Source: Dickeya poaceiphila
Lineage (GTDB): Bacteria; Pseudomonadota; Gammaproteobacteria; Enterobacterales; Enterobacteriaceae
Assembly: GCF_007858975.2 (NCBI RefSeq)
Contig: NZ_CP042220.2
Span: forward strand, 1,860,001-1,924,000
DNA: 64,000 nucleotides
Direction: 5' to 3'
Both the position numbers and the translations under genes were made by a program. Position 1 is the stretch's first letter. The number at the start of each line of letters is the position of its first letter. Of this stretch, positions 1 through 64,000 are shown piece by piece. Under the pieces are notes generated by a model that worked only from the letters and a program-made list of their open reading frames with translations, searched no databases and had not been told where the DNA came from.

Positions 1-179
1 TAGCCGATTATTCGGGAAATTGTGCCTGCCCATATAGTTCGGACAAAAATGGCAGGCGTTGTGGCGGACGTAGCGCCTGGAGTCGTAAAGGCGGTGCCGC
101 GCCGCTTTGTTATAAAGATGATATTACGAAAGAGCAGGTGGTGCGCTGGCGTGAAGCAAATAAAGAGCGTGCGAAGTAA
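1..179 (+). CDS. C-terminal end of small Cys-rich protein (5' end outside window)
   Basis: An open frame runs from the left edge (codons start at base 3) to a TAA at 177-179 and encodes about 58 residues. The visible part is rich in Cys, Gly, Arg and Ser, with the pieces CACPYSSD, GRRCGGRSAWSR and GGAAPLCY, and ends in a charged helix-like tail. From memory this resembles the C-terminus of small exported enterobacterial proteins of unknown role that share a CPCPY...CGGRSAWSR...PLCY signature. The N-terminus and any signal peptide lie outside the window. I do not assign a function. Confidence 0.6.
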   Translation, partial: ADYSGNCACPYSSDKNGRRCGGRSAWSRKGGAAPLCYKDDITKEQVVRWREANKERAK

Positions 180-220
180 TACTCACCATAGTCAGACACC
201 CGAAAATAGAGATTAATGCC

Positions 221-268
221 CGAAGTAGCAAGAGTGGCAATAGAAGTAGCAATAGAAGTAGCAATAAT
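221..268. repeat. short tandem repeat, 12-bp unit
   Basis: Degenerate copies of a 12-bp unit (AGAAGTAGCAAT and variants) follow one another just downstream of the partial Cys-rich gene. They precede the hairpin at 291-321. It looks like a simple microsatellite-type repeat with no coding role seen. Confidence 0.6.
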
Positions 269-290
269 AGTTGAAATAATGTGATTATCT

Positions 291-321
291 CACGCCCTGA
301 TGATGACCTCATCAGGGCGTG
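291..321. terminator. 13-bp stem hairpin between convergent genes
   Basis: CACGCCCTGATGA pairs perfectly with TCATCAGGGCGTG around a 5-nt loop. It sits between the 3' ends of the partial plus-strand gene and the minus-strand aer gene, so it could end both transcripts. Neither side has a clear U-run, so rho-independent activity is an inference. Confidence 0.55.
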
Positions 322-339
322 TTACTGACGGTAACCGGA

Positions 340-1887
340 TTATCGGAATACGTGTAATGCCTGTTCCAGCCGATGTGCTTGTTGCCTGAGCTGGTCTGAT
401 GCCTGTGCACAGGCGCTTACCTGGGATGCATTTTGTTGGGTAATCTGTTCCAGTTCTTCTACTGCCCGGCCTATTTCAGACAGCCCGACGGTTTGCTCTT
501 TGGTTGAATCGGCAATATGCGAAATCAACTCACTGACGCTATTTACCCTGGCCACGATGTTCTGTGTGCTGTCGCCCGCATCCCTGACGTGGGTTGACCC
601 ATAACGAACCTGCGCCACGCTGGACTCGATCAACTGCTTGATCTCATTGGCGGCGCTGGCGCTACGTTGTGCCAGACTACGCACTTCACCAGCCACAACG
701 GCAAATCCTTTCCCTTGTTCGCCGGCGCGTGCGGCTTCTACCGCCGCGTTCAGGGCCAGTATGTTGGTTTGAAACGCGATGTTATCGATGATCGAGGTAA
801 TACCGGCGATTTTCTCCGAACTGGCGACAATACTGTCCATGGTTTTTTCCATTTCGCCAATTACCCGACCGCCGCTGATGGCGGCATCACAGGCGGTTTC
901 AGCCTGCTGGCTGGCTTCTCTGGTGGTGGTGGTGTTGGTTTGTACGGTGGTATTGATTTCGTTCATGGCGGCGGCGGTCTGCTGCACATTCGCGGCGGTG
1001 CGTTCGGCATGGTCGCTCATGTCTTCACTGCCGTGGGCCAGGTCGTCGCTGGCGGAGCGGATATTCAGCACCTGCATACTGATGTCATCCACCAGCCAGC
1101 GAAACATTAGCCCCAACTGCCCGATAGCGCGCTGGATGGTGCCAATCTCATCGGCGCGATTGCCATAATCAATAGTGTTGACGTTGCCGGTAGCGATATC
1201 TAACGCTTGCCGTTTGACCATTTCGACCGGGGCGATTAACTGCCATTCCAGTAAACCATCCAGCAGTAGCATCATGCCGGTCATAAACGCACTGGTGCTA
1301 TAAAAACCGGTGTCAAAACTGCCATGAATCGCCCAGAACACGATATAACTGATTAACGCCGCCAGCGCGATAAGCCCCCGTAGTCGCCAGCGCATGGAGA
1401 TAAAATTCAGGCGTGAAAAGAGTCCGGTCAGGCCGGTGCGAAACAGCACCCCTTTTTCTAACTTCAGATTGTTACCCTGAGCGCTTTGCATCGTCTGATA
1501 GAGCTTTTCCGCTGCATCCACTTCCTGACGCGAAGGTTGGGTTCGGACCGACATATAACCGGTCGTGCGGCCATGGCGCACAATCGGCACGGCATTGGCC
1601 CGTACCCAGTAGTGATCGCCGTTCTTGCGCCTGTTCTTAACCAGCGCTGTCCAGGGCTCCTGTTGCTCTAGTGTTTGCCACATGTCACGGAAGGCTTCAG
1701 CCGGTACATCCGGGTGGCGAACAACATTATGTGGTTGCCCATCAATTTCGTCAGGATCGAAACCACTGACCTGAATAAAGGCGTCGTTAGCATAAACAAT
1801 ATGACCGTCTACGTCGGTGACCGACATGAGTGTGGCATCCTTATCAAAAACGTATTCCCTTTGTGTGACTGGCTGGTTGTTGCGCAT
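340..1887 (-). CDS. aer: Aer-type aerotaxis/redox chemoreceptor
   Basis: This is a 515-residue methyl-accepting-type receptor with an N-terminal PAS domain (about 15-120). Its sequence runs closely parallel to E. coli Aer ([30 protein letters not shown]). A short hydrophobic hairpin follows (about 170-215) and anchors the protein in the inner membrane. A HAMP-like stretch leads into a signalling domain with the conserved hairpin tip ([20 protein letters not shown]). In Aer the PAS domain binds FAD and reports redox or oxygen status to CheA/CheW. No CheR-binding xWxxF end is present, as is usual for Aer. The gene stands alone, with an 830-bp region upstream. The Aer identity is strong and the ligand chemistry is inferred from the family. 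Confidence 0.88.
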
Positions 1888-2720
1888 TTCAGGTCCTCTT
1901 GAAAATTATTCTTAATCTGGACTTCAGGGTATGCTGTATTAAAAAGACATATGCCTGTCATACTTCAGGTTGCAGGTGTGCTTTTATTATTGGTTCTCTC
2001 CAGTTTTGCTGCTTTAGCGCCGATGTAAACCGCGTTCAACGCTATTTTTCTGCCATTCAAATTATTTTGGCTATAACGAATTATGGGTTAATAACCATTT
2101 TTTCTGACAAAGGATAAATGGAAGATAAAACGTATCTTTAATGCAAAACGTTTTTATTTACATGGCGGTTAACTCCCTGTCTGTCAATGTGGCTGGGAAC
2201 AATGCATGAGATTTTTTTTTACTTTATCGTAACGCCTTGGGGAACTCTGGCGATATATATCCATGACCCTGATATGAAAAATCAGGGAATCCGGCCACTA
2301 ACGGCTTGGTTCATTAAAGGATAGCGGAGACATGCATACCCGTCATACTTCAAGTTGCAGGTGTGTTGGCTGCGTTCGTTCACCCGAATCACTTACCAGA
2401 GTAAGCTCATCGGGATTCACTCACTTGCCGCCTTCCTGCAACCCGAATTATTTTGGGTATATGCTGTTTGACCCGATATCATTTTAAATTTAGCACTTGT
2501 CTGGAAAATTTCATTTTTTGAAGAAAGTAATGATGTGCTATCTCAATAGAGGATGCGCTATCTCAATAGCGTAATGATAAATAAAACGGGTAATGGCGGC
2601 GGTATTGTTTTTGGCATCAAAGAAAAGCGGCGCGCATCACTTATTTGGGTACGTGGTGATATAACCGCAATTCTTGCCGTGGTTCAGCTTGCGACTTTGC
2701 TGTGATTCGATTTTGCTGAG
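1888..2720. other. intergenic region with repeat elements, no gene seen
   Basis: This is an 833-bp AT-rich gap between two minus-strand signalling genes. It holds an ERIC-end fragment at about 1952-1981, a complete ERIC-like element at about 2336-2463, and two near-identical 18-bp direct copies (GATGTGCTATCTCAATAG and GATGCGCTATCTCAATAG) at about 2532-2569. The short open frames here lack convincing start signals. The aer promoter should lie near 1890-2000, but I could not pick out its elements. Confidence 0.5.
2336..2463. repeat. ERIC (enterobacterial repetitive intergenic consensus) element
   Basis: About 125 bp with the ERIC pattern: the end CGTCATACTTCAAGTTGCAG, the central inverted pair around ACTTACCAGAGTAAGCTCA, and the other end CCTGCAACCCGAATTATTTT. 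The whole unit can fold into a long hairpin. ERICs are non-autonomous repeats of enterobacterial intergenic DNA. They can be transcribed and can influence neighbouring mRNAs. Confidence 0.75.
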
Positions 2721-4535
2721 TTATGGCATCAATAAGTGGCGTCGTTTGTCCTGATACATGGCGGCATCGGCCTGACGGATCAGTTCATTGGCGTTAAGCG
2801 GGGCGTCTTGCGGTAAAATGGCACGTCCTATGCTGGCGGATAACGTAATGGTTTGATGACGGATAGTGATCGGTCTTTCGATCTTCGCTTTCAGTTTTTG
2901 GGTGATAGCGTGAATTTCGTTGGTCAGATTACGTTGCTCATGGATAACCATCAGAAATTCATCGCCCGACAGACGGCCAATGAAATCGTAAGACCGGGTG
3001 TTCTGGCGCAGCAGACGGGCGAAGGTTTTGATGACGCGATCACCAAAATCATGCCCGAACTGGTCGTTATAGTATTTGAAATTGTTGATATCGAAAAACA
3101 ACAACGCCAGCGCGCCGCGCCGTTTTTTACCCGACAAACGACCCAGATAGCTGATGACTGCTCGCCGGTTGGGCAAGCCAGTCAGATGATCGTGATTGGC
3201 TTCAAACGTCAATTGATCACGGAGTACCGTCAGGTGGGTGATATCGGTGGAGAGAATATAGGTGCCGAGTTCCGGCGACTCGGCTGGTGCCAACTCAGTG
3301 TGCAAGGTGACGCGTTGACCATCAGGCATGTCCAGCACATGCTCCAGGGACATGGGATGTTGTTTCTGGCGAGATTCCTCCAGTTGAGGCAACAGTAGCG
3401 TCAGTACCTGCGGGCGGAATATCTCGTGGATATTGCGCTGGTATGGGGCGCCATGCTCAAGGCCGATTAGCTTGCGCAGGTGGCGGTTGGCGAAAACCAG
3501 TACGTTGTCCGGGCTGATGCAGGCAATCATCGCCGGAATATGGTCGGTAATATCCTGAATAAATTGATGGCTCTGACGCAGTTCGGCGGTGCGCTGTTCC
3601 ACCCGATTTTCCAGTTCCAGACTCAGCTCGCGCAATGCCAGTTCAGATGCTTTCTGATCACTGAGATCGGTCAGCGCCAGCAACAGACCGAACTTGCTGC
3701 CGTCCGGATTGCAGAGCACTGAAATAGACACCTGCGCCCACAGCTCGCGCCCATCTGAACGAATATAACGGTGTTGTTGCGTGCTCTCCCACACGTTGCT
3801 GTCCATCAACAGGTCGTAGTTGCTCATTAATGCAGGTAAGTCTTCCGGGTGGACGACGTTGTCCAGCGGCAGCGTCAGTAACGTTGCTTCGTCGTAGCCG
3901 AGCATGTCGCAAAGCGCATGATTACATTTGAGTGGCCGCTTGTCCGGCGCTACCAGTGCCAGACCAATAGCGGCGCTGGAAAATATCTGCTGGTTGATGT
4001 AATCCGCCAGATACAGCTTCTCCTGAGCGATGGTTTCGCGTGCCTGCATTTCCACTTTATGCAGCACGGTTTGTACAATACAGGCCAGATCACTCAGTTG
4101 TTGTAGTTCATCGTCGCTAAATGTACGTGGTTGGTGGTGGTACAGGCACAGCGCGCCAATCGGCGTGCCGAGCGAGGAAAGCAGCGGATAACTGGCGTGA
4201 AAACGGATCGGATCATCGCCGGTAACCAGTGGATTAGTTGCGAAGCGTTGATCCAGCAAGGTATCGGGAACAATCAGCGGCGCGTTGGCGTTCACGGTAT
4301 GAGCACAGAAGGAAAATTCGATAGCCAGTTCCTGACGGGGAAAATTGGCTTTCGACAGAAACCATTGTCGTTCACTGTTTACCAGTGAGATCACCACGCT
4401 CTGAACCTGAAAAAAAGTCCGGGTGATGCGTGCCAGGCGCGGTAGCTCTTCGCTGGGCTGAGTGTCAAAAATATTCAGCATACGCGCGAGGATATCTTGT
4501 TGTTCTTCACTGCAACGATGGCATGGGGACGTCAT
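2721..4535 (-). CDS. GAF-PAS-PAS-GGDEF diguanylate cyclase
   Basis: This 604-residue cytoplasmic protein has no membrane segments. Residues of about 20-165 form a GAF domain (SFCAHTV, GTPIGALCLYHH). Two PAS segments follow (about 175-300 and 325-440), separated by a coiled-coil-like stretch (LELENRVEQRTAELRQ). A GGDEF domain occupies about 450-600 (HDHLTGLPNRR, FFDINNFKYYND). The active-site motif reads SGDEF instead of GGDEF. An RxxD product-inhibition site (RSYD) lies exactly five residues before it. SGDEF variants are known to be active in some cyclases, so cyclic-di-GMP synthesis is likely but unproved. No EAL domain is present. Confidence 0.85.
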   Translation of the reverse strand: MTSPCHRCSEEQQDILARMLNIFDTQPSEELPRLARITRTFFQVQSVVISLVNSERQWFLSKANFPRQELAIEFSFCAHTVNANAPLIVPDTLLDQRFATNPLVTGDDPIRFHASYPLLSSLGTPIGALCLYHHQPRTFSDDELQQLSDLACIVQTVLHKVEMQARETIAQEKLYLADYINQQIFSSAAIGLALVAPDKRPLKCNHALCDMLGYDEATLLTLPLDNVVHPEDLPALMSNYDLLMDSNVWESTQQHRYIRSDGRELWAQVSISVLCNPDGSKFGLLLALTDLSDQKASELALRELSLELENRVEQRTAELRQSHQFIQDITDHIPAMIACISPDNVLVFANRHLRKLIGLEHGAPYQRNIHEIFRPQVLTLLLPQLEESRQKQHPMSLEHVLDMPDGQRVTLHTELAPAESPELGTYILSTDITHLTVLRDQLTFEANHDHLTGLPNRRAVISYLGRLSGKKRRGALALLFFDINNFKYYNDQFGHDFGDRVIKTFARLLRQNTRSYDFIGRLSGDEFLMVIHEQRNLTNEIHAITQKLKAKIERPITIRHQTITLSASIGRAILPQDAPLNANELIRQADAAMYQDKRRHLLMP

Positions 4536-4791
4536 GACGAAACCTTATAGAACCTGTTGATAGTGGCTGGCAGCTCCATAAAAGAGAAGCGCTAAGCTGA
4601 TGTCGCCGTCCCACAATTGGCTTGAGCATCTTTCCGGTGTGATTCAAGAGTAGTTATCGGTAGGTGACACACCGCAGCGCGGCTTTTTTAAGTGAAATGT
4701 GCGATATGTCACCCTTTGAGAGGCACTTCCTGCGTGCTTTATTTCAACCAGGTTTGGAACCGGTCATCACCACGGCGGCACGCAGCAAATC

Positions 4792-4870
4792 CCCAGACAT
4801 TTACTCAGGTAAGTGACTGGGGGGAGTGAGAAAAGCCAACACAGCGGCAACTTGACGTATGACGGGTATA
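4792..4870. repeat. partial ERIC element overlapping the guaD 3' end
   Basis: The stretch contains ACTCAGGTAAGTGACTGGGG and, further on, CAACTTGACGTATGACGGGT, the arms of an ERIC half. It covers the last codons and the stop of the guanine deaminase frame on the minus strand. The enzyme therefore ends in repeat-derived residues. Confidence 0.65.
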
Positions 4871-6157
4871 GACGCATTCGCCGTGGATATAGGTGGCACG
4901 GATGTTTCGGTCGTCGCCTTGCATCATCAAGGCGAACAGCCGGGAGTCCAGCGAGGTGGACTGTTGCTGGCGTAATTGTTGCAGTGGGGTGGCGGCCCAG
5001 TCCAACACGATGAAATCAGCGTCTTTACCCGGCAGGAAATTCCCCAGCCGGTCATCCAGCGACAGTGCGGTGGCTCCGCCCAGCGTCGCCTGATACAACC
5101 CTTCACGCGCCGAGAGTTTTTCCCCCTGCAATTGCTGTACTTTGTAACCGTCGCTGAGTGTTTGCAGCAATGACAGGCTGGTGCCGGCGCCGACATCGGT
5201 TCCCATGCCAATGCGAATCCCCGCGGCTTTTAGTGGATGCAGTCTGAACAGACCGCTGCCTAAAAACAGGTTTGAACTGGGGCAAAACGCCACGGCGGAT
5301 TGGCTTTGCGCCAGCGTATGGATTTCATCCGGTTGCAGGTGAATGGCATGGGCAAACACGGAACGACGCCCGGTCAGCCCATGGTGATGGTAAACGTCAA
5401 GATAGTGTTGCTGTTCAGGAAACAGTGATTTAACCCAGGCGATTTCGTCCGGATTTTCGCAGAGGTGGGTATGCAGATACACATCCGGATACTCCTGCAA
5501 TAATCGACCCGCCAGTGCCAGTTGCTCTGGGGTGGAAGTCGGTGCAAAGCGCGGCGTGACCGCATAGCGCAATCGTCCGCGGCGATGCCATTTTTCAATC
5601 AGCGCCTTGCTCTCGTCATAGCTTTGCTGCGCGGTATCGCACAGGTCATCCGGCGCATGGCGGTCCATCATCACCTTGCCGGCAATCAGGCACATGTTTT
5701 TGGCTTCAGCGGCGCTGAACAGCGCATCAACCGATTGCGGGTGCACGGTGGCGAACACCAGCGCGCTGGTGGTGCCGTGTCGCAGTAATTCCTGAATGAA
5801 GAATTTGGCTCGATTTGCGGCGTAATCTTTATCGGCGAACTTGCGCTCGGTGGGAAAGGTGTAGGTATTAAGCCAGGACAATAACTGCTCGCCGTAACAG
5901 GCAATCATTTCGGTTTGTGGGAAATGGATATGGGTGTCGATCAATCCCGGCATCAGCAACTGGCCGCGGTAGTCAATCACCGTCATTGCCCGGCGATCAG
6001 CGTCGGTAAGGCTGTCATACGGCACAGCGCCTTGAATGCGTCCGTCGCGCACCAGCAGCAAGCCATCCTCAATAAAACGGGTGGCCTGCGGGTTATGCAA
6101 TGGGTCGGCGACAAAGTGCAACAGACTGGCGCGGTAAGCCTGAGTGGTTTCCATCAT
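4805..6157 (-). CDS. guaD: guanine deaminase
   Basis: This amidohydrolase converts guanine to xanthine plus ammonia in purine salvage and nitrogen scavenging. The metal site is visible: DTHIHFPQ, HTHLCENPDE, HAIHL and GMGTDVGAG. The sequence follows E. coli GuaD throughout (YGEQLL, FPTERK, GTVHPQSVDALF, AGKVMMDR, ITPRFAP-type blocks). I place the start at the ATG at 6157 because AGGGAG lies 7 nt upstream. The frame is open about 25 codons further, but those residues do not resemble the family. The family normally ends near the VYxR motif. Here about 15 further residues (HTSSCRCVGFSHSPQSLT) are encoded by an ERIC half. Confidence 0.92.
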   Translation of the reverse strand: MMETTQAYRASLLHFVADPLHNPQATRFIEDGLLLVRDGRIQGAVPYDSLTDADRRAMTVIDYRGQLLMPGLIDTHIHFPQTEMIACYGEQLLSWLNTYTFPTERKFADKDYAANRAKFFIQELLRHGTTSALVFATVHPQSVDALFSAAEAKNMCLIAGKVMMDRHAPDDLCDTAQQSYDESKALIEKWHRRGRLRYAVTPRFAPTSTPEQLALAGRLLQEYPDVYLHTHLCENPDEIAWVKSLFPEQQHYLDVYHHHGLTGRRSVFAHAIHLQPDEIHTLAQSQSAVAFCPSSNLFLGSGLFRLHPLKAAGIRIGMGTDVGAGTSLSLLQTLSDGYKVQQLQGEKLSAREGLYQATLGGATALSLDDRLGNFLPGKDADFIVLDWAATPLQQLRQQQSTSLDSRLFALMMQGDDRNIRATYIHGECVYTRHTSSCRCVGFSHSPQSLT

Positions 6158-6462
6158 GCGTGTTCTCCCTGCTGAGGAACAGGAAAACAGCGTGCATTTA
6201 CGTGACGTTTTTCCTGCCCTCATGTTGTTCAAAACGGTGTTAGCGTCTGATTTTTGACGGTGAAGGGGGGAAGGGCACCATCGTCACGGCAGGATTCATC
6301 CCTTGCGGCGGCGGCCCGTCAGGCGGGTATCGTCGTGGCAAGTGACTGAAAATCAGCAAAAGCCATTCGATACTAAAAGCCGACGGCGGTCAGCGTCAAT
6401 AATACGTTTTTCTGATAGCGAGATAATGGAAGTAATAAAAACACATGGTGTGTATTGATTAT
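6158..6462. other. intergenic junction at the left end of the prophage-like element
   Basis: About 300 bp between the guaD start and the ogr terminator. It includes a GC-rich stretch (GGCGGCGGCCCGTCAGGCGGG) near 6309 and then AT-rich DNA. The guaD promoter and the left boundary of the P2-like element must fall here. I looked for a repeat shared with the right end (28.9-29.2 kb) and saw none, so the attachment sites are not identified. Confidence 0.4.
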
Positions 6463-6490
6463 AAAAAAACCCGCCGGGCGGCGGGGAAAG
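6463..6490 (-). terminator. rho-independent terminator after ogr
   Basis: Read on the minus strand, a GC stem (CCGCCGCCCGGCGG) is followed by seven T. It lies about 45 bp past the ogr stop and would close the late tail operon or ogr transcript. Confidence 0.8.
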
Positions 6491-6533
6491 ACGGTCAGAA
6501 AAGTTAAGGAAACACGGAGTAGGAGAGAAATTA

Positions 6534-6725
6534 TTACTTACTTTCGCCTTCGACCGGCTCAGTCTTACCTGGCACCATGATGGAGCGGGTAATCGCTTCC
6601 ATGGTAACGAAGGTGTGACCACAGTTTACGTTAGTGCACTGGTGGTAACGCTCCTTGGTATTTTCAGACAGGTAGCGACTGGAACGGGCATGAGCGGAAT
6701 GACGGCAAAGCGGACAATGCATCAT
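6534..6725 (-). CDS. ogr: Ogr/Delta-type late-gene activator
   Basis: A 63-residue zinc-finger protein nearly superimposable on phage P2 Ogr (MMHCPLCRHSAHARSSRYL, ENTKERYHQC). The metal ligands are CPLC near the N-terminus and C-x4-C in the NVNC segment. Ogr binds upstream of P2 late promoters and recruits RNA polymerase to switch on tail genes. It is the last gene of the tail block, exactly as in P2, where int would come next; here int is absent. Its retention suggests that the tail genes are still under phage-style late control. Confidence 0.92.
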   Translation of the reverse strand: MMHCPLCRHSAHARSSRYLSENTKERYHQCTNVNCGHTFVTMEAITRSIMVPGKTEPVEGESK

Positions 6726-6821
6726 GTTGAAATCACCTTATGTGTACGAGTTAGTTAAACATCTTACACACATGGTACGTCACATAATTCGAATTTGCAA
6801 ACTATAAATTCGAAAAGTGGT

Positions 6822-8000
6822 TTATCGTGTGGCGTTTGCGCTATCGACAACGCTATAGCTTATGTCGTAGGCGACATCCAGCATCGATACTTCCAGCTCA
6901 ATGGCGGTGGTAAAACCGTTACCTGCGATGGTGTGGGTCAGTCGCTTGATAGTCCACTGCCGTTCGTCGATCACCTGCTTGAATCCTTTCAGATTCACCA
7001 ACGCGCCGGGTTTCAGATTTTCCATGCCTTTTGCCAGCGAGATCGAGAACGTCACCGTGCCACGTTGGGTTTCACGCCACTTGCTCAAGGCTGCCTGCGT
7101 GGCTTCATCCTGACTGGAATAGGTGGTTTGTAGCGTTTGCTGACTGTCCTCTTCCCCGGCCAGATAATCGTCTGTAGACGGCTCGGATAGCTGGGTGGAC
7201 GATTTGGCGTTGGGGTGTGACGGCGATGTCTCCGTTTGTGCTTTACGCTGACGGCTTATCTTCACAGTATGTGTTTTTGCATCGTTGCTGTCATGCCAGT
7301 TAGCGGTGACCGACGTGTTGGCGATGCGATCAGCAATCGTAAAACTGTGTGAATCGCCATCGCTGCGTTCGATCAGATAAGTCGCTACATTTTTGCCGTC
7401 TGCCGCCGTACCGTTGCCGGCGACAAAAAGTCGCAACGTATCGCTTTTTATCGCCACCGTACCGCTGTATTTTCTGGCCAGACGGCAGAGGAACGATAAA
7501 TCGGACTCTTTGGATTGGTTTTCGTGCACAATCGCCGTATTGGCCAGAGTGGTTTCAATTGACGGCAACAGACTATAACGTTCAGCAATCGTCCGGGCGA
7601 TATCGCCAAGCGTAGTGGTGTTATAGGAGCCATCACGTGGCGTGTTGATGTCGCCACGAAAATTCACACTACGTGCGTTGAGGGTAATTCTGTCCGGCGC
7701 ACCGCTATGGCTGACCTGGTCAACCACAAAGGTGCCTTTGTCAACCAATGCCTTGCCTTTCCAGCCAATTTTGACGCCAATTTTCTCACCCCGTTTAGGC
7801 ATGAGCACTTTGCCGTCGCTGTCGTCGATATCCAGCGATAGCTGGTCGGACTCAAAGCCCATGACATCATGTAATGACAGTGAAATGAGTCGCTGGCTGA
7901 GGTTGCGGGTCGTTTTGGTATCGCCTGACGAGTCCGTCAGCGTGATCAGGTAGTCCGGCGCGAGTTGATCGGCAATACCGATGCGGTTATTCACTATCAC
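6822..8000 (-). CDS. D: P2 gpD-like tail hub/baseplate protein
   Basis: This 392-residue protein belongs to the gpD/gp27-like hub family, which connects the tail tube to the spike. Recognisable parts are the N-terminal segment ending MGFESDQLSLDIDD, the MPKRGEKIGVKIGW block and the LSFLCRLARKYSG motif. The start is GTG at 8000, preceded by a strong GGAGGTG ribosome site, and it overlaps the TGA of U (GTGA), so translation is probably coupled. Length matches P2 gpD (387). It is intact. Confidence 0.92.
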   Translation of the reverse strand: MIVNNRIGIADQLAPDYLITLTDSSGDTKTTRNLSQRLISLSLHDVMGFESDQLSLDIDDSDGKVLMPKRGEKIGVKIGWKGKALVDKGTFVVDQVSHSGAPDRITLNARSVNFRGDINTPRDGSYNTTTLGDIARTIAERYSLLPSIETTLANTAIVHENQSKESDLSFLCRLARKYSGTVAIKSDTLRLFVAGNGTAADGKNVATYLIERSDGDSHSFTIADRIANTSVTANWHDSNDAKTHTVKISRQRKAQTETSPSHPNAKSSTQLSEPSTDDYLAGEEDSQQTLQTTYSSQDEATQAALSKWRETQRGTVTFSISLAKGMENLKPGALVNLKGFKQVIDERQWTIKRLTHTIAGNGFTTAIELEVSMLDVAYDISYSVVDSANATR

Positions 8001-8494
8001 GAGAAGACACCTCCGATGGCGGCTTTGGCGGAAGCAATAGCCGGCGTGATTTGCTGGTTATACAAATCGGTAGCCTGCTGGCTGAGGTCGCCAAACATGG
8101 CGATCAGTGATTCATCAACACGCGTCAGGTTAATCGAAAATTCGATACGCTTGGCGCTGCCGTTGGAGAAGAATTCCGTGTTGGTGTGTTGCAAACTCTC
8201 GATAACGTACATGCCGTAAATGGTGCCGCTGCCTTCGATAAGCGGCCAGGCACGCCCTGTGCCCGCCATCAGTTCCAGCGCCGATAACGAGAGTTTACTG
8301 AACTTACCGTTGATTTCCGGGCATAACACGCCATTGAGGCTGATGGTTTCATTTCCCTGCCCTAAAAACTGTTGCGCAGGACGCAGGCCAATGCGGCCAT
8401 TATTAGCCCAGCGATAATTGACATTACGACTGAGGGTGCTGTACGGCAGCGTTTGCAATTGAAATACAAATAAACCCAGTGCAAGCATCATCAT
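7997..8494 (-). CDS. U: P2 gpU-like tail terminator protein
   Basis: 165 residues, close to P2 gpU in length and sequence (MMLALGLFVFQLQTLPY, NGRIGLRP, YGMYVIESL, SLTRVDESL-type blocks). In P2, gpU caps the tail tube and fixes tail completion. An upstream GAGGAT ribosome site is present. Its 3' end overlaps the start of D by 4 nt. Confidence 0.92.
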   Translation of the reverse strand: MMMLALGLFVFQLQTLPYSTLSRNVNYRWANNGRIGLRPAQQFLGQGNETISLNGVLCPEINGKFSKLSLSALELMAGTGRAWPLIEGSGTIYGMYVIESLQHTNTEFFSNGSAKRIEFSINLTRVDESLIAMFGDLSQQATDLYNQQITPAIASAKAAIGGVFS

Positions 8495-8501
8495 ATTATC
8501 C

Positions 8502-9578
8502 TCATGAAATGAGATTAGAGGTCATCGAGTTGTAGGAATAGGCGCTGCTATTCGGGCTGTATTTTCTCAGTGCCTCTTCAATGTATTGTTTAATTACGTC
8601 GAGGTTACTGTTTTCCGGTACGGTGATGGTGATGTTATTGACCACGCGCTGGTCAAAATACTGTTGTGATGCATTCGGAGAGAGGGCGCTGTAATGGCCG
8701 TTAGTCATATCCGACTGTAAGCTGGCGTGGTTTTCCACACTGTTTTGACTCGTCAGGCCCGGCTGACTGAGCAGTTGCATCGCCGATCCTGAAAGCGCCT
8801 GCAGATTCTCCAATCCTCCTTGAAAATCAGCGCCGCCATCGCCGTCATCCAGATCTGCATAGCTTAATGCAGTGAGCATCATGCTGGTTTCTTCCATGCC
8901 AACGAAGGATTCCTGTGCGGTTCCGGTGAGTGCGTTCAGTCCTTCGGCACCGGTTTGCGATGTCGCACCAGGCTGTGGCAGGAGGTTGGTCGGCAGGTTG
9001 AGGCTCTGTTGCGCATTCAGCAAGGCGGCGACATTTCCCGGCAGCGAGGGGGCAGCAGCACCGCCAGCCAGTCTGGCAGACGGCACCAGACCGGCAATGT
9101 GCTGTTGCGCCTGCATCGCCGCGGCTGCAGACAAATAGATGCTGTTGACGCCGTCACTCGCCTGGGCGATGAGCGACTGCGTCACGCCTGAACCGGGACT
9201 CTGGCCTGACCGTGAGAAACCGGCATTGTCCGTACCGGAAAGGGCGTGAGCATTTTTTAATGCGGAAGAGGCCGGGTTCAGGGCTGCGGTCAGCACGTCG
9301 AATCGTCTGGCCAGGTTACCCAACATGCCCAGCTGTGCTGCGGCAGAAAGTCTGCCGCTTTTTTTTCTGCTGGTGCGATTGTTTTTCGGCGCACCGACGG
9401 CGTTGAATGCATCGCCATGGCTGATTTGACCGGCTTTGCTTAAGAAATCCTGCAACACACTGTTGATTTTACTCAGGTACACATTGTCCCGGAGCGGCGA
9501 GAAAATGCTGTTGTCCTGAGCGTTGTTGCGTTGCGTTGCCGTCGGCCCCGCGTTCGGGGTGGTTGATGGCTTAGGCAT
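8502..9578 (-). CDS. T: short, divergent tail tape-measure protein (gpT position)
   Basis: It occupies the place of P2 T, between E/E' and U, and keeps a gpT-like end (VVNNITITVPEN...). The middle is a low-complexity Ala/Ser/Gly/Gln sequence with several LxxQxxL-type helices. I chose the ATG at 9578, which overlaps the E' stop (ATGCCTAA); the frame also has a GTG at 9611 without a ribosome site. At about 358 residues it is less than half of P2 gpT (815). In tape-measure proteins length sets tail length, so this predicts a short tail, or an internal deletion. Identity rests on position and the C-terminus. Confidence 0.72.
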   Translation of the reverse strand: MPKPSTTPNAGPTATQRNNAQDNSIFSPLRDNVYLSKINSVLQDFLSKAGQISHGDAFNAVGAPKNNRTSRKKSGRLSAAAQLGMLGNLARRFDVLTAALNPASSALKNAHALSGTDNAGFSRSGQSPGSGVTQSLIAQASDGVNSIYLSAAAAMQAQQHIAGLVPSARLAGGAAAPSLPGNVAALLNAQQSLNLPTNLLPQPGATSQTGAEGLNALTGTAQESFVGMEETSMMLTALSYADLDDGDGGADFQGGLENLQALSGSAMQLLSQPGLTSQNSVENHASLQSDMTNGHYSALSPNASQQYFDQRVVNNITITVPENSNLDVIKQYIEEALRKYSPNSSAYSYNSMTSNLIS

Positions 9579-9744
9579 AGTCTTGTCCACTTCGTTGTAG
9601 CGCCCGGCCACGCCAGTTAATCAACTCTGCCAGGCTCATGGGGAAAAGTTCTGACGGCGGCCAGTGGAACACCACAGCGATATCCGCCATCAGGTCGTCA
9701 ACCGTGAGGCTCGGTGGAGGCGTTAGCGTACCGAGCCCGGTGAT
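9571..9744 (-). CDS. E' extension reached by -1 ribosomal frameshift from gene E
   Basis: In the -1 frame relative to E, the codons from 9744 to the TAA at 9571-9573 encode 57 residues. They contain the pieces TVDDLMADIAVVFHWPPSE and FPMSLAELINWR, which match the E' part of P2-like tail chaperones. No separate start or ribosome site is needed, because the slippery heptamer T TTT TTA sits at 9750-9744 in the E frame. The predicted E-E' product is about 147 residues, close to the P2 product. Such fusions act as assembly chaperones for the tape measure. Confidence 0.85.
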   Translation of the reverse strand: MTGLGTLTPPPSLTVDDLMADIAVVFHWPPSELFPMSLAELINWRGRALQRSGQDYA

Positions 9745-10013
9745 AAAAAACTGATCACCTTACCGGCGAATTCAAGCAGGTCAGGCAGTTCCAGCCCCAT
9801 GACATCGGCTTCGGTCAGGGCAGGGTAGGTGATGCGCGGCAGCAACTTAATCAACGCCTCTACATCGGCGCTTGCCAGGGCGGCCAGCCCGATGCCGCGC
9901 AGCGTACCGGCAGTGGGTGTGAGCAGCGTGATGGCGTCGATCAGGGTTTCACCGCGTTTAATCGGGGTGTTCAGGGTAATCACATGATGTTGTGCAGTGG
10001 TTTCAGCCGTCAT
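9723..10013 (-). CDS. E: P2 gpE-like tail assembly chaperone
   Basis: A 96-residue gpE family protein (HHVITLNTPIKRGE, DVEALIKLLPRITYPALTEADV). It is preceded by GGAGTC before the ATG at 10013. Near its 3' end lies the T TTT TTA slippery sequence, which allows a fraction of ribosomes to continue into E'. It lies between the tube protein FII and the tape measure, as in P2. Confidence 0.92.
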   Translation of the reverse strand: MTAETTAQHHVITLNTPIKRGETLIDAITLLTPTAGTLRGIGLAALASADVEALIKLLPRITYPALTEADVMGLELPDLLEFAGKVISFLSPGSVR

Positions 10014-10082
10014 AATAAAGACTCCAGTTTTATCAATAAGATCAACAAGAATGGCCAGCCGTAGCTGGCCATGAAGCGGTCA

Positions 10083-10601
10083 TTACAGACCGATATTGCG
10101 GCGGTGCTGTTCCAGACGGTCAACGCCGTTGACTTTTTCGATCATGTTGATGGTGTCGATTTCAATCATATCGACGCCGTCAATGATCAGTTTGTAGTAG
10201 GTACACTGGGTGGAGATGCGTACGTCGGTTTCTTCCCCTTGCTTGGATTCGCCGCTGTCAATCGACTTGTGGCGACCGCGCAATACGATTTCAACAGCGG
10301 TGATGTCACCGGTGTCATCACGCTGGTAAGAACCGGCGAAACGCAGCGGAACCGCATCGGCGCCCGGCAGTGCGTACTGGCTCCAGAAGGCGCTGTCCGG
10401 CAGACCGCCCATGTTCCATTCCATCACCAGCGCGTCGTTGTCCAGACCGAAATCTACCGGTGCAGAACCTTGCATACCGCCGCCACGGTAGTTTTCCAGT
10501 TTGCGGGTCAGTTTCGGCAGGGTGACGGAATGCACCTGGCCCATGTAGCTCATACCGTCGTTGAACAGGTTGAGATATTTAAGTTTACGTGGCAGTGCCA
10601 T
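10083..10601 (-). CDS. FII: P2 gpFII-like major tail tube protein
   Basis: 172 residues, the same length as P2 FII, with family blocks MALPRKLKYLNLFNDG and GGGMQGSAPVDFGLDNDAL. It polymerises into the inner tube of the contractile tail. A GGAGCG ribosome site precedes the ATG at 10601. The gap to FI is 14 nt, so the sheath and tube genes are a couplet. Confidence 0.95.
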   Translation of the reverse strand: MALPRKLKYLNLFNDGMSYMGQVHSVTLPKLTRKLENYRGGGMQGSAPVDFGLDNDALVMEWNMGGLPDSAFWSQYALPGADAVPLRFAGSYQRDDTGDITAVEIVLRGRHKSIDSGESKQGEETDVRISTQCTYYKLIIDGVDMIEIDTINMIEKVNGVDRLEQHRRNIGL

Positions 10602-10615
10602 GAGTCTGTCGCTCC

Positions 10616-11785
10616 TTAGCTGTTAACAGATGCGGCCAGGTTCACCAGATACTTGTCGGTGATACGCTGACGCAGCGTGAGGTTTTCCAGTGGCGGCACC
10701 GGGGTGTACTCGTAGTCGATGTACAGCTTGCCTGCCTTCAGCGTTTCTTTATCGTTGGCGCTTTCATCGAACCAGCAGTCAGCGTCGATGATGTAGCCGT
10801 TGGATTTCAGTTCGCGGAATTTAGCCTTGATACCCTCGATAATGTCGCGGATCAGGGTGGCAGTTACCGGTTTGTCAACCGCCCACATGTGCGCTTCGGC
10901 CATGGTGTCGGCCAGTACCTGCGCCGTGCGGGTGTAGTTTTCAAACAGGAAAAGCGGATCGTCGGAACAGGTGCGGTTACCCCAGAAGCGGAAACCGTCC
11001 TTACGTACCAGCGTGGTCACGCCAGCCTGGTTCAGCAGGTCTGCATCGCTGCCGATGGTCTGCAGGTCCCAGTACACGCTGGCGGAGATGCCGGTAACAC
11101 CGTTAACGCCGACGTTAGACAGGGTTTTGTGCCAGCCGGTTTCCTGGTCGATTTTGGCACGCAGGCCCAACGCGCGTGCGGTGGCGTAGGCAGTCGCGCT
11201 GGCGTTGGTCACGGTGTTCCAGGCGATAAAGTCCGGCCAAATTACCATCAGCTCACGCTGATTAAAGTTGCCGCGGTATTTGATGGCATCGGACAGGGTC
11301 TTACAGCCATAAGCGCTCACATAACCGAAGGCGCGCAGCGACTGACAAATAGAAGCCAGCGCGGTGGCGACAGGCTGGGAATCCAACCCTGGAACGCCGA
11401 GGATGCGCGGTTTCACGCCAGTCACTGCCTGGGCATCCAGCAGGGCTTTCATACCGGTGTATTTGCCGTTGGCATCGGCGCCGCCGATGATGTTGGACAC
11501 CGTTTCAGCCTCATTGGCGCCTTCGGCTACGCGAACGACTACCGTAACCGGTTTAGTCTGGTCACCGATGGCTTGCAGCGCAGCAGCCAGCGTACCGGTT
11601 TTACCGGCTTTGCCTGCGGCGGTCAGCACATCGGTAATCAGCACCGGTGTATTCAGTGGGAAAGTGGCGGCGTCAGCATCCGGTCCAGTACAGACCATAC
11701 CGACGATCGCGGTTGATACAGTTGAAATGACGCGGGTACCGTCGTTGATTTCGACGACCTGCGTACCGTGATGAAAATCACTCAT
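10616..11785 (-). CDS. FI: P2 gpFI-like contractile tail sheath protein
   Basis: 389 residues (P2 FI is 396). The start is the ATG at 11785, giving MSDFHHGTQVVEINDGTR; an AGGAGA ribosome site lies just upstream. The frame stays open another 30 codons, but those are not family-like. The sheath signature is complete (STAIVGMVCTGPDAD, WGNRTCSDDPLFLFENYTR, LENLTLRQRITDKYLVNL). The sheath supplies the contraction that drives the tube through a target envelope. Confidence 0.95.
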   Translation of the reverse strand: MSDFHHGTQVVEINDGTRVISTVSTAIVGMVCTGPDADAATFPLNTPVLITDVLTAAGKAGKTGTLAAALQAIGDQTKPVTVVVRVAEGANEAETVSNIIGGADANGKYTGMKALLDAQAVTGVKPRILGVPGLDSQPVATALASICQSLRAFGYVSAYGCKTLSDAIKYRGNFNQRELMVIWPDFIAWNTVTNASATAYATARALGLRAKIDQETGWHKTLSNVGVNGVTGISASVYWDLQTIGSDADLLNQAGVTTLVRKDGFRFWGNRTCSDDPLFLFENYTRTAQVLADTMAEAHMWAVDKPVTATLIRDIIEGIKAKFRELKSNGYIIDADCWFDESANDKETLKAGKLYIDYEYTPVPPLENLTLRQRITDKYLVNLAASVNS

Positions 11786-11932
11786 CAAGAATGTCTCCTG
11801 TTGTGGGGTGGGAGTAATAGTGCCTTGACAGGAAACAGAAGGCATCCGAATGGGGTTTGGTATCCGATGGCACAACAGGGAAATAAGAAAGAGAATTTAA
11901 TTTTATTTAAAAACAAATGGTTATTTGAAAAT

Positions 11933-11967
11933 AAAAAAGATGCCGTTGCGGTGACAACGGCATCTTT
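11933..11967 (-). terminator. rho-independent terminator after tfa
   Basis: On the minus strand AAAGATGCCGTTG pairs with CAACGGCATCTTT and is followed by a T-run. It lies about 40 bp downstream of the fibre-assembly gene and upstream of FI. The fibre/tfa transcript is therefore separated from the sheath-tube transcript. Confidence 0.85.
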
Positions 11968-12007
11968 GGCATGGCGCACATCAGAGTGCGTTAGTGTGAG
12001 CAGTGAA

Positions 12008-12619
12008 TCAGGCAGGCATAGTCGGCCAGTCGATAGCCGGCGCAGTGGAGAGATTCACCCGGTTTAACAATACCAGATAGGTTTTCCAGTCTTTCAGCGC
12101 CTGAACTTCCTGCTCGCTCGCCATGTTCAGCTCAACGGCGTACTGCAGTACGGTCAGGCGTTTTTCCGCCTGAGCGAGGTAACTGGCCTGTTGCTGTTGA
12201 GCGGCGTTGAGCTGCGCGGCCTGCTGTGCCTTTTCATCAGCCACCCATTTATCGCCCTGCCAGACATCGTAGGCAGAAGAGGGCGGCAGTAACGTCAGGG
12301 TATCAGGCAAGGCACCCGGTTGGCTTATCTGGCTCGGTTGCCGCGTCTGTTTATCGTAAGCGGTCTGCCCGCGATAATCGCTCATGCTTTCCCAGCTTGA
12401 ACCGTCCTGACTGCGCACGATGGTTTGGCCGGATGGTATTTCCGGCGGTGCATCAATAAAACTGTGCGCCGGAATGCCAACGCCTTCCATCAGGAATTCC
12501 CGTGTGCTGCCGATATATTCCCGTGTTTGCGGATCAATATGGTAAACCTGAATATATCCATTGCCGATACTCAGCCCCTGTTCATTCAGCTGAGTCGTAT
12601 TTTCGTTTTGTGTTGTCAT
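12008..12619 (-). CDS. tail fibre assembly protein (Tfa family)
   Basis: 203 residues of the phage tail-fibre-assembly chaperone family. It has an N-terminal segment with NGYIQVYHIDPQTREYIG, a Gln/Ala-rich coiled middle (about 135-165), and a C-terminal block typical of the family (LKDWKTYLVLLNRVNLSTAP, with IDWPTMP). Such proteins help fold or trimerise the fibre tip and often act only on their cognate tip. It starts 2 nt after the stop of the fibre-tip gene at 12622, so the two form a tip-chaperone cassette. Confidence 0.85.
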   Translation of the reverse strand: MTTQNENTTQLNEQGLSIGNGYIQVYHIDPQTREYIGSTREFLMEGVGIPAHSFIDAPPEIPSGQTIVRSQDGSSWESMSDYRGQTAYDKQTRQPSQISQPGALPDTLTLLPPSSAYDVWQGDKWVADEKAQQAAQLNAAQQQQASYLAQAEKRLTVLQYAVELNMASEQEVQALKDWKTYLVLLNRVNLSTAPAIDWPTMPA

Positions 12620-12621
12620 GA

Positions 12622-13212
12622 TTAACCTGCCTTAACGATATAGCTGAAAGCAATATTACGCGGACGGGTAGCACCCCAGAATTTTTCGCTGGCTTGTTTT
12701 TCCGATTTGTTGGTATCTAACCAATATAGAGTACGATCATTACCATCGGGTTTGTCTGCATTACATTCGGATAGATTACCAATACCGTTAAGTGTTGGAT
12801 AAGTTCCATCGTCTCCAGTAATATGAGTAGCGGCTTGTGCTGATAACAGTTTTCTGTCTGTATCCACCCCACGCCCATCATCCCAGCCGCGAATAAATTC
12901 GCCGCGCAGATCCGGTAAGGCACCGGCGGGATATAATTTTGTCAGTTGCGGATATTTTGCGGTATCAAATGCCTGTCCATTACATTTCAGCCAGCCTTCC
13001 GGCGCTTCCGCCAACGGCCAGGGTTGTGGAATACCGACCAACTCTTTCAATCCATCGGTAGGAGCGGGAGTGATAGCAGGAATATACTGCTGCTCCACAT
13101 GGCATCTACAACATCCATGTAAATTGCTGCCAATATGAGTATGATTATTTTGATATAAATTATCTTTGCCTGGTATCAGGTCAAATGAACAGAAGGGGTT
13201 GTATTTTTTCAT
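12622..13212 (-). CDS. orphan tail-fibre tip protein (third tip variant)
   Basis: 196 residues. The first about 60 (MKKYNPFCSFDLIPGK...) resemble nothing in the other fibre genes. The rest is a tail-collar type tip: a conserved entry (PWPLAEAPEGWLKCNGQAF, LPDLRGEFIRGWDDGRGVD), a variable loop region, then the shared end RPRNIAFSYIVKAG. A GAGAGA-like ribosome site precedes the ATG at 13212. It lacks the trimer-forming N-terminal part of gpH and no crossover site is visible before it. It may be a stranded former tip, or a separately expressed fibre subunit. Confidence 0.7.
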   Translation of the reverse strand: MKKYNPFCSFDLIPGKDNLYQNNHTHIGSNLHGCCRCHVEQQYIPAITPAPTDGLKELVGIPQPWPLAEAPEGWLKCNGQAFDTAKYPQLTKLYPAGALPDLRGEFIRGWDDGRGVDTDRKLLSAQAATHITGDDGTYPTLNGIGNLSECNADKPDGNDRTLYWLDTNKSEKQASEKFWGATRPRNIAFSYIVKAG

Positions 13213-13397
13213 GTATTTTCTCTCAATGGAATAAAAGGTACGCTGGTGATCTTGCGTATCGGTATTGTTTCGTGAAAATACATGTCGTTCATTATAATTC
13301 TGTTGTGTGAAAGACGGGAAATACGATATTTGCTTTATGTGTTTATGGTAAGTGTCATAATGCTTACCATTTATTCTTGTGAGTGTTTTTCATAATA

Positions 13398-13952
13398 TTA
13401 CTTATGCCTTACTGGCAGATATTTATAAATGGTTTTTTCTGACACACCAATAATATTCGCAATTTGCCAGCGGGTTGCGCCATTACTCAACAATGCTCTG
13501 GCATGATCAATCGCATCCGGCGTCATAATGCGCCGCCGCCCACCAATGCGACCGGCTGATCTGGCTGCTGCCAGCCCTGCACGGGTACGTTCGACTATCA
13601 ACTCGCGCTCCATCTCGGCCAGCGCACTCATCACATGGAAGAAGAAGCGGCCAGCGGGTGTTGAAGTATCAATGGCGTCGGTCAGGCTACGAAAGTGAAT
13701 TCCCCGGCCTTGCAGGTCCGACACCATGGTAATCAAATCACGCACGCTGCGACCCAACCGGTCCAGTTTCCAGACAATCAGCGTGTCGCCGCGTTTGAGT
13801 TTTCGTAACGCTCGCTTAAGCCCTGGCCGCCGGGCATTTTTGCCGCTGGCCTGATCTTCAAAAATCAGTTCACAATTTGCACTGACCAGCGCGTTTTTCT
13901 GTAATTCGGTATTTTGATCGCTGGTCGATACCCTGGCATAGCCAATAAGCAT
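13398..13952 (-). CDS. Hin/Gin/Pin-family serine DNA invertase
   Basis: This 184-residue small serine recombinase has the catalytic segment IGYARVSTSDQ with the nucleophile Ser9. It also has further active-site residues (RPGLKRAL, VWKLDRLGRS), the long E helix (MSALAEMERELIVERTRAGL) and a C-terminal helix-turn-helix (WQIANIIGVSEKTIYKY). The length matches Hin and Gin. Its start is about 44 bp from a Gin-like crossover site, the classical position for an invertase beside its switch. It should invert the 13996-18772 segment and exchange fibre tips, normally with Fis bound to an enhancer. I did not identify that enhancer. Confidence 0.93.
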   Translation of the reverse strand: MLIGYARVSTSDQNTELQKNALVSANCELIFEDQASGKNARRPGLKRALRKLKRGDTLIVWKLDRLGRSVRDLITMVSDLQGRGIHFRSLTDAIDTSTPAGRFFFHVMSALAEMERELIVERTRAGLAAARSAGRIGGRRRIMTPDAIDHARALLSNGATRWQIANIIGVSEKTIYKYLPVRHK

Positions 13953-13993
13953 AACGTAACCTCCTGAAAAGGCTGATTGTATTTATCTCCTTG

Positions 13994-14206
13994 TTTTCTC
14001 GCAAACCTGGGTTTAAGCGACACACTAAAAATCGCGGATATCGTCGGCATCCCGTTGCCCTGGCCGCAAGCCACACCGCCCGCCGGCTGGCTGAAATGCA
14101 ACGGTCAGGCCTTCGACAAAAACGCTTTCCCGAAACTGGCGCAAGTCTACCCCGGCGGCGTGCTGCCGGATCTGCGCGGCGAATTTATTCGCGGCTGGGA
14201 TGATGG
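13994..14206 (+). repeat. left arm of 213-bp perfect inverted repeat
   Basis: I compared this arm with the reverse complement of 18562-18774 and found no difference over 213 bp. It encodes the end of the constant fibre region plus the first half of the tip domain (from LANLGLSD to RGWDDG). It provides both the crossover site and long homology, so inversion could also occur by RecA recombination. Confidence 0.93.
13996..14021 (+). promoter_or_regulatory. Hin/Gin-like recombination crossover site (left)
   Basis: A 26-bp site with arms TTCTCGCAAACC and GGTTTAAGCGAC around a central TG. The inner AAACC/GGTTT and outer TTCTC match the general form of hix, gix and cix sites. It sits at the very start of the inverted repeat, next to the invertase gene. 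Confidence 0.82.
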
Positions 14207-14477
14207 ACGTGGGGTGGATAGCAACAGAAGCCTACTTTCGCTGCAGGGCGATGCGATTAGAAACATCACCGGGTTTGTAAGTGGTGTTTATGTTGGATTT
14301 GATGCTTACACTGGTGCGTTTTATGATACTGGTTCCCGAAATTCGATAGCACCAGCATCAGCAGTTGTTGCACAAATGAATGATGACTTTGCGTTTGATG
14401 CTTCCAGAGTGGTGCCGACAGCCAACGAAAACCGCCCGCGCAATATCGCCTTTAGCTATATAGTAAGGGCGGCCTGA
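13996..14477 (+). pseudogene. silent alternative tail-fibre tip (promoterless 3' cassette)
   Basis: From the crossover site the frame encodes about 160 residues. The first about 70 are identical to the tip entry of the expressed gpH, about 75 residues are different (SNRSLLSLQGDAIRN... to VVPTANEN), and the end is the shared RPRNIAFSYIVRAA. It has no ribosome site or proper start and points away from the tail operon. After inversion it would be joined in frame to the gpH N-terminal 231 residues, giving a fibre of about 391 residues. It is a stored cassette, not a decayed gene. Confidence 0.88.
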
Positions 14478-14520
14478 CCATCTGGTTGTATCGATCCAAT
14501 AGCTATCAAACTGCTATTTA

Positions 14521-14546
14521 CGCGGTGAGGAAACTCACCGCGTTTT
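14521..14546 (+). terminator. hairpin terminator after the silent fibre tip
   Basis: CGCGGTGAG pairs with CTCACCGCG across a short loop, followed by TTTT. The same hairpin occurs in mirror position at 18197-18218, after the expressed tip. Whichever tip is in use is therefore followed by its own terminator. Confidence 0.75.
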
Positions 14547-14636
14547 ACAATATGTATTGTTGTCGTCCTGTACCGTCATCGATACGTCGATTACAGTTTT
14601 GGTGTAATACGCCACTTTCTTTTACAGGATTTGACT

Positions 14637-15992
14637 ATGCGCCTTTGCTTACCGCTTCTTTCTATGATCCTGCTGGCCCATGTTGTTCAGGCCGCGGATA
14701 TTCAAACTGAGCAGTACCAGATTACGTTTCCCGATAATGATCGGGTCAGTTATCACGGCAAATGGCAGGCACGTTTCCCCAACGGTTTTCCTATGGGGAT
14801 CGGTTCCGGGTTGTCATTCATCGGGCGTGATGGCGATAAACTCACCTTTGCTACCGTTACTGATCGCGGACCCAATGCTGATGCACCGGAATATCAAGGC
14901 AAAGAGGCGAAAATTTTCGCCGTACCTGATTTTACCCCCTCAATGATGACCATTACTGTGGATGCCAACGGTGCGCAAGCCACAGCACGCCGTCAGTTGC
15001 ATGATAAATCGGGTCCTGTCAGCGGTTTGCCCTTGCCCGATTCGCTACTCGGCACGACCAATGAGGTAGCACTCAGCGATGTACTGAAAAAACTGTCGGA
15101 TGATCGCCGTGGCCTGGATACCGAAGGGATTACCCTGGATGGACAGGGAGGATTCTGGCTCTCAGACGAATACGGACCATTTCTGATTCATATTGATGCA
15201 CAGGGCAGCATTCTGGAAAAGGTGGGACCAACGCCACTACCCGGCGAGCAAGCCGTCGCCAGCGGTTTACCCAACATTCTTAAATGGCGACAACCTAACC
15301 GGGGTTTTGAGGGCATCACCCGGATGCCGGATGGTCGTCTTCTTGCTGCGGTACAAAGCACGCTGGATATCGAGGGGAAAACCCAAAATAAAGCGTTGTT
15401 TATCCGTTTGGTCAGTTTTGACCCTTCAACAGGTAAAACGGCTATGTACGGTTATCCACTGGATGTGGATCGGTGGAAAAAAACCGGTGATGCTAAAATT
15501 GGCGACATGGTGGCACTGAACGATCATGACGTATTGGTGATTGAACAAGGTACTGGCAAGAACAAGGTGATACACAACCTGATCTATCGTGTCGATCTGC
15601 GTGACGCCAGCGACCTGACCACATTCGATGCAACTCAGCCAGCAGAGTGGAATGATGCCAAAACGCTGGAGAAACGCGGCATCGTACTGGCGAAAAAACA
15701 ACAACTGGTTGATTTACGTCAGTTGGGCTGGAAGCCGGAGAAAGCTGAAGGGTTGGCGCTGATTGACGCCAGCACGCTGGCGGTAACCAATGACAATGAT
15801 TTCGGTTTACAGTCTGTACTGGTTAACCCCGCCAATGATGTGAGGAAAATCGGCAGCTATCAGGTCGGGCCTGACGGCAAACTCTTGCTAGACGGCCACC
15901 CTGTCGATACACGGGTGGAACTCGAATCGCTCCCTAAGGATGAAGCGGCCAGCCAGTTGTGGATCATCCACCTTCCTCAACCGCTTCGTTAA
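14637..15992 (+). CDS. exported phytase-like esterase domain protein
   Basis: About 451 residues beginning with a Sec signal peptide (MRLCLPLLSMILLAHVVQA, cleavage before ADIQ). The start is ATG at 14637 with ACAGGA 7 nt upstream; a TTG two codons earlier is less likely. The body is the phytase-like beta-propeller family (esterase-like activity of phytase), with GSGLSFIGRDGDKLTFATVT, DTEGITLDGQGGFWLSDEYG, RGFEGITRMPDGRLLAAVQS and KAEGLALID. The product is presumably periplasmic and the substrate is unknown. It lies inside the invertible segment although it has no phage relatives that I know of. The next gene is an MFS transporter on the same strand, 158 bp away. Confidence 0.82.
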   Translation: MRLCLPLLSMILLAHVVQAADIQTEQYQITFPDNDRVSYHGKWQARFPNGFPMGIGSGLSFIGRDGDKLTFATVTDRGPNADAPEYQGKEAKIFAVPDFTPSMMTITVDANGAQATARRQLHDKSGPVSGLPLPDSLLGTTNEVALSDVLKKLSDDRRGLDTEGITLDGQGGFWLSDEYGPFLIHIDAQGSILEKVGPTPLPGEQAVASGLPNILKWRQPNRGFEGITRMPDGRLLAAVQSTLDIEGKTQNKALFIRLVSFDPSTGKTAMYGYPLDVDRWKKTGDAKIGDMVALNDHDVLVIEQGTGKNKVIHNLIYRVDLRDASDLTTFDATQPAEWNDAKTLEKRGIVLAKKQQLVDLRQLGWKPEKAEGLALIDASTLAVTNDNDFGLQSVLVNPANDVRKIGSYQVGPDGKLLLDGHPVDTRVELESLPKDEAASQLWIIHLPQPLR

Positions 15993-16150
15993 GAACCAGT
16001 GGCATGTCAAACGGCGCATCCTAAGTGGGTGCGCCGCTGTTATTTATCCGGTACACAAAAATTTTTCCTGACATTATATTTCCCTATCGGAAATAATTGT
16101 TTACAGTGTAAGCCATTGTGAACATTTAGCGGTATTGTTGGAGAAAAAGC

Positions 16151-17497
16151 GTGACAGGTTCCACCGCGATTGACGTACGCCAGCTGATAAACCAGCGTCC
16201 TCTTGGCGCTTATCAGAAACTGATCGTTTTCCTTTGTTTTTGCATCATTGCGCTTGATGGCATGGACATCGCCATTATGGGTTTTATCGCTCCCTCGCTA
16301 AAGTCAGCATGGGGAATTGGCAATGCCGAGCTGGCCGTGGTTATCAGCGCGGCGCTGATTGGCCTGGCGGTGGGCGCGATGGTGTCCGGCCCGCTGGCAG
16401 ACTGGCGTGGACGTAAAACTATCATTATTGCCAGCGTATTCCTGTTTGGCCTGTGGACGTTATTAACCGCCTTTTCCCAGAATTTGCAACACATGGTCAT
16501 TTTCCGCTTTCTGACCGGGTTAGGTTTAGGCGCTGCGATGCCGAATGTCGGCACGCTGGTATCGGAATTTGCACCGGAGAAAAAACGTTCCTTCATCATT
16601 ACCGTGGTCTTCTGCGGTTTCAGTTTCGGCGCTGCCAGCGGCGGATTTGCCGCCTCCTGGATGATTCCGCAGTGGGGCTGGCACTCCGTATTGCTCATGG
16701 GCGGTATTCTGCCACTCCTGCTGGTGCCGTTTTTGTTGATGAAACTACCAGAATCGGTACGTTTTCTGGTCAGCAAGCGTGCAGGTTCGCGCCAGATACA
16801 TCGCATTGTAGATAAAATTGCCCCTGGCGTTACCCAGGCCGACAGCGTGTTTGCTATGCCTGTGGCAGAAAAGTCACCAGCTTTTGCTGTACGGCTGGTG
16901 TTATCCCGCTCTTACCGTTTTGGTAGCGTCATGTTATGGGGCGGCTACTTCTTTGGCCTGTTCATGGTGTATTTGCTGGGAAGCTGGTTGCCGACCGTCA
17001 TCAAAGAGGCGGGCATGAGCGTGACTGAAGCGACTGTCATCACGGCCCTCTATCAGGCTGGGGGTACATTCGGTTCGTTATTCGCAGGCTGGCTAATGGA
17101 CCGGGTTAACCCGCATCTGGCGCTGGGTGTCATTTATGCAACCGGCGGTGTAGCCACTGCAATGATTGGCGTTACTCATGTTTACTTCGTGCTACTGGCT
17201 ATGGTGGCGTTCGGCAGCGGTTTTTGTCTTAACGGTGCCAATACCGGTATGAATGCGCTATCTGCTCGTTATTACCCGACGGAAGCCCGTGCTACCGGTT
17301 CAGGCTGGATGCACGGCATTGGGCGCATGGGGGCCATTATGAGTGCGTTTGCCGGTGCACAAGTTGTCAGTATGGGGTGGGGATTGAGCGCTATGTTCAC
17401 TATTCTTGCCATTCCTGCGTTGCTGACGTCACTGATGATCTTCGCTAAAGGTCAGTTTGGCTACAGTCGCCCCCCCGTCGCAGAGTTGAGTTATTAA
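16151..17497 (+). CDS. MFS transporter, aromatic acid:H+ symporter family
   Basis: 448 residues with about 12 hydrophobic segments and MFS signatures: LDGMDIAIMGFIAPSL in helix 1, GPLADWRGRKTII in loop 2-3, and GLGLGAAMPNVGTLVSEFAP. This pattern is typical of the AAHS family (PcaK-like carriers of benzoate and hydroxybenzoate). The start is GTG at 16151 with GGAG upstream. It is followed by a strong terminator. The cargo is inferred from the family only; uptake of plant aromatic acids would suit the host. Confidence 0.82.
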   Translation: MTGSTAIDVRQLINQRPLGAYQKLIVFLCFCIIALDGMDIAIMGFIAPSLKSAWGIGNAELAVVISAALIGLAVGAMVSGPLADWRGRKTIIIASVFLFGLWTLLTAFSQNLQHMVIFRFLTGLGLGAAMPNVGTLVSEFAPEKKRSFIITVVFCGFSFGAASGGFAASWMIPQWGWHSVLLMGGILPLLLVPFLLMKLPESVRFLVSKRAGSRQIHRIVDKIAPGVTQADSVFAMPVAEKSPAFAVRLVLSRSYRFGSVMLWGGYFFGLFMVYLLGSWLPTVIKEAGMSVTEATVITALYQAGGTFGSLFAGWLMDRVNPHLALGVIYATGGVATAMIGVTHVYFVLLAMVAFGSGFCLNGANTGMNALSARYYPTEARATGSGWMHGIGRMGAIMSAFAGAQVVSMGWGLSAMFTILAIPALLTSLMIFAKGQFGYSRPPVAELSY

Positions 17498-17504
17498 TGC
17501 ATTA

Positions 17505-17530
17505 ACGCCCGGCTAGCCGGGCGTTTTTTT
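17505..17530 (+). terminator. rho-independent terminator after MFS gene
   Basis: ACGCCCGGCTAGCCGGGCGT folds into a near-perfect hairpin followed by seven T. It ends the plus-strand transport gene just before the convergent smrA stop. Confidence 0.9.
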
Positions 17531-17545
17531 AGAACAGATTAAAAA

Positions 17546-18112
17546 TTACCGACTACGTTTAGCATGTCTCTCGCGGTTATCCTGCCGGGCCTGATCGGAT
17601 TTTCTCAGCGATACATAGCAAGCTCCGGCCCCCCCGTGAAATGGCTGAGCGGCACAGAACGCCTGCACTGCATCAAACTGCTGCAACCACCGAAACAGGT
17701 AGTTACGTATGACATTGGCATGTGATTTATCATGCCTGATTTTTCCGTGAATAATTAACAGGTTACGCAAATGATGCTGCTGTGCCTCCCGCATAAATGT
17801 GAATAGCTGCTGCCGACAAGCTTCGACCGGTTGACGTAACAGATTCAGGCTGGCATCCAGCGGATATTTTCCCTGACGCAGTTTATCCACCACGCCCTGT
17901 TGGATACCCTCCTTCCTGAACTCCAGCGGAGTATCACACGAAAACAGATCCAGAAATCCGGTAATCAGGAAATTATCCTGCTCTGGTTCCTGCATACGAT
18001 GAGGCGCCGTATTCGGCAGGGCGGACTTCAGGTGAACGACGGTTGAGGACGGTTTCAGCGGTTTGACATCGTCCATGGCGCTCAGAAACAGGGCTTTTTC
18101 GTCAGGAGTCAT
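17546..18112 (-). CDS. smrA: Smr-domain protein (SmrA/YdaL)
   Basis: 188 residues, colinear with E. coli YdaL along its whole length: LFLSAMDDVKPLK at the start, then TGFLDLF and LEFRKEGIQQGVVDKLRQGKY. The Smr core follows (LDASLNLL, LLIIHGKIRHDKSHANVIRN, FHGGAGACYVSLRKS) and the end is RERHAKRSR. Smr domains are nucleic-acid endonuclease folds; the E. coli protein has reported nicking activity. This is a core enterobacterial gene, so finding it inside a phage fibre switch is unexpected. It is transcribed toward the MFS gene. Confidence 0.9.
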   Translation of the reverse strand: MTPDEKALFLSAMDDVKPLKPSSTVVHLKSALPNTAPHRMQEPEQDNFLITGFLDLFSCDTPLEFRKEGIQQGVVDKLRQGKYPLDASLNLLRQPVEACRQQLFTFMREAQQHHLRNLLIIHGKIRHDKSHANVIRNYLFRWLQQFDAVQAFCAAQPFHGGAGACYVSLRKSDQARQDNRERHAKRSR

Positions 18113-18196
18113 CGTGTCGCTCGCAATTATCTACACACTACATCCCTACTATAACCAGAGCACCATCAAATATCACCTGCAGGCAGAGAACAGAAA

Positions 18197-18218
18197 CGCG
18201 GTGAGTTTCCTCACCGCG
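18197..18218 (-). terminator. hairpin terminator after the expressed fibre tip
   Basis: The same CGCGGTGAG/CTCACCGCG hairpin as at 14521, in mirror orientation, about 40 bp after the gpH stop. It should end the H transcript before smrA. Confidence 0.7.
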
Positions 18219-18260
18219 TGGTGGTTTACTACAGAGTAGACTTCGGTGCAGTCTCCACCG

Positions 18261-19466
18261 TCAGGCGGCCCTTACTATGTAGCTAAAGGCGATATTGCGG
18301 GGGCGGGTGGCTCCATACCCAAACTGCCAACCATTTGAATCCAAATCTTGTGCACCCACCGTCTCCACATTTATAGCGGCACGTAGCATGGCATAATCGC
18401 CTTTGTTGACAATATCAAACCCCATAGATTTGTATGTATTGGCACTATCGTTGTTTGCATGTATCAACGCCCCCACATTTACTGAGTTTAAGTTGGGATC
18501 TGAAACGGTCAGCGTTCCTTTTTGCCAACTTAGCAATTCACGGGCAACATCCACTCCCCGCCCATCATCCCAGCCGCGAATAAATTCGCCGCGCAGATCC
18601 GGCAGCACGCCGCCGGGGTAGACTTGCGCCAGTTTCGGGAAAGCGTTTTTGTCGAAGGCCTGACCGTTGCATTTCAGCCAGCCGGCGGGCGGTGTGGCTT
18701 GCGGCCAGGGCAACGGGATGCCGACGATATCCGCGATTTTTAGTGTGTCGCTTAAACCCAGGTTTGCGAGAAAAGCTGATTTATCGGCGATATCAGCGCC
18801 GTTTTGCTCTTTGAGCAACGCGGTATTTTTGACGAACGCGGTGGTAGCCAGCTGTGTGGAGTTTGCGTTTTTTTCTGCTGTTGGCGCAGTGGGAACGCCA
18901 GTGAAAGCTGGGCTGTTGAGCGGGGCGTATTGCGGGTGAGGGTTGGCGGCGGTGACATGCGCGTTAAGTTGGCTGTCGGCGTACGCTTTCACCTCAATCG
19001 CTTTATCATCGACGTATTGCCGTGTCGCCAGCACTACCGACGGGTCGATTTTCAGGGTAACGGCATCGGCGCTATTGACGATCAGGATCATACGGACGGT
19101 TTGTACCCGGCCTGAACCTTCTTGCAACTGTGGTTTATAGGTATCCGCGCAGTTCGCCACAGCAACCAGATCGCCGTCGCTGTCGTACAGGCCGATCTCA
19201 CGTATCCACCAGCCGCCTTCATTTTCAGGAATAACCTGTTCAGCAATGATTTGGTTGGGGTTTTTGGGATCGACACTCAGTGCGTTGAGTGGCGCACGGC
19301 GTTTTTCATTGACCAGTTTGGTTTGAGCGGGCATCGGGGTCGGCAGGCTGCCGCCGCCATCGCCTACCGCCATTTGCGTGATAGCCAGATGGCTACCCAG
19401 CGCGGTGGCGTTAGCCAGTTTTGCCGCGCCGATATTCGTTAGTAAAGCAAAGTATTTTGTACTCAT
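18261..19466 (-). CDS. H: P2 gpH-like tail fibre, currently expressed tip
   Basis: 401 residues. The N-terminal about 150 residues form the baseplate-attachment region typical of P2-type fibres (MSTKYFALLTNIGAAKLANA, GGWWIREIGLYD). A shaft follows with the short repeat NPHPQYAPLNSPAFTGVPT. At residues 232-240 (FLANLGLSD) the codons form the recombination site. The remaining part is a collar-type tip (GWLKCNGQAF, LPDLRGEFIRGWDDG), a variable loop region, and the terminal RPRNIAFSYIVRAA. The tip determines which bacteria are bound. The fibre is short beside P2 gpH (669). A terminator separates it from gene I, so it probably has its own promoter. Confidence 0.9.
   Translation of the reverse strand: MSTKYFALLTNIGAAKLANATALGSHLAITQMAVGDGGGSLPTPMPAQTKLVNEKRRAPLNALSVDPKNPNQIIAEQVIPENEGGWWIREIGLYDSDGDLVAVANCADTYKPQLQEGSGRVQTVRMILIVNSADAVTLKIDPSVVLATRQYVDDKAIEVKAYADSQLNAHVTAANPHPQYAPLNSPAFTGVPTAPTAEKNANSTQLATTAFVKNTALLKEQNGADIADKSAFLANLGLSDTLKIADIVGIPLPWPQATPPAGWLKCNGQAFDKNAFPKLAQVYPGGVLPDLRGEFIRGWDDGRGVDVARELLSWQKGTLTVSDPNLNSVNVGALIHANNDSANTYKSMGFDIVNKGDYAMLRAAINVETVGAQDLDSNGWQFGYGATRPRNIAFSYIVRAA
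18562..18774 (-). repeat. right arm of 213-bp perfect inverted repeat
   Basis: Reverse complement of 13994-14206 with no mismatch found by eye. It lies inside the expressed fibre gene and codes the boundary between constant shaft and variable tip. Homology stops abruptly at 18562, where the tip sequences diverge. Confidence 0.93.
18747..18772 (-). promoter_or_regulatory. Hin/Gin-like recombination crossover site (right)
   Basis: Identical 26-bp site in opposite orientation to 13996-14021, located in frame within gpH codons 232-240. The pair defines a 4.78-kb invertible segment. Confidence 0.82.
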
Positions 19467-19663
19467 GCAGATTACTCATACGGTTAACAGGATAGGATGC
19501 CGCAACGGGCATCGGGGAAGTCGGGGGAACTGACTGGTGATCACCAGCCGGCAGAGTGCCCCGGCTGTGGATTGAGTAACGGTAGTATGCGGGAGTATCC
19601 GGCGAGCCGCACCACACGGGCGTTGGCGTAAAGCAGAGACAACAGGCGGGTATGATTCGACAT

Positions 19664-19689
19664 AAAAAAAGCCAGCGCAGGCTGGCTTA
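19664..19689 (-). terminator. rho-independent terminator between gpI and gpH
   Basis: On the minus strand AAGCCAGCCTGCGCTGGCTT is followed by seven T. It lies 15 bp after the gpI stop and about 200 bp before the fibre start. It splits the usual P2 V-W-J-I-H-G operon, so H must have its own promoter in 19467-19663. Confidence 0.85.
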
Positions 19690-19703
19690 AGGGGAGGCGT
19701 GAA

Positions 19704-20315
19704 TCAACCGCCGACATTCAGATCATCAATAAGGTGAATGGCTGCACCTGTGAACTCTTCGCCTGATATGCTGATGGTTTCCGGGAAGTAAGGGTAGATG
19801 GTCAGTTCGTCGCCGCTGTAAGAGCTGGCACCCAGCGAGACGCTGCCTTGTGTATCCAGATTGATGTTCAACCCCAGCATCTGGCGGCTGACGGGTTTGG
19901 CATCGGCAATCAAACGTTCCAGTTCGTTAAACGATTCCTCCGTAATTCCGGAGTCCTGGATGCCGATATCCAACCGGAAGGTGCCGGGGGCGTCACCGGT
20001 TTGCCACCATTCTTTGATGCGAATTAGATATCCCAGCGGCTCGACCACCCGGCGCAGCGCGCCGACGGTGCCCTTATGCCGATGGATAAAAAACGCATCT
20101 TTGATGACTTTGCGTTTGACGGACTCTGACCAGCTTTCATCCCAGCGATCAACCGACAGTGTCCAGGCCAGATAAGGCAGCAACTCGACCGGGCAGGTAT
20201 CAGGATTCCAGATCTGGCGCAGGGGAATCGGCACTGTTTCCAGACTGGCGCCCGTGGTTGCAACCGCATGTTCCAGGTCGGAGGAACCGGGGGGAAGCAG
20301 GGGGCTTTTATTCAT
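19704..20315 (-). CDS. I: P2 gpI-like baseplate protein
   Basis: 203 residues of the phage tail protein I family. Family blocks are SDLEHAVA, DTCPVELLPYLAWTLSVDRWD, KRKVIKDAFFIHRHKGT, RRVVEPLG and the EWWQTG segment. In contractile tails it helps form the wedge region that carries fibres. It overlaps the end of J by 8 bp. The C-terminal about 40 residues (after NINLDTQGSV) are longer than in P2 gpI (176). Confidence 0.9.
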   Translation of the reverse strand: MNKSPLLPPGSSDLEHAVATTGASLETVPIPLRQIWNPDTCPVELLPYLAWTLSVDRWDESWSESVKRKVIKDAFFIHRHKGTVGALRRVVEPLGYLIRIKEWWQTGDAPGTFRLDIGIQDSGITEESFNELERLIADAKPVSRQMLGLNINLDTQGSVSLGASSYSGDELTIYPYFPETISISGEEFTGAAIHLIDDLNVGG

Positions 20316-21216
20316 CCGTTCCCCCCAATGTCAGGGTGTAGCCGGTGCAGTGCGACGCCTGAGTATCGTCCAGTACGATATCCGCAGACGGACTCGCCAG
20401 TTCCACCCGCTGCACCCCTTCCACATGCAGTGCCGCGTAAATGGCGGAGCGGCGGATGTCGCGTCCCAGACGATGCTGGGTTGTGACATAACTCTGTAGC
20501 TTCTTCTCGGCAGCAGCACGTATCGGTTCGGCTTCCGGTCCGGGGTACAGATAAAGTGTGGCACTAATGTTGTAAGGAACAATCACCGCTGATTTGACGG
20601 TGACCCGGTCAGCTACCGGCCTGACGTCCTCGGCGTTAAGCGCGGCATTCACGGTGGCGATGAGCGCATCACTGGCGGTGCCGTCGTTTTCGCGCGACAG
20701 AACCGACACCAACACCTCAGCAGGGCCGGGGCTGATAACGGAAATATCCGCTACCTGGCCGCTGGCGCTGCGCCCATGGAACTGGTAAGCGCCGATGGAA
20801 CCCGCCACGCTTAGACCTTCATAAGCCTGCTGGATACGCAAGCGGAAGTCGGTATCAGACTCCATCACGGCGGCGATGGGGGGAACGGCGGTCGTATTGG
20901 CTGGGGTGATCACCAGTCGGGAAACGTTGACGTTAGCACCCAACTGGTCCAGGTCGTTGCCCCTGGCGAATGCCAGCATACCGGCCTGCGCGGCCTCATT
21001 AATGCGCTGGCGCATCAGCAGTTCGCGGTAAGCATTTTCCTGCAACAGCTTCACCAGCGGTTCAGATTCCAGTGTCAGCGTGCGTGCGACGGCTTCTCGC
21101 TCATCACCGCTGTAGAGTGATAACAAGGTTTCCTTGCGCGACGCGTACAGGGTTTCATAATCCAGCGTTTCAACGACGCTTGGGGCGGGTAACTGACTTA
21201 AATCGATAATAGGCAT
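20308..21216 (-). CDS. J: P2 gpJ-like baseplate wedge protein
   Basis: 302 residues, the same length as P2 gpJ, with MPIIDLSQLPAPSVVETLDY, ELLMRQRINEAAQAGMLA and TDFRLRIQQAYEGLSVAGS. It is a structural homologue of T4 gp6-type wedge proteins. It follows W by 4 nt and is intact. Confidence 0.93.
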   Translation of the reverse strand: MPIIDLSQLPAPSVVETLDYETLYASRKETLLSLYSGDEREAVARTLTLESEPLVKLLQENAYRELLMRQRINEAAQAGMLAFARGNDLDQLGANVNVSRLVITPANTTAVPPIAAVMESDTDFRLRIQQAYEGLSVAGSIGAYQFHGRSASGQVADISVISPGPAEVLVSVLSRENDGTASDALIATVNAALNAEDVRPVADRVTVKSAVIVPYNISATLYLYPGPEAEPIRAAAEKKLQSYVTTQHRLGRDIRRSAIYAALHVEGVQRVELASPSADIVLDDTQASHCTGYTLTLGGTDE

Positions 21217-21220
21217 GATC

Positions 21221-21571
21221 TCAGCTCACGGGAATGGTTAACGAAAGGGGGGTGCCGTTGCCGGCCAGCGTGCCGGAAATATCCACAATCAACTGGCCGT
21301 CATAGTGGCTTTCCATTGAGATGGATGTCAGCGTCAGTCGGGGTTCCCACTTCAGCAGCGCGACATAGCAGGCCGCCTGCACCTGTAGCTTCAGTGCGGG
21401 TGTCTGCGGCTGGTCAATCAGGGTCGAAAGCAGTGACCCATAATCGCGCCGCATCACCCGGCTGCCTTGCGGGGTAGTCAGAATGTCGCGTACGCTTTGA
21501 CGCAGATGTTCCAGATCGCTGATGCGTTTGCTGGTGTTGCGATTCATGCCGGTGTACGACGTACTGGTCAT
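21221..21571 (-). CDS. W: P2 gpW-like baseplate protein (gp25-like)
   Basis: 116 residues with the gp25/lysozyme-like baseplate signature (SVRDILTTPQGSRVMRRDYG, then SLLSTLIDQP). In P2 it is the inner wedge component that initiates sheath assembly. The ATG at 21571 overlaps the V stop (ATGA), giving coupled translation. Confidence 0.93.
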   Translation of the reverse strand: MTSTSYTGMNRNTSKRISDLEHLRQSVRDILTTPQGSRVMRRDYGSLLSTLIDQPQTPALKLQVQAACYVALLKWEPRLTLTSISMESHYDGQLIVDISGTLAGNGTPLSLTIPVS

Positions 21572-22209
21572 AGAGGTCCTCCTGTTGTGCCGCCGCCACT
21601 TTGTACGCCGCTGTGCTGATGGGTATGCACCACCACGCCATTAGAGGAGAAACTTCCCCCTGAATGGGTGACGCTGCCTGTGATGCTGCCGCCTTGCTGC
21701 ACTTCAAGGGTTTGGGTGATCAGCTTATGCGTACAGACGACTTCTGGGGTATCCAGCGTGATGCGTTCGCTGGCGTTGATGGTGACGTTTTTGGTGGTAA
21801 CGGACACGGATTCCGCCGCGACGACCGTGGCGGTTTTGATGCCGGTGACGGTCAGTGCGCCGTTGGCTGGTTCATATTCCATCACCGCGCCATCAGGGAA
21901 GCGGATGTGGCAGGCATCCGCAGAAACCGATGGCGCGGGATGGCGTTCGCTATAAATACCCGGTACGACAAACGCCGTATTGAGTTCACCTCCTATTGCA
22001 AGTATGAGTACCTGTTCACCCACCGACGGCGCCCACCATTCGCGGGAACTCCCCGCACGACGGGACAGCCAGTGGAGCCACCCGGTGACCATGCCACCGG
22101 TCTGCACGCGGCAGCGTGCCTGCTGGGTATCGACTTCGGTAACGACGCCGATACGAATCAGGTTACGCAGCGCGCGCTGGATTTCGGAGAGATATTCGTA
22201 TGTATTCAT
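21568..22209 (-). CDS. V: P2 gpV-like baseplate spike
   Basis: 213 residues from the ATG at 22209 (MNTYEYLSEIQRALRNLIRI), matching P2 gpV (211). The frame is open to a TTG at 22245, but that extension is not family-like. An OB-fold domain occupies about 20-95 (RCRVQTGGMVTGWLHWLSRR). A beta-helical needle made of short valine/threonine-rich repeats follows (VTGIKTATVVAAESVSVTTK). The tip HTHQHSGV carries the HxH motif that binds the iron at the spike apex. It punctures the outer membrane on contraction. Confidence 0.93.
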   Translation of the reverse strand: MNTYEYLSEIQRALRNLIRIGVVTEVDTQQARCRVQTGGMVTGWLHWLSRRAGSSREWWAPSVGEQVLILAIGGELNTAFVVPGIYSERHPAPSVSADACHIRFPDGAVMEYEPANGALTVTGIKTATVVAAESVSVTTKNVTINASERITLDTPEVVCTHKLITQTLEVQQGGSITGSVTHSGGSFSSNGVVVHTHQHSGVQSGGGTTGGPL

Positions 22210-22607
22210 GGTGGGAAGAATGCGTCTTCCCGCGAAATGAGACAATTTGCCGTGGTTGTGTGGCTTCTGATAGCACCGTTGCTACGCCACATTATTCCAA
22301 CGCGTACGACCCCGCTTTTCGCGGTGGAACAGGATGATGACAGGATATAAATCCAGAAGGGCAAGTCGTGGTTATTCCTGGTAAATGGTTATTCCTGGTA
22401 GCTAGTGCGTTATTCTTGAAATAACGTGCGATAAGGAAAATAACCGCGAAGAGAGGTATTCAATTAGCGGATGCCGCTGCGGTAATAAAATAGAAATAAA
22501 CGAGGGGATGATAATTATTGAGCGGGTAATAACCATTCGGTATGGTTAGCAATGAAATAAACAGGCCGTTTTGTCACGGCCTTATCAGGGAAATATATCT
22601 CAGAGCA
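22210..22607. other. intergenic region upstream of V, likely late promoter
   Basis: 400 bp with no credible gene. It contains an inverted pair TGTGGC (22259-22264) and GCCACA (22286-22291) about 50-80 nt before the V start, and a direct repeat GGTTATTCCTGGTA at 22370-22383 and 22387-22400. In P2 the lysis genes, gene S and an Ogr-dependent promoter precede V. Here S is missing, and the inverted pair is only a weak candidate for an activator site. Confidence 0.4.
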
Positions 22608-23069
22608 TCAGTTGCCTTGCCATTGGCTGATTAATTCACCTGCAATATAGAGTGAATAGGGGCGGCTAACTGGTTCGGGCGGTGTGGGTTCCGGTTCATA
22701 ATGCACTTGCAGCGTCTGATTCTGTTCAGTGACGCGATTGCGTTCCGTCAGATTAAGCCGAACGGACAATGTGCTGGTGTTATCGGCATGGTTATCGATG
22801 GTGAAACTGATACCTTTATTGCGAATGCTCTCGCGTGTTAACAAGTCTGGTTGATTTTGACGCACCCAGAGTAACAGGGTGACAAAAAGCGTATCCGGGT
22901 TATCAGTGAAGTTATTCAGCGTCAGCAGCAACTGATAGCGGTATTCGAATGACAGCGACGGCTCCTGCAATGCAGCAATTTCACCTTCCTGAATCCGAAA
23001 CTGTAATCTATTACTTAATGAAGGTAATGCCGTAGTCAGTGCAAGTCTGAGGCTTTGCGGTTTTTGCAT
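22608..23069 (-). CDS. R: P2 gpR-like tail completion protein
   Basis: 153 residues (P2 gpR is 155), colinear with it: KPQSLRLALTTALP, SLSFEYRYQLLLTLNNFT, LLLWVRQNQPDLLT, and the ending RPYSLYIAGELISQWQ. In P2, R acts with S at the head-proximal end of the tail. R is kept here while S is lost and no head exists. Confidence 0.88.
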   Translation of the reverse strand: MQKPQSLRLALTTALPSLSNRLQFRIQEGEIAALQEPSLSFEYRYQLLLTLNNFTDNPDTLFVTLLLWVRQNQPDLLTRESIRNKGISFTIDNHADNTSTLSVRLNLTERNRVTEQNQTLQVHYEPEPTPPEPVSRPYSLYIAGELISQWQGN

Positions 23070-23150
23070 AGTAAGATTCCTGGTGTGGCGACGATCTCCA
23101 GGTTGCCTGATTTGATTTAATTAAGGCGAACATGGAACCAATGAGCCTGA

Positions 23151-23354
23151 TTATTCCCAGATATTAATGCTTTCCTGTGAGCTGGAAACGCTAATATCGG
23201 GCAGGGTCACGGCAGTGCCGTGTGGCAGAAGCGGACCAAAGTCCGCCAGCCCTGGGTTAGACTGCATAACCGTTTCTACCACGCCTTGCGTGCGGCCATA
23301 GTAGCGGTAACAGAGCGCGTCCAGGGAGTCGTCCTGATGGGCGTAGACTTTCAT
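23151..23354 (-). CDS. X: P2 gpX-like tail protein
   Basis: 67 residues, the same length as P2 gpX, with MKVYAHQDDSLDALCYRYYG and a LysM-like fold signature. It is an essential small tail protein. In P2 the holin, endolysin and Rz-type genes lie between X and R; here only 81 bp separate them, so lysis functions have been lost from the locus. Confidence 0.9.
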   Translation of the reverse strand: MKVYAHQDDSLDALCYRYYGRTQGVVETVMQSNPGLADFGPLLPHGTAVTLPDISVSSSQESINIWE

Positions 23355-23854
23355 GTGACACCTTTAATTGCAGATAAAATATTGCAGATAAAATAAGGCC
23401 GAATAAAACGGGTCTTTTCTGACCCTTTATCCTCCAGAGGATTGGTGTTGCCCGCAATACAGGAGCGCTGTAGCGCTGATGGCACAACAACGGATAAAAA
23501 ACGTTTCGGTGAACAATTCCCCCGACCGATATTGATCGGCAGGGGGAGTGCGTGTTGTTCTACAACTCGAATTATTTAGGGTCTATAAAGTGAAATATAT
23601 CACCAACGAACAGATCTACACTGGGTCAAATAATACAATTTATATAATACAGGTCATGTAATACAGGTCATGCCAAATGTATATACCGGTTTTAACCGGG
23701 TAGGCTGTTGTTATTAAACAGTCTGAATACGAAAATAAATTTTGCTGTGTATCGGTCTGGCGCGTTGGCCACAGAGAAAATCCATTAATTTGTATGTGCT
23801 TCTGGCGGAGTGCCAGATTATTTCATGTCGGTCGTTATTATCCATCGCAATCCC
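23355..23854. other. intergenic region where capsid genes would be expected
   Basis: 500 bp with no supported gene. It lies at the position of the P2 packaging and head block (Q P O N M L), which is entirely missing. It is AT-rich and holds a 14-bp perfect tandem repeat, TAATACAGGTCATG at 23645-23658 and 23659-23672, which could be an operator. Confidence 0.45.
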
Positions 23855-24076
23855 TCACAACGTTTGTTGTTCGAACCATTCCTTCATTCGTTGCCCATCA
23901 CTGCTGTTCTTCAGAAATTGTTGGTAATCACTGTTCGGGAGTTCGCCGTGAGACAAGTCGGCGATTAACGACATGGCGATTTTCATTTCTTCAGGATTAC
24001 ATTGTGATATCAAAGATATATCGGCAATCAATCGAATCCTTGACAAGGTCAGCTCTCTGCTTTCAGTCTGTTCCAC
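23855..24076 (-). CDS. small phage protein of unknown function
   Basis: 73 residues from a GTG at 24076 with an AGAGG ribosome site. The protein is acidic and helical (IRLIADISLISQCNPEEMKI, then AMSLIADLSHGE). It is downstream of gene A in the same direction, the place of small accessory genes in P2-like phages. I recognise no domain. Confidence 0.55.
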   Translation of the reverse strand: MEQTESRELTLSRIRLIADISLISQCNPEEMKIAMSLIADLSHGELPNSDYQQFLKNSSDGQRMKEWFEQQTL

Positions 24077-24140
24077 GGTACCTCTTCCATTGTGAGACTG
24101 TATTTATGTACAGTACTTTAATTCAGTAGTATTAGTCAAC

Positions 24141-26258
24141 TTATAAGTGCAGGACCTGTGCACTCATGATGCGCTTTTCATCAACGGCGAATATAGTTTT
24201 ATTCCTAATTTCATCAATCAGTTGACCGTTAATTCTTACCCTGGCCCCGCGCACCAGCGCCTCCCGTTCCCAGCGAGAGGTTTCAATGCCTTGCTGACGA
24301 AGACGGGGGTGTAACGATGCCAACTGGTCACGCTGAAAATAGGTTAGTCGTGCTGAAGGAACACGAGGAATATCACTAAATGCGTAAGGGCGAACGCCCG
24401 ATGAAAACGCTCCCCCACAGTTATTGACAGAACTCCAAGGGCGACTATGCCGATAGCCATCGACGACATCATTGCTGGCATGGTGTTTAGCGACAATTTG
24501 CCATTCATCTGGTCGGGTGGTGAATACCTGTTCGCTGCCGCACTGGGCGGAAAAAATACCCACGGTGCGTACAATCGCTTCGTCGTAGGCGTTTAATCGT
24601 TCGCTGGCGGCTCTGGCGACACGGACTGACTGGTGTTTTCGGGCAACGTTTGCACCGCCTTGTGCTTCGATATAGGCGGCAAAATCGCCGCGATCGGCGG
24701 CGTATCTCACCATCTCGGCCTGCTCGCCCAGCGAGTCCGTCAGGGATAGGCTACGAATCCTCCGGCATTCACGGTATGCGCCAACCGTGGGCAGACCGAT
24801 AAAATGGAACTGAGGAATACGCCAGAGCGATGCCCAGGCCGAGGCGGCCGCAGCCATATCTTTCAGCGGCTTTCCGGTTTCATGGTCTGATTCGCCATCC
24901 AATGCATAACCATCAATGTTTTTAGCGATATATTTGGCGACATAGGCCGTTGCACCGCCTTTGTTGATGTGTTTGCAGTCAAACAAGCGTTGTACTGCGT
25001 CGCTGTTTTCCTGTTGCAGCACATAACGTCGCAGGATATCGACAATCGCCTGACGTTGTGCACGTTCACAGTACAGCATCATGTGCCAGTGCGGCGTGCC
25101 GTCGTGATGAGGCTCGACGACCCGCAAGCCGTAGATATGCAACTTGCGATCTTTGAGCGCAGTACGGATTTTGCTCCAGAGTTTGACCAGATAGTGCTGG
25201 GTCATTTTGGGCGAAGGGCAATCCGGCATCCATGTGGTGTTAGGCAAGACCTGGTTATTGCTGCGGGTACGAGTAGGATGATAATGGCCGGGAGCGGTCA
25301 GCGTTACCAGCATACCCATATGGTGGTGTGCGGTGGCGTAACGTTCAATGCCCGCCAGCATCGCCATCAGTTCCATGCGCCGAATGTTTGGGTTGGCGAT
25401 ACTGGCCATGACTTTATCGACCAAATCCACACGCTCGCCACTGCGGGTGTTTTCCAGCTCGCGGCTTTTCAGAAAATCCAGCGTCGCCAGACGTCGGTAG
25501 CGGATATCCTGCCAGGCCTGACGGCTGAGAAACGCAGACGCAGCGCGGCTGACTTCGCCGCTGGCAATCCATAATGCTTCGCGCCAGCGGGTTCGCTGGA
25601 TTTTCAACTGGCGCTCCCACCATCGGGGAGTGACCAGTCGCATGATGCCGGAAAATACCTGTTCTAACGTCATCGACCCGTTTTGATGACGATGCCAGTG
25701 GGCGGGCGTTACGTTTAATGCGTGCGCCAGTGCCGCTAACTGGCCATAGATGTGCGTTTGTGTTTCATGACTGAATAGCGGTGCATGACCACTGGCCGAT
25801 TTCTGTAAGTAGCTTTCGCAGCAGGCGTTGTAGGCATCGTTCATATGGCCGGCAATGCGACGGGCAAAGGCGGATAAGACCTTGTCCGGCATGTCCGGCA
25901 ATTGATGATACTGTTCCGCTTCACTGATGAAGTGCGACGAACCGGCGGTGTTCATTCGGTAACGGGTATTAACGGCGTCGATCCGGGGCCACAGCCGTCG
26001 GTGAACTACCCTCAGCAGATAGTTGAACGCAACCTGTAGCCCCTGATGTTGCTTCAGATACTCGAAACGACGCCGAAAGTGATCGGCCAGAAAACGTGGT
26101 AGCAGCGCCAACTGATACAGTACTGCTTGCCCTTGTTGCAGGGTATCCGAAGACAGCGTGCTGGATTCAGGCAGGATGGCGGAGCGGGGGGCATTCCAGG
26201 CATAGACCCAGTGATGACACCCGTTGTCAGCGCTTTTTTCAGTTTCGTCAGACATCAT
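24141..26258 (-). CDS. A: P2 gpA-like rolling-circle replication endonuclease
   Basis: About 705 residues. The HUH nickase elements are visible: EPHHDGTPHWHMMLY gives the HxH metal site (about 390-392), and ATAYVAKYIAKNIDG gives the paired catalytic tyrosines four residues apart (about 439 and 443), as in P2 gpA. I take the start as ATG at 26258 or 26255; the frame opens at a TTG two codons earlier. gpA nicks the phage origin to start replication. Its retention in an element without heads, packaging or int is unusual. It overlaps the preceding small gene. Confidence 0.92.
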   Translation of the reverse strand: MMSDETEKSADNGCHHWVYAWNAPRSAILPESSTLSSDTLQQGQAVLYQLALLPRFLADHFRRRFEYLKQHQGLQVAFNYLLRVVHRRLWPRIDAVNTRYRMNTAGSSHFISEAEQYHQLPDMPDKVLSAFARRIAGHMNDAYNACCESYLQKSASGHAPLFSHETQTHIYGQLAALAHALNVTPAHWHRHQNGSMTLEQVFSGIMRLVTPRWWERQLKIQRTRWREALWIASGEVSRAASAFLSRQAWQDIRYRRLATLDFLKSRELENTRSGERVDLVDKVMASIANPNIRRMELMAMLAGIERYATAHHHMGMLVTLTAPGHYHPTRTRSNNQVLPNTTWMPDCPSPKMTQHYLVKLWSKIRTALKDRKLHIYGLRVVEPHHDGTPHWHMMLYCERAQRQAIVDILRRYVLQQENSDAVQRLFDCKHINKGGATAYVAKYIAKNIDGYALDGESDHETGKPLKDMAAAASAWASLWRIPQFHFIGLPTVGAYRECRRIRSLSLTDSLGEQAEMVRYAADRGDFAAYIEAQGGANVARKHQSVRVARAASERLNAYDEAIVRTVGIFSAQCGSEQVFTTRPDEWQIVAKHHASNDVVDGYRHSRPWSSVNNCGGAFSSGVRPYAFSDIPRVPSARLTYFQRDQLASLHPRLRQQGIETSRWEREALVRGARVRINGQLIDEIRNKTIFAVDEKRIMSAQVLHL

Positions 26259-26358
26259 AACCAACCAACGTGTTGCCTACCCGATGAGCGTATGCCGGAT
26301 TAGCGGCGCAAATAGCTGCATGTTGCTCCAGCCAGTCAGCCAGTAAGTTTGCCGTCAC
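26248..26358 (-). CDS. 36-residue phage early protein
   Basis: The frame from GTG at 26358 encodes 36 residues (TANLLADWLEQHAAICAANP, then AYAHRVGNT). The GTG overlaps the stop of the zinc-finger gene (GTGA), and the end overlaps the start of A. This tight coupling argues that it is translated. The longer upstream reading in this frame overlaps the zinc-finger gene and is not needed. Function unknown. Confidence 0.5.
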   Translation of the reverse strand: MTANLLADWLEQHAAICAANPAYAHRVGNTLVGYDV

Positions 26359-26579
26359 GACGGCAAGCGATAGTGGCGTTGCCGCTGCTCGCGGATTTCC
26401 TGGCAGGAGACGCAACACACCACCCCCGGAATCGCCTGACGGCGGGCTTGAGGAATCGGAGCCTCGCAATCCTCGCAGACTGATGAGGACGGCGTCGCAG
26501 TGGAGGTGCGTGCCTGAGCGATTTGTGCGTCCAGCAGCATGGCTTGCTGCTCCTGAGAAATGTCCATACTGTCTGCCAT
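26355..26579 (-). CDS. TraR/DksA-type zinc-finger protein
   Basis: 74 residues from ATG at 26579, which overlaps the previous stop (TGATG) and has GGGAG 8 nt upstream. The C4 zinc finger is CEDCEAPIPQARR followed by CVSCQEIREQ, the hallmark of TraR/DksA C4-type proteins of P2-like phages. An N-terminal DxxxQ helix (DISQEQQAMLLDAQIAQAR) precedes it. Such proteins can bind the RNA polymerase secondary channel; here that is inferred. Confidence 0.85.
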   Translation of the reverse strand: MADSMDISQEQQAMLLDAQIAQARTSTATPSSSVCEDCEAPIPQARRQAIPGVVCCVSCQEIREQRQRHYRLPS

Positions 26580-26794
26580 CAGTACGTCTCCCATATCTGG
26601 TGCCGGATTTTTTCAGCTTCCTGTTGCAGCAGCGCTACCAACGCCTGCAAGGACAAGCGTTCTTGCCAGGCGTGCTGTGCCAGTTGCTCCAGATGCTCGC
26701 TATAGCGATGCGCAAACTCCGTGCGCCAGACATCATTCGGAGGAGCGTCCTCCGCGATGGTGTGGGGCTGATGTATTAATCGTGTGTTTTTCAT
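26579..26794 (-). CDS. small early phage protein (DUF2732-like position)
   Basis: 71 residues, mostly helical (EFAHRYSEHLEQLAQHAWQE, then ALVALLQQEAEKIRHQ). It is the first gene of a translationally coupled chain with the zinc-finger gene, the 36-residue gene and A. Similar small genes stand here in P2-like phages. No function is assigned. Confidence 0.6.
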   Translation of the reverse strand: MKNTRLIHQPHTIAEDAPPNDVWRTEFAHRYSEHLEQLAQHAWQERLSLQALVALLQQEAEKIRHQIWETY

Positions 26795-26915
26795 ACAATC
26801 TCCTGATAATAAGCAGCAACAAATCCTGCCTGCCGAACGGCGGCCTTTGCGCTGGTGGTTGGGGTAATGACGGTTGTTTTTTGGGTGAAATTCGTTGTCA
26901 GTGAAAAAACGGCTG

Positions 26916-27428
26916 CTAGCCTGAATAATGTTCGGGTTTGATGCTGGTCAGGATGTCTGGCGCATCGATAAACATGCTGTGTAATTCACCCACCGCGCGA
27001 ATTAGCGCTTTAGCCCATTGGCAATCGGGATCGTCAATGCGCCGTAAAGGCTGATTAAACTCCTGGTTGGTAAGCCCGGCATGAAAAAATAACGTACGAC
27101 GCTCACTGAGGGTGAGGGATCTAATCGATGGTAATAAATGGGTTTGTTCCTGTTTTTCCGGTTCCCCGAACGCGCTGCGCAGTTCGCTTAGTGCACTGAC
27201 AATCCTTTCTCTGGCCATCTCATCCATCTCGTCCAGGTAGTAGACGCACCAGCGTTGGTGCAATGCGGCATGAAAACACAGCGTGCGCCGATAGCGTTCA
27301 GATAATCGCCGGTAAAATAGGCATGTCTGTTCCCAGCGTGAATCCGCAAAGTGTTTTCCGAGAAGCGCTCGCAAATTTGGCGGCAGAGTCTGTAGATGCT
27401 CGGCGGTAAAAGCATAATGTGGTTTCAT
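26916..27428 (-). CDS. early phage protein of unknown function (B-gene position)
   Basis: 170 residues, cytoplasmic, with two similar segments (RRTLCFHAALHQR and RRTLFFHAGLTNQEF) that look like an internal duplication of about 70 residues. It lies in the early operon between the repressor-divergent first gene and A, where P2 carries the replication gene B. I cannot confirm homology to gpB. The ATG at 27428 follows the preceding stop directly. Confidence 0.6.
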   Translation of the reverse strand: MKPHYAFTAEHLQTLPPNLRALLGKHFADSRWEQTCLFYRRLSERYRRTLCFHAALHQRWCVYYLDEMDEMARERIVSALSELRSAFGEPEKQEQTHLLPSIRSLTLSERRTLFFHAGLTNQEFNQPLRRIDDPDCQWAKALIRAVGELHSMFIDAPDILTSIKPEHYSG

Positions 27429-27430
27429 GA

Positions 27431-27895
27431 TTACGCTCGCTCGCCATCATGGCGGTTAGTATTTGGCGTCAGGATTTTACGATTAACTTCATTCGATTTT
27501 TCGAATTTAATTTTAAAGTCATTGCTGCCATTCACAGGAATTAAACGGCAGTCCCAATCCGATAACGTATGGATAGCTAAGGCAACTAAAAATAGGGTTG
27601 CCGTCCAGAAAGGAGTGAATGCCGTTTTTGCATTTGCAAAATAAGGTGGCGCGATGGTACTGCTGATTGCCGGATGTTGTTGCCCCGTATGATGCGGGAT
27701 ACGCCACATTACAGGTACTGGCGCTACCGCTCGCATTGCATTGTGCAAGCAGGTGAAAGTCGCCCTTACCTGAACAGGTATACTATGAGGTATGCGGTTA
27801 TCGATGGAAAAGTTCGTTTCTGTGCTAATGAATCCACTCGATGAAGTAGGATTATCCTCAGAAATGAGCGATAGAATTGAAATCTCGTCCGACAT
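27431..27895 (-). CDS. first early-operon gene, possibly Ash-like
   Basis: 154 residues from an ATG at 27895 with a good GGGGGAG ribosome site. It is divergent from the repressor. Composition is unusual (Pro/His/Ser rich, AT-rich codons). The stretches MRAVAPVPVMWRIPHHTG and TPFWTATLFLVALAI recall the P4 Ash family, but only loosely. In P2 this place is taken by cox. It would be the first gene switched on when the repressor is lost. Confidence 0.5.
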   Translation of the reverse strand: MSDEISILSLISEDNPTSSSGFISTETNFSIDNRIPHSIPVQVRATFTCLHNAMRAVAPVPVMWRIPHHTGQQHPAISSTIAPPYFANAKTAFTPFWTATLFLVALAIHTLSDWDCRLIPVNGSNDFKIKFEKSNEVNRKILTPNTNRHDGERA

Positions 27896-27929
27896 AAAGC
27901 AATATCTCCCCCAGGCTAGGGTGTTCTAT

Positions 27930-27992
27930 GGTGTTACATGTGCTATGTAGACACTATAAAACACGTAACGTGTATATGTAAATACTCGTGAG
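27930..27992. promoter_or_regulatory. repressor/early operator region
   Basis: The short gap between divergent repressor and early genes holds two palindromes: TACAT-GTGCT-ATGTA at 27935-27949 and ACACGTAACGTGT at 27961-27973. Their place between the two starts makes them the likely operators of the CI-like repressor. Confidence 0.6.
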
Positions 27993-28862
27993 GTGTTTTT
28001 GAATACAAATGGTGATGCCGCGTCTGCGGCCTCCGTGCTTGAGCGCATTATGTCGAGCTATGGAGTAAAGACTCAGAAGGAACTGAGCGAGGTGACTGAA
28101 ATACCGACCAATACAATCAGTAACTGGGTTCAGCGAGGGAACGTGCCGGGTAATATTATTCTGAAATGTGCGCTTGATACTGGAGCGGATGCCGGATGGC
28201 TGGTAACAGGTGAGTTTGCAAATGCAAATGTTTTTGCCCATAAATCACCACTGAAGGGTAAAGCGCTTTATGAGCAGATTCTGTCATCAGGCGGTAAGGC
28301 GGTGCTGCGTCGTATGCTGGATGCCTATGGGTTCAGTACGCAAAAAGAACTGGGGGATTTGTTGGGTATTGCGCCCGGTACGATTAGCACCTGGATTCGC
28401 CGTGATTTCTTTCCTGGGGATGTGGTGGTTACCTGCGCGCTCGATACCGGAGTGTCTCTGGCGTGGCTGGCGACGGGTAAGGGGTCGCCACAGCAGCATG
28501 ACACCCCTGCCGGTCGCCACGATGACGGCAACGTATGCCTGATTCCACGCAATGTGTTGAAAACCGGTAAATTACAGGAAGCAGGGGAATGGAAGGCTGA
28601 CCCACAGTTTATTCCAGCCGGATTGCATACGCCTTTGTTGGTTGAGGGCAGTTCGTCTTCCTGGCTGGTGGATACCGGTATTACCAGCATCAGCAATGGC
28701 CGTTGGTTGCTGGATATTGATGGTAAGAACGATATCTATGACGTCGCACTGCTGCCGGGGCGCAAAATGCAGGTCGAAGGTGGCGGTTTGCAATTCCAGT
28801 GTGGGGTGGATGAGGTTACACCACGTGGTGTGGTGGTGCTGACACTCATACCCAGTTTATGA
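27993..28862 (+). CDS. 186 CI-like repressor with duplicated DNA-binding domain
   Basis: 289 residues. Residues of about 14-75 and 103-165 are two copies of the phage CI helix-turn-helix domain (for example TQKELSEVTEIPTNTISNW against TQKELGDLLGIAPGTISTW, each followed by CALDTGA/V and a WLxTGxG turn). The C-terminal part (about 180-289) resembles the 186 CI oligomerisation domain (ALLPGRKMQVEGGG, QFQCGVDEV). 186 CI has a single domain and about 190 residues. The start is GTG at 27993 or TTG at 27999; the ribosome site is ambiguous. No LexA-like Ala-Gly cleavage site was evident. It should keep the tail and replication genes off. Confidence 0.85.
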   Translation: MFLNTNGDAASAASVLERIMSSYGVKTQKELSEVTEIPTNTISNWVQRGNVPGNIILKCALDTGADAGWLVTGEFANANVFAHKSPLKGKALYEQILSSGGKAVLRRMLDAYGFSTQKELGDLLGIAPGTISTWIRRDFFPGDVVVTCALDTGVSLAWLATGKGSPQQHDTPAGRHDDGNVCLIPRNVLKTGKLQEAGEWKADPQFIPAGLHTPLLVEGSSSSWLVDTGITSISNGRWLLDIDGKNDIYDVALLPGRKMQVEGGGLQFQCGVDEVTPRGVVVLTLIPSL

Positions 28863-28869
28863 GATCAAC

Positions 28870-28913
28870 ACACCCGGTGCGTTCATCATGCATAGCACCG
28901 GGTGTGTTTTTAT
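28870..28913 (+). terminator. rho-independent terminator after the repressor
   Basis: ACACCCGGTGC pairs with GCACCGGGTGT across a 14-nt loop and is followed by TTTTTATTT. It lies 8 bp after the repressor stop. It marks the last recognisable phage gene; no integrase follows. Confidence 0.88.
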
Positions 28914-29320
28914 TTGACCTTTATCATCAGCCCTGACATGTGATGGTCGTGACAATATTTATTATCTGGTCAGAAAAATAACGTTGAAAATGTGATGCGT
29001 GGTCGGGAATGATTTTACTTTTGCTGAGTTATCCAGATTGTATAATTTATATACGGCAAAAAATAATGCCACGCATGTAAAAATGCATCACATAATTAAC
29101 ATTGCTATTACATTGGTTTTTATTTTTGGGGTAACAGAATAAAGCCGAAATTATAGCTGATGGCTATCATGCTGTTATTTTATTTTTCATATTGTTGTTC
29201 GTTATCATCTTTCAGATAAATATCTATTTCCTTCTAATGATTTGGTTTTTCTATTTTTAATTTAAGACGATATGAACTGTGATGACTGTCTAATTGTTTA
29301 GTGATTTCTCACGCTTTTAT
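28914..29320. other. AT-rich intergenic DNA at the right end of the element
   Basis: About 400 bp, very AT-rich, with no supported gene. In P2, int and an attachment site would be near here. I saw neither an integrase remnant nor a sequence shared with the left boundary. Confidence 0.4.
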
Positions 29321-29347
29321 TAAACTACGGTATATACAGGCCGATAA
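29321..29347 (+). promoter_or_regulatory. sigma-28 (FliA) promoter of the chemoreceptor gene
   Basis: TAAA at 29321-29324, then 15 nt, then GCCGATAA at 29340-29347. This is an exact match to the FliA promoter form (TAAA-N15-GCCGATAA). It lies about 145 bp before the receptor start, so the receptor is coexpressed with flagella. Confidence 0.88.
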
Positions 29348-29492
29348 ATTTTCGAGGCTGGGATGCGCAGTCTGAAAACCTGGATGGTAGTCATTTACTG
29401 AATTATTACGTGGCGATGCATTTATCCGTCATGATTGCCATGCTGCAAATATTATGGCAATCGGATAACGATAATCATAAACAGGTGATTCT

Positions 29493-31487
29493 ATGAGTAT
29501 TCTGGGTGAAAAATACGATAGTCTTAAAGTTGGAACCCGGTTGTCACTAGGGTTTGGCTCGGTGCTGTTATTGTCGCTGGTGGTATTGGTTTCCGGCATC
29601 TTTGGGTTTCGTGCCGTGGATGATAATAATAATAAGGTGCTGTTGACCAATCAGCTTAATGCCGCATTGGCTCAGGCTCGCGTCTTGCGTACGCAATTTC
29701 AGTTTACGCATGACTACAATGTTATGGAGAAAAATGGGGTACTGGTCAATAAAATGGGTGACATTATCGTTCAGGCTAAAAGTCTGAGTTGGGATAAGAA
29801 CACCATTGATGATATCGAACGTATTGATCAGGATTTGAAAACTTATCGCACCGCGCGCGATGCCTTTATTACCGCCAGTAAAACGCGAGATGCAGCCGGG
29901 TTGAAAATCGGCCAGGATGAAAGCGAAAAGGTGCTGGAAACGTTCCAGAGTAAGTGGCAACAGGCAAGTGGGCTTCCCGCTGACATCCAGATAGTGCTGT
30001 ATCAAGTCAGTGATCGTATGTCAGCTATCCGCGATATGGCGCATGATTTGCTGCTGGCACCGTCTGACAACACGCTGGCGACTACCCTGAAAGGTATTGA
30101 TACCGCGGAAAAGGTTATTAAGGAAAAAGCCGGGTACGTGCCGCCGGAAGTGCAAGCGGGGTTGAAAACAGCATGGGATTATTTTCTGGCGTATCGCCAG
30201 TCTGCCAGGGCTTATCTGGTGGCATTTCAGGATGAAACCCGTGCCAGTCAGGCCATGACGGCTGCGGCGGAGGCAGTGAATACAGATGTATCTACCCTGT
30301 TTAACCAGCAACTGGCTAATTCCAGCCAGACCATCCAGTCATCGGAATTAAAAATGACGGTGACCGGGGCTGCGGTCATTTTGCTTGGCATCGTCATGAC
30401 ATGGCGCATTGCGGTGCAGATTGTGGACCCAATTCAGCAAGGGTTGTCAGTGGCGGAGCGTATTTCCAGCGGTGATCTCTCGTCGTCGATCAGTTCTTCG
30501 CGTCGTGATGAGCTGGGTATGTTGATTTCCGCCATGGCAAATATGAACGACAAATTGCGAACCATGATTCTGGATATTCGGGAAGGGGTGGGAAATGTGG
30601 CGTCGGCGTCGGCGGAAATCGCCGCAGGCAACACTGACCTGTCCTCCCGCACCGAACAGCAGTCGGCAGCGGTGGTGGAAACCGCTGCCAGTATGGAACA
30701 GTTGACCTCGACGGTAAAACAGAACTCGGAAAATGCGCATCATGCCTCGCAACTGGCATCGGAAGCGTCGCAAAATGCCATCAAGGGCGGTGAAATCGTC
30801 AGTAACGTGGTGAAAACCATGAACGATATCTCCAGCAGTTCCAAACGTATTTCTGAAATCACGTCGGTGATTAATAGCATCGCGTTTCAGACTAACATTC
30901 TGGCGTTGAATGCGGCGGTTGAAGCGGCGAGGGCGGGTGAGCAAGGGCGCGGTTTTGCGGTCGTCGCCAGTGAAGTCCGCAATCTGGCACAGCGTAGCTC
31001 GCAGGCGGCTAAGGAAATCGAAGGGCTGATTCAGGAGTCGGTTTCACGGGTCAATACCGGTTCCGAACTGGTGGATGATGCGGGTAAAACCATGCAGGAT
31101 ATCGTGCGCTCTGTCACGCATGTATTTGACATTATGGGTGAAATTGCCTCTGCATCGGATGAGCAGAGCCGCGGCATTAGCCAAATTGCTCAGGCCGTTA
31201 CCGAACTGGATAGCACTACACAGCAAAATGCGGCATTGGTGGAAGAGTCATCTTCGGCAGCCAGTTTGTTGGAAGAACAGGCGCAGTTACTGATGCAGAC
31301 GGTATCCGCGTTTCATCTGGGCGATGATCATCATTCGCATCATGGCGGTGCAACGGCTAATCATCAGGCATTATTGCTGAGCAAACCGGGCCAGTCAGGC
31401 CGGAAAACGGCGCATAAGAAGGCTGAGTCGCAGCCGGCTGGCGGCACAACACACCATGCTGATAAAGATGAATGGGTGAAGTTTTGA
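29493..31487 (+). CDS. methyl-accepting chemotaxis protein with periplasmic sensor
   Basis: 664 residues. TM1 is at about 17-40. The periplasmic ligand domain is about 45-285, helical and about 240 residues, larger than the Tar type. TM2 at about 290-310 is followed by HAMP ([20 protein letters not shown]). The signalling domain contains [20 protein letters not shown]. It ends EWVKF, an xWxxF tether for CheR/CheB, so this is a full-size, adaptation-competent receptor. Ligand unknown. Expression should be FliA-dependent. Confidence 0.92.
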
Positions 31488-31568
31488 GTGGCATGACAGG
31501 GTTAGCATCAGCGGGCGCTAACCGTGTTAAATCTTAATCATAACAGTCAGTTCTCATTACCTCGGTTT

Positions 31569-31606
31569 GGGCAATGTCGTTACAACTGCGGCGTTGCCCT
31601 TTTTTT
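31569..31606 (+). terminator. rho-independent terminator after the chemoreceptor
   Basis: GGGCAA pairs with TTGCCC (with inner CG pairs) and is followed by seven T, about 80 bp past the stop. Confidence 0.8.
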
Positions 31607-31676
31607 ATTGGATGTTGGTCATATTTATCGGATGCAGGTCATGTCTTGTTGTTGCAGTGAAAGTCGCACGGTGTGA

Positions 31677-31868
31677 CTAATGATCCCGATACGTATTCGC
31701 CGGTTTCCAGTACCCGCTGTGAAAATCATCAACCGGAAAACAGCCGCCGTTACGAATTTGCTGTTCCTCCATGGCCCCCAGACATTGTGGTTCATTGATA
31801 TAGGTTCCCGCGACCAGACTCTCGCAGTTACCGCCCAGGTAACAGACAAAGATCACCAGTGCGAACAT
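31677..31868 (-). CDS. yebW: YebW family small protein
   Basis: 63 residues, the same length as E. coli YebW and similar throughout (MFALVIFVCYLGGNCE, GGCFPVDDF, YWKPANTY). The hydrophobic N-terminus suggests a membrane-anchored or exported product. Several Cys are conserved. It is next to rsmF as in E. coli. Function unknown. Confidence 0.85.
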   Translation of the reverse strand: MFALVIFVCYLGGNCESLVAGTYINEPQCLGAMEEQQIRNGGCFPVDDFHSGYWKPANTYRDH

Positions 31869-31922
31869 AGATTCCTCAACAAGTTGGGTGTTGATGTTAC
31901 GCGTTGATTGTGAGTGTAGATG

Positions 31923-31963
31923 AAAAAAACCGACCGGGAGCGCCGTTTACCGCGACCCGGTCA
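31923..31963 (-). terminator. rho-independent terminator after rsmF
   Basis: On the minus strand GACCGGGTCGC...GCTCCCGGTCGG forms a long hairpin followed by seven T, starting a few bases after the rsmF stop. Confidence 0.82.
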
Positions 31964-31967
31964 AAGA

Positions 31968-33416
31968 TTAATCGATGGAAAGCACCACATTGGCGCCATC
32001 GCGCACCAGATCACGAGGCAGGGTATTTTTCAGCCGCTGACCGACGCGTTTGGTCAGCCCCAACGTGGTCTGTTGCCAGGTCAACAGCATCTCATCATGG
32101 TTGATGAAGGAGGGGGGGTAAATGTCTTTGCCTCGATACCAGTCCACAGCCTGCTCTGCGCTGAGCGCACAGGCATTCGCGCTGTCAGGGTTGCCCAACG
32201 CCACGATAGCTTCATGTTGCCAGCGATAGCCTTTGGCAAAGCGCTCTGCCAGTTTGATGCCGATGCGGGAGAACCGTATTCTGCCCAGCATTGGTTGTAC
32301 TGCTGTCGGAAACAACCAGATTTCATCGTCCCGCTGCCACAGTTGCAATTGCTGTTCTGACCATTGCAGACCTACCTGTCGGGCATGTTGGCGAATCAGC
32401 TGTGCATCCTTGTGGCTGAGAGGGGTAAACGGCAACTTACCAAGTTTGTAATCCGGCGCTGCCAGCGGCGGTACGCTGGCGGTTTTACGTAAACGCGCCA
32501 CAAAAAAACCTTCGCTGTCGTAAATTTGCGGGAAGACGTGTAAGAACCCCTCATCGGTGAGCGCACGATGCGCTTGCGGGAAGAGATCCTTTAACGATTC
32601 GCTCTCGCAGGCATCGGGGAACTGTTGCATCAGCCAGCGGCAAACATGTTGGTTTTCCTGATGATTCAGCGTGCAGGTGGAGTAAATCAGTACGCCGCCT
32701 GGTTTCAGAGCATGGAAGGCGCTTAGGATCAGCTCGCGCTGGGTCGCCGCGATATCGGCGATGCTTTCCAGCGACCAGTGGCTCATGGCGGCAGGATCTT
32801 TCCTGACCACACCTTCACCAGAGCAGGGCGCATCCAGCAGGATGGCGTCAAACGTTTCTGGCAAAGCACTGCCGAATACCCGGCCATCAAAGTGCGTCAG
32901 CGCTGTATTGCTGACTCCGCAGCGGTGCAGGTTGGCGTGCAACACCTTAACCCGGCTGGCAGAGTATTCATTGGCGACGATAACGCCCTGATTGTTGAGT
33001 CGGGCGGCGATCTGCGTGGTTTTGGAGCCGGGAGCGGCGGCCATGTCCAGCACCTGTTCCGGGGTATCATTTCCCATGAACAGTGCGCTGACCGGCAGCA
33101 TAGAGCTGGCTTCCTGAATGTAGAACAGGCCGGCCAGATGCTCCAGCGTGTTGCCGAGCCGCATGGCTTCTTCATCAGCGTTCAGTAACCAGAATCCTTC
33201 ATCGCACCAGGGTACGGCTTCCAGTTCCCAACCGTAGGGCGCGACCAGCGCAAGAAAATCGGGCACGCTGATTTTTAACGTGTTAACACGAATACTGCGG
33301 CGCAGTGGTCGCTGGCAGGCATCGATAAAGGCATCCATGCTCAGATGCGCAGGCATGATGGCTTGCATGGCGGTCAGAAAATCGGGAGTGAGGGAGGCGG
33401 GAATAGGTTTGGCCAC
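31968..33416 (-). CDS. rsmF: 16S rRNA m5C1407 methyltransferase
   Basis: 482 residues (E. coli RsmF 479). The SAM-binding motif is [16 protein letters not shown]. The two catalytic cysteines are in [10 protein letters not shown] and IYSTCTLN, the m5C-RNA methyltransferase arrangement. A C-terminal PUA-like domain follows (about 330-480). The start is a GTG at 33416. It modifies C1407 of 16S rRNA in the small subunit. Synteny with yebW, letB and letA matches E. coli. Confidence 0.93.
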
Positions 33417-33527
33417 AACAACGGTTCCGTTACAACAACAATCAAAACGCCAATCTTACCATATCCCGGCCACCGGGAGGGATAGCGACTCACCGCTACA
33501 GGTGCGGGTGAGTCGCAGGTATCGGGC

Positions 33528-36158
33528 TTATCGTTCCGGTAGCGCTGTTCCCCAGTCGCGCCAGCCAGCCGGTTCTTCGCCGTGCAACAGGAAGTGTTTG
33601 CCAGCTTGTGCGGCAGGGGCCAGCGGAGTAGCCGGCGGCGTAGCAAAGGCGATGCCGCCACGAATAAATTGCTGGAACGTGCCGCTCTTGATGACGCCGC
33701 CGGTCAGGCCAAATTGCAGGTTATAACCAGAGGCCAGCCAGAATACGGAGTTATCACGCACCAGATGAGCGTGGCGTTTACTGATGCGCAGCGCGACCGA
33801 TACCCGATCAGACAATGCGCCGAGCGACAGACCGGTTACCGTGCCGACCTCAATCCCACGGAACAGCACCGGGGTGCCTATCTGTAGCGATCCGGCTTCA
33901 GCGGTGTCAACACTGATGTTCAGGCCATCCTGATAACGGGAGTCGGAAATGGTGGCTTTCTGCAGCTCAAAGCTACGGGTAACGGCGCCGTTACCCGGTT
34001 CGACGTTGATGTAAGGCTGGATCAGCGTTTCCAGATGGTTCACTCCGGCGGCGGAAATTTCCGGCGTCACCACCGAGAAACGGGTGCCGGCGCGGGCGAA
34101 ATGGCGTACATATTCCGGGTACAGCACCGCCTGCACCCGCACTTCATCGCGCTGTTCCGCCAGTTTTAGCGATTCCAGTTGGCCGATATCGATACCGAGA
34201 TAACGGATCGGCATTCCCGCGGAGAGTTTGCTGGCGTCGTAGGTACGCAGCGTGATCCGGCTGCCAATCGCTCTGGCGGCGGTTTCGTTGTTATATAACG
34301 GACGTTTGCCGCCTTGTACGTCGGCAGCGCCGTCCACGTTATCGAAACTAATGGCGCCTTTCAGCGCCCGGCTGAGTGGAGACGCTTGTACCGTCAACCC
34401 TGCGCCGTTGAGTTGCACGCGTGCACCGCCCTCGGCCCAGAAAACGCTATTATCGGTGAGCAATTTGCGGTATTCAGGCCGGATATACACATCAATTTCG
34501 AAGGCTTCCGCTTTGGGACGAATGTGGGTGATTTCACCGACCTGAAATTTACGATACAGCACGACCGAGCCTTCCTGAATATCCGGCAGGCTGTCGGTCA
34601 AGAGTGTCAGTGTCGTCGGCAGGGTAGTGCCCTGAATCCCGGCGCCGGCTTTTTCCCGATCACTATAGAGCGGGTAACGCGACTGGGCATCGCCGGTTGA
34701 ACCCGGCAGCACGGTGACGCCGCCGTTCAGCCACTCCTGGGCGCTGGCGCCTTGCATCTGCACACCGTCAAGTCCCAGCTTGACGTTGACTCGGCTGCTG
34801 GCGATGAACTGACTGTCTTTGTGCAGCAGGTGACGGTATTGACGATCAATGACCGCGCTAAAATTGACGCCGTTATCGGTTAGCGTGCGTTGAACAATGC
34901 GGCCAATTTGTACGCCATGCAGCATAACCGGCTGGCCGCTGTCGATGCCGTAACTCTGGCTGGCGGTTAATTCAACAATGAGCGCACCCGGTTGCTGTAG
35001 CTGCTGCTGGGTGGCGTCAGTGACGGTGAAGTGCTGTTGCGGCTCGCCATCGCCGGGAACCAGCGTCAGCGTGGTACCGCCCAGCAGACCTGGCAGGTTG
35101 AGGTCGCTTAGCGACAGACGCGGCGTGGCCAGTTCGATCTGGGTGTTTTCCCGCATCAGCGGCACTACCGATGGGTCAACAATCAATTCTCCGGTAACGC
35201 GCTGGTTCGCCTCAAGGGTGAGTCGTTGCAGCGTGCCGACCTCTAATCCCTGATACAGCAGTGGCGTATGTCCGGCCTGTAGCTTGTCGCCGGAAGGCAA
35301 GTCCAGCGTAATCTGTACACCACGCTGGCTGCGCGCCAGATCCGGGTACAGTTCGTAGTTCTGATCCGCTGCTGCAGGCTCGCCCTGTTCAGGGGAGTCA
35401 AAGGCGACCGCGCCGTTAACCAGCGCAGACAGATTTTGCATCTCGACGGTGGCACCGCTGAGACTGACGTCTGCTTTCAAACCGGAGACGTTCCAGAATC
35501 GGCTGTTCTTTTTCACCAGAGCGGTAAAACGGCGATCAATCAACACATCGATCATCACGCCGCGATGATCGGCATTAACGCTGTAATCGTACACTTTCCC
35601 GACGGGAATTTTGCGAAAATAGACCAGTGACCCCGCATTCAACGAGCCGAGATCGTCGGCGTGCAGGTGCACCAACAATTCTCCGCTGTTAACACGGTAT
35701 TTGGGTTGGTTGTCTTGTGCGGTGAAATGGCTGGCGGGATCGCCGTGACCGGGCAACATGCCGATGTAATTGCCGCCGACCAACGCATCCAACCCGGACA
35801 CCCCGGCCAGCGAGGCTTTGGGCGTCACCAGCCAGAACTGTGTACCGTTGCGCAGCGCGTCTTTCATGTCGCTACGAATGCTGGCGATGACCTGAATAGT
35901 GCGCAAATCATCGCTGAGTTTTATGTTGCGCACGGTGCCGACTTCAACCCCCTGATAGCGCACTGGCGTACGGCCAGGGACGATGCCGTCCGCCGACACG
36001 AAATCGATAGTTACCGTTGCGCCACGCTCCTGCTGGTTGGTGTAAAGCAGCCAGCCGGCGATCAGCAGCGCGATAAAAGGCAGCAGCCAGAATGGCGACA
36101 GGCGACGTCGGGTTTTGACATTGGCTTCAGTGGGGGGCATCGGCGTTGGGTTTTGCAT
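33528..36158 (-). CDS. letB: LetB (YebT) intermembrane lipid transport tunnel, seven MCE domains
   Basis: 876 residues (E. coli LetB 877). After a cytoplasmic tail, one membrane helix at about 21-41 leads to seven consecutive MCE modules. Each begins with a form of G-x-x-V-x-Y-x-G-x-x-V-G (for example VRYQGVEVGTV, LLYQGLEVGTL, VLYRKFQVGEI, IRYLGIDIGQL, VLFRGIEVGTV). In E. coli LetB stacks seven hexameric rings into a tunnel across the periplasm and carries phospholipids between the membranes. An AGGATAACC ribosome site precedes the ATG. It lies 17 nt after letA, the same operon. Confidence 0.94.
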   Translation of the reverse strand: MQNPTPMPPTEANVKTRRRLSPFWLLPFIALLIAGWLLYTNQQERGATVTIDFVSADGIVPGRTPVRYQGVEVGTVRNIKLSDDLRTIQVIASIRSDMKDALRNGTQFWLVTPKASLAGVSGLDALVGGNYIGMLPGHGDPASHFTAQDNQPKYRVNSGELLVHLHADDLGSLNAGSLVYFRKIPVGKVYDYSVNADHRGVMIDVLIDRRFTALVKKNSRFWNVSGLKADVSLSGATVEMQNLSALVNGAVAFDSPEQGEPAAADQNYELYPDLARSQRGVQITLDLPSGDKLQAGHTPLLYQGLEVGTLQRLTLEANQRVTGELIVDPSVVPLMRENTQIELATPRLSLSDLNLPGLLGGTTLTLVPGDGEPQQHFTVTDATQQQLQQPGALIVELTASQSYGIDSGQPVMLHGVQIGRIVQRTLTDNGVNFSAVIDRQYRHLLHKDSQFIASSRVNVKLGLDGVQMQGASAQEWLNGGVTVLPGSTGDAQSRYPLYSDREKAGAGIQGTTLPTTLTLLTDSLPDIQEGSVVLYRKFQVGEITHIRPKAEAFEIDVYIRPEYRKLLTDNSVFWAEGGARVQLNGAGLTVQASPLSRALKGAISFDNVDGAADVQGGKRPLYNNETAARAIGSRITLRTYDASKLSAGMPIRYLGIDIGQLESLKLAEQRDEVRVQAVLYPEYVRHFARAGTRFSVVTPEISAAGVNHLETLIQPYINVEPGNGAVTRSFELQKATISDSRYQDGLNISVDTAEAGSLQIGTPVLFRGIEVGTVTGLSLGALSDRVSVALRISKRHAHLVRDNSVFWLASGYNLQFGLTGGVIKSGTFQQFIRGGIAFATPPATPLAPAAQAGKHFLLHGEEPAGWRDWGTALPER

Positions 36159-36175
36159 GGTTATCCTACTAATTA

Positions 36176-37411
36176 TTAATCGTTATCCCATATCAGTCGG
36201 CTATCCAGCCACTCGACGGACAATATGGTCAAAATAACGGCGGCGCCAAAATAGAACGCCGCGGGTCCCATGGTAAAGGCAAGCAATTGGTCGCGGTTAA
36301 CCAGCGACATGGTCAGGGCGATGACGAACAGGTCGAGCATCGACCAGCGACCGATCCAGTTCATCAGACGTAATAACCGCATACGCGTCATCTGGCTGTA
36401 TTGCACCCGAAAATGAATACTGAGCAACAGGAAAGAGGTGATGACTACCTTGCTGAACGGCACCAGAATACTGGCGATGAAAACCACCAACGCCACGGGA
36501 ATATTCCCGGCGGCCAGTGACATAATGCCTGAGAAAATCGTGTCTTCCCGGCGAACGCCGTTGACGTAAATCACCGAAATCGGCATCAGATTGGCGGGCA
36601 GCAGCAAGATGACGGCGGAAATCAACGCTGCCCAGGATTTTTGCAAGCTATAAGGACGCCGCCGCGTGAGTGGGGTATGGCAACGTTGACAGCGGCCCAG
36701 ATTATCTGGCTCGGCGGTAAAATGGCAGGACAGGCAGACCAGCGCCTGCGGCGAGTTCGTGACGCGCTGTGGATAGTAGCGCTGCCAGAGTTGCTCGCTA
36801 TTCAGATGAATCAATGTCAACAGACTGAGCGCTATCAGCGCCAGAAATGCCAGCAACCCGTTGCCGGGCAGGACCTCGGAAAATTCACGTACTTTAATTG
36901 ATGCGACCGCCAGACCGACCAGATACACATCCAGCATGACCCACTCTTTCAGGCGTTCGAAGAGCAGCAGCACTGGGCGCAGGTTCATGCCGACACGGGG
37001 GGCGAAAAACAGATACAGCAGGGCGAATACCAGCGTCAGTGGTGCGCCGATAGTACAAAATGCGACGATGCTGGCGGTGACCGGGTGTCCCTGACGCGTG
37101 ATTTGCCAGATGCCTTCCAGCAGACTGGCACTGATTGATACGCCCAGCAAGCGGATATTAAGCAGTGGCTCGGTATAGGCGAAGGGCATCAGCACCAGCA
37201 TGGCAAATGCCATTGCCGCGAGTCGGGAAATAGGCCAGTCTCGACCGCTGCCGATGCGCGCCGCGCAGCGCGGACAATGGCCATGTTGATGGCGTTTAAG
37301 CCGGGGCAACATAAATAATTGGTCGCATTGTGGGCAACGTTGCAGGCGGCGCGGCGCGGTTGGCGGCAAATCAGCCGGCCCGGCAGACGGGGCGGCGTTA
37401 TAAATTTTCAT
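36176..37411 (-). CDS. letA: LetA (YebS) inner-membrane partner of LetB, PqiA family
   Basis: About 411 residues from the ATG at 37411 ([12 protein letters not shown]), which has a GGAA ribosome site; the frame opens earlier at 37474. It has two PqiA repeats. Each starts with a zinc-ribbon-like pair of CxxC motifs (CPQCDQL...CPRCAAR and CLSCHFT...CQRCHTP) and has about four membrane helices. It works with LetB in lipid trafficking and is the upstream gene of the pair. Confidence 0.92.
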
Positions 37412-37721
37412 ATTTCCTGCAAGAAGGTTAACAGGACAGGTATTATCATAGTGTAACTGAATGATGAATGACACAAAATCACTGCTACTCTTGTCAACTA
37501 ATTGTCAGCTAATTATGAGGGTGACATCAAAAGGTAATTGGTGCGGCAACGGCAAGATGCCAGACGATGGAATAGAAACCACATCTGGTGGCAACGCTGT
37601 GTGGTGAAAGTTGGGCTGACAAGAGAAATCCTGTAGCATCCTGATGCGAAACTTTATGTAATGTGACGTGGGCGTCAGCCGTTGGGCGTTCCATAAAAAC
37701 AATTTCTGCCTATTGCAAGCG

Positions 37722-38228
37722 ATGAAAAAAGAACAATTCTACGATGAACTGGTACGTGATCTGACTGCGCTGATTGCCGGTGAAGATCGCTTCCTCACGA
37801 TTTTATCAAACAGCAGCGCATTACTGTTTGAACGATTGGATGGTGTGAATTGGGCCGGCTTTTATTTGCTGGATGGCGATACGCTGTTTCTGGGGCCGTT
37901 TCAAGGGCGCCCGGCTTGCGTGCGTATTCCAGCAGGGAAAGGGGTCTGTGGTCGGGCGGTCGCGGAAAACCGTATCCAACGGGTTGGCGATGTGCATGAG
38001 TTTCCCGGTCATATCGCCTGTGATGCCGCCAGTAATGCCGAGATAGTGCTGCCGCTGACGGTCGATGGACAGTTGATTGGCGTACTGGATATCGACAGCA
38101 CCGTTTATCACCGTTTTGATGCAGAGGATGAAGACGGGCTAAACGCTGTCGTGGCCGTGCTATGCCGCCAATTGTCACAAAGCGACGTGCTGGCTTTCAT
38201 CAATTCTCTTACGTTGCGACAAGGATAA
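37722..38228 (+). CDS. msrC: free methionine-(R)-sulfoxide reductase (GAF type)
   Basis: 168 residues from the ATG at 37722 (MKKEQFYDELVRDL); E. coli MsrC has 165. A single GAF fold carries the three reactive cysteines (RPACVRIP, GKGVCGRAV and HIACDA). It reduces free, not protein-bound, Met-R-sulfoxide. The ribosome site is weak. It is divergent from letA and followed by proQ, as in E. coli. Confidence 0.92.
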   Translation: MKKEQFYDELVRDLTALIAGEDRFLTILSNSSALLFERLDGVNWAGFYLLDGDTLFLGPFQGRPACVRIPAGKGVCGRAVAENRIQRVGDVHEFPGHIACDAASNAEIVLPLTVDGQLIGVLDIDSTVYHRFDAEDEDGLNAVVAVLCRQLSQSDVLAFINSLTLRQG

Positions 38229-38312
38229 CGTAGCAATTGCCGATGGCGTCATTATAATGACGCCTGTTCATGCCTGCGCTGGTTGGCAAACCCGTTGTAA
38301 TCAGGAAATTTC

Positions 38313-39044
38313 ATGGAAAATCAACCTAAGTTGAACAGTAGTAAAGAAGTGATCGCCTATCTGGCAGAGCGTTTTCCGCTCTGTTTCACGCTTGAAGGCG
38401 AAGCGCGTCCGTTAAAGATTGGTATTTTTCAAGATCTGGTCGAACGCGTGTCCGAATCCGAACACGTCAGCAAGACGCAGTTGCGCTCTGCGCTCCGTCT
38501 GTATACGTCGAGCTGGCGCTATCTGTATGGCGTCAAGCTAGGTGCCCAACGTGTCGATCTTGACGGTAATCCCTGTGGTGAGCTTGAGCAGCAGCATGTA
38601 GAACATGCGCGCAAGCAACTGGAAGAAGCCAAAGCCCGCGTTCAGGCACAGCGTGCAGAACAGCAGGCGAAGAAGCGTGAGTCCGGTGAGGCTGAGCCAT
38701 CCCGCCCACGCCCGTCTGCTGGCAGAAATGCCCCGCGCCGTGAGCGCGATGCCGCTGGCACTGCACCACGCAAGCCGCGTCCATCTTCTCCCCGTTCCGC
38801 ACAGACTGCTTCTCCGTCATCCGATAAATCCCAGCCCCGTCAGCCGAAAGCAGCCCGTGCGGCACAACCGGAACGGCAGGCGGTGACGGATATTTCCAGC
38901 CTGCAGATAGGCCAGGAAATCAAAGTCAGGGCTGGTAAAAATGCCATGGATGCCACTGTGCTTGAGATCGCCAAAGATGGAGTCAGGGTACAGCTGGCTT
39001 CTGGTATGGCGATGATCGTACGCGCAGAACATTTACAGTTCTGA
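38313..39044 (+). CDS. proQ: RNA chaperone ProQ
   Basis: 243 residues (E. coli 232). The N-terminal FinO-like RNA-binding domain is about 5-120 ([36 protein letters not shown]). A long basic, Pro/Ser/Arg-rich linker follows (about 120-190). A small C-terminal KOW/Hfq-like domain is about 190-243 ([20 protein letters not shown]). It binds many small RNAs and 3' UTRs. A TCAGGAAAT ribosome site is present. It lies 19 nt before prc, so the two are probably cotranscribed. Confidence 0.94.
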
Positions 39045-39063
39045 TACGGAGGCCGACCAGGGC

Positions 39064-41085
39064 ATGAACAAATTTGTTAAAGCAGTCGCGTTAACCTGGC
39101 TTTTGCTGTCTGGATGCACGCTTGCCAGTGAGAATATCACTCGTGCGGATCAAATCCCTCAATTGCAGCCGGAAATGCAACATGCCACCGTCAGTGAACG
39201 TGTTGCGTCTCGGTTCCTGCGTTCCCACTATCGTCAGTTCATGCTGGATGCGCAGTTTTCCGGCAAGATCTTTGATCGCTACCTCAACATGCTGGATTAC
39301 AGCCATAACGTGTTGTTGGCTTCCGACGTGGCGCAGTTTTCCGGTCAAAAAGGCGAATTGGGCGATAACCTGAAAAACGGCAAACTTACCCTGCCGTACG
39401 CCATGTACAATCTGGCCCAAAAGCGCCGTTTCGAACGCTATCAGTACGCGCTGACGCTGCTGGAAAAGCCTATCAATCTGAACGGAAACGATTTTATTGA
39501 TCTTGATCGCGCCAAAGCGCCCTGGCCGCAAAATGTTGATGAACTCAACGCGTTGTGGGATGCCAAGGTCAAATATGACTGGCTGAGTCTGAAACTGACC
39601 GGCAAGGCCGATGCAGAAATCAAGGAAACGCTGACCAAACGTTATCAGTTTGCCATTCGCCGTCTGGTACAGGCCAACAGCGAAGACGTGTTTCAGTTGA
39701 TTATGAATGCCTTTGCGCGGGAGATCGATCCGCACACCAGTTATCTGTCGCCACGCAATACTGAACAGTTCAATACCGAGATGAGCCTGTCGCTGGAAGG
39801 CATCGGCGCGGTGTTGCAGATGGATGAAGATTACACCGTCATCAACTCCATGGTGCCGGGTGGCCCGGCGGCGAAAAGTAAACGCATTAGTGTTGGTGAT
39901 CGTATCGTGGGCGTAGGTCAAGCCGGCAAGCCGGTGGTCGATGTGATTGGCTGGCGTCTTGATGATGTGGTGGCGTTGATCAAGGGACCGAAAGGCAGCA
40001 AAGTGCGTCTGGAAGTGCTGCCGGCAGGCAAGGGCACTAAAACGCAAACCATCACGCTGACCCGCGAGCGCATCCGACTGGAAGATCGTGCGGTGAAAAT
40101 GTCTATTAAGGATGCCGGTAAAGACAAAGTCGGGGTGCTGGATATTCCCGGTTTCTATGTTGGGCTGACGGATGACGTGAAAGTTCAGTTGCAAAAACTG
40201 GAAAAAGAGCACGTCAGCAGCATCATCATTGACCTGCGTGGCAACGGCGGCGGTGCGCTGACGGAAGCGGTCAGTCTGTCTGGATTGTTCATTCCCACCG
40301 GGCCGGTAGTACAGGTGCGCGACAACAACGGTAAAGTGCGCGAAGACAGCGATACTGACGACACCATTTATTACAAAGGTCCACTGGTGGTGCTGGTTGA
40401 TCGCTTTAGCGCTTCGGCGTCGGAAATTTTCGCGGCAGCGATGCAGGATTATGGCCGTGCGCTGATTGTTGGAGAACCGACCTTCGGCAAGGGTACGGTG
40501 CAGCAGTACCGCTCTCTCAACCGCATTTACGATCAGATGTTGCGACCGGAATGGCCTGCATTGGGTTCTGTGCAATACACCATCCAGAAATTCTACCGCA
40601 TCAACGGCGGCAGCACCCAGCGTAAAGGGGTCACACCCGATATCGTGATGCCAACTGGCAACGAGGTAGTGGATACAGGCGAGAAGTTTGAAGATAACGC
40701 TTTGCCGTGGGACAGCATCAAACCCGCCAGTTATACGGTGATGGGTGATATGAAACCGCTGTTGCCAGGACTGCTTGATCAGCATAACGCGCGTATCGCC
40801 AGGGACCCGGAATTCCAGTTCATCCAGCAGGATGTGGCCCGTTATCAGGAAATGAAAGCGAAACGTAACCACGTGTCGCTGAATCTGGTTCAGCGCCAGA
40901 AAGAAAATAACGAAGATGAGGCCACGCGTCTGCAGCGCATCAATGATCGGTTGAAGCGTCAGGGAAAACCGTTGTTGAAGACGTTGGATGATTTGCCGAA
41001 GGATTATCAGGACCCGGATGCGTACCTGAATGAAACCGTCCAGATTGCGGAAGACTTGTCTAAACAGGAAGCGAAACCGCAGTGA
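39064..41085 (+). CDS. prc: tail-specific (C-terminal processing) protease Prc/Tsp
   Basis: 673 residues (E. coli 682), with a Sec signal peptide at about 1-21. The N-terminal helical region is ATVSERVASRF onward. The PDZ domain is about 240-330 (GIGAVLQMDEDYTVINSMV). The Ser-Lys dyad is in VDRFSASASEIFAAA and VGEPTFGKGTVQQ. It is a periplasmic protease for unfolded or C-terminally tagged proteins, also cutting FtsI and MepS in E. coli. The first residues contain LLSGC, a lipobox-like sequence not present in E. coli Prc, so lipidation cannot be excluded. Confidence 0.95.
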   Translation: MNKFVKAVALTWLLLSGCTLASENITRADQIPQLQPEMQHATVSERVASRFLRSHYRQFMLDAQFSGKIFDRYLNMLDYSHNVLLASDVAQFSGQKGELGDNLKNGKLTLPYAMYNLAQKRRFERYQYALTLLEKPINLNGNDFIDLDRAKAPWPQNVDELNALWDAKVKYDWLSLKLTGKADAEIKETLTKRYQFAIRRLVQANSEDVFQLIMNAFAREIDPHTSYLSPRNTEQFNTEMSLSLEGIGAVLQMDEDYTVINSMVPGGPAAKSKRISVGDRIVGVGQAGKPVVDVIGWRLDDVVALIKGPKGSKVRLEVLPAGKGTKTQTITLTRERIRLEDRAVKMSIKDAGKDKVGVLDIPGFYVGLTDDVKVQLQKLEKEHVSSIIIDLRGNGGGALTEAVSLSGLFIPTGPVVQVRDNNGKVREDSDTDDTIYYKGPLVVLVDRFSASASEIFAAAMQDYGRALIVGEPTFGKGTVQQYRSLNRIYDQMLRPEWPALGSVQYTIQKFYRINGGSTQRKGVTPDIVMPTGNEVVDTGEKFEDNALPWDSIKPASYTVMGDMKPLLPGLLDQHNARIARDPEFQFIQQDVARYQEMKAKRNHVSLNLVQRQKENNEDEATRLQRINDRLKRQGKPLLKTLDDLPKDYQDPDAYLNETVQIAEDLSKQEAKPQ

Positions 41086-41115
41086 AGGTGTGCTGATTAG
41101 CAACGAGTAATCAAT

Positions 41116-41148
41116 AAAAAGCCCGGTTCAGGAAAACCGGGCTTTTTT
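41116..41148. terminator. bidirectional terminator between prc and the DUF481 gene
   Basis: AAGCCCGGTT pairs with AACCGGGCTT, flanked by five A on the left and six T on the right. It can serve both convergent genes. Confidence 0.9.
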
Positions 41149-41221
41149 ATGGACATCTTTCTCGATAAACAAGGTCGGGAAACGGTTCCTGTGACCGCCA
41201 CAGGAACCTAAGACCGCAGAA

Positions 41222-42277
41222 TTACCAGCCGACGCCAAGACCCAGCGAGTACAGCGTATCGTTGACGTTACCTTGAACGCTTTCGGTACGGTTGCGGGAT
41301 ACTTTCATACTGACGGATGACCAGTCGGTGACTTTGAAGCGCAGACCGGCACCCGCTTTCAAGTAGAGAGACGTAGTGCTGTCAAACGAACGGCCCACTT
41401 CACCATCGGTGAACAATTCGGTGCGTTTACCAAACAGGAAGCGGTTGTAGTCCCACTTCAGCCCACCAGAATAGAAGTTATCTTGGTTGTCATTCTGATA
41501 AATAAAGGTCTGAGAGTTTATCAGCGTGGTAATAGCGAACGCGCCCAGATCGTTATCCCAGAACTGGTAACCCGGACCCGTACCGACAGAACGGTTAATC
41601 TTGATGTTTTCCACCCAGTCGCGTTTGTATTCATAGCGACCCTGCCAGAACCAGTGCTCGTCAATGAATTTATCCAGCGCGTATTCCCCGGCGGCGTTTT
41701 TGGTGCTTTCCACATTGTCTTCTTTGGTCATGTGGTAGCTGGCATCCAGATTGTGACGCCAGGTGCCGTGACGCAGGCGGGTACTCAGCGTGGCATCGCG
41801 GTTGTCGGTTTCAGTGGAGCTTTTCTTGTGGGCCAGGCTAACGTCGATATTGCCTTTCCAGGAGAAATCCTCCACCCAGCGGTGTGGTACGACCATCGAA
41901 TTGATATCAGACAGCGGCAGCGTTTCCTGACCGGCGCTGACCTGCTGACCATCTACGCTTGCCGGTTGGGCAACGATGGCGCGTGAACTGTCAGAGGCTT
42001 TGATCGAGGGATAAAGTACGCCTTTTTCGTAGCGTTGACCCTGGATCACCATCCCGTGGTCGGTTTGGAAGGTTTTGACTTTGTCCCAGGTGACCGACAT
42101 GGTGTCGGCATAATCGGTTTTGATGAACAACTTGCCGCTATCCAGCAGCGTAATCTGGCCGCTGATCTTATCACCATTGGTTAACCAGATGGTGTCCGCA
42201 TGGCTGGTGGAAATGCCTGCGGCACTGAGGGTGATGAACAAGCTCAGCGACGAAAGTGCGTGTTTGGAATATGTCAT
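41222..42277 (-). CDS. DUF481 outer-membrane beta-barrel protein (YdiY-like)
   Basis: 351 residues with a signal peptide ending SHADT. After it comes a small LSm-like beta domain (TIWLTNGDKISGQITLLDSG, IKTDYADTMSVTWDKV). The C-terminal about 210 residues are alternating amphipathic beta strands ending in Trp, the signature of a barrel inserted by Bam. It belongs to the DUF481 family (salt-induced outer-membrane protein, YdiY). Function unknown. It is monocistronic. Confidence 0.8.
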   Translation of the reverse strand: MTYSKHALSSLSLFITLSAAGISTSHADTIWLTNGDKISGQITLLDSGKLFIKTDYADTMSVTWDKVKTFQTDHGMVIQGQRYEKGVLYPSIKASDSSRAIVAQPASVDGQQVSAGQETLPLSDINSMVVPHRWVEDFSWKGNIDVSLAHKKSSTETDNRDATLSTRLRHGTWRHNLDASYHMTKEDNVESTKNAAGEYALDKFIDEHWFWQGRYEYKRDWVENIKINRSVGTGPGYQFWDNDLGAFAITTLINSQTFIYQNDNQDNFYSGGLKWDYNRFLFGKRTELFTDGEVGRSFDSTTSLYLKAGAGLRFKVTDWSSVSMKVSRNRTESVQGNVNDTLYSLGLGVGW

Positions 42278-42458
42278 GATGTCAGATAAAACAGTGGGTG
42301 ACTAAAAGTGAAAGACGCCGTTCAGACGGCCTGCCGATGTATCGATATACCGGTTAATTCCGGCGAGGCAAACATTAACAGGAATCGCGCTGCGCCTCTA
42401 GGTATAAGTGTCCTACAATTAGAATGGAAATTGTTATAAACGGTGTGATTAATGATTT

Positions 42459-42512
42459 ACGGCTATAACGGTGACAACGATCACATCGCCGTGATATCAC
42501 CGTAATAGCCGT
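42459..42512 (-). terminator. long hairpin after the acyltransferase gene
   Basis: ACGGCTATAACGGTGA pairs with TCACCGTAATAGCCGT with one mismatch around a 22-nt loop that itself contains inverted sequence. It sits 12 bp past the acyltransferase stop. No strong U-run is present. Confidence 0.55.
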
Positions 42513-42523
42513 TGTTATCAGGA

Positions 42524-43792
42524 TCAGGCTGTGCTGTGGGAGGTTTGAAAACGTCGGGCCAGGAAACGTTCGGTCAGCGACTGCTTCATGCGCACCACGA
42601 CCTGCTCCTGGAATACCACGCACAGTGCGATAGTCGTCAGCAGGAATACGCCATAGCCGGTCATAGACAATTCCACTTTTCCTGCCGCATCGATGCAGGC
42701 CGCCCAATTAGTGAAGCATTGCAACGGGTTGCCGCGCAGCAACTGTTCCAGCGTCCTGAACAGATTAAACAAAGGCACATGCAGGGCAAAAATCGACAGT
42801 GACGCTGCGCCTAAACGCGTTGCCCAGGTTTTCAACGTTTCACTGTTCGGCTCGCGGGCGTAAGCACACAGGCACACCAGCGCCACCTGCGCAGGCAATA
42901 ACAAGCCGTTATGTAGCAGGAAATACCAGTAATGATTGCCATGCGTAAACAGCCAGGTCGCCACAATAAAGCTCAGACCGATAAAAACGCACCATGCTTT
43001 ACGTTGTACATGGCTCAGTGTTGGTACGTTACCGTCCCGATATTGACGAAATATAGCGTAGGCCAGTATCCCGGCGAGAAATTCCGGTAGCCGCAACAAC
43101 GGGTTGCGTTGCAGTAAGCCGGTATAGGGCACGCCATACAATTGATGCCATACTGCCCATATTGGCGGTAGCAGATACAGTAAGCAGACTGCTGCCAGCC
43201 ACAGGTGCGGGTAACGGCTGGATGACAGCCGTGGTGCCAACATCGGGAACAGCAGATAGAAGAAAAATAGCGTTGAAATCGACCACAGCGGTGCATTGAA
43301 AGTCAGGAAATAGGGGTTCCATGCCTGTAGCATGAATAATTGCAGCAAGCCGTTAAAGGCCAGTTGAGCATTGTCCATATAATGGCGCAAGGTTTCCGGC
43401 GCGACGCTGGGATCGTTATTGTCGTAGATAACGAAGCGGGCGCTGGCAACCTGACCTTCCGGCGGAATCGCCAGCCAATGCATCAGGCTGACCGCTACGA
43501 TAGAGGAAACCAGGCCGATGATATGGATTGGGTATAAATTAAATAACCGTCTGGCCAGAAAATGCCGGGCGGGTTCCCGCAACTGACCCTCGCGTAGATA
43601 GACATGCGTCAGAAGAAAGCCAGACAACACAAAGAAAGTACTGGTGGCGAAGAATCCCATGCTGGTCAGTTCGCTTAGAAAAGGAATTTTTTCACGCAGC
43701 GGGTAGACATGTATGGTGTGGTAGACCATGACATAACACCCAAGCAAAAATCGGAGCCATTCCAGCCCAATAAATCGTTCTCTGACTTTCAT
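42524..43792 (-). CDS. acyltransferase-3 family membrane protein
   Basis: 422 residues with about ten to eleven membrane helices and the family start GLEWLRFLLGCYVMVYHTIH. The conserved His lies in helix 1; FFVLSGFLLTHVY is the next family block. Acyltransferase-3 enzymes move acetyl or other acyl groups to sugars of O-antigen, exopolysaccharide or other carriers. No polysaccharide genes are adjacent, so the acceptor is unknown. Confidence 0.85.
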   Translation of the reverse strand: MKVRERFIGLEWLRFLLGCYVMVYHTIHVYPLREKIPFLSELTSMGFFATSTFFVLSGFLLTHVYLREGQLREPARHFLARRLFNLYPIHIIGLVSSIVAVSLMHWLAIPPEGQVASARFVIYDNNDPSVAPETLRHYMDNAQLAFNGLLQLFMLQAWNPYFLTFNAPLWSISTLFFFYLLFPMLAPRLSSSRYPHLWLAAVCLLYLLPPIWAVWHQLYGVPYTGLLQRNPLLRLPEFLAGILAYAIFRQYRDGNVPTLSHVQRKAWCVFIGLSFIVATWLFTHGNHYWYFLLHNGLLLPAQVALVCLCAYAREPNSETLKTWATRLGAASLSIFALHVPLFNLFRTLEQLLRGNPLQCFTNWAACIDAAGKVELSMTGYGVFLLTTIALCVVFQEQVVVRMKQSLTERFLARRFQTSHSTA

Positions 43793-44058
43793 TCTCTTTT
43801 TCCTCTGGTTAATCCTGACGAAAGCGCAATGAAACGCCGAACAAAAAGTAAGTCTAAGAAAGAAATATGGGGAAATATCTAGGAAAATGGCGATAAAGTA
43901 CTAAAAGTTATGAATTTGTGTTACTGGGCTGTTCTTTTGTAAATGGTTTGTGTTGGAGTGTATTGCAGTATTTTTGTGTGTGATTTTGCCGTATTTTGTG
44001 TGCGACTTTGCCGTAAGAAAGAAGAGAGCGCCAGCCATGTTCTGGCTGGCGTTGCTTG

Positions 44059-44706
44059 TTAAAATATTTTCTCTTGAACTACCCAGACGGCGGCTTCGAC
44101 CCGTGAGCGTAACTTCATTTTTTTCAATAGATGTTTGACGTGCACTTTTACCGTGCTTTCGGTAATCGTCAGTTTGCGGGCGATGACCTTGTTAGGCAGC
44201 CCCTGGGCTATCAGTTTCAGAATATCTTTTTCGCGTGGGGTCAACTGCTGGATGTCTCTGGGGTCACTGCTGCGTGTTTCCCGCAGGCTGGCTGCCAGAA
44301 CCGGCGTCAGGGTGTCACTCAGTACCATTTTCCCCGCAGCGGCTTGATGGAGTGCTACCAGCAGGTCTTCCGGCTCCATGTCTTTGAGCAGATAGCCGTC
44401 GGCACCGCTTTTAAACGCACTGATCACATCCTCTTCATGATTGGAAACGGTGAACACGACGATACGCCCGGATAACGAGGTTTCCCGCAGGCGGGTCAGG
44501 GTTTCCAGCCCGTTCATTCCGGGCATGTTCAAATCCAGTAAAATCAGATCCGGGTCGAGCTGTTCTGCCAGGGTCACGCCCCGTTCACCTTCACTGGCCT
44601 CACCGACAACACACAGGTCAGGCGCCATACTCAGCAACTGCTTAACGCCGTTGCGCAGCATCGGATGGTCGTCAATGAGCAGTACGGTAGCGGCGTCGTT
44701 AGTCAT
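44059..44706 (-). CDS. narL: nitrate/nitrite response regulator NarL
   Basis: 215 residues from the ATG at 44706 ([17 protein letters not shown]), with an AGGAGA ribosome site. The receiver domain has the phosphorylated Asp in [10 protein letters not shown] and Lys in GYLLKDMEP. The C-terminal LuxR-type helix-turn-helix is [20 protein letters not shown] with [14 protein letters not shown]. It activates narGHJI and narK under nitrate. It overlaps narX by 8 bp, so they form one operon. The longer frame upstream is not NarL-like. Confidence 0.95.
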
Positions 44707-46510
44707 GGTTTTCTCCTGATAAAACGTGAGGCTGGCGATAGTCTGCCTGAAAGCGGACACACACTTCTGTGCCGCCGGAAACCAGGCGTTGGGCAGTACA
44801 GTCGCCGTGAAGGCTTCGGGCACGATCACGCATGATGACAAGACCGTAGTGATTAGCGCGATGGTGATCATCACTGATACCGATGCCGTTATCACGCACA
44901 CGCAGCTCAATATACCCCTGCTGCTGGCACAGGGTGATGCTGACTGCGGTGGCTTGCGCATGTTTATAAGTATTGCTCAACGCCTCACGCACGATCTGCA
45001 GCAGATGGATGCCCTGATGAGCGGATACCGCTTGTAGTGGTAGCTGATAATCCAGAGTAATGGGGTAGCCAAGGCGTTGGCTGAATTCGTCCACCGTCGC
45101 CCGCAATGCGGCTAACAGACCGGACTCTGACAGTTTAAGCCGGAACGTGGTCAATAATTCACGCAACTGCCGATAGGCGGTATTGGTTTCATCGCGCATG
45201 GCGTCCAGTTGCTGTTGTATCTCCGGTGTGAGTGCAGTGTGCTGCATTTGCAGGCAACTGATCTGAATCTTCAGACAGGAGAGGGATTGCGCAATGGAGT
45301 CGTGCAGTTCGCGGGCAATGGTGGTGCGCTCCTCCATCAGCATCAGTTGTTGCTGATGGCTGGATTGCCGCTCCAGCGCTAGCGTGCTGGTGAGTTGTTC
45401 CAGCAAGGTATTGAGCAACTGGTGCTGGTCTGGCGTCAGATGCTGGTTATCGGGCAGTCGTGCCAGTACCACGCCATAGTGGCCGAGTTTGTCATGCAGA
45501 TTCCAGCTTACCGACTTGCCTTCGGTTGCCGTATGCGCGGTGGAAAGGTGAGCACAGCGCTTGCAGTCACTGTCGGGGCAGGTGTCGGGGTTTGGAATCA
45601 GCGTCAGGTTCGAAGGTGTGACATGCGCCTGATGGTTATCTTCATAGAGTTGCAATTGAATATGGGTCAGCGGCATCAGTGCGCTGAGTTCATCCAGCAC
45701 CGGCAGCAAGCGGCTACACAGCGGCGCATTGGTATGCAAGCGGCGACTGGAACGATAAAGAAACGCCAGTGTGTCGTTTTTTTGTTGTAAATCAGCAGTT
45801 TTTTCGATTACACGCTGTTCCAGGTCGCGGTACATTGCCGACAATTCATCGGACATATTATTCAGTGCCTGCGCCAGCCTGCTCATTTCATCCTGACCGC
45901 GTGGGGTCACCCGTTGATGAAATTCACCCTGGCCGATGGCCTGCGCCATCGACACCAGCTTACGCCAGGGCGTCAGTAGCCGGTGGCGCAGATAGAAAAA
46001 AGTGAGCAGCAACAACAACAGCATGATGCCGATAAACATGCGTTGCACCAGCGTAACCAAACGCAGGTGTGCTTCGGTTTTCTGGTCGATAGCCAACACC
46101 AGCGCATCCAGGTGGTGGACAAAGTCGGCTACCGCAGCAGCGGCATCAGCCGGGCGCTCAGCCTGACACAAGCGCGGTTTCAGTTGCTCTGCCCAGTAGT
46201 GCTGTAACGTGTTGAGTTGTTCACCTAGCTTTTCGCGTACCACCGCCTGACGCAGGTCGTCATCGTTTTCATCGCGCTCCAGTTCCTGCAAATACCGTTC
46301 GCTGTGGGCGTCGAGCGGCACCATTGATAACAGTCGGTAACTTTGCATACGCAGAGAACCGGCGGTATTAATGGCGTGTGCGTTGCCCTGAATACTTTGC
46401 GACATCCAACTGGAAACCGCCATGCCTGCAATCCCCAGCATTCCCAGCAGCAACATCAGCAGGGCTACCTGATTGACCAGCGAGAGTGGAAGCCGAAAGC
46501 GTCTTAACAT
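44699..46510 (-). CDS. narX: nitrate/nitrite sensor histidine kinase NarX
   Basis: 603 residues from the ATG at 46510 ([20 protein letters not shown]); E. coli NarX has 598. TM1 is followed by the periplasmic P-box ([14 protein letters not shown]) that binds nitrate, then TM2 and HAMP. The central Cys-containing module follows ([12 protein letters not shown]). The HisKA_3 phosphoacceptor is in [18 protein letters not shown], and the ATPase domain contains RDNGIGI. The frame is open 76 codons further upstream through a tandem repeat region; those residues are not NarX-like. Confidence 0.95.
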
Positions 46511-46560
46511 GAGGAAACCGCCTGTGACGAACGAGGAAACGTGCTTGTGTGCTAAAGACT

Positions 46561-46612
46561 TTTGTGTACCCAAAAATGTTGTGTACCAAAGAATGTTGTG
46601 TACCAAAGAATA
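46561..46612. repeat. three 17-bp tandem repeats upstream of narX
   Basis: Copies of GTTGTGTACCAAAGAAT follow with an exact 17-bp period; the TGTACC core is at 46565, 46582 and 46599. The outermost copy is slightly diverged. They lie 50-100 bp before the narX start, within its leader or promoter. Confidence 0.8.
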
Positions 46613-46718
46613 TAGTGCGGATATGCATGGCGCATTGATGAGCGCCAAAAACCGTGCACGGCTGCTTGCCAAATGAGAAACGGATTCATGCAACACAAGG
46701 TTATTTTTTCTTATTTTC

Positions 46719-46752
46719 AGGGGTAACCCTATACCCATAAAGAGTTACCCCT
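46719..46752. promoter_or_regulatory. cluster of NarL heptamers upstream of narK
   Basis: Three heptamers fit the NarL consensus TACYYMT: AGGGGTA (reverse TACCCCT) at 46719-46725, TACCCAT at 46732-46738 and TACCCCT at 46746-46752. A further TACCTAT is at 46842-46848. Measured from the start point implied by the FNR box, the cluster is near -190 to -225, the region where E. coli narK carries its NarL sites. Confidence 0.78.
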
Positions 46753-46894
46753 CATTTTCCATTGGTGGGAGTAATAATTGCATCGCCAGAATAAATGAAC
46801 ATAACTGTATGAAACTGCAATATTAACTTGTGATTATCACTTACCTATTTAGTGGCGGATGTCATGGAGGGGTGTTTTTTTACCCAACAACCTG

Positions 46895-46908
46895 TTGATG
46901 TATATCAA
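46895..46908 (+). promoter_or_regulatory. FNR box of narK
   Basis: TTGATGTATATCAA is a perfect FNR consensus (TTGAT-N4-ATCAA). At the usual -41.5 spacing, transcription would begin near 46943, leaving a short leader before narK. Confidence 0.9.
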
Positions 46909-46976
46909 CTTTGTATCGGTCATACCTTCTAATGTGACGCGTAGTGATAAAGGTATTTTACTGACCGAGGCTTGTT

Positions 46977-48368
46977 ATGACGCAGTCAACCATTACGCCA
47001 GGCGCTTCACGGCAGACTGTTATCCGGGAATGGCGCCCGGAAGATGTTCAGTTCTGGCAAAAACAGGGGCGTGGTATCGCGCAACGTAACCTGTGGATTT
47101 CCATTCCTTGTCTGTTGTTGGCTTTCTGTGTCTGGATGTTGTTCAGCACCGTGGCCGTCAATTTGAACAAAGTCGGTTTCCATTTCAGTACCGATGAACT
47201 GTTTATGCTGACGGCATTACCATCGGTATCCGGGGCATTATTGCGGGTACCGTATTCATTTATTATTCCGCTGGCAGGCGGACGCCGCTGGACCACCTTC
47301 AGTACGCTGATTCTGGTGATTCCGTGTGTGTGGCTTGGGTTTGCCGTGCAGGATCCACAGACACCGTACAACGTATTTATCATTATTTCGCTGCTGTGTG
47401 GATTCGCTGGCGCTAACTTTGCCTCCAGCATGGCTAATATCAGCTTCTTTTTCCCGAAAGCACAGCAGGGTGGTGCGCTGGGGTTAAATGGCGGGTTTGG
47501 CAATCTGGGCGTTAGCGTGATGCAGTTACTGGTGCCGGTGGTGATTTTTCTGCCGGTGTTGAGTTTCACGGGTAACGGTATCGTTCAGCCCGATGGCAGC
47601 CAGGTCTGGCTGCAAAATGCCCCCTGGGTGTGGGTGCCGCTGTTGCTTATCGCCTCGGCGGCGGCCTGGTTCGGTATGAACGATCTTTCTACCGCCAGGG
47701 CGTCGCTGAGCCAGCAGTTGCCGGTGCTTAAGCGTGCACATCTGTGGATCTTAAGCGTGTTGTATCTGTCGGCGTTCGGCTCGTTTATCGGTTTCTCCGC
47801 CGGTTTTGCCATGCTGTCGAAAACCCAGTTTCCGGACGTGATTATCCTGCATTACGCTTTTTGCGGTCCGCTGTTGGGTGCGCTGGCGCGTCCGGTAGGC
47901 GGTATGTTGTCAGACCGTTTCGGCGGTGTGCGGGTGACGCTTGTCAATTTCGTGCTGATGGCGATCCTGTCGTTGCTGTTGTTCACAGCGCTGCCGGGTG
48001 AAAACCAGCCCGGTTCCTTCCTGCTGTTCTTCGGCATCTTCATGCTACTGTTTTTAACGGCTGGGTTGGGGAGTGGGTCAACCTTCCAGATGATCGCGGT
48101 GATTTTCCGTGGCCTGACAATCGAAAGGGTGAACGCCGCAGGCGGCAGTGAAGAGGAAGCCCAGCGCAGCGCCGTGACCGATACCGCTGCCGCGCTGGGA
48201 TTTATTTCCGCCATCGGCGCTATCGGCGGCTTTTTCATCCCTAAAGCGTTCGGCACATCGCTGGAGCTGACCGGCTCGCCCGCCGGCGCGATGAAGATCT
48301 TTGTGGTGTTCTACGTTGCTTGTGTACTGATTACCTGGCTGTGTTACGGACGTAAAGCCTGTTCTTGA
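46977..48368 (+). CDS. narK: nitrate/nitrite transporter NarK/NarU family
   Basis: 463 residues, the same as E. coli NarK, with 12 membrane helices. The nitrate signature motifs are GFAGANFASSMANISFFFP and GLNGGFGNLGVSVMQL, and GLGSGSTFQMIA is the second. A conserved Arg in each half (LLRVPYSF and ARPVGGMLSDRFGG) faces the substrate path. The protein imports nitrate and exports nitrite during anaerobic respiration. A GAGG ribosome site is present. It lies between narXL and narGHJI as in E. coli. Confidence 0.95.
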   Translation: MTQSTITPGASRQTVIREWRPEDVQFWQKQGRGIAQRNLWISIPCLLLAFCVWMLFSTVAVNLNKVGFHFSTDELFMLTALPSVSGALLRVPYSFIIPLAGGRRWTTFSTLILVIPCVWLGFAVQDPQTPYNVFIIISLLCGFAGANFASSMANISFFFPKAQQGGALGLNGGFGNLGVSVMQLLVPVVIFLPVLSFTGNGIVQPDGSQVWLQNAPWVWVPLLLIASAAAWFGMNDLSTARASLSQQLPVLKRAHLWILSVLYLSAFGSFIGFSAGFAMLSKTQFPDVIILHYAFCGPLLGALARPVGGMLSDRFGGVRVTLVNFVLMAILSLLLFTALPGENQPGSFLLFFGIFMLLFLTAGLGSGSTFQMIAVIFRGLTIERVNAAGGSEEEAQRSAVTDTAAALGFISAIGAIGGFFIPKAFGTSLELTGSPAGAMKIFVVFYVACVLITWLCYGRKACS

Positions 48369-48424
48369 TCTGTGAAGTATCTTATGGCGTATTGCGTGGC
48401 GGCGAAACCTGATGCAATACGCGT

Positions 48425-48640
48425 TCATGCCGTCAGTGTGGAGCTGTCTGCACTGGCGGCGTTTGCCAATACGTCTCCCGCCTGATGACCACGTAAATTG
48501 TTACGCTTCCCCGATTTCCCCGATGTCGTAGAACCTGACATTCCATATTTGATAATCATCTCAGAAATCACAGCGATGGGTGCGTCACACCCAGTGTGGC
48601 GGCATACAGGATTTATCTGTTTATAGCGGTTGAGAGACAT
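48425..48640 (-). CDS. doubtful small ORF between narK and narG
   Basis: 71 residues (MSLNRYKQINPVCRHTGC... ending DSSTLTA) with only a weak AAAGAG ribosome site. It has a Gly/Ser/Lys-rich middle and no recognised domain. It fills part of the 594-bp narK-narG gap and may be a chance frame. Confidence 0.22.
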   Translation of the reverse strand: MSLNRYKQINPVCRHTGCDAPIAVISEMIIKYGMSGSTTSGKSGKRNNLRGHQAGDVLANAASADSSTLTA

Positions 48641-48693
48641 TCTCTTTAGTTAACAGGGAAAAAAGCCGGTTTACGTTGTCTGAAGCGGTCTAC

Positions 48694-48859
48694 TACCTCC
48701 AAATAGTCACCAGAGGTAAACATGGTTTTACCTGATCACGTGAAATCTTAATATTTCCTTTTTTATCAGTAAATTAAAGGTAATTTTATTTCTAGTACTT
48801 TGGTGGTATTTCTGCATTTTACCCCACCCGCTCACTCTGACGGGCTTGATCGCTGTCAA
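48694..48859 (+). promoter_or_regulatory. narG promoter region: NarL-like, IHF and FNR sites
   Basis: An FNR box TTGAT-CGCT-GTCAA lies at 48846-48859 (one base off consensus), putting the start point near 48894. A perfect IHF consensus (TATCAG-TAAA-TTA) at 48764-48776 is centred about -124. A near-NarL heptamer TACCTCC at 48694-48700 is about -195, with AGAGGTA at 48712-48718 in the opposite direction. This reproduces the E. coli narG layout of FNR -41.5, IHF near -125 and NarL near -195, in which IHF bends the DNA. Confidence 0.82.
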
Positions 48860-48962
48860 TTCTGGCACTTATCCGGCTGCGTACCCTAGGTTCCAGTGAG
48901 CAATACCCACGTGTACTTCTATAACGACAGGAACCGTCAGGTTCCGCAGCAGGAGAGTCCGG

Positions 48963-51900
48963 ATGAGCAAATTTCTTGACCGGTTACGCTATTTCAAACA
49001 GGTGGCCGAGCCGTTTTCCGGCGATCACGGTCAGACGATGAATACCAACCGTGACTGGGAGGATGGCTACCGCAGCCGCTGGCAACATGACAAAGTGGTG
49101 CGTTCGACGCATGGCGTCAACTGTACCGGGTCGTGCAGCTGGAAGATTTACGTCAAAAACGGGCTGGTCACCTGGGAGACGCAACAAACCGATTACCCCC
49201 GCACCCGGCCTGATCTGCCGAACCATGAACCGCGCGGCTGCCCGCGCGGTGCCAGTTATTCCTGGTATCTCTACAGCGCCAACCGCCTGAAATACCCGAT
49301 GATGCGCAAGCGCTTAATGAAACTGTGGCGTGAAGCGCGTCGGCACCATACCGACCCGGTGGATGCCTGGGCGTCGATTGTCGGCGATGCCAATAAAACG
49401 AAAGAATACAAGCAGGTTCGCGGACGCGGTGGTTTTGTCCGTGCCGACTGGCAGGAAGTGAATGAGCTGATCGCGGCGGCCAACGTCTACACCGCGAAAA
49501 CCTTTGGCCCGGATCGCGTCATTGGCTTTTCGCCGATTCCGGCGATGTCGATGGTGTCTTACGCCGCAGGTGCCCGTTACCTGTCGCTGATGGGCGGGGT
49601 GTGCCTGAGTTTCTACGACTGGTACTGTGACCTGCCGCCAGCCTCGCCGCAGACCTGGGGTGAACAAACCGATGTGCCGGAGTCAGCCGACTGGTATAAC
49701 TCATCATACATTATTGCCTGGGGTTCCAACGTACCGCAGACCCGTACCCCCGATGCGCACTTTTTTGCTGAAGTCCGTTACAAAGGCACTAAAACGGTCG
49801 CCATTACCCCGGATTATGCCGAAATCGCCAAACTGTGTGATCAGTGGCTGAACCCGAAACAAGGTACCGACAGCGCGCTGGCGCTGGCAATGGGCCACGT
49901 GATCCTCAACGAGTTCCATCTCAAGCAACCGCGTCAATACTTCACCGACTACGTGCGCCGTTATACCGACATGCCGATGTTGGTACTGCTGGAACCGCGT
50001 GCTGATGGCAGCTACGCCGCCGGGCGTTTATTGCGTGCCGCCGACCTGGTGGGGAATCTGGGCCAGCAAAACAACCCGGAATGGAAAACCATCGCGATTG
50101 ATGAAACCACGGGCGAGCTGGTGGCACCGCAGGGTTCTATCGGCTATCGCTGGGGTGAACAAGGCAAATGGAATCTGGAGCAGCGCGAAGGGGGAACCCA
50201 GCGTGACGTCAACCTGCAACTGAGCCTGCTGGGTCACCATGACGAGGTAGTTTCCGCTGGTTTCCCGTATTTTGGCGGCGCATCCACAGAACACGTCGCC
50301 AGCGTCGCGCTGGATGAGGTGCTGTTGCATCAGTTACCGGTGAAACGCCTGACGCTGGCTGATGGTCAGGAAGGGCTGGTGACCAGCGTCTTTGATCTGA
50401 CGCTGGCTAACTACGGTGTGGATCGTGGCTTGAATGACGCACAGTGCGCCAGTGATTACGATCAGGTCAAAGCCTATACCCCGGCGTGGGCCGAGCAGAT
50501 TACCGGCGTATCACGGCAGAACATCATCCGCATTGCGCGTGAATTTGCCGATAACGCCGACAAAACCCACGGGCGGTCGATGATCATCGTCGGTGCCGGT
50601 ATGAACCACTGGTATCACCTCGACATGAACTACCGCGGGATCATCAATATGTTGATCTTCTGCGGTTGTGTCGGGCAGAGCGGTGGCGGCTGGGCGCACT
50701 ATGTCGGCCAGGAGAAACTGCGTCCGCAAACCGGCTGGTTACCGCTGGCGTTCGGTCTGGACTGGCAGCGTCCGCCACGTCACATGAACAGCACCTCGTT
50801 CTTCTATAACCACTCCAGCCAGTGGCGTTATGAAACTGTCGCGCCGCAGGAATTGTTGTCGCCGTTGGCCGACAGTTCGCGCTTTAGCGGCAGCCTGATT
50901 GACTTTAACGTGCGTGCCGAGCGAATGGGATGGTTGCCGTCCGCGCCGCAACTGGGTGCTAACCCGCTGCGTATCGCCGAACAGGCTGCTGCCGCCGGTA
51001 TGTCACCGCAGGATTACACCGTAGCGGAATTGAAAGCCGGTCGTCTGCGTTTTGCTGCTGAGCAGCCGGACAGCCCGCAAAACTTCCCGCGTAACCTGTT
51101 TATCTGGCGTTCCAATTTGCTGGGTTCCTCCGGTAAAGGCCATGAGTACATGCTCAAGTACCTGCTGGGCACCGAGCACGGTATTCAAGGGCAGGATTTG
51201 GGCGAGCAGGGTGCGGTCACGCCGGAAGAAGTGGAATGGTGCGCACAAGGCGGTGAAGGCAAGCTGGATCTGGTGGTGACGCTGGACTTTCGTATGTCCA
51301 GTACCTGCCTCTATTCCGACATCGTGTTGCCGACCGCCACCTGGTATGAAAAAGACGACATGAACACCTCGGATATGCATCCGTTCATTCATCCGTTGTC
51401 GGCGGCGGTTGACCCGGCCTGGGAGTCGAAAACCGACTGGGAAATCTATAAAGGGCTGGCGAAAACCTTCTCTCGCGTGTGTCAGGGCCACCTTGGGGTC
51501 GAAACCGATGTGGTCACGCTGCCGATCCAGCACGACTCAGCCGCCGAACTGGCGCAGCCGTTGGGCGTGAAAGACTGGAAAAAAGGCGAATGTGACCTGA
51601 TTCCGGGTAAAACCGCACCGCACATTATGACCGTGGAACGCGATTACCCGAACCTGTATGCCCGCTTTACCTCACTCGGCCCGCTGCTGGATAAACTTGG
51701 TAACGGCGGCAAAGGTATTAGCTGGAATACTCAACATGAAGTGGACTTCCTCAAGCGCCTGAACCGGGTGCAGGAAGAGGGCGCGGCGGCGGGTCGTCCG
51801 AGAATCGACAGTGCCATTGATGCGGCTGAAGTGATTCTGTCACTGGCACCAGAAACCAACGGTCAGGTGGCGGTGAAAGCCTGGGATGCGTTGGGCAAGG

Positions 51901-52733
51901 TGACCGGGCGTGATCACACCCATCTGGCGCACCCGAAAGAGGATGAGAAAATTCGCTTCCGGGATATTCAGGCGCAGCCACGCAAGATCATCTCCAGCCC
52001 AACCTGGTCTGGCCTTGAAGACGAGCATGTGTCTTACAACGCCTGTTACACCAACGTACATGAGCTGATTCCGTGGCGCACCATTTCTGGTCGCCAGCAG
52101 CTGTATCAGGATCATGAATGGATGCGTGCCTTCGGCGAAAGCCTGTTGGTTTACCGTCCGCCGGTGGATACCCGTGCTGCGCAGCCGTTGCTGAACAAAA
52201 AACCTAACGGTAACCCGGAGAAAGCGCTCAACTTCCTGACGCCGCATCAGAAGTGGGGTATCCACTCCACCTACAGCGAAAACCTGCTGATGCTAACGTT
52301 GGGGCGCGGCGGCCCGATTATCTGGCTGAGCGAGGATGATGCCCGTGAACTGAGCATCGCCGATAACGACTGGATAGAAGTATTTAACGCCAACGGCGCA
52401 CTAACCGCCCGCGCGGTGGTAAGCCAGCGTGTTCCGGCAGGGATGACCATGATGTACCACGCGCAGGAACGACTGGTGAACCTGCCGGGTTCAGAAATCA
52501 CCGGCCAACGTGGTGGCATTCATAACTCGGTGACGCGCGTTTGCCCGAAACCGACCCATATGATTGGCGGTTATGCCCAATTGGCGTACGGCTTTAACTA
52601 CTACGGCACCGTCGGTTCCAACCGCGATGAGTTCGTGGTGGTGCGTAAGATGAACCGTATCGACTGGCTGGATGAGGACAGCCATGACGACCTGTCTTCC
52701 CATGTGCAACCTCATCTGCAGGAGAAAGCCTGA
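48963..52733 (+). CDS. narG: respiratory nitrate reductase alpha subunit
   Basis: 1256 residues (E. coli 1247). The N-terminal His-Cys3 [4Fe-4S] FS0 site is HGVNCTGSCSWK. The molybdenum ligand Asp is in SFYDWYCDLPPASPQTWGEQ. The bis-MGD binding domains span the rest (MIIVGAGMNHWYHLDMNYRG, LDFRMSSTCLYSDIVLPTAT). It reduces nitrate to nitrite at the cytoplasmic face. A GGAGAGTCC ribosome site precedes the ATG. It is the first gene of narGHJI, and its stop overlaps the start of narH. Confidence 0.97.
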   Translation: MSKFLDRLRYFKQVAEPFSGDHGQTMNTNRDWEDGYRSRWQHDKVVRSTHGVNCTGSCSWKIYVKNGLVTWETQQTDYPRTRPDLPNHEPRGCPRGASYSWYLYSANRLKYPMMRKRLMKLWREARRHHTDPVDAWASIVGDANKTKEYKQVRGRGGFVRADWQEVNELIAAANVYTAKTFGPDRVIGFSPIPAMSMVSYAAGARYLSLMGGVCLSFYDWYCDLPPASPQTWGEQTDVPESADWYNSSYIIAWGSNVPQTRTPDAHFFAEVRYKGTKTVAITPDYAEIAKLCDQWLNPKQGTDSALALAMGHVILNEFHLKQPRQYFTDYVRRYTDMPMLVLLEPRADGSYAAGRLLRAADLVGNLGQQNNPEWKTIAIDETTGELVAPQGSIGYRWGEQGKWNLEQREGGTQRDVNLQLSLLGHHDEVVSAGFPYFGGASTEHVASVALDEVLLHQLPVKRLTLADGQEGLVTSVFDLTLANYGVDRGLNDAQCASDYDQVKAYTPAWAEQITGVSRQNIIRIAREFADNADKTHGRSMIIVGAGMNHWYHLDMNYRGIINMLIFCGCVGQSGGGWAHYVGQEKLRPQTGWLPLAFGLDWQRPPRHMNSTSFFYNHSSQWRYETVAPQELLSPLADSSRFSGSLIDFNVRAERMGWLPSAPQLGANPLRIAEQAAAAGMSPQDYTVAELKAGRLRFAAEQPDSPQNFPRNLFIWRSNLLGSSGKGHEYMLKYLLGTEHGIQGQDLGEQGAVTPEEVEWCAQGGEGKLDLVVTLDFRMSSTCLYSDIVLPTATWYEKDDMNTSDMHPFIHPLSAAVDPAWESKTDWEIYKGLAKTFSRVCQGHLGVETDVVTLPIQHDSAAELAQPLGVKDWKKGECDLIPGKTAPHIMTVERDYPNLYARFTSLGPLLDKLGNGGKGISWNTQHEVDFLKRLNRVQEEGAAAGRPRIDSAIDAAEVILSLAPETNGQVAVKAWDALGKVTGRDHTHLAHPKEDEKIRFRDIQAQPRKIISSPTWSGLEDEHVSYNACYTNVHELIPWRTISGRQQLYQDHEWMRAFGESLLVYRPPVDTRAAQPLLNKKPNGNPEKALNFLTPHQKWGIHSTYSENLLMLTLGRGGPIIWLSEDDARELSIADNDWIEVFNANGALTARAVVSQRVPAGMTMMYHAQERLVNLPGSEITGQRGGIHNSVTRVCPKPTHMIGGYAQLAYGFNYYGTVGSNRDEFVVVRKMNRIDWLDEDSHDDLSSHVQPHLQEKA

Positions 52734-54292
52734 TGAAAATTCGTTCACAAGTCGGCATGGTGCTGAATCTGGATAAATGCATTGGCTGCCACACCTGTTC
52801 GGTGACCTGTAAAAACGTCTGGACCAGCCGTGAAGGGGTGGAATACGCCTGGTTCAACAACGTGGAAACTAAACCCGGCACCGGTTATCCCCATGCCTGG
52901 GAAGATCAGGAAAAATGGAAGGGCGGCTGGATTCGTAAAATCAACGGGCGGCTGGAACCACGCATGGGCAACCGTGTTGGGGTGTTGTCGAAGATTTTCG
53001 CCAACCCGGATGTTCCGGCGCTGGATGATTATTACGAACCGTTCGACTACGACTATGGGCACCTGCAACGTGCCGGCGAAAGCCGGCATCAGCCGGTGGC
53101 GCGTCCACGCTCATTGGTAACCGGTCAGCGCATGGAGAAGATCGAAAACGGCCCGAACTGGGAAGACGATCTGGGCGGCGAGTTCAGCAAACGCTCGCAG
53201 GACAAAAACTTCGACGACATGCAGAAAGCCATGTACGGGCAGTTCGAAAATACCTTCATGATGTATCTGCCACGGTTGTGCGAACACTGCCTCAACCCAG
53301 CGTGCGTCGCCACCTGCCCAAGCGGGGCGATTTACAAGCGCTCGGAAGACGGCATTGTGCTGATCGATCAGGATAAATGCCGTGGCTGGCGCATGTGCCT
53401 GACCGGCTGCCCGTACAAGAAAATCTATTTCAACTGGAAGAGCGGCAAATCAGAAAAATGTATTTTCTGCTATCCGCGCATCGAATCCGGTATGCCGACG
53501 CTGTGCTCGGAAACCTGCGTGGGCCGTATCCGTTATCTGGGGGTACTGCTTTACGATGCTGACCGTATTGAGCAGGCGGCCTCGGTAGAGAGAGAAACCG
53601 ATCTGTACGGTCGCCAGTTGGATATCTTCCTCGACCCGAACGACCCTGAGGTGATTGCTCAGGCACAGCGTGACGGCATTCCACTTGGTGTGATTGAAGC
53701 GGCGCAGCAGTCGCCGGTGTACAAGCTGGCAGTGGAATGGCAACTGGCGCTGCCGCTGCACCCGGAATACCGTACGCTGCCGATGGTCTGGTACGTGCCG
53801 CCGTTGTCACCGATTCAGGCGGCGGCAGATGCGGGTAACCTGGCGCATAGCGGTGTTCTGCCGGACGTCGAAAGCCTGCGTATCCCGGTACAGTATCTGG
53901 CTAACCTGCTGACGGCAGGCGATACCCGTCCGGTGCTGCGCGCCCTGCGACGTATGCTGGCGATGCGTCACTTCAAGCGTGCGCAAACCGTCGAACAGGT
54001 CACCGATACCAGCGCACTGGAACAGGTGGGGCTGACGCCATCGCAGGCCGAAGAGATGTACCGCTATCTGGCGATCGCCAACTATGAGGATCGCTTTGTG
54101 GTGCCGTCCAGTCACCGTGAGCTGGCGCGTGAAGCCTTCCCGGAAGCGCATGGCTGTGGTTTTAGTTTCGGCGACGGCTGCCACGGTAGCGATTCATCAT
54201 TCAACCTGTTTAACAGCCGCCGCATTGACGCCATCGACATCACCAGCAAAACCCAGAACATGAGCCGGCGGATGCAGGAGAACAAGTCATGA
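52733..54292 (+). CDS. narH: respiratory nitrate reductase beta subunit
   Basis: 519 residues (E. coli 512). The iron-sulfur cysteine clusters are CIGCHTCSVTCKN, CEHCLNPACVATCPSGA, CRGWRMCLTGCPYKK and CIFCYPRIESG. The Trp in CRGW marks the [3Fe-4S] centre, as in known NarH. It passes electrons from NarI to NarG. It overlaps narG (TGATG) and narJ (ATGA). Confidence 0.97.
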   Translation: MKIRSQVGMVLNLDKCIGCHTCSVTCKNVWTSREGVEYAWFNNVETKPGTGYPHAWEDQEKWKGGWIRKINGRLEPRMGNRVGVLSKIFANPDVPALDDYYEPFDYDYGHLQRAGESRHQPVARPRSLVTGQRMEKIENGPNWEDDLGGEFSKRSQDKNFDDMQKAMYGQFENTFMMYLPRLCEHCLNPACVATCPSGAIYKRSEDGIVLIDQDKCRGWRMCLTGCPYKKIYFNWKSGKSEKCIFCYPRIESGMPTLCSETCVGRIRYLGVLLYDADRIEQAASVERETDLYGRQLDIFLDPNDPEVIAQAQRDGIPLGVIEAAQQSPVYKLAVEWQLALPLHPEYRTLPMVWYVPPLSPIQAAADAGNLAHSGVLPDVESLRIPVQYLANLLTAGDTRPVLRALRRMLAMRHFKRAQTVEQVTDTSALEQVGLTPSQAEEMYRYLAIANYEDRFVVPSSHRELAREAFPEAHGCGFSFGDGCHGSDSSFNLFNSRRIDAIDITSKTQNMSRRMQENKS

Positions 54293-55008
54293 TCAGCCTC
54301 CGCGTTATCGCTCGGTTGCTGGAATATCCGGATGCGGAGCTATGGCAACAGCGCCAGGAGATTCTGGACGCGCTGGAACAGGCCGACGAACTGCCGTTAC
54401 GCCAAAGCGCGCAGTTGTTGCAGTTCATCGGCGACTTTTATCAGGGCGACCTGCTGGACCGGCAGGCGCGCTACAGCGAGCTGTTTGATCGTGGTCGTGC
54501 GCTGTCATTGTTGTTGTTTGAACACGTACATGGCGAATCGCGTGAGCGTGGTCAGGCGATGGTGGACTTGCTAGCGCAATACCGCGAAGTCGGTCTGGAA
54601 CTGGATTGCCGCGAACTGCCGGATTTCCTGCCGTTGTATCTGGAGTATTTGACGTTGCGTGAGCCGCAGGCAGCGCGTGATGGATTGCGTGATATCGCAC
54701 CGATCCTGACGCTGCTGGCGGAGCGGTTGCGCCAGCGTGACAGTGACTATGCCCTGTTGCTGGAGTTGTTACTGACGCTGGCGGCGTGCGAACCGTCAAG
54801 CGATGCCGTAGCGGCGAAGGTGGCGGACGAAACACGCGACGACACGCCGCAAGCGCTGGATGCCGTGTGGGAGGAGGAGCAGATCCGCTTTTTGGCTGAC
54901 GCGGGCTGTGCTCCGGCGCAACAGACTCGCCATCAGCGTCGGTTCGCCGACGCGGTGGCACCGCACTACCTGAACCTTGACGCCTCACCGGTCAAAGGAG
55001 ATTGCTGA
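54289..55008 (+). CDS. narJ: nitrate reductase assembly chaperone
   Basis: 239 residues, all-helical TorD/NarJ family ([52 protein letters not shown]). It binds NarG and controls cofactor insertion and membrane targeting; it is not part of the mature enzyme. It overlaps narH by 4 nt and narI by 7 nt. Confidence 0.96.
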
Positions 55009-55685
55009 TGCATTACCTCAATCTGTTTTTATTTGATATCTACCCTTACATCGCCGGTGCGGTTTTTCTGGCAGGCAGCTGGCTGCGTTATGACTATGGT
55101 CAGTACAGCTGGCGTGCGGGTTCCAGTCAGATGCTGGACAAGAAGGGAATGCGGCTGGCCTCAAACCTGTTCCATATCGGGATATTGGGGGTACTGGGTG
55201 GTCATTTTTTAGGCATGATGACGCCGCACTGGATGTACGAGTCATTCCTGCCGCTGGCAGTAAAGCAGAAAATGGCGATGCTTGGCGGTGGAACCTGCGG
55301 CGTGTTGACGCTGATAGGTGGCGTGCTGTTGCTGAAACGGCGGCTGACCAATCCGCGAGTGCGCGCTACCTCCACCACCGGCGACATTCTGATCCTGACA
55401 TTGCTGGTGATTCAGGCGGCGTTGGGGTTATTGACCATCCCATTCTCTGCCCAACATATGGATGGTAGCGAGATGATGAAGCTGGTGAACTGGGCGCAGG
55501 CCGTCGTCACCTTCCGCGGTGGCGCATCGGCCTATCTGGAGGATGTCGCGGTGATTTTCCGTGTGCATCTGGTGCTGGGGATGACGTTGTTCCTGTTGTT
55601 CCCGTTCTGCCGACTGGTGCATATCTGGAGCGCACCGGTCGAGTATCTGACCCGCCGTTATCAGTTGGTCAGAAATCGTCGCTAA
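55002..55685 (+). CDS. narI: respiratory nitrate reductase gamma subunit, cytochrome b
   Basis: 227 residues with five membrane helices. Haem-ligand histidines are present in [18 protein letters not shown] and in the last helices ([23 protein letters not shown]). It oxidises quinol at the periplasmic side and anchors NarGH. It ends the operon. No narGHJI-linked cofactor gene follows. Confidence 0.96.
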
Positions 55686-56053
55686 TCCAGAGATTGTTCC
55701 GCAGCATAACGCCATCGGTTGGCTACGGTGGCATTATGCACTGCTGGGTTAGTGGTTGTTGGTACCGACTCTGTGCGATAACGGCTATCAGCGTGTATTG
55801 CGTGTAAATAGATTGTGATGAATGAGTGGTCTTATTTCATGTAACCATTTATGTCACTGTAATATATTCGCACTATATAAAATAATTTTTCACCCAAATA
55901 ACAGTTATTTATTATTGTTTTTCGGGTAAAAAATTGATTTTACGCTTCTGTGTTGGAGAATGTTGGAAATTTGCTCTGGGTCAAATTTGCTGAAAAATGT
56001 CAATGCTAGGATGACGACAGGTTATAACTCTGTAATAAAATGGATGGTGATCT
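55686..56053. other. intergenic region between narI and the alcohol dehydrogenase gene
   Basis: 368 bp. An imperfect hairpin at about 55704-55738 (CATAACGCCATCG against CGGTGGCATTATG) may end narGHJI. The remainder is AT-rich promoter DNA for the dehydrogenase. A possible TTGAT half of an FNR-type box is at about 55934, but no matching second half is clear. Confidence 0.45.
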
Positions 56054-57202
56054 ATGAGCAGCGCATTTTATATTCCAGCCTTAAACCTGATGGGCGAAGG
56101 TGCATTAGAGGAAGCGGCCAGGCAGATTCAGTTGCAGGGTTTCAAACACGCGTTAATCGTAACGGATGGCGTGCTGAACAAGATTGGTGTTGCGGCTTCC
56201 GTGCAGCAACTGCTGAAGAAATATCAGGTCGACAGTGAGGTGTATGACGGCGTGCAGCCGAACCCGACTGTGGCCAACGTCGATGCAGGCCTGAAAATTC
56301 TTAAAGCGAACCATAGTGACTGCGTCATATCGCTGGGCGGCGGTTCTTCCCATGACTGTGCTAAAGGGATCGCCTTGCTGGCGGCCAATGGTGGCGAAAT
56401 CGCCGATTATGAAGGCGTGGATGTGTCTGCCAAACCGCAGTTGCCGCTGATCGGCATCAACACCACGGCGGGGACGGCCTCTGAAATGACCCGTTTCTGC
56501 ATCATCACCGATGAAGTGCGCCACGTGAAAATGGCAATTGTTGATAAGAACGTGACACCGGTAATGTCCGTCAACGATCCGGTCTTGATGGTCGGTATGC
56601 CAGCGTCGCTGACCGCAGCAACCGGGATGGATGCACTGACCCATGCCATTGAAGCCTATGTCTCGACCGCTGCTAACCCGATTACCGATGCGGTTGCGAT
56701 TAAGGCGATGGAGCTGATTCGTGACCATCTGCGTGATGCGGTGAAAGACGGTAAAAACATAGTGGCGCGTGAACAGATGGCCTATGCCCAGTTCATGGCG
56801 GGTATGGCGTTCAATAATGCATCGCTGGGTTATGTTCATGCAATGGCGCACCAACTGGGCGGCTTCTACAACCTGCCGCACGGGGTATGTAACGCGGTAC
56901 TGTTGCCGCATGTAGAGCGTTATAACGCAGCGGTTGCCGCCCCTCGTCTGAAAGACGTCGCCGTCGCACTGGGTGTGGATGTCGCCGGTCTGAGCGATCA
57001 GCAGGCGGCGGAAGCGGCTATTAAGGCCATCAGCCAGATGGCGCGTGATGTCGGCATTCCGGCAGGGTTGAAAGACCTGGGTGTGAAAGAAGAAGACTTC
57101 AATATTCTGGCAGATAACGCACTGAAAGATGCTTGTGGCCTGACTAACCCGAAAAAAGCCACTCACGCGGAAATCGTCGAGATTTTTGCTGCTGCATTCT
57201 GA
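56054..57202 (+). CDS. yiaY: iron-dependent alcohol dehydrogenase (YiaY-like)
   Basis: 382 residues, class III Fe-ADH, very similar in order and wording to E. coli YiaY. NAD is bound at [17 protein letters not shown]. The metal ligands are Asp and His in [13 protein letters not shown], His in [11 protein letters not shown] and His in [13 protein letters not shown]. It interconverts an alcohol and an aldehyde with NAD(H); the natural substrate is not settled. A GGATGG ribosome site is present and a strong terminator follows. Its last 88 bp recur downstream of the toxin-antitoxin pair. Confidence 0.85.
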
Positions 57203-57206
57203 TTGT
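57119..57206 (+). repeat. 3' end of adh, first copy of an 88-bp imperfect direct repeat
   Basis: From GCACTGAAAGATG to CTGATTGT, covering the last codons of the dehydrogenase. A diverged copy with small deletions is at 57993-58078. Confidence 0.85.
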
Positions 57207-57234
57207 AGTTGAATATGTAGCTGAATAGTTCGGG

Positions 57235-57259
57235 AAGCCCCCAGCCTGGGGGCTTTTTT
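57235..57259 (+). terminator. rho-independent terminator after adh
   Basis: AAGCCCCCAGCCTGGGGGCTT with a trailing T-run: a short, very stable hairpin 33 bp past the stop. Confidence 0.9.
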
Positions 57260-57300
57260 ATGGCGTGATCAGAGCGGGTGGTGGTCTGTTGTACGAATCA

Positions 57301-57323
57301 GATGTACCATTAAGATGTACATC
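57301..57323 (+). promoter_or_regulatory. putative Phd autoregulatory operator
   Basis: GATGTAC at 57301-57307 and 57314-57320, with the palindrome GATGTACATC at 57314-57323, lies 15-37 bp before phd. Phd/Doc modules repress themselves through short palindromes at this place. Confidence 0.65.
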
Positions 57324-57337
57324 TTGAGGGGGATACC

Positions 57338-57559
57338 ATGAAAACGTACACCATTACTGAAGCTCGACAACATATTGCAACGGTCATTGATACGGCAGCC
57401 AGCGGTGAACCGGTGGAAATTACGCGCCGCAATGGGACGTCGGCTGTGCTCATCCCCAAGGCCGAATTCGAGGCTTATCAAAAAGCCAGATTAGACGCTG
57501 AATTTGATTTCATCATGCAGCGCCATGAACACACGGTCAAAGCGCTTGCCGACAGATGA
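57338..57559 (+). CDS. phd: Phd/YefM family antitoxin
   Basis: 73 residues. The N-terminal Phd/YefM DNA-binding fold is MKTYTITEARQHIATVIDTA with VEITRRNGTSAVLIPKAEFE. A short flexible C-terminal helix (RHEHTVKALAD) would wrap the toxin. A GAGGGGG ribosome site is present. It overlaps doc by 4 nt (ATGA). Confidence 0.9.
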   Translation: MKTYTITEARQHIATVIDTAASGEPVEITRRNGTSAVLIPKAEFEAYQKARLDAEFDFIMQRHEHTVKALADR

Positions 57560-57933
57560 AATGGGTCAGTGCACAGGACGTCATTGCTTTTCATGATCGC
57601 ATTCTGCAGATGTTGCCAGGGGTTGCCGGTATGGCAGATCCAGGTCGGGCGGAAGCCTTGATTTATCGGGTGCAGAACCGTCTTTATTATGAAGATGTGA
57701 CGGATCTCTTTGTACTGGCGGCGACATATTGGGTAACTGTTGCGCGTGGTCACATCTTTAATGACGGTAATAAGCGCACCGCCTTTTTTGTCACCATGGT
57801 GTTTTTGCACCGTAATGGCGTATTGATTGCTGATAACGACAATTCGCTGGAAGAATTGACCGTTAAAGCGGCAACGGGTGAATATCAGGTGTCATATCTC
57901 GCGGAGCAGTTAAGGCTAAGAGTGACAAGGTAA
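57556..57933 (+). CDS. doc: Doc (Fic-fold) toxin
   Basis: 125 residues with the Doc active-site loop HIFNDGNKRTAFF, a full match to HxFx(N/D)(A/D)GNKR, and the family N-terminus VSAQDVIAFHDRIL. Doc phosphorylates and inactivates elongation factor Tu; Phd blocks it. All catalytic residues are present, so the pair looks functional. The module is bracketed by two copies of the adh 3' end. Confidence 0.92.
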   Translation: MKWVSAQDVIAFHDRILQMLPGVAGMADPGRAEALIYRVQNRLYYEDVTDLFVLAATYWVTVARGHIFNDGNKRTAFFVTMVFLHRNGVLIADNDNSLEELTVKAATGEYQVSYLAEQLRLRVTR

Positions 57934-57992
57934 AAGGATAGATAGCGCGGAGATAAGGCAAGGAGATAAATAGCTTTTTTGTAGCGAGAAAT

Positions 57993-58078
57993 GCACTGAA
58001 AGATGCCAGTTCCTGACCAACCCGAAAAAGCCACTCACGCGAAAATTGTCGATATTTTTGCTGCTGCATTCTGATTGT
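57993..58078 (+). repeat. degenerate second copy of the adh 3' end
   Basis: About 85% like 57119-57206 with small deletions. GCACTGAAAGATGCCAG begins it and GCTGCTGCATTCTGATTGT ends it. The reading frame is broken by the deletions. It lies just before the acquired operon. Confidence 0.85.
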
Positions 58079-58085
58079 GAGTACT

Positions 58086-58121
58086 AAAAAGCCCCTGATT
58101 TTATGGTTGGGGGCTTTTTTT
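58086..58121. terminator. terminator at the boundary of the acquired operon
   Basis: AAAAAGCCCC...GGGGGCTTTTTTT around a 12-nt loop; A- and T-runs on the two sides allow action in both directions. It resembles the adh terminator and lies after the second adh 3' copy. The final codons and stop (58101-58103) of the oxygenase lie within it. Confidence 0.82.
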
Positions 58122-58851
58122 GATAAAAAAACCGGAGCATGAAACACGTGGTTGACTTGAAACTCCGCAATTAACCCGGTTGATTTTGTGAGCAATTCCA
58201 CCGCCTAAAACAACTAACCGGTTAGGTTTAGGTATTACATAAGTCCCTGTGCCGTTTTCAAGAAGAACACTGTCTTCTTTTGCACTGTCAAGGTGTCCGC
58301 CTGTCATTACGTTACGACCATTCGCTAAGGTGTGAGATACACGAATGTCGGCACCAGGGGCATGATTAGCCAGGAAAAGCTCGCCACCCCAGTTAGCCTT
58401 CCAGACAGGATTAGTATAAAAGATAAAGGCCCCAGAATATGCGCCATCCTGATGCCAGGAAAGGCCGCTTCCTTCTGGATAGATGTAGGGTTTAAATGTA
58501 GTGCCAAGCCACGCTTCCCCCGGTTTTCCAATGGTATGAGTTAATCTCGGTATCACTGCATCAAGCCTGCTCAGGAATTCATCAACGATATCACCAGTAG
58601 GACAGACCCGATATTCTCCTTTTTTATACCTTTTAGTACTGACGAGATGTTCTTCAACCGTGTGGTTTGAAAAAAATAAGGTTCCCATACATTGGGTTTC
58701 CATCGCCGATACGCCAGACTTTTGACCATTTTTCACGATTAACAACGCTATAATCATCTGTCTGACAATATTTCCAAAGCTCATGATGAACGTGTGTGTC
58801 AAGAAAATCATCAATAACAATATAATTTGGATGTTCAATCACTATGTTCAT
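58101..58851 (-). CDS. 2-oxoglutarate/Fe(II)-dependent oxygenase, frame interrupted
   Basis: Two overlapping frames make one protein. The first starts at the ATG at 58851 (MNIVIEHPNYIVIDDFLDTH, GGAG upstream) and would end soon after a run of seven T (58670-58676 on the plus strand). The second carries on with SNHTVEEHLVSTKRY. A -1 slip at the T-run, or one lost T, joins them as GNLIFFSNHTVEE. The metal site is HQD in LSWHQDGAYSG, the distal His is in GGGIAHKIN, and a cosubstrate Arg is in QPRVSCSGFF. It is the last gene of the operon, a probable hydroxylase or other oxidative tailoring enzyme. The end (KKSPQP) is read from the boundary terminator, so the native C-terminus may be lost. Confidence 0.78.
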
Positions 58852-58864
58852 TTTTGCTCCAGAT

Positions 58865-60100
58865 TCAATTCTCATAATTAAATTCACTGGTGATAAATAT
58901 CCCAATGATCCCTAATAATAAATAAGACAGCGCAGCAATTATCATGACAGCATTAAGACTAAATAGATGAATAAGCTCCGGTGCGGCCAGAAGAGAGAGC
59001 AGCAGAAATAACCATTCATAAAACATTCGGCAACGGAAAACTTTTACCACGTCCTCTTTGGTAAACAGTGTCTGCATTAGTGTTGCGAGAGGAAGCTGTG
59101 TTACAGGAGCGCCCAAAGCAGCTATTGCAGCAAACAGCATGATAAATGGCAAAGAATTGCTCAGCGCCAAACACAACAACGCTGCTCCGGAGAGTAGGCG
59201 CCCCGCTGACATTGCCAGGACGGGTTTATTCACTGTTAACTCAGAGAAAATTAGGTTTGATAACACATTGAATACACCATATATACCGAGAACGTACCCG
59301 AAGTATTCTGATTTTTCAGGGAAACTCAGATGAAGTTTTAAGGCAAGTCCTACAACAAGACTGACATACCATCCACCATTACAGAATGCGTAAGCAATCA
59401 GGTGATAATTAAGGGAAAATTTTTGGTTTAGAGCGGTAAATCCTCCTGATATTGCATCAATGTTTTTCTTTATGAAGCCAGCTCGGTCCGTATTTATTTT
59501 GGTAGCAGGTTCAATGAGGTTAAGTTCTCTGGAAACACTAAGAATGAAGAGCGCAGACAACAGGTAAGTAAGGGCGTTAACAGCAAAAAAATTATACACA
59601 GGCATCACGGTGAACATGAATGCTGCAAGCGCCGGGCCGGCAATACGTGCAATACGTCTGACGACGTCAAAAAGGCCATTAATCGATTGGAGAAATTGCC
59701 TGTCAGATGAAATTGAAGGTAGAATTGCCTGCAATGCTGGATCAAATACAGGGCGAAAGTAAGAGACAATGATGATCACGACAATCAATAATGTTGTAGA
59801 TACTTCGTGTGTAATATACCAACTGAGGAATGGAAGAAACGTCACAAAAAATCTGATAAGATCCGAAACCAGCATCATTTTCTTATTCGTCATGCCAACA
59901 GTGAACGCTCCAGATGTCAGAGTGGCAATTAAAATGACGGCAGATTGTAACGCAATAAGGTAACCCGACTTATTTCCAAAACGATTAGTTGCTATCCACA
60001 CTACAGCAAATGAATAAATTTCGGCACCAATACATGAAAGCGTGAGTCCACCCCACAAACGATTTATTATTCGGTGTTTTAACGCAGCTAACAGTTTCAT
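58865..60100 (-). CDS. MFS transporter (probable exporter of the operon product)
   Basis: 411 residues, about 12 membrane helices, MFS type related to MdtH/enterobactin-exporter-like permeases (RPVFDPALQAILPSISSDRQF, FDVVRRIARIAGPALAAF). The start overlaps the upstream ATP-grasp stop by 4 nt, so it belongs to the operon. In such clusters it normally exports the product and may confer self-resistance. AT-rich codons contrast with the core genes to the left. Confidence 0.82.
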   Translation of the reverse strand: MKLLAALKHRIINRLWGGLTLSCIGAEIYSFAVVWIATNRFGNKSGYLIALQSAVILIATLTSGAFTVGMTNKKMMLVSDLIRFFVTFLPFLSWYITHEVSTTLLIVVIIIVSYFRPVFDPALQAILPSISSDRQFLQSINGLFDVVRRIARIAGPALAAFMFTVMPVYNFFAVNALTYLLSALFILSVSRELNLIEPATKINTDRAGFIKKNIDAISGGFTALNQKFSLNYHLIAYAFCNGGWYVSLVVGLALKLHLSFPEKSEYFGYVLGIYGVFNVLSNLIFSELTVNKPVLAMSAGRLLSGAALLCLALSNSLPFIMLFAAIAALGAPVTQLPLATLMQTLFTKEDVVKVFRCRMFYEWLFLLLSLLAAPELIHLFSLNAVMIIAALSYLLLGIIGIFITSEFNYEN

Positions 60101-61104
60101 AAAATTAACTTTTTCTTTTTAAGAGCATTGAAAAGGTGGCTGATTGCTTCATCTGACTGATCTATACCAGACGCTTTATAGGAATAGTTGAGTGCACCAG
60201 GATTGACGAGGTTAAGTTCAAGAACATAGGGAAAAGCCAGATCCAGTCCCGCATAATAAATGCCGAGCGCCATGAGACGTTTGCCGAGGTGACGACAAAA
60301 CAGCGCTTCCTCTTTAGTCAGAGTAAGCGGATCAAACTTATTGCCTAATGTGACGTTCGCACGATGATCATCTTCGTGGTGATAGCGTCTGAAACCACAG
60401 ACAGGAATCCCCCCAACAATAAGCACGCGTTTTTCATTTTCCGTCACGTTCGGTACATATTTCTGTACAGCGGCAAATTTTCTTGATGATCCTATCGTTG
60501 GTCGTCCGTAGCGTTCATGGTTTGCGACCTCGTTACCTGTAGCAGATTGAACCAATGCACGGGCATTTTTCTCACGCATACTGATAAGGTAAACATCAGC
60601 ACCACATCCCTCGTTAGCAGGTTTGAGAACCCATGTTTGCTCCCTGTCTTCTTCAAGTTTGGCAAAAAGATACCTGTAGTCGCTGACAACATGGCTTTCC
60701 GGCAGATACTCACGAGGGATGGACTCTGAAAGGGTAATTTTGTTATTGAGAAAAAGCAGTGCTGAAGCGTCATTTACAAAAGGAACTCGTTGATTGAGGA
60801 CCCATAACATCTGAAAGGTTTCCAGATAAATATCAGGGTGAGGACTCGCAAGAGACCAGACCAGATCAATATCATCGACAACACGTGTTGTGCAAGGCAA
60901 TGTATCCAGACGTTCGCCTGAGTTTTTTACGCTGTCAAGTTCATAGCAGTCACTGTAAAAAATACTGTCACGGAGTGATATCGTGGTGATATCAGAAAGG
61001 AGTACTTTGCAGCCTGCACGCAACAATGCATTGGGAATGATGAGATAATTATCAAGGCGAAGATTTTCAACGCGGGAGACATAAACCAGAACAGTAATAT
61101 TCAT
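60097..61104 (-). CDS. ATP-grasp ligase, glutathione-synthetase-like
   Basis: 335 residues with an N-terminal Rossmann-like domain (ITVLVYVSRVENLRLDNYLI) and a GshB-type ATP-grasp domain. ATP binding is in TWVLKPANEGCGADVYLI; further blocks are ENEKRVLIVGGIPVCGFRRY and the magnesium-binding acidic end VLELNLVNPGALNYSY. It would activate a carboxylate as acyl phosphate and join it to an amine, as in glutathione synthesis. The substrates differ from GSH, since a genuine gshB is expected elsewhere. It is the third of three adjacent, mutually dissimilar ligases. Confidence 0.78.
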   Translation of the reverse strand: MNITVLVYVSRVENLRLDNYLIIPNALLRAGCKVLLSDITTISLRDSIFYSDCYELDSVKNSGERLDTLPCTTRVVDDIDLVWSLASPHPDIYLETFQMLWVLNQRVPFVNDASALLFLNNKITLSESIPREYLPESHVVSDYRYLFAKLEEDREQTWVLKPANEGCGADVYLISMREKNARALVQSATGNEVANHERYGRPTIGSSRKFAAVQKYVPNVTENEKRVLIVGGIPVCGFRRYHHEDDHRANVTLGNKFDPLTLTKEEALFCRHLGKRLMALGIYYAGLDLAFPYVLELNLVNPGALNYSYKASGIDQSDEAISHLFNALKKKKLIL

Positions 61105-61110
61105 TTTAGT

Positions 61111-62418
61111 CTATTCCTCTGTAAAAAAAACTGCTGGCGCGCATTCCGCACCTTGAGCACCATTAATAACTAGTTTTTCACTGTCAATGCTTAATCTTCT
61201 TAAATATACTCCGGCGAAATGACCGTTGAACACCATACCTCCGGCTGAGATAACGTAACGCTGACCAGAAGGATCGGTGAATATAGAGGTACGATTAATT
61301 TTTCTTTGCGCAACATAGCTGATTTTCGCTGACAATATGGTTTCTATAAGCGATTTCCAAGAATTATCAGAAGTTTCGCTTCCAATGCAAACTCCTTTAC
61401 CACCGTATTCAGAGGAAGGTTTTATAACCCAGTTGTTTTTTTCTTCACATATTTTTTGTTTGACGGTGTCATCAAGCGGAATTGTTTCTGTGATGATTTC
61501 AGCAAGGTCTTTTTCGATTTTTTTATCTCGTTTAGAGCTGAGAAGAACAAGGTTTTTCTTGTTGTCGTAAAGTGTATATAGTGGAGGGGAGATAAAGTCT
61601 ACCAAACCATTTTCATCTGCCTCTGCGAGGGATGATAGAATATCAAAAGGAACATACTTCTTAATTTCACCCCAGGTGAACCTGGTGTAAACAATGTCAA
61701 TACGAATATTATCAATAAAAACTCCTGTCGTTCGAATATCTAATTCCTGTATTATGCCGCTGATAACTTTAAATCCTGCTGATTCTGCCATGTCAATAAA
61801 GGATTTTCGCATAGGGCTTTTATCCAGAGCTGATGCAATAGCCTCGAACAGCACTGGGATTGTGTGTGATACAGAATTAGCAAGGGTGGAATGAAGCGCT
61901 TTCTGCCAGTGCGATTCAGGATGATCAAAATGGAGTCTGAATTTCTTTGAGCATGATATATGCTCAAAGAAAATTGTTTTTTGAAAAGAATCAATATAGT
62001 TAATATTTCCACTCATCCCCCCTATGGTTGCTGCAACATTAACTTCACACAGCCTGATACCATTGTCGGTAAGAATAAAATCAGGGCGCATGAAGAGCAA
62101 TGCACGTCTCTGAAATTTTTCTGAAGTAAATTTTTTTAGAAAATGAGACTCATAGTCATCATATCCAAGATAATCGATCCATGCATTGAAGTTACCATCA
62201 AAATAAAAATGAGGTATAGACGTGATTAATGTATTAAGTTGCAATGATCTTTTTTCAATTTCATCCCGCAATAAATGGTTTAAAATCGTGGGGGGATAAT
62301 AGTAACTTCTTCCCCTGATAGCAGTTTTTATCTTAAAATTAATGGTGTCGGTGTTGGTTATTTCATTTGGGAAATCACAGATGAAATTACTCCATATCTG
62401 ATTAGTAATATCTTTCAT
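61111..62418 (-). CDS. ATP-grasp-like ligase of unfamiliar subfamily
   Basis: 435 residues. The N-terminal half contains RGRSYYYPPTILNHLLRDEI and a segment with RPDFILTDNGIRLCEVNVAA, which reads like an acidic substrate or metal motif placed before the nucleotide site. The ATP-binding segment NNWVIKPSSEYGGKGVCIGS comes later, near residue 330. This order suggests a circularly permuted ATP-grasp. It is very AT-rich. It is separated from the neighbouring ligase genes by only 2-6 nt. Carbon-nitrogen ligation is the likely reaction; the substrates are unknown. Confidence 0.68.
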   Translation of the reverse strand: MKDITNQIWSNFICDFPNEITNTDTINFKIKTAIRGRSYYYPPTILNHLLRDEIEKRSLQLNTLITSIPHFYFDGNFNAWIDYLGYDDYESHFLKKFTSEKFQRRALLFMRPDFILTDNGIRLCEVNVAATIGGMSGNINYIDSFQKTIFFEHISCSKKFRLHFDHPESHWQKALHSTLANSVSHTIPVLFEAIASALDKSPMRKSFIDMAESAGFKVISGIIQELDIRTTGVFIDNIRIDIVYTRFTWGEIKKYVPFDILSSLAEADENGLVDFISPPLYTLYDNKKNLVLLSSKRDKKIEKDLAEIITETIPLDDTVKQKICEEKNNWVIKPSSEYGGKGVCIGSETSDNSWKSLIETILSAKISYVAQRKINRTSIFTDPSGQRYVISAGGMVFNGHFAGVYLRRLSIDSEKLVINGAQGAECAPAVFFTEE

Positions 62419-62420
62419 GA

Positions 62421-63614
62421 TTACGTGTCCATAACAGGATAAGATGAATTATTCAAAATTTCAATAACGTCTTCCCTTGCGGAAACATTCGGCGTCATCA
62501 CTATGATATGACCATAACGGTCTCTGAAATCACCATGAAAAATGCTTTCTTTGCGCTTGTTTTCATCAAAACACAGCACCGCTTCCTGACATTTTTCTTT
62601 CAGACATCGAAATACGCGGTGATTTAACTTATTACCTTTAACAATAAATCGGATAGCTGAAAAGTTATTTTCAGGTTTCGATAAATCAACGATGTTACCC
62701 GTGCAATAATCAATACATGCTTTTATTAAATCGGAGCCTGTCGATAGTCTGAAAATTTCAGGAATATACCCACCTGCTAAACGAGGGTTCACTTCAATAA
62801 TTTTTATGTTCTCGTCTTGCAAGAATCGTACTTCAATGTGTACGGGGCCTGATGTCAGACCAAACAGCGATATAACCCGTCCAATTAGAGTAGTCAGAGC
62901 GGTTGTTTTTTCCGTTTCTAGTAAAGCTGGGAAATCATGACCTACTGCAATCATTCTGGGAAAATAATCATAATGCTGGTGGGTTATTCCAACAATGTTG
63001 CTGTTGAATACTTCAACTGAGTATTGTTCCCCAGGGTAGTACTTTTCAATAATCCACTCGGTAGTCGATACGGAAGATCCGAAAACAGTACTTAATGCAC
63101 GGAGCAGCTCGTTTTCATCGCTAATGGCAAGTACTCCGACACTTCCTGAACAATCCACGGGTTTGATAATAACCGGAAAACCTACAGAGTGTACAAAATG
63201 CAGTACTGCTGCCTTGTCTGTAATTTCAGAAAATGGCGTATAACTTAACTGGTGACGATTCAATTGCTCTCTTTGAAATTTTTTGTTCCTCACCGCCTTG
63301 ATACGTTCGCAATCAAGTGATGGAAGATTAAGTAATGATGCCAGCTCAGAAGCAGTAGAAATATAATACTCTGATGTTGACCAGACACCGGCTACATTTT
63401 CAGTCCCAAGTTCAGATGCAACAGAATGTAGAATATGATCAATATTGCTTGTATCGACCTTGATAGTCCGGAAAGGCGCTTTATTAAGAAAATGATAGCG
63501 ATTTCCATCTCGATACATTAAGACCGGTTCATAGCCAGCTTTTGATGCCCTTTCCAGAAATATCTCTCCAGTTCCTGTTGTGTTACTTTCCACGAAAATG
63601 AGATATTTCATCAC
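62421..63614 (-). CDS. ATP-grasp ligase, L-amino-acid-ligase (BacD)-like
   Basis: 397 residues in the biotin-carboxylase-like ATP-grasp layout. The N-terminal domain is KYLIFVESNTTGTGEIFLER. Next comes RNKKFQREQLNRHQLSYTPF, the lid and ATP segment (VGFPVIIKPVDCSGSVGVLA, WIIEKYYPGEQYSVEVF), and the catalytic end (VHIEVRFL and IIEVNPRLAGGYIPEIF). Relatives condense two free amino acids to a dipeptide. The start overlaps the stop of the PLP enzyme by 4 nt. Confidence 0.8.
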   Translation of the reverse strand: MMKYLIFVESNTTGTGEIFLERASKAGYEPVLMYRDGNRYHFLNKAPFRTIKVDTSNIDHILHSVASELGTENVAGVWSTSEYYISTASELASLLNLPSLDCERIKAVRNKKFQREQLNRHQLSYTPFSEITDKAAVLHFVHSVGFPVIIKPVDCSGSVGVLAISDENELLRALSTVFGSSVSTTEWIIEKYYPGEQYSVEVFNSNIVGITHQHYDYFPRMIAVGHDFPALLETEKTTALTTLIGRVISLFGLTSGPVHIEVRFLQDENIKIIEVNPRLAGGYIPEIFRLSTGSDLIKACIDYCTGNIVDLSKPENNFSAIRFIVKGNKLNHRVFRCLKEKCQEAVLCFDENKRKESIFHGDFRDRYGHIIVMTPNVSAREDVIEILNNSSYPVMDT

Positions 63615-64000
63615 GGCTTGGCCTTCCTGCCCCAGTGAAACATGGACCAGCGGGTAAGTTCTTCATCTGGCACACTGACTTTTTTGGGGGAGAGAGTACT
63701 GAACTGTGCAGAACCCCAACCGGGAACAGTATTCATCCAGTCATCATTGTAGATTGTGTCAAAATAACGATGACCTTCATCAGGAAACAACGCTATCGTG
63801 ACTTTGTCAGGATTATGTTGTGCATACCAATTAGCTACGAGATAAGCCGCTCCACTTGTTCCCCCCATAAACAGACCATATTTTCGATAAATCTCTCGTG
63901 TTGCAATATAGGCTTCTCTGGCACTGACCCAGTGTATTTCATCGAATTCTTCATAACGAATATTTCCCGGAATGATGCTATTACCCAATCCACGTAATAA
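63611..64000 (-). CDS. PLP-dependent cysteine-synthase-like enzyme (partial, C-terminal part)
   Basis: The frame is open to the right edge, so the start is beyond the window. About 129 residues are visible. The piece LRGLGNSIIPGNI, the loop GLFMGGTSGAAYLVANW and the segment VTIALFPDEGHRYFDTIYND follow the C-terminal third of cysteine synthase/SbnA-type fold-II enzymes (compare their GxSSGA and FPDxGxRY motifs). The cofactor lysine is not in view. These enzymes replace a beta substituent on serine derivatives, making cysteine or unusual amino acids such as 2,3-diaminopropionate. It stands first of the visible operon genes, fitting a precursor-making role. Confidence 0.82.
   Translation of the reverse strand, partial: LLRGLGNSIIPGNIRYEEFDEIHWVSAREAYIATREIYRKYGLFMGGTSGAAYLVANWYAQHNPDKVTIALFPDEGHRYFDTIYNDDWMNTVPGWGSAQFSTLSPKKVSVPDEELTRWSMFHWGRKAKP

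What the first reader, a model, noticed from the sequence alone, without database searches (positions are those of the whole stretch)
58101..64000. Uncharacterised NRPS-independent peptide pathway: PLP enzyme, three ATP-grasp ligases, MFS exporter, Fe(II) oxygenase
Six tightly packed minus-strand genes (overlaps or gaps of a few nt up to the MFS gene, 13 nt before the oxygenase), clearly more AT-rich than the flanking core genome. The set is coherent: a fold-II PLP enzyme that can make a non-protein amino acid, three ligases from three different ATP-grasp branches (BacD-like, permuted, GshB-like) that could join three or four units in order, an exporter and an oxidative tailoring enzyme. I know clusters that share parts of it (bacilysin, dapdiamide, SbnA-containing siderophores), but none with this gene set. 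A plant pathogen could use the product as an antimetabolite, toxin or metallophore.
Basis: partly seen in the sequence, partly recalled or inferred. Interest (0 to 1): 0.82.

Follow-up and report, generated by a model that had tools for sequence, protein, structure and literature searches.

The report
Three-ligase peptide-making gene cluster
A bacterial operon, probably acquired from another species, carries an amino-acid-forming enzyme, three different stand-alone peptide ligases and an exporter; it belongs to a sparsely spread, apparently uncharacterised cluster family shared with Paludibacterium and Streptomyces, and one tailoring gene in it is interrupted by a frame change.

Summary
Six packed minus-strand genes lie in an AT-rich insert; extended past the window, the operon begins at about 64657. 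New: the set recurs elsewhere. A pattern scan of 84,980 species genomes with the GshB-like ligase gave 20 loci at 45% identity or more, plus one plasmid. Of these 21, 21 hold an ATP-grasp_4 ligase homolog (one doubtful), 19 a PLP enzyme homolog, 15 the permuted ligase. In Paludibacterium five of the six genes stand in a row (GshB-like 73%, PLP 64%, MFS 58%). The permuted ligase models confidently as a eukaryotic-glutathione-synthetase/GspS-type fold. Three PLP-enzyme types accompany the ligases, suggesting a ligase chassis with an exchangeable front end. I read it as an NRPS-independent oligopeptide pathway for an exported antimetabolite-like product with a Dap-like residue; nothing found favours a metallophore. 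Product, substrates and order are unknown. No description was found in the papers searched; MIBiG was not searchable. New variant of a known kind.

The parts
63611..64000 (-). PLP enzyme (fold II, SbnA/cysteine-synthase-like, 348 aa), first gene; continues past the window to about 64657 (L005 7611-8657)
62421..63614 (-). ATP-grasp_4 ligase (397 aa); best NCBIfam match is the ATP-grasp part of PRK02186 (under its cut-off)
61111..62418 (-). Circularly permuted ATP-grasp ligase (435 aa), eukaryotic-GSS/GspS-type fold by model
60097..61104 (-). GshB-like ATP-grasp ligase (335 aa); 73% identical in Paludibacterium, 46-56% in the related actinobacterial loci
58865..60100 (-). MFS exporter (411 aa)
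58654..58851 (-). 2OG-Fe(II) oxygenase, N-terminal piece (65 codons), in one frame
58101..58680 (-). 2OG-Fe(II) oxygenase, C-terminal piece with the 2OG-FeII_Oxy domain, in another frame; the frame change lies near a run of T at about 58670 (upper limit approximate)
58087..58121 (.). Terminator-like hairpin that the congeners have behind the Fe-ADH gene; the oxygenase stop codon lies inside it, marking the left junction of the insert

Best explanation
A horizontally acquired, NRPS-independent peptide natural-product operon. Shown: the gene set, its insertion point, the recurrence of the set elsewhere, the fold of the permuted ligase (model) and the broken oxygenase frame. Inferred: the PLP enzyme makes a beta-substituted alanine (2,3-diaminopropionate-like) from a core activated serine such as O-phosphoserine; the ATP-grasp_4 enzyme joins it to an amino acid; the GshB-like and the permuted GSS/GspS-like ligases add two further units (amino acid or amine), giving a tri- to tetrapeptide or peptide amide; the MFS protein exports it. 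The oxygenase was a lineage-specific late tailoring step and is probably not made in full in this strain, unless the frame change is a sequencing error or is bypassed. Most likely use: an antimetabolite-type peptide against neighbours.
For: Recurring set: 21 loci with a GshB-like match at 45% or more; ATP-grasp_4 homolog in 21 (one doubtful), PLP homolog in 19, permuted ligase in 15. Paludibacterium L088 has PLP 64%, ATP-grasp_4 41%, GshB-like 73%, MFS 58%, permuted 33% in a row on one strand. A Pantoea plasmid has GHMP kinase, PLP, ATP-grasp, GshB-like, MFS, M17 peptidase, methyltransferase. An M17 peptidase also lies in L090, fitting a bioactive peptide. The PLP enzyme keeps the Lys and two of three residues recalled as phospho-substrate contacts of SbnA. 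Precedent: two ATP-grasp ligases make tripeptides (PMC11867202, passages).
Against: No product is known to me for any relative seen. No SbnB match in the genome, so the SbnA/SbnB route to Dap is not evident; the nucleophile is unknown. The third SbnA residue is Gly. The oxygenase is broken and has no homolog in the 21 loci. In the actinobacterial loci the ATP-grasp_4 and PLP homologs are only 21-36% identical, so they may act on other substrates. Substrates and order cannot be computed here.
Confidence: 0.72

Rival explanations
1. Metallophore pathway: the PLP product and ligases build a metal-binding peptide, exported by the MFS protein.
For: The nearest solved PLP enzyme is called a probable siderophore biosynthesis protein, SbnA; staphyloferrin B is recalled.
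Against: No Fur consensus in L005 at up to 3 mismatches; Zur-like pattern 2 times against 3.85 by chance, neither upstream; no uptake gene in the operon; opened relatives carry peptidase, methyltransferase or NRPS genes.
Confidence: 0.12
2. 2,3-Diaminobutyrate-type amino acid: the PLP enzyme acts on O-phosphothreonine, as suggested by the linked kinase and ArgH genes of its relatives.
For: All six other MKLLPA-type PLP loci that I opened have a GHMP-type or annotated kinase gene nearby, four of six an ArgH-like gene; 488 plasmid records matched the PLP enzyme in all.
Against: No such kinase in this operon or among the L088 neighbours tested; none found in the genome by one query without positive control; the best ArgH-like match in the genome is 37% identical and taken to be housekeeping.
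Confidence: 0.2
3. Thiol or storage peptide: the two glutathione-synthetase-like ligases make a glutathione/glutathionylspermidine-like compound for redox use.
For: GshB-like sequence and GSS/GspS-like fold.
Against: Exporter in the operon; only the own genome among 9 of the genus has it; natural-product genes beside relatives.
Confidence: 0.06
4. Decaying operon with no function: the broken oxygenase is the first sign of loss.
For: Frame change in one gene; no copy in the other 8 genomes of the genus.
Against: The other five genes are open over their whole length; the two ligases aligned to their families keep the invariant residues; the oxygenase is not part of the recurring set.
Confidence: 0.15

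Closest known systems
Phosphonoalamide pathway (PnaB/PnaC), Streptomyces; PMC11867202, passages
   Same: Stand-alone ATP-grasp ligases build a tripeptide around a special amino acid made by a PLP enzyme.
   Different: Phosphonate headgroup, aminotransferase, two ligases; a permuted ligase or cysteine-synthase-like enzyme is not mentioned in the passages seen.
Dapdiamide (dda) and bacilysin (bac) pathways (recalled)
   Same: Non-protein amino acid plus ATP-grasp ligase and exporter; oxygenase in dda.
   Different: DdaF and BacD models are far under cut-off (34.4 of 840; 21.9 of 850); no NRPS domain in the operon.
SbnA of siderophore biosynthesis
   Same: Nearest solved PLP enzyme (1.2e-37); catalytic Lys and the aligned Arg and Tyr kept.
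   Different: 215.7 bits against a cut-off of 349.95, Ser replaced by Gly, MKLLPA motif, no SbnB match in the genome.
Diaminobutyrate modules of lipopeptides and uridyl peptides (friulimicin, pacidamycin: recalled)
   Same: Homologous PLP enzyme beside an ATP-grasp gene in kinase-PLP-grasp-ArgH modules (L078, L083, L087). A gausemycin paper reports cysteine-synthase and ArgH genes in one such cluster without tying them to diaminobutyrate (PMC12471526, passage).
   Different: No kinase or ArgH in this operon.
Glutathionylspermidine synthetase / YgiC / YjfC / eukaryotic GSS
   Different: 10-15% identity; sits in natural-product-like clusters.
Predicted ATP-grasp and MtRS-like peptide operons of PMC2922099 (passages)
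   Same: Predicted non-ribosomal peptide operons with ATP-grasp and sometimes cysteine-synthase genes in plant-associated bacteria, Dickeya among them.
   Different: Built around a methionyl-tRNA-synthetase paralog or an oxygenase-cupin protein; neither is in this operon.

Membership tests
SbnA (2,3-diaminopropionate biosynthesis) | NCBIfam TIGR03945 equivalog cut-off | tested here: not met
   215.7 bits, cut-off 349.95
SbnA (2,3-diaminopropionate biosynthesis) | Phospho-substrate residues Arg132, Tyr152, Ser185 (roles and numbers recalled) | tested here: not met
   Arg and Tyr kept, Ser is Gly by alignment
SbnA (2,3-diaminopropionate biosynthesis) | SbnB partner in the genome | tested here: not met
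   0 matches at E 0.001; the control matched 8 of 14 genomes, none over the family cut-off
Bacterial glutathione synthase GshB | NCBIfam equivalog cut-off | tested here: not met
   102.8 of 272; 79.7 of 299.05
Dapdiamide synthase DdaF / bacilysin ligase BacD | NCBIfam equivalog cut-off | tested here: not met
   34.4 of 840; 21.9 of 850
Permuted GSS/GspS-type ATP-grasp | Fold over most of the chain | tested here: met
Diaminobutyrate module (recalled) | GHMP kinase and ArgH-like lyase beside the PLP enzyme | tested here: not met
   absent from the operon
Three-ligase PLP cluster family (defined here) | GshB-like, ATP-grasp_4, permuted ligase and PLP enzyme together | tested here: met
   15 of 21 loci have all three ligases, 14 of these also a PLP homolog
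Three-ligase PLP cluster family (defined here) | Peptide product | not testable with these tools
   needs enzyme assays

The most novel reading that the evidence does not exclude
A recurring three-ligase chassis (ATP-grasp_4, GshB-like, permuted GSS/GspS-like) that different bacteria couple to three different fold-II PLP enzymes, so that one assembly line carries exchangeable amino-acid warheads, with the permuted ligase acting as a dedicated natural-product C-terminal capping enzyme.
Probability: 0.4. Interest if true: 0.75.

Novelty: new variant of a known kind. Interest (0 to 1): 0.62.

Why it matters
It would add a peptide assembly line without modules or carrier proteins, made of three small ligases, with natural variation in the first building block. 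Such enzymes are attractive for making defined tri- and tetrapeptides, and the family gives named Streptomyces and Amycolatopsis strains in which the product can be looked for. A GspS/eukaryotic-GSS-type ligase in natural-product-like clusters also opens a use for a fold known mostly from thiol metabolism.

Tried and rejected
Searches that led nowhere: permuted ligase as sole query in genome contigs (no relative) and as profile in viral contigs (none); DNA search of the operon in plasmids (none); tRNA genes (none); Rfam (none at gathering score); Fur and Zur-like patterns. Permuted-ligase matches in other Enterobacterales were mostly C-terminal only: 25 of 394 genomes at E 1e-10 or better, own included, of which only the own genome and G349 are near full length.

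Considered and rejected: phosphonate pathway (no such domain in the operon); PNP-1-like cluster (different genes; PMC4010436 passages and outline). The PLP tree (29 rows) joins our enzyme with Paludibacterium (100/100) but does not resolve the MKLLPA group as a clade (57/82, L087 outside) and warns that long branches meet; the three types rest on motifs more than on the tree.

Limits of the counts: the scan used two peptide patterns, so it is a lower bound. The 21-locus count takes 20 of its 38 loci plus one (L080) of 13 further loci given to that call; the other 18 scanned loci (GshB-like under 45%) had no other operon homolog at E 1e-5, and L081 and L086 fell just short at 43%. L118's GshB-like match covers 131 residues only and its ATP-grasp hit is 7.9 kb away on the other strand. 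Locus flanks differ in length, so absences are lower bounds. For most loci genes were found by tblastn, not by Pfam.
Full report
What is there. The window is bases 1860001-1924000 of a 4.32 Mb single-contig genome. Window 58101-64000 holds a minus-strand operon whose first gene runs past the window. With the right flank (L005; window coordinate = L005 + 56000) the order is: PLP enzyme 63611-64657 (348 aa), ATP-grasp_4 ligase 62421-63614, permuted ATP-grasp ligase 61111-62418, GshB-like ligase 60097-61104, MFS exporter 58865-60100, and a 2OG-Fe(II) oxygenase from ATG 58851. Neighbouring genes overlap by 4 nt or are 2-13 nt apart. No ORF of 90 aa or more lies between the PLP gene and an ABC-ATPase gene (potA-like by reading) at L005 9897.

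The broken oxygenase. The first 65 codons and the C-terminal part lie in different frames that overlap near a run of T. Searched apart against three relatives only (so the E-values are for a tiny set), the N piece matches residues 1-61 of a Serratia plasmid oxygenase (1e-12) and 3-66 of a Cupriavidus one (4e-11), but not convincingly the Streptomyces one (0.41); the C piece matches all three (9e-31, 1e-27, 2e-25). These relatives are single open frames of 243, 220 and 233 aa. Whether this is a lesion, slippage or a sequencing error cannot be told from one genome.

Insertion. GC is 36-44% in the operon; flanking 1-kb windows range 46-61%, 33 of 45 at 53% or more. Of 9 genomes of the genus, only the own one holds the operon DNA, and 0 of 8 others the permuted ligase. 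In all 8 others the 3' end of the Fe-ADH gene and a terminator-like hairpin align to the window up to 58114-58126 (in L027 in two pieces); the oxygenase stop codon lies inside that hairpin, so the left junction is at about 58121-58127. On the right the insert meets a 127-bp repeat with a 90% copy at 2336-2462. The right flank was found in the fetched DNA of 7 of 8 congeners; in the three whose ORFs I listed, the spot holds other genes. So this is a variable site.

Relatives. Single-protein searches found little: the permuted ligase matched 7 of 394 order genomes and 13 of 369 class genomes, own included, mostly partially; the ATP-grasp_4 ligase at E 1e-20 matched 9 of 295 family and 6 of 398 phylum genomes, own included, at 26-31% identity apart from itself. 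Plasmid tblastn gave leads, and an alignment of six GshB-like ligases scanned against 84,980 species genomes with two peptide patterns gave 38 loci. Paludibacterium L088 (a MAG contig, so the host label is less sure) carries PLP (64%), ATP-grasp_4 (41%), GshB-like (73%), MFS (58%) and permuted ligase (33%) in a row. With the S. globosus plasmid, 21 loci have a GshB-like match at 45% or more: ATP-grasp_4 homolog in 21 (20 of them about 1.1-1.3 kb upstream, L118 doubtful), PLP homolog in 19, permuted ligase in 15, our MFS type in 2, our oxygenase in 0. Two of them have a PhyH-type oxygenase instead (L089, L091). The remaining 18 loci of the scan showed none of the other genes. So a set of three ligases and a PLP enzyme recurs across Proteobacteria and Actinobacteria; this oxygenase looks like an addition of the present lineage.

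Exchangeable PLP enzymes. Of 29 PLP rows, 8 have MKLLPA around the PLP lysine (ours, Paludibacterium, and six plasmid loci), 4 SIKDRAA, 13 EVMK followed by V(T/A)SV; the other 4 are L118, L023 and two cysteine-synthase-like paralogs of the own genome. Among the 21 loci only L088 has the MKLLPA type; the four SIKDRAA loci all have the permuted ligase, of the 13 EVMK loci nine do. The six other MKLLPA loci, which I opened because they ranked high in the plasmid searches, have a kinase gene nearby and four of them an ArgH-like gene. That arrangement resembles, by recall, diaminobutyrate modules. Our operon and the L088 neighbours tested lack both. No SbnB match is in the genome (the control matched 8 of 14 genomes, none over cut-off). 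The Arg and Tyr recalled as phosphate contacts in SbnA are kept, Ser is Gly. I infer a substrate available from core metabolism, O-phosphoserine first.

Mechanism and use. Inferred: the PLP enzyme makes the special residue, ATP-grasp_4 makes a dipeptide, the other two ligases extend or cap it, MFS exports it. Precedent: PnaC and PnaB make phosphonoalamide tripeptides (PMC11867202, passages). M17 aminopeptidases in the Pantoea and Amycolatopsis relatives fit a peptide that is activated or neutralised by cleavage. The lack of a Fur consensus, of Zur-like sites above chance and of an uptake gene speaks against a metallophore, weakly, since other regulators are possible.

Literature. Searches for ATP-grasp ligase since 2018 (56 papers, 40 listings seen), ATP-grasp with Dickeya (5), circularly permuted ATP-grasp with biosynthetic gene cluster (0), Pantoea with ATP-grasp (6, 5 listed) and others found no description of this set. 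Of seven papers fetched I saw passages, for PMC4010436 also the abstract and outline. MIBiG was not searchable and the library lacks most subscription papers.

Noticed in passing
window 57116-57206 and 57990-58078: About 90 bp of the Fe-ADH 3' end is duplicated (94% over 54 nt) on either side of a doc-type toxin gene (57556-57933). Congeners G007 and G008 also match the doc region; G008 has the duplication but not the operon, so the duplication seems older than the insert.
   Followed up: partly
window 65179-65305 (L005 9179-9305); copies at 2336-2462, 4801-4870, 1949-1978, 23564-23587: A dispersed repeat of about 127 bp, ERIC/REP-like by recall, borders the insert on the right.
   Followed up: partly
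L036, L040, L042: The same spot in these three congeners holds a gene pair that I read (no family search) as a DUF1852-like protein and a MetE-like methionine synthase, and other varying genes.
   Followed up: no
L043 3442-12732: Another Enterobacterales genome (G349) has, by reading, carbamoyltransferase, SGNH protein, ATP-grasp, permuted ATP-grasp, PhyH-like oxygenase, a membrane-fusion-like protein and an MFS-like transporter in a row: a second ligase-type cluster.
   Followed up: partly
L079 8890-16308: A Pantoea agglomerans plasmid typed as conjugative, from rotten potato, carries GHMP kinase, PLP, ATP-grasp, GshB-like, MFS, M17 aminopeptidase and methyltransferase genes: a related cluster without the permuted ligase.
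   Followed up: yes
L093 6812-13324, L105 10460-16978: In two actinobacteria the three-ligase set is followed by a very long open frame; in L105 its first 1180 aa have NRPS domains, L093 was not tested.
   Followed up: partly
L126 5992-9656: Serratia liquefaciens plasmid: methyltransferase, hypothetical protein, an oxygenase related to ours and an MFS gene side by side.
   Followed up: no
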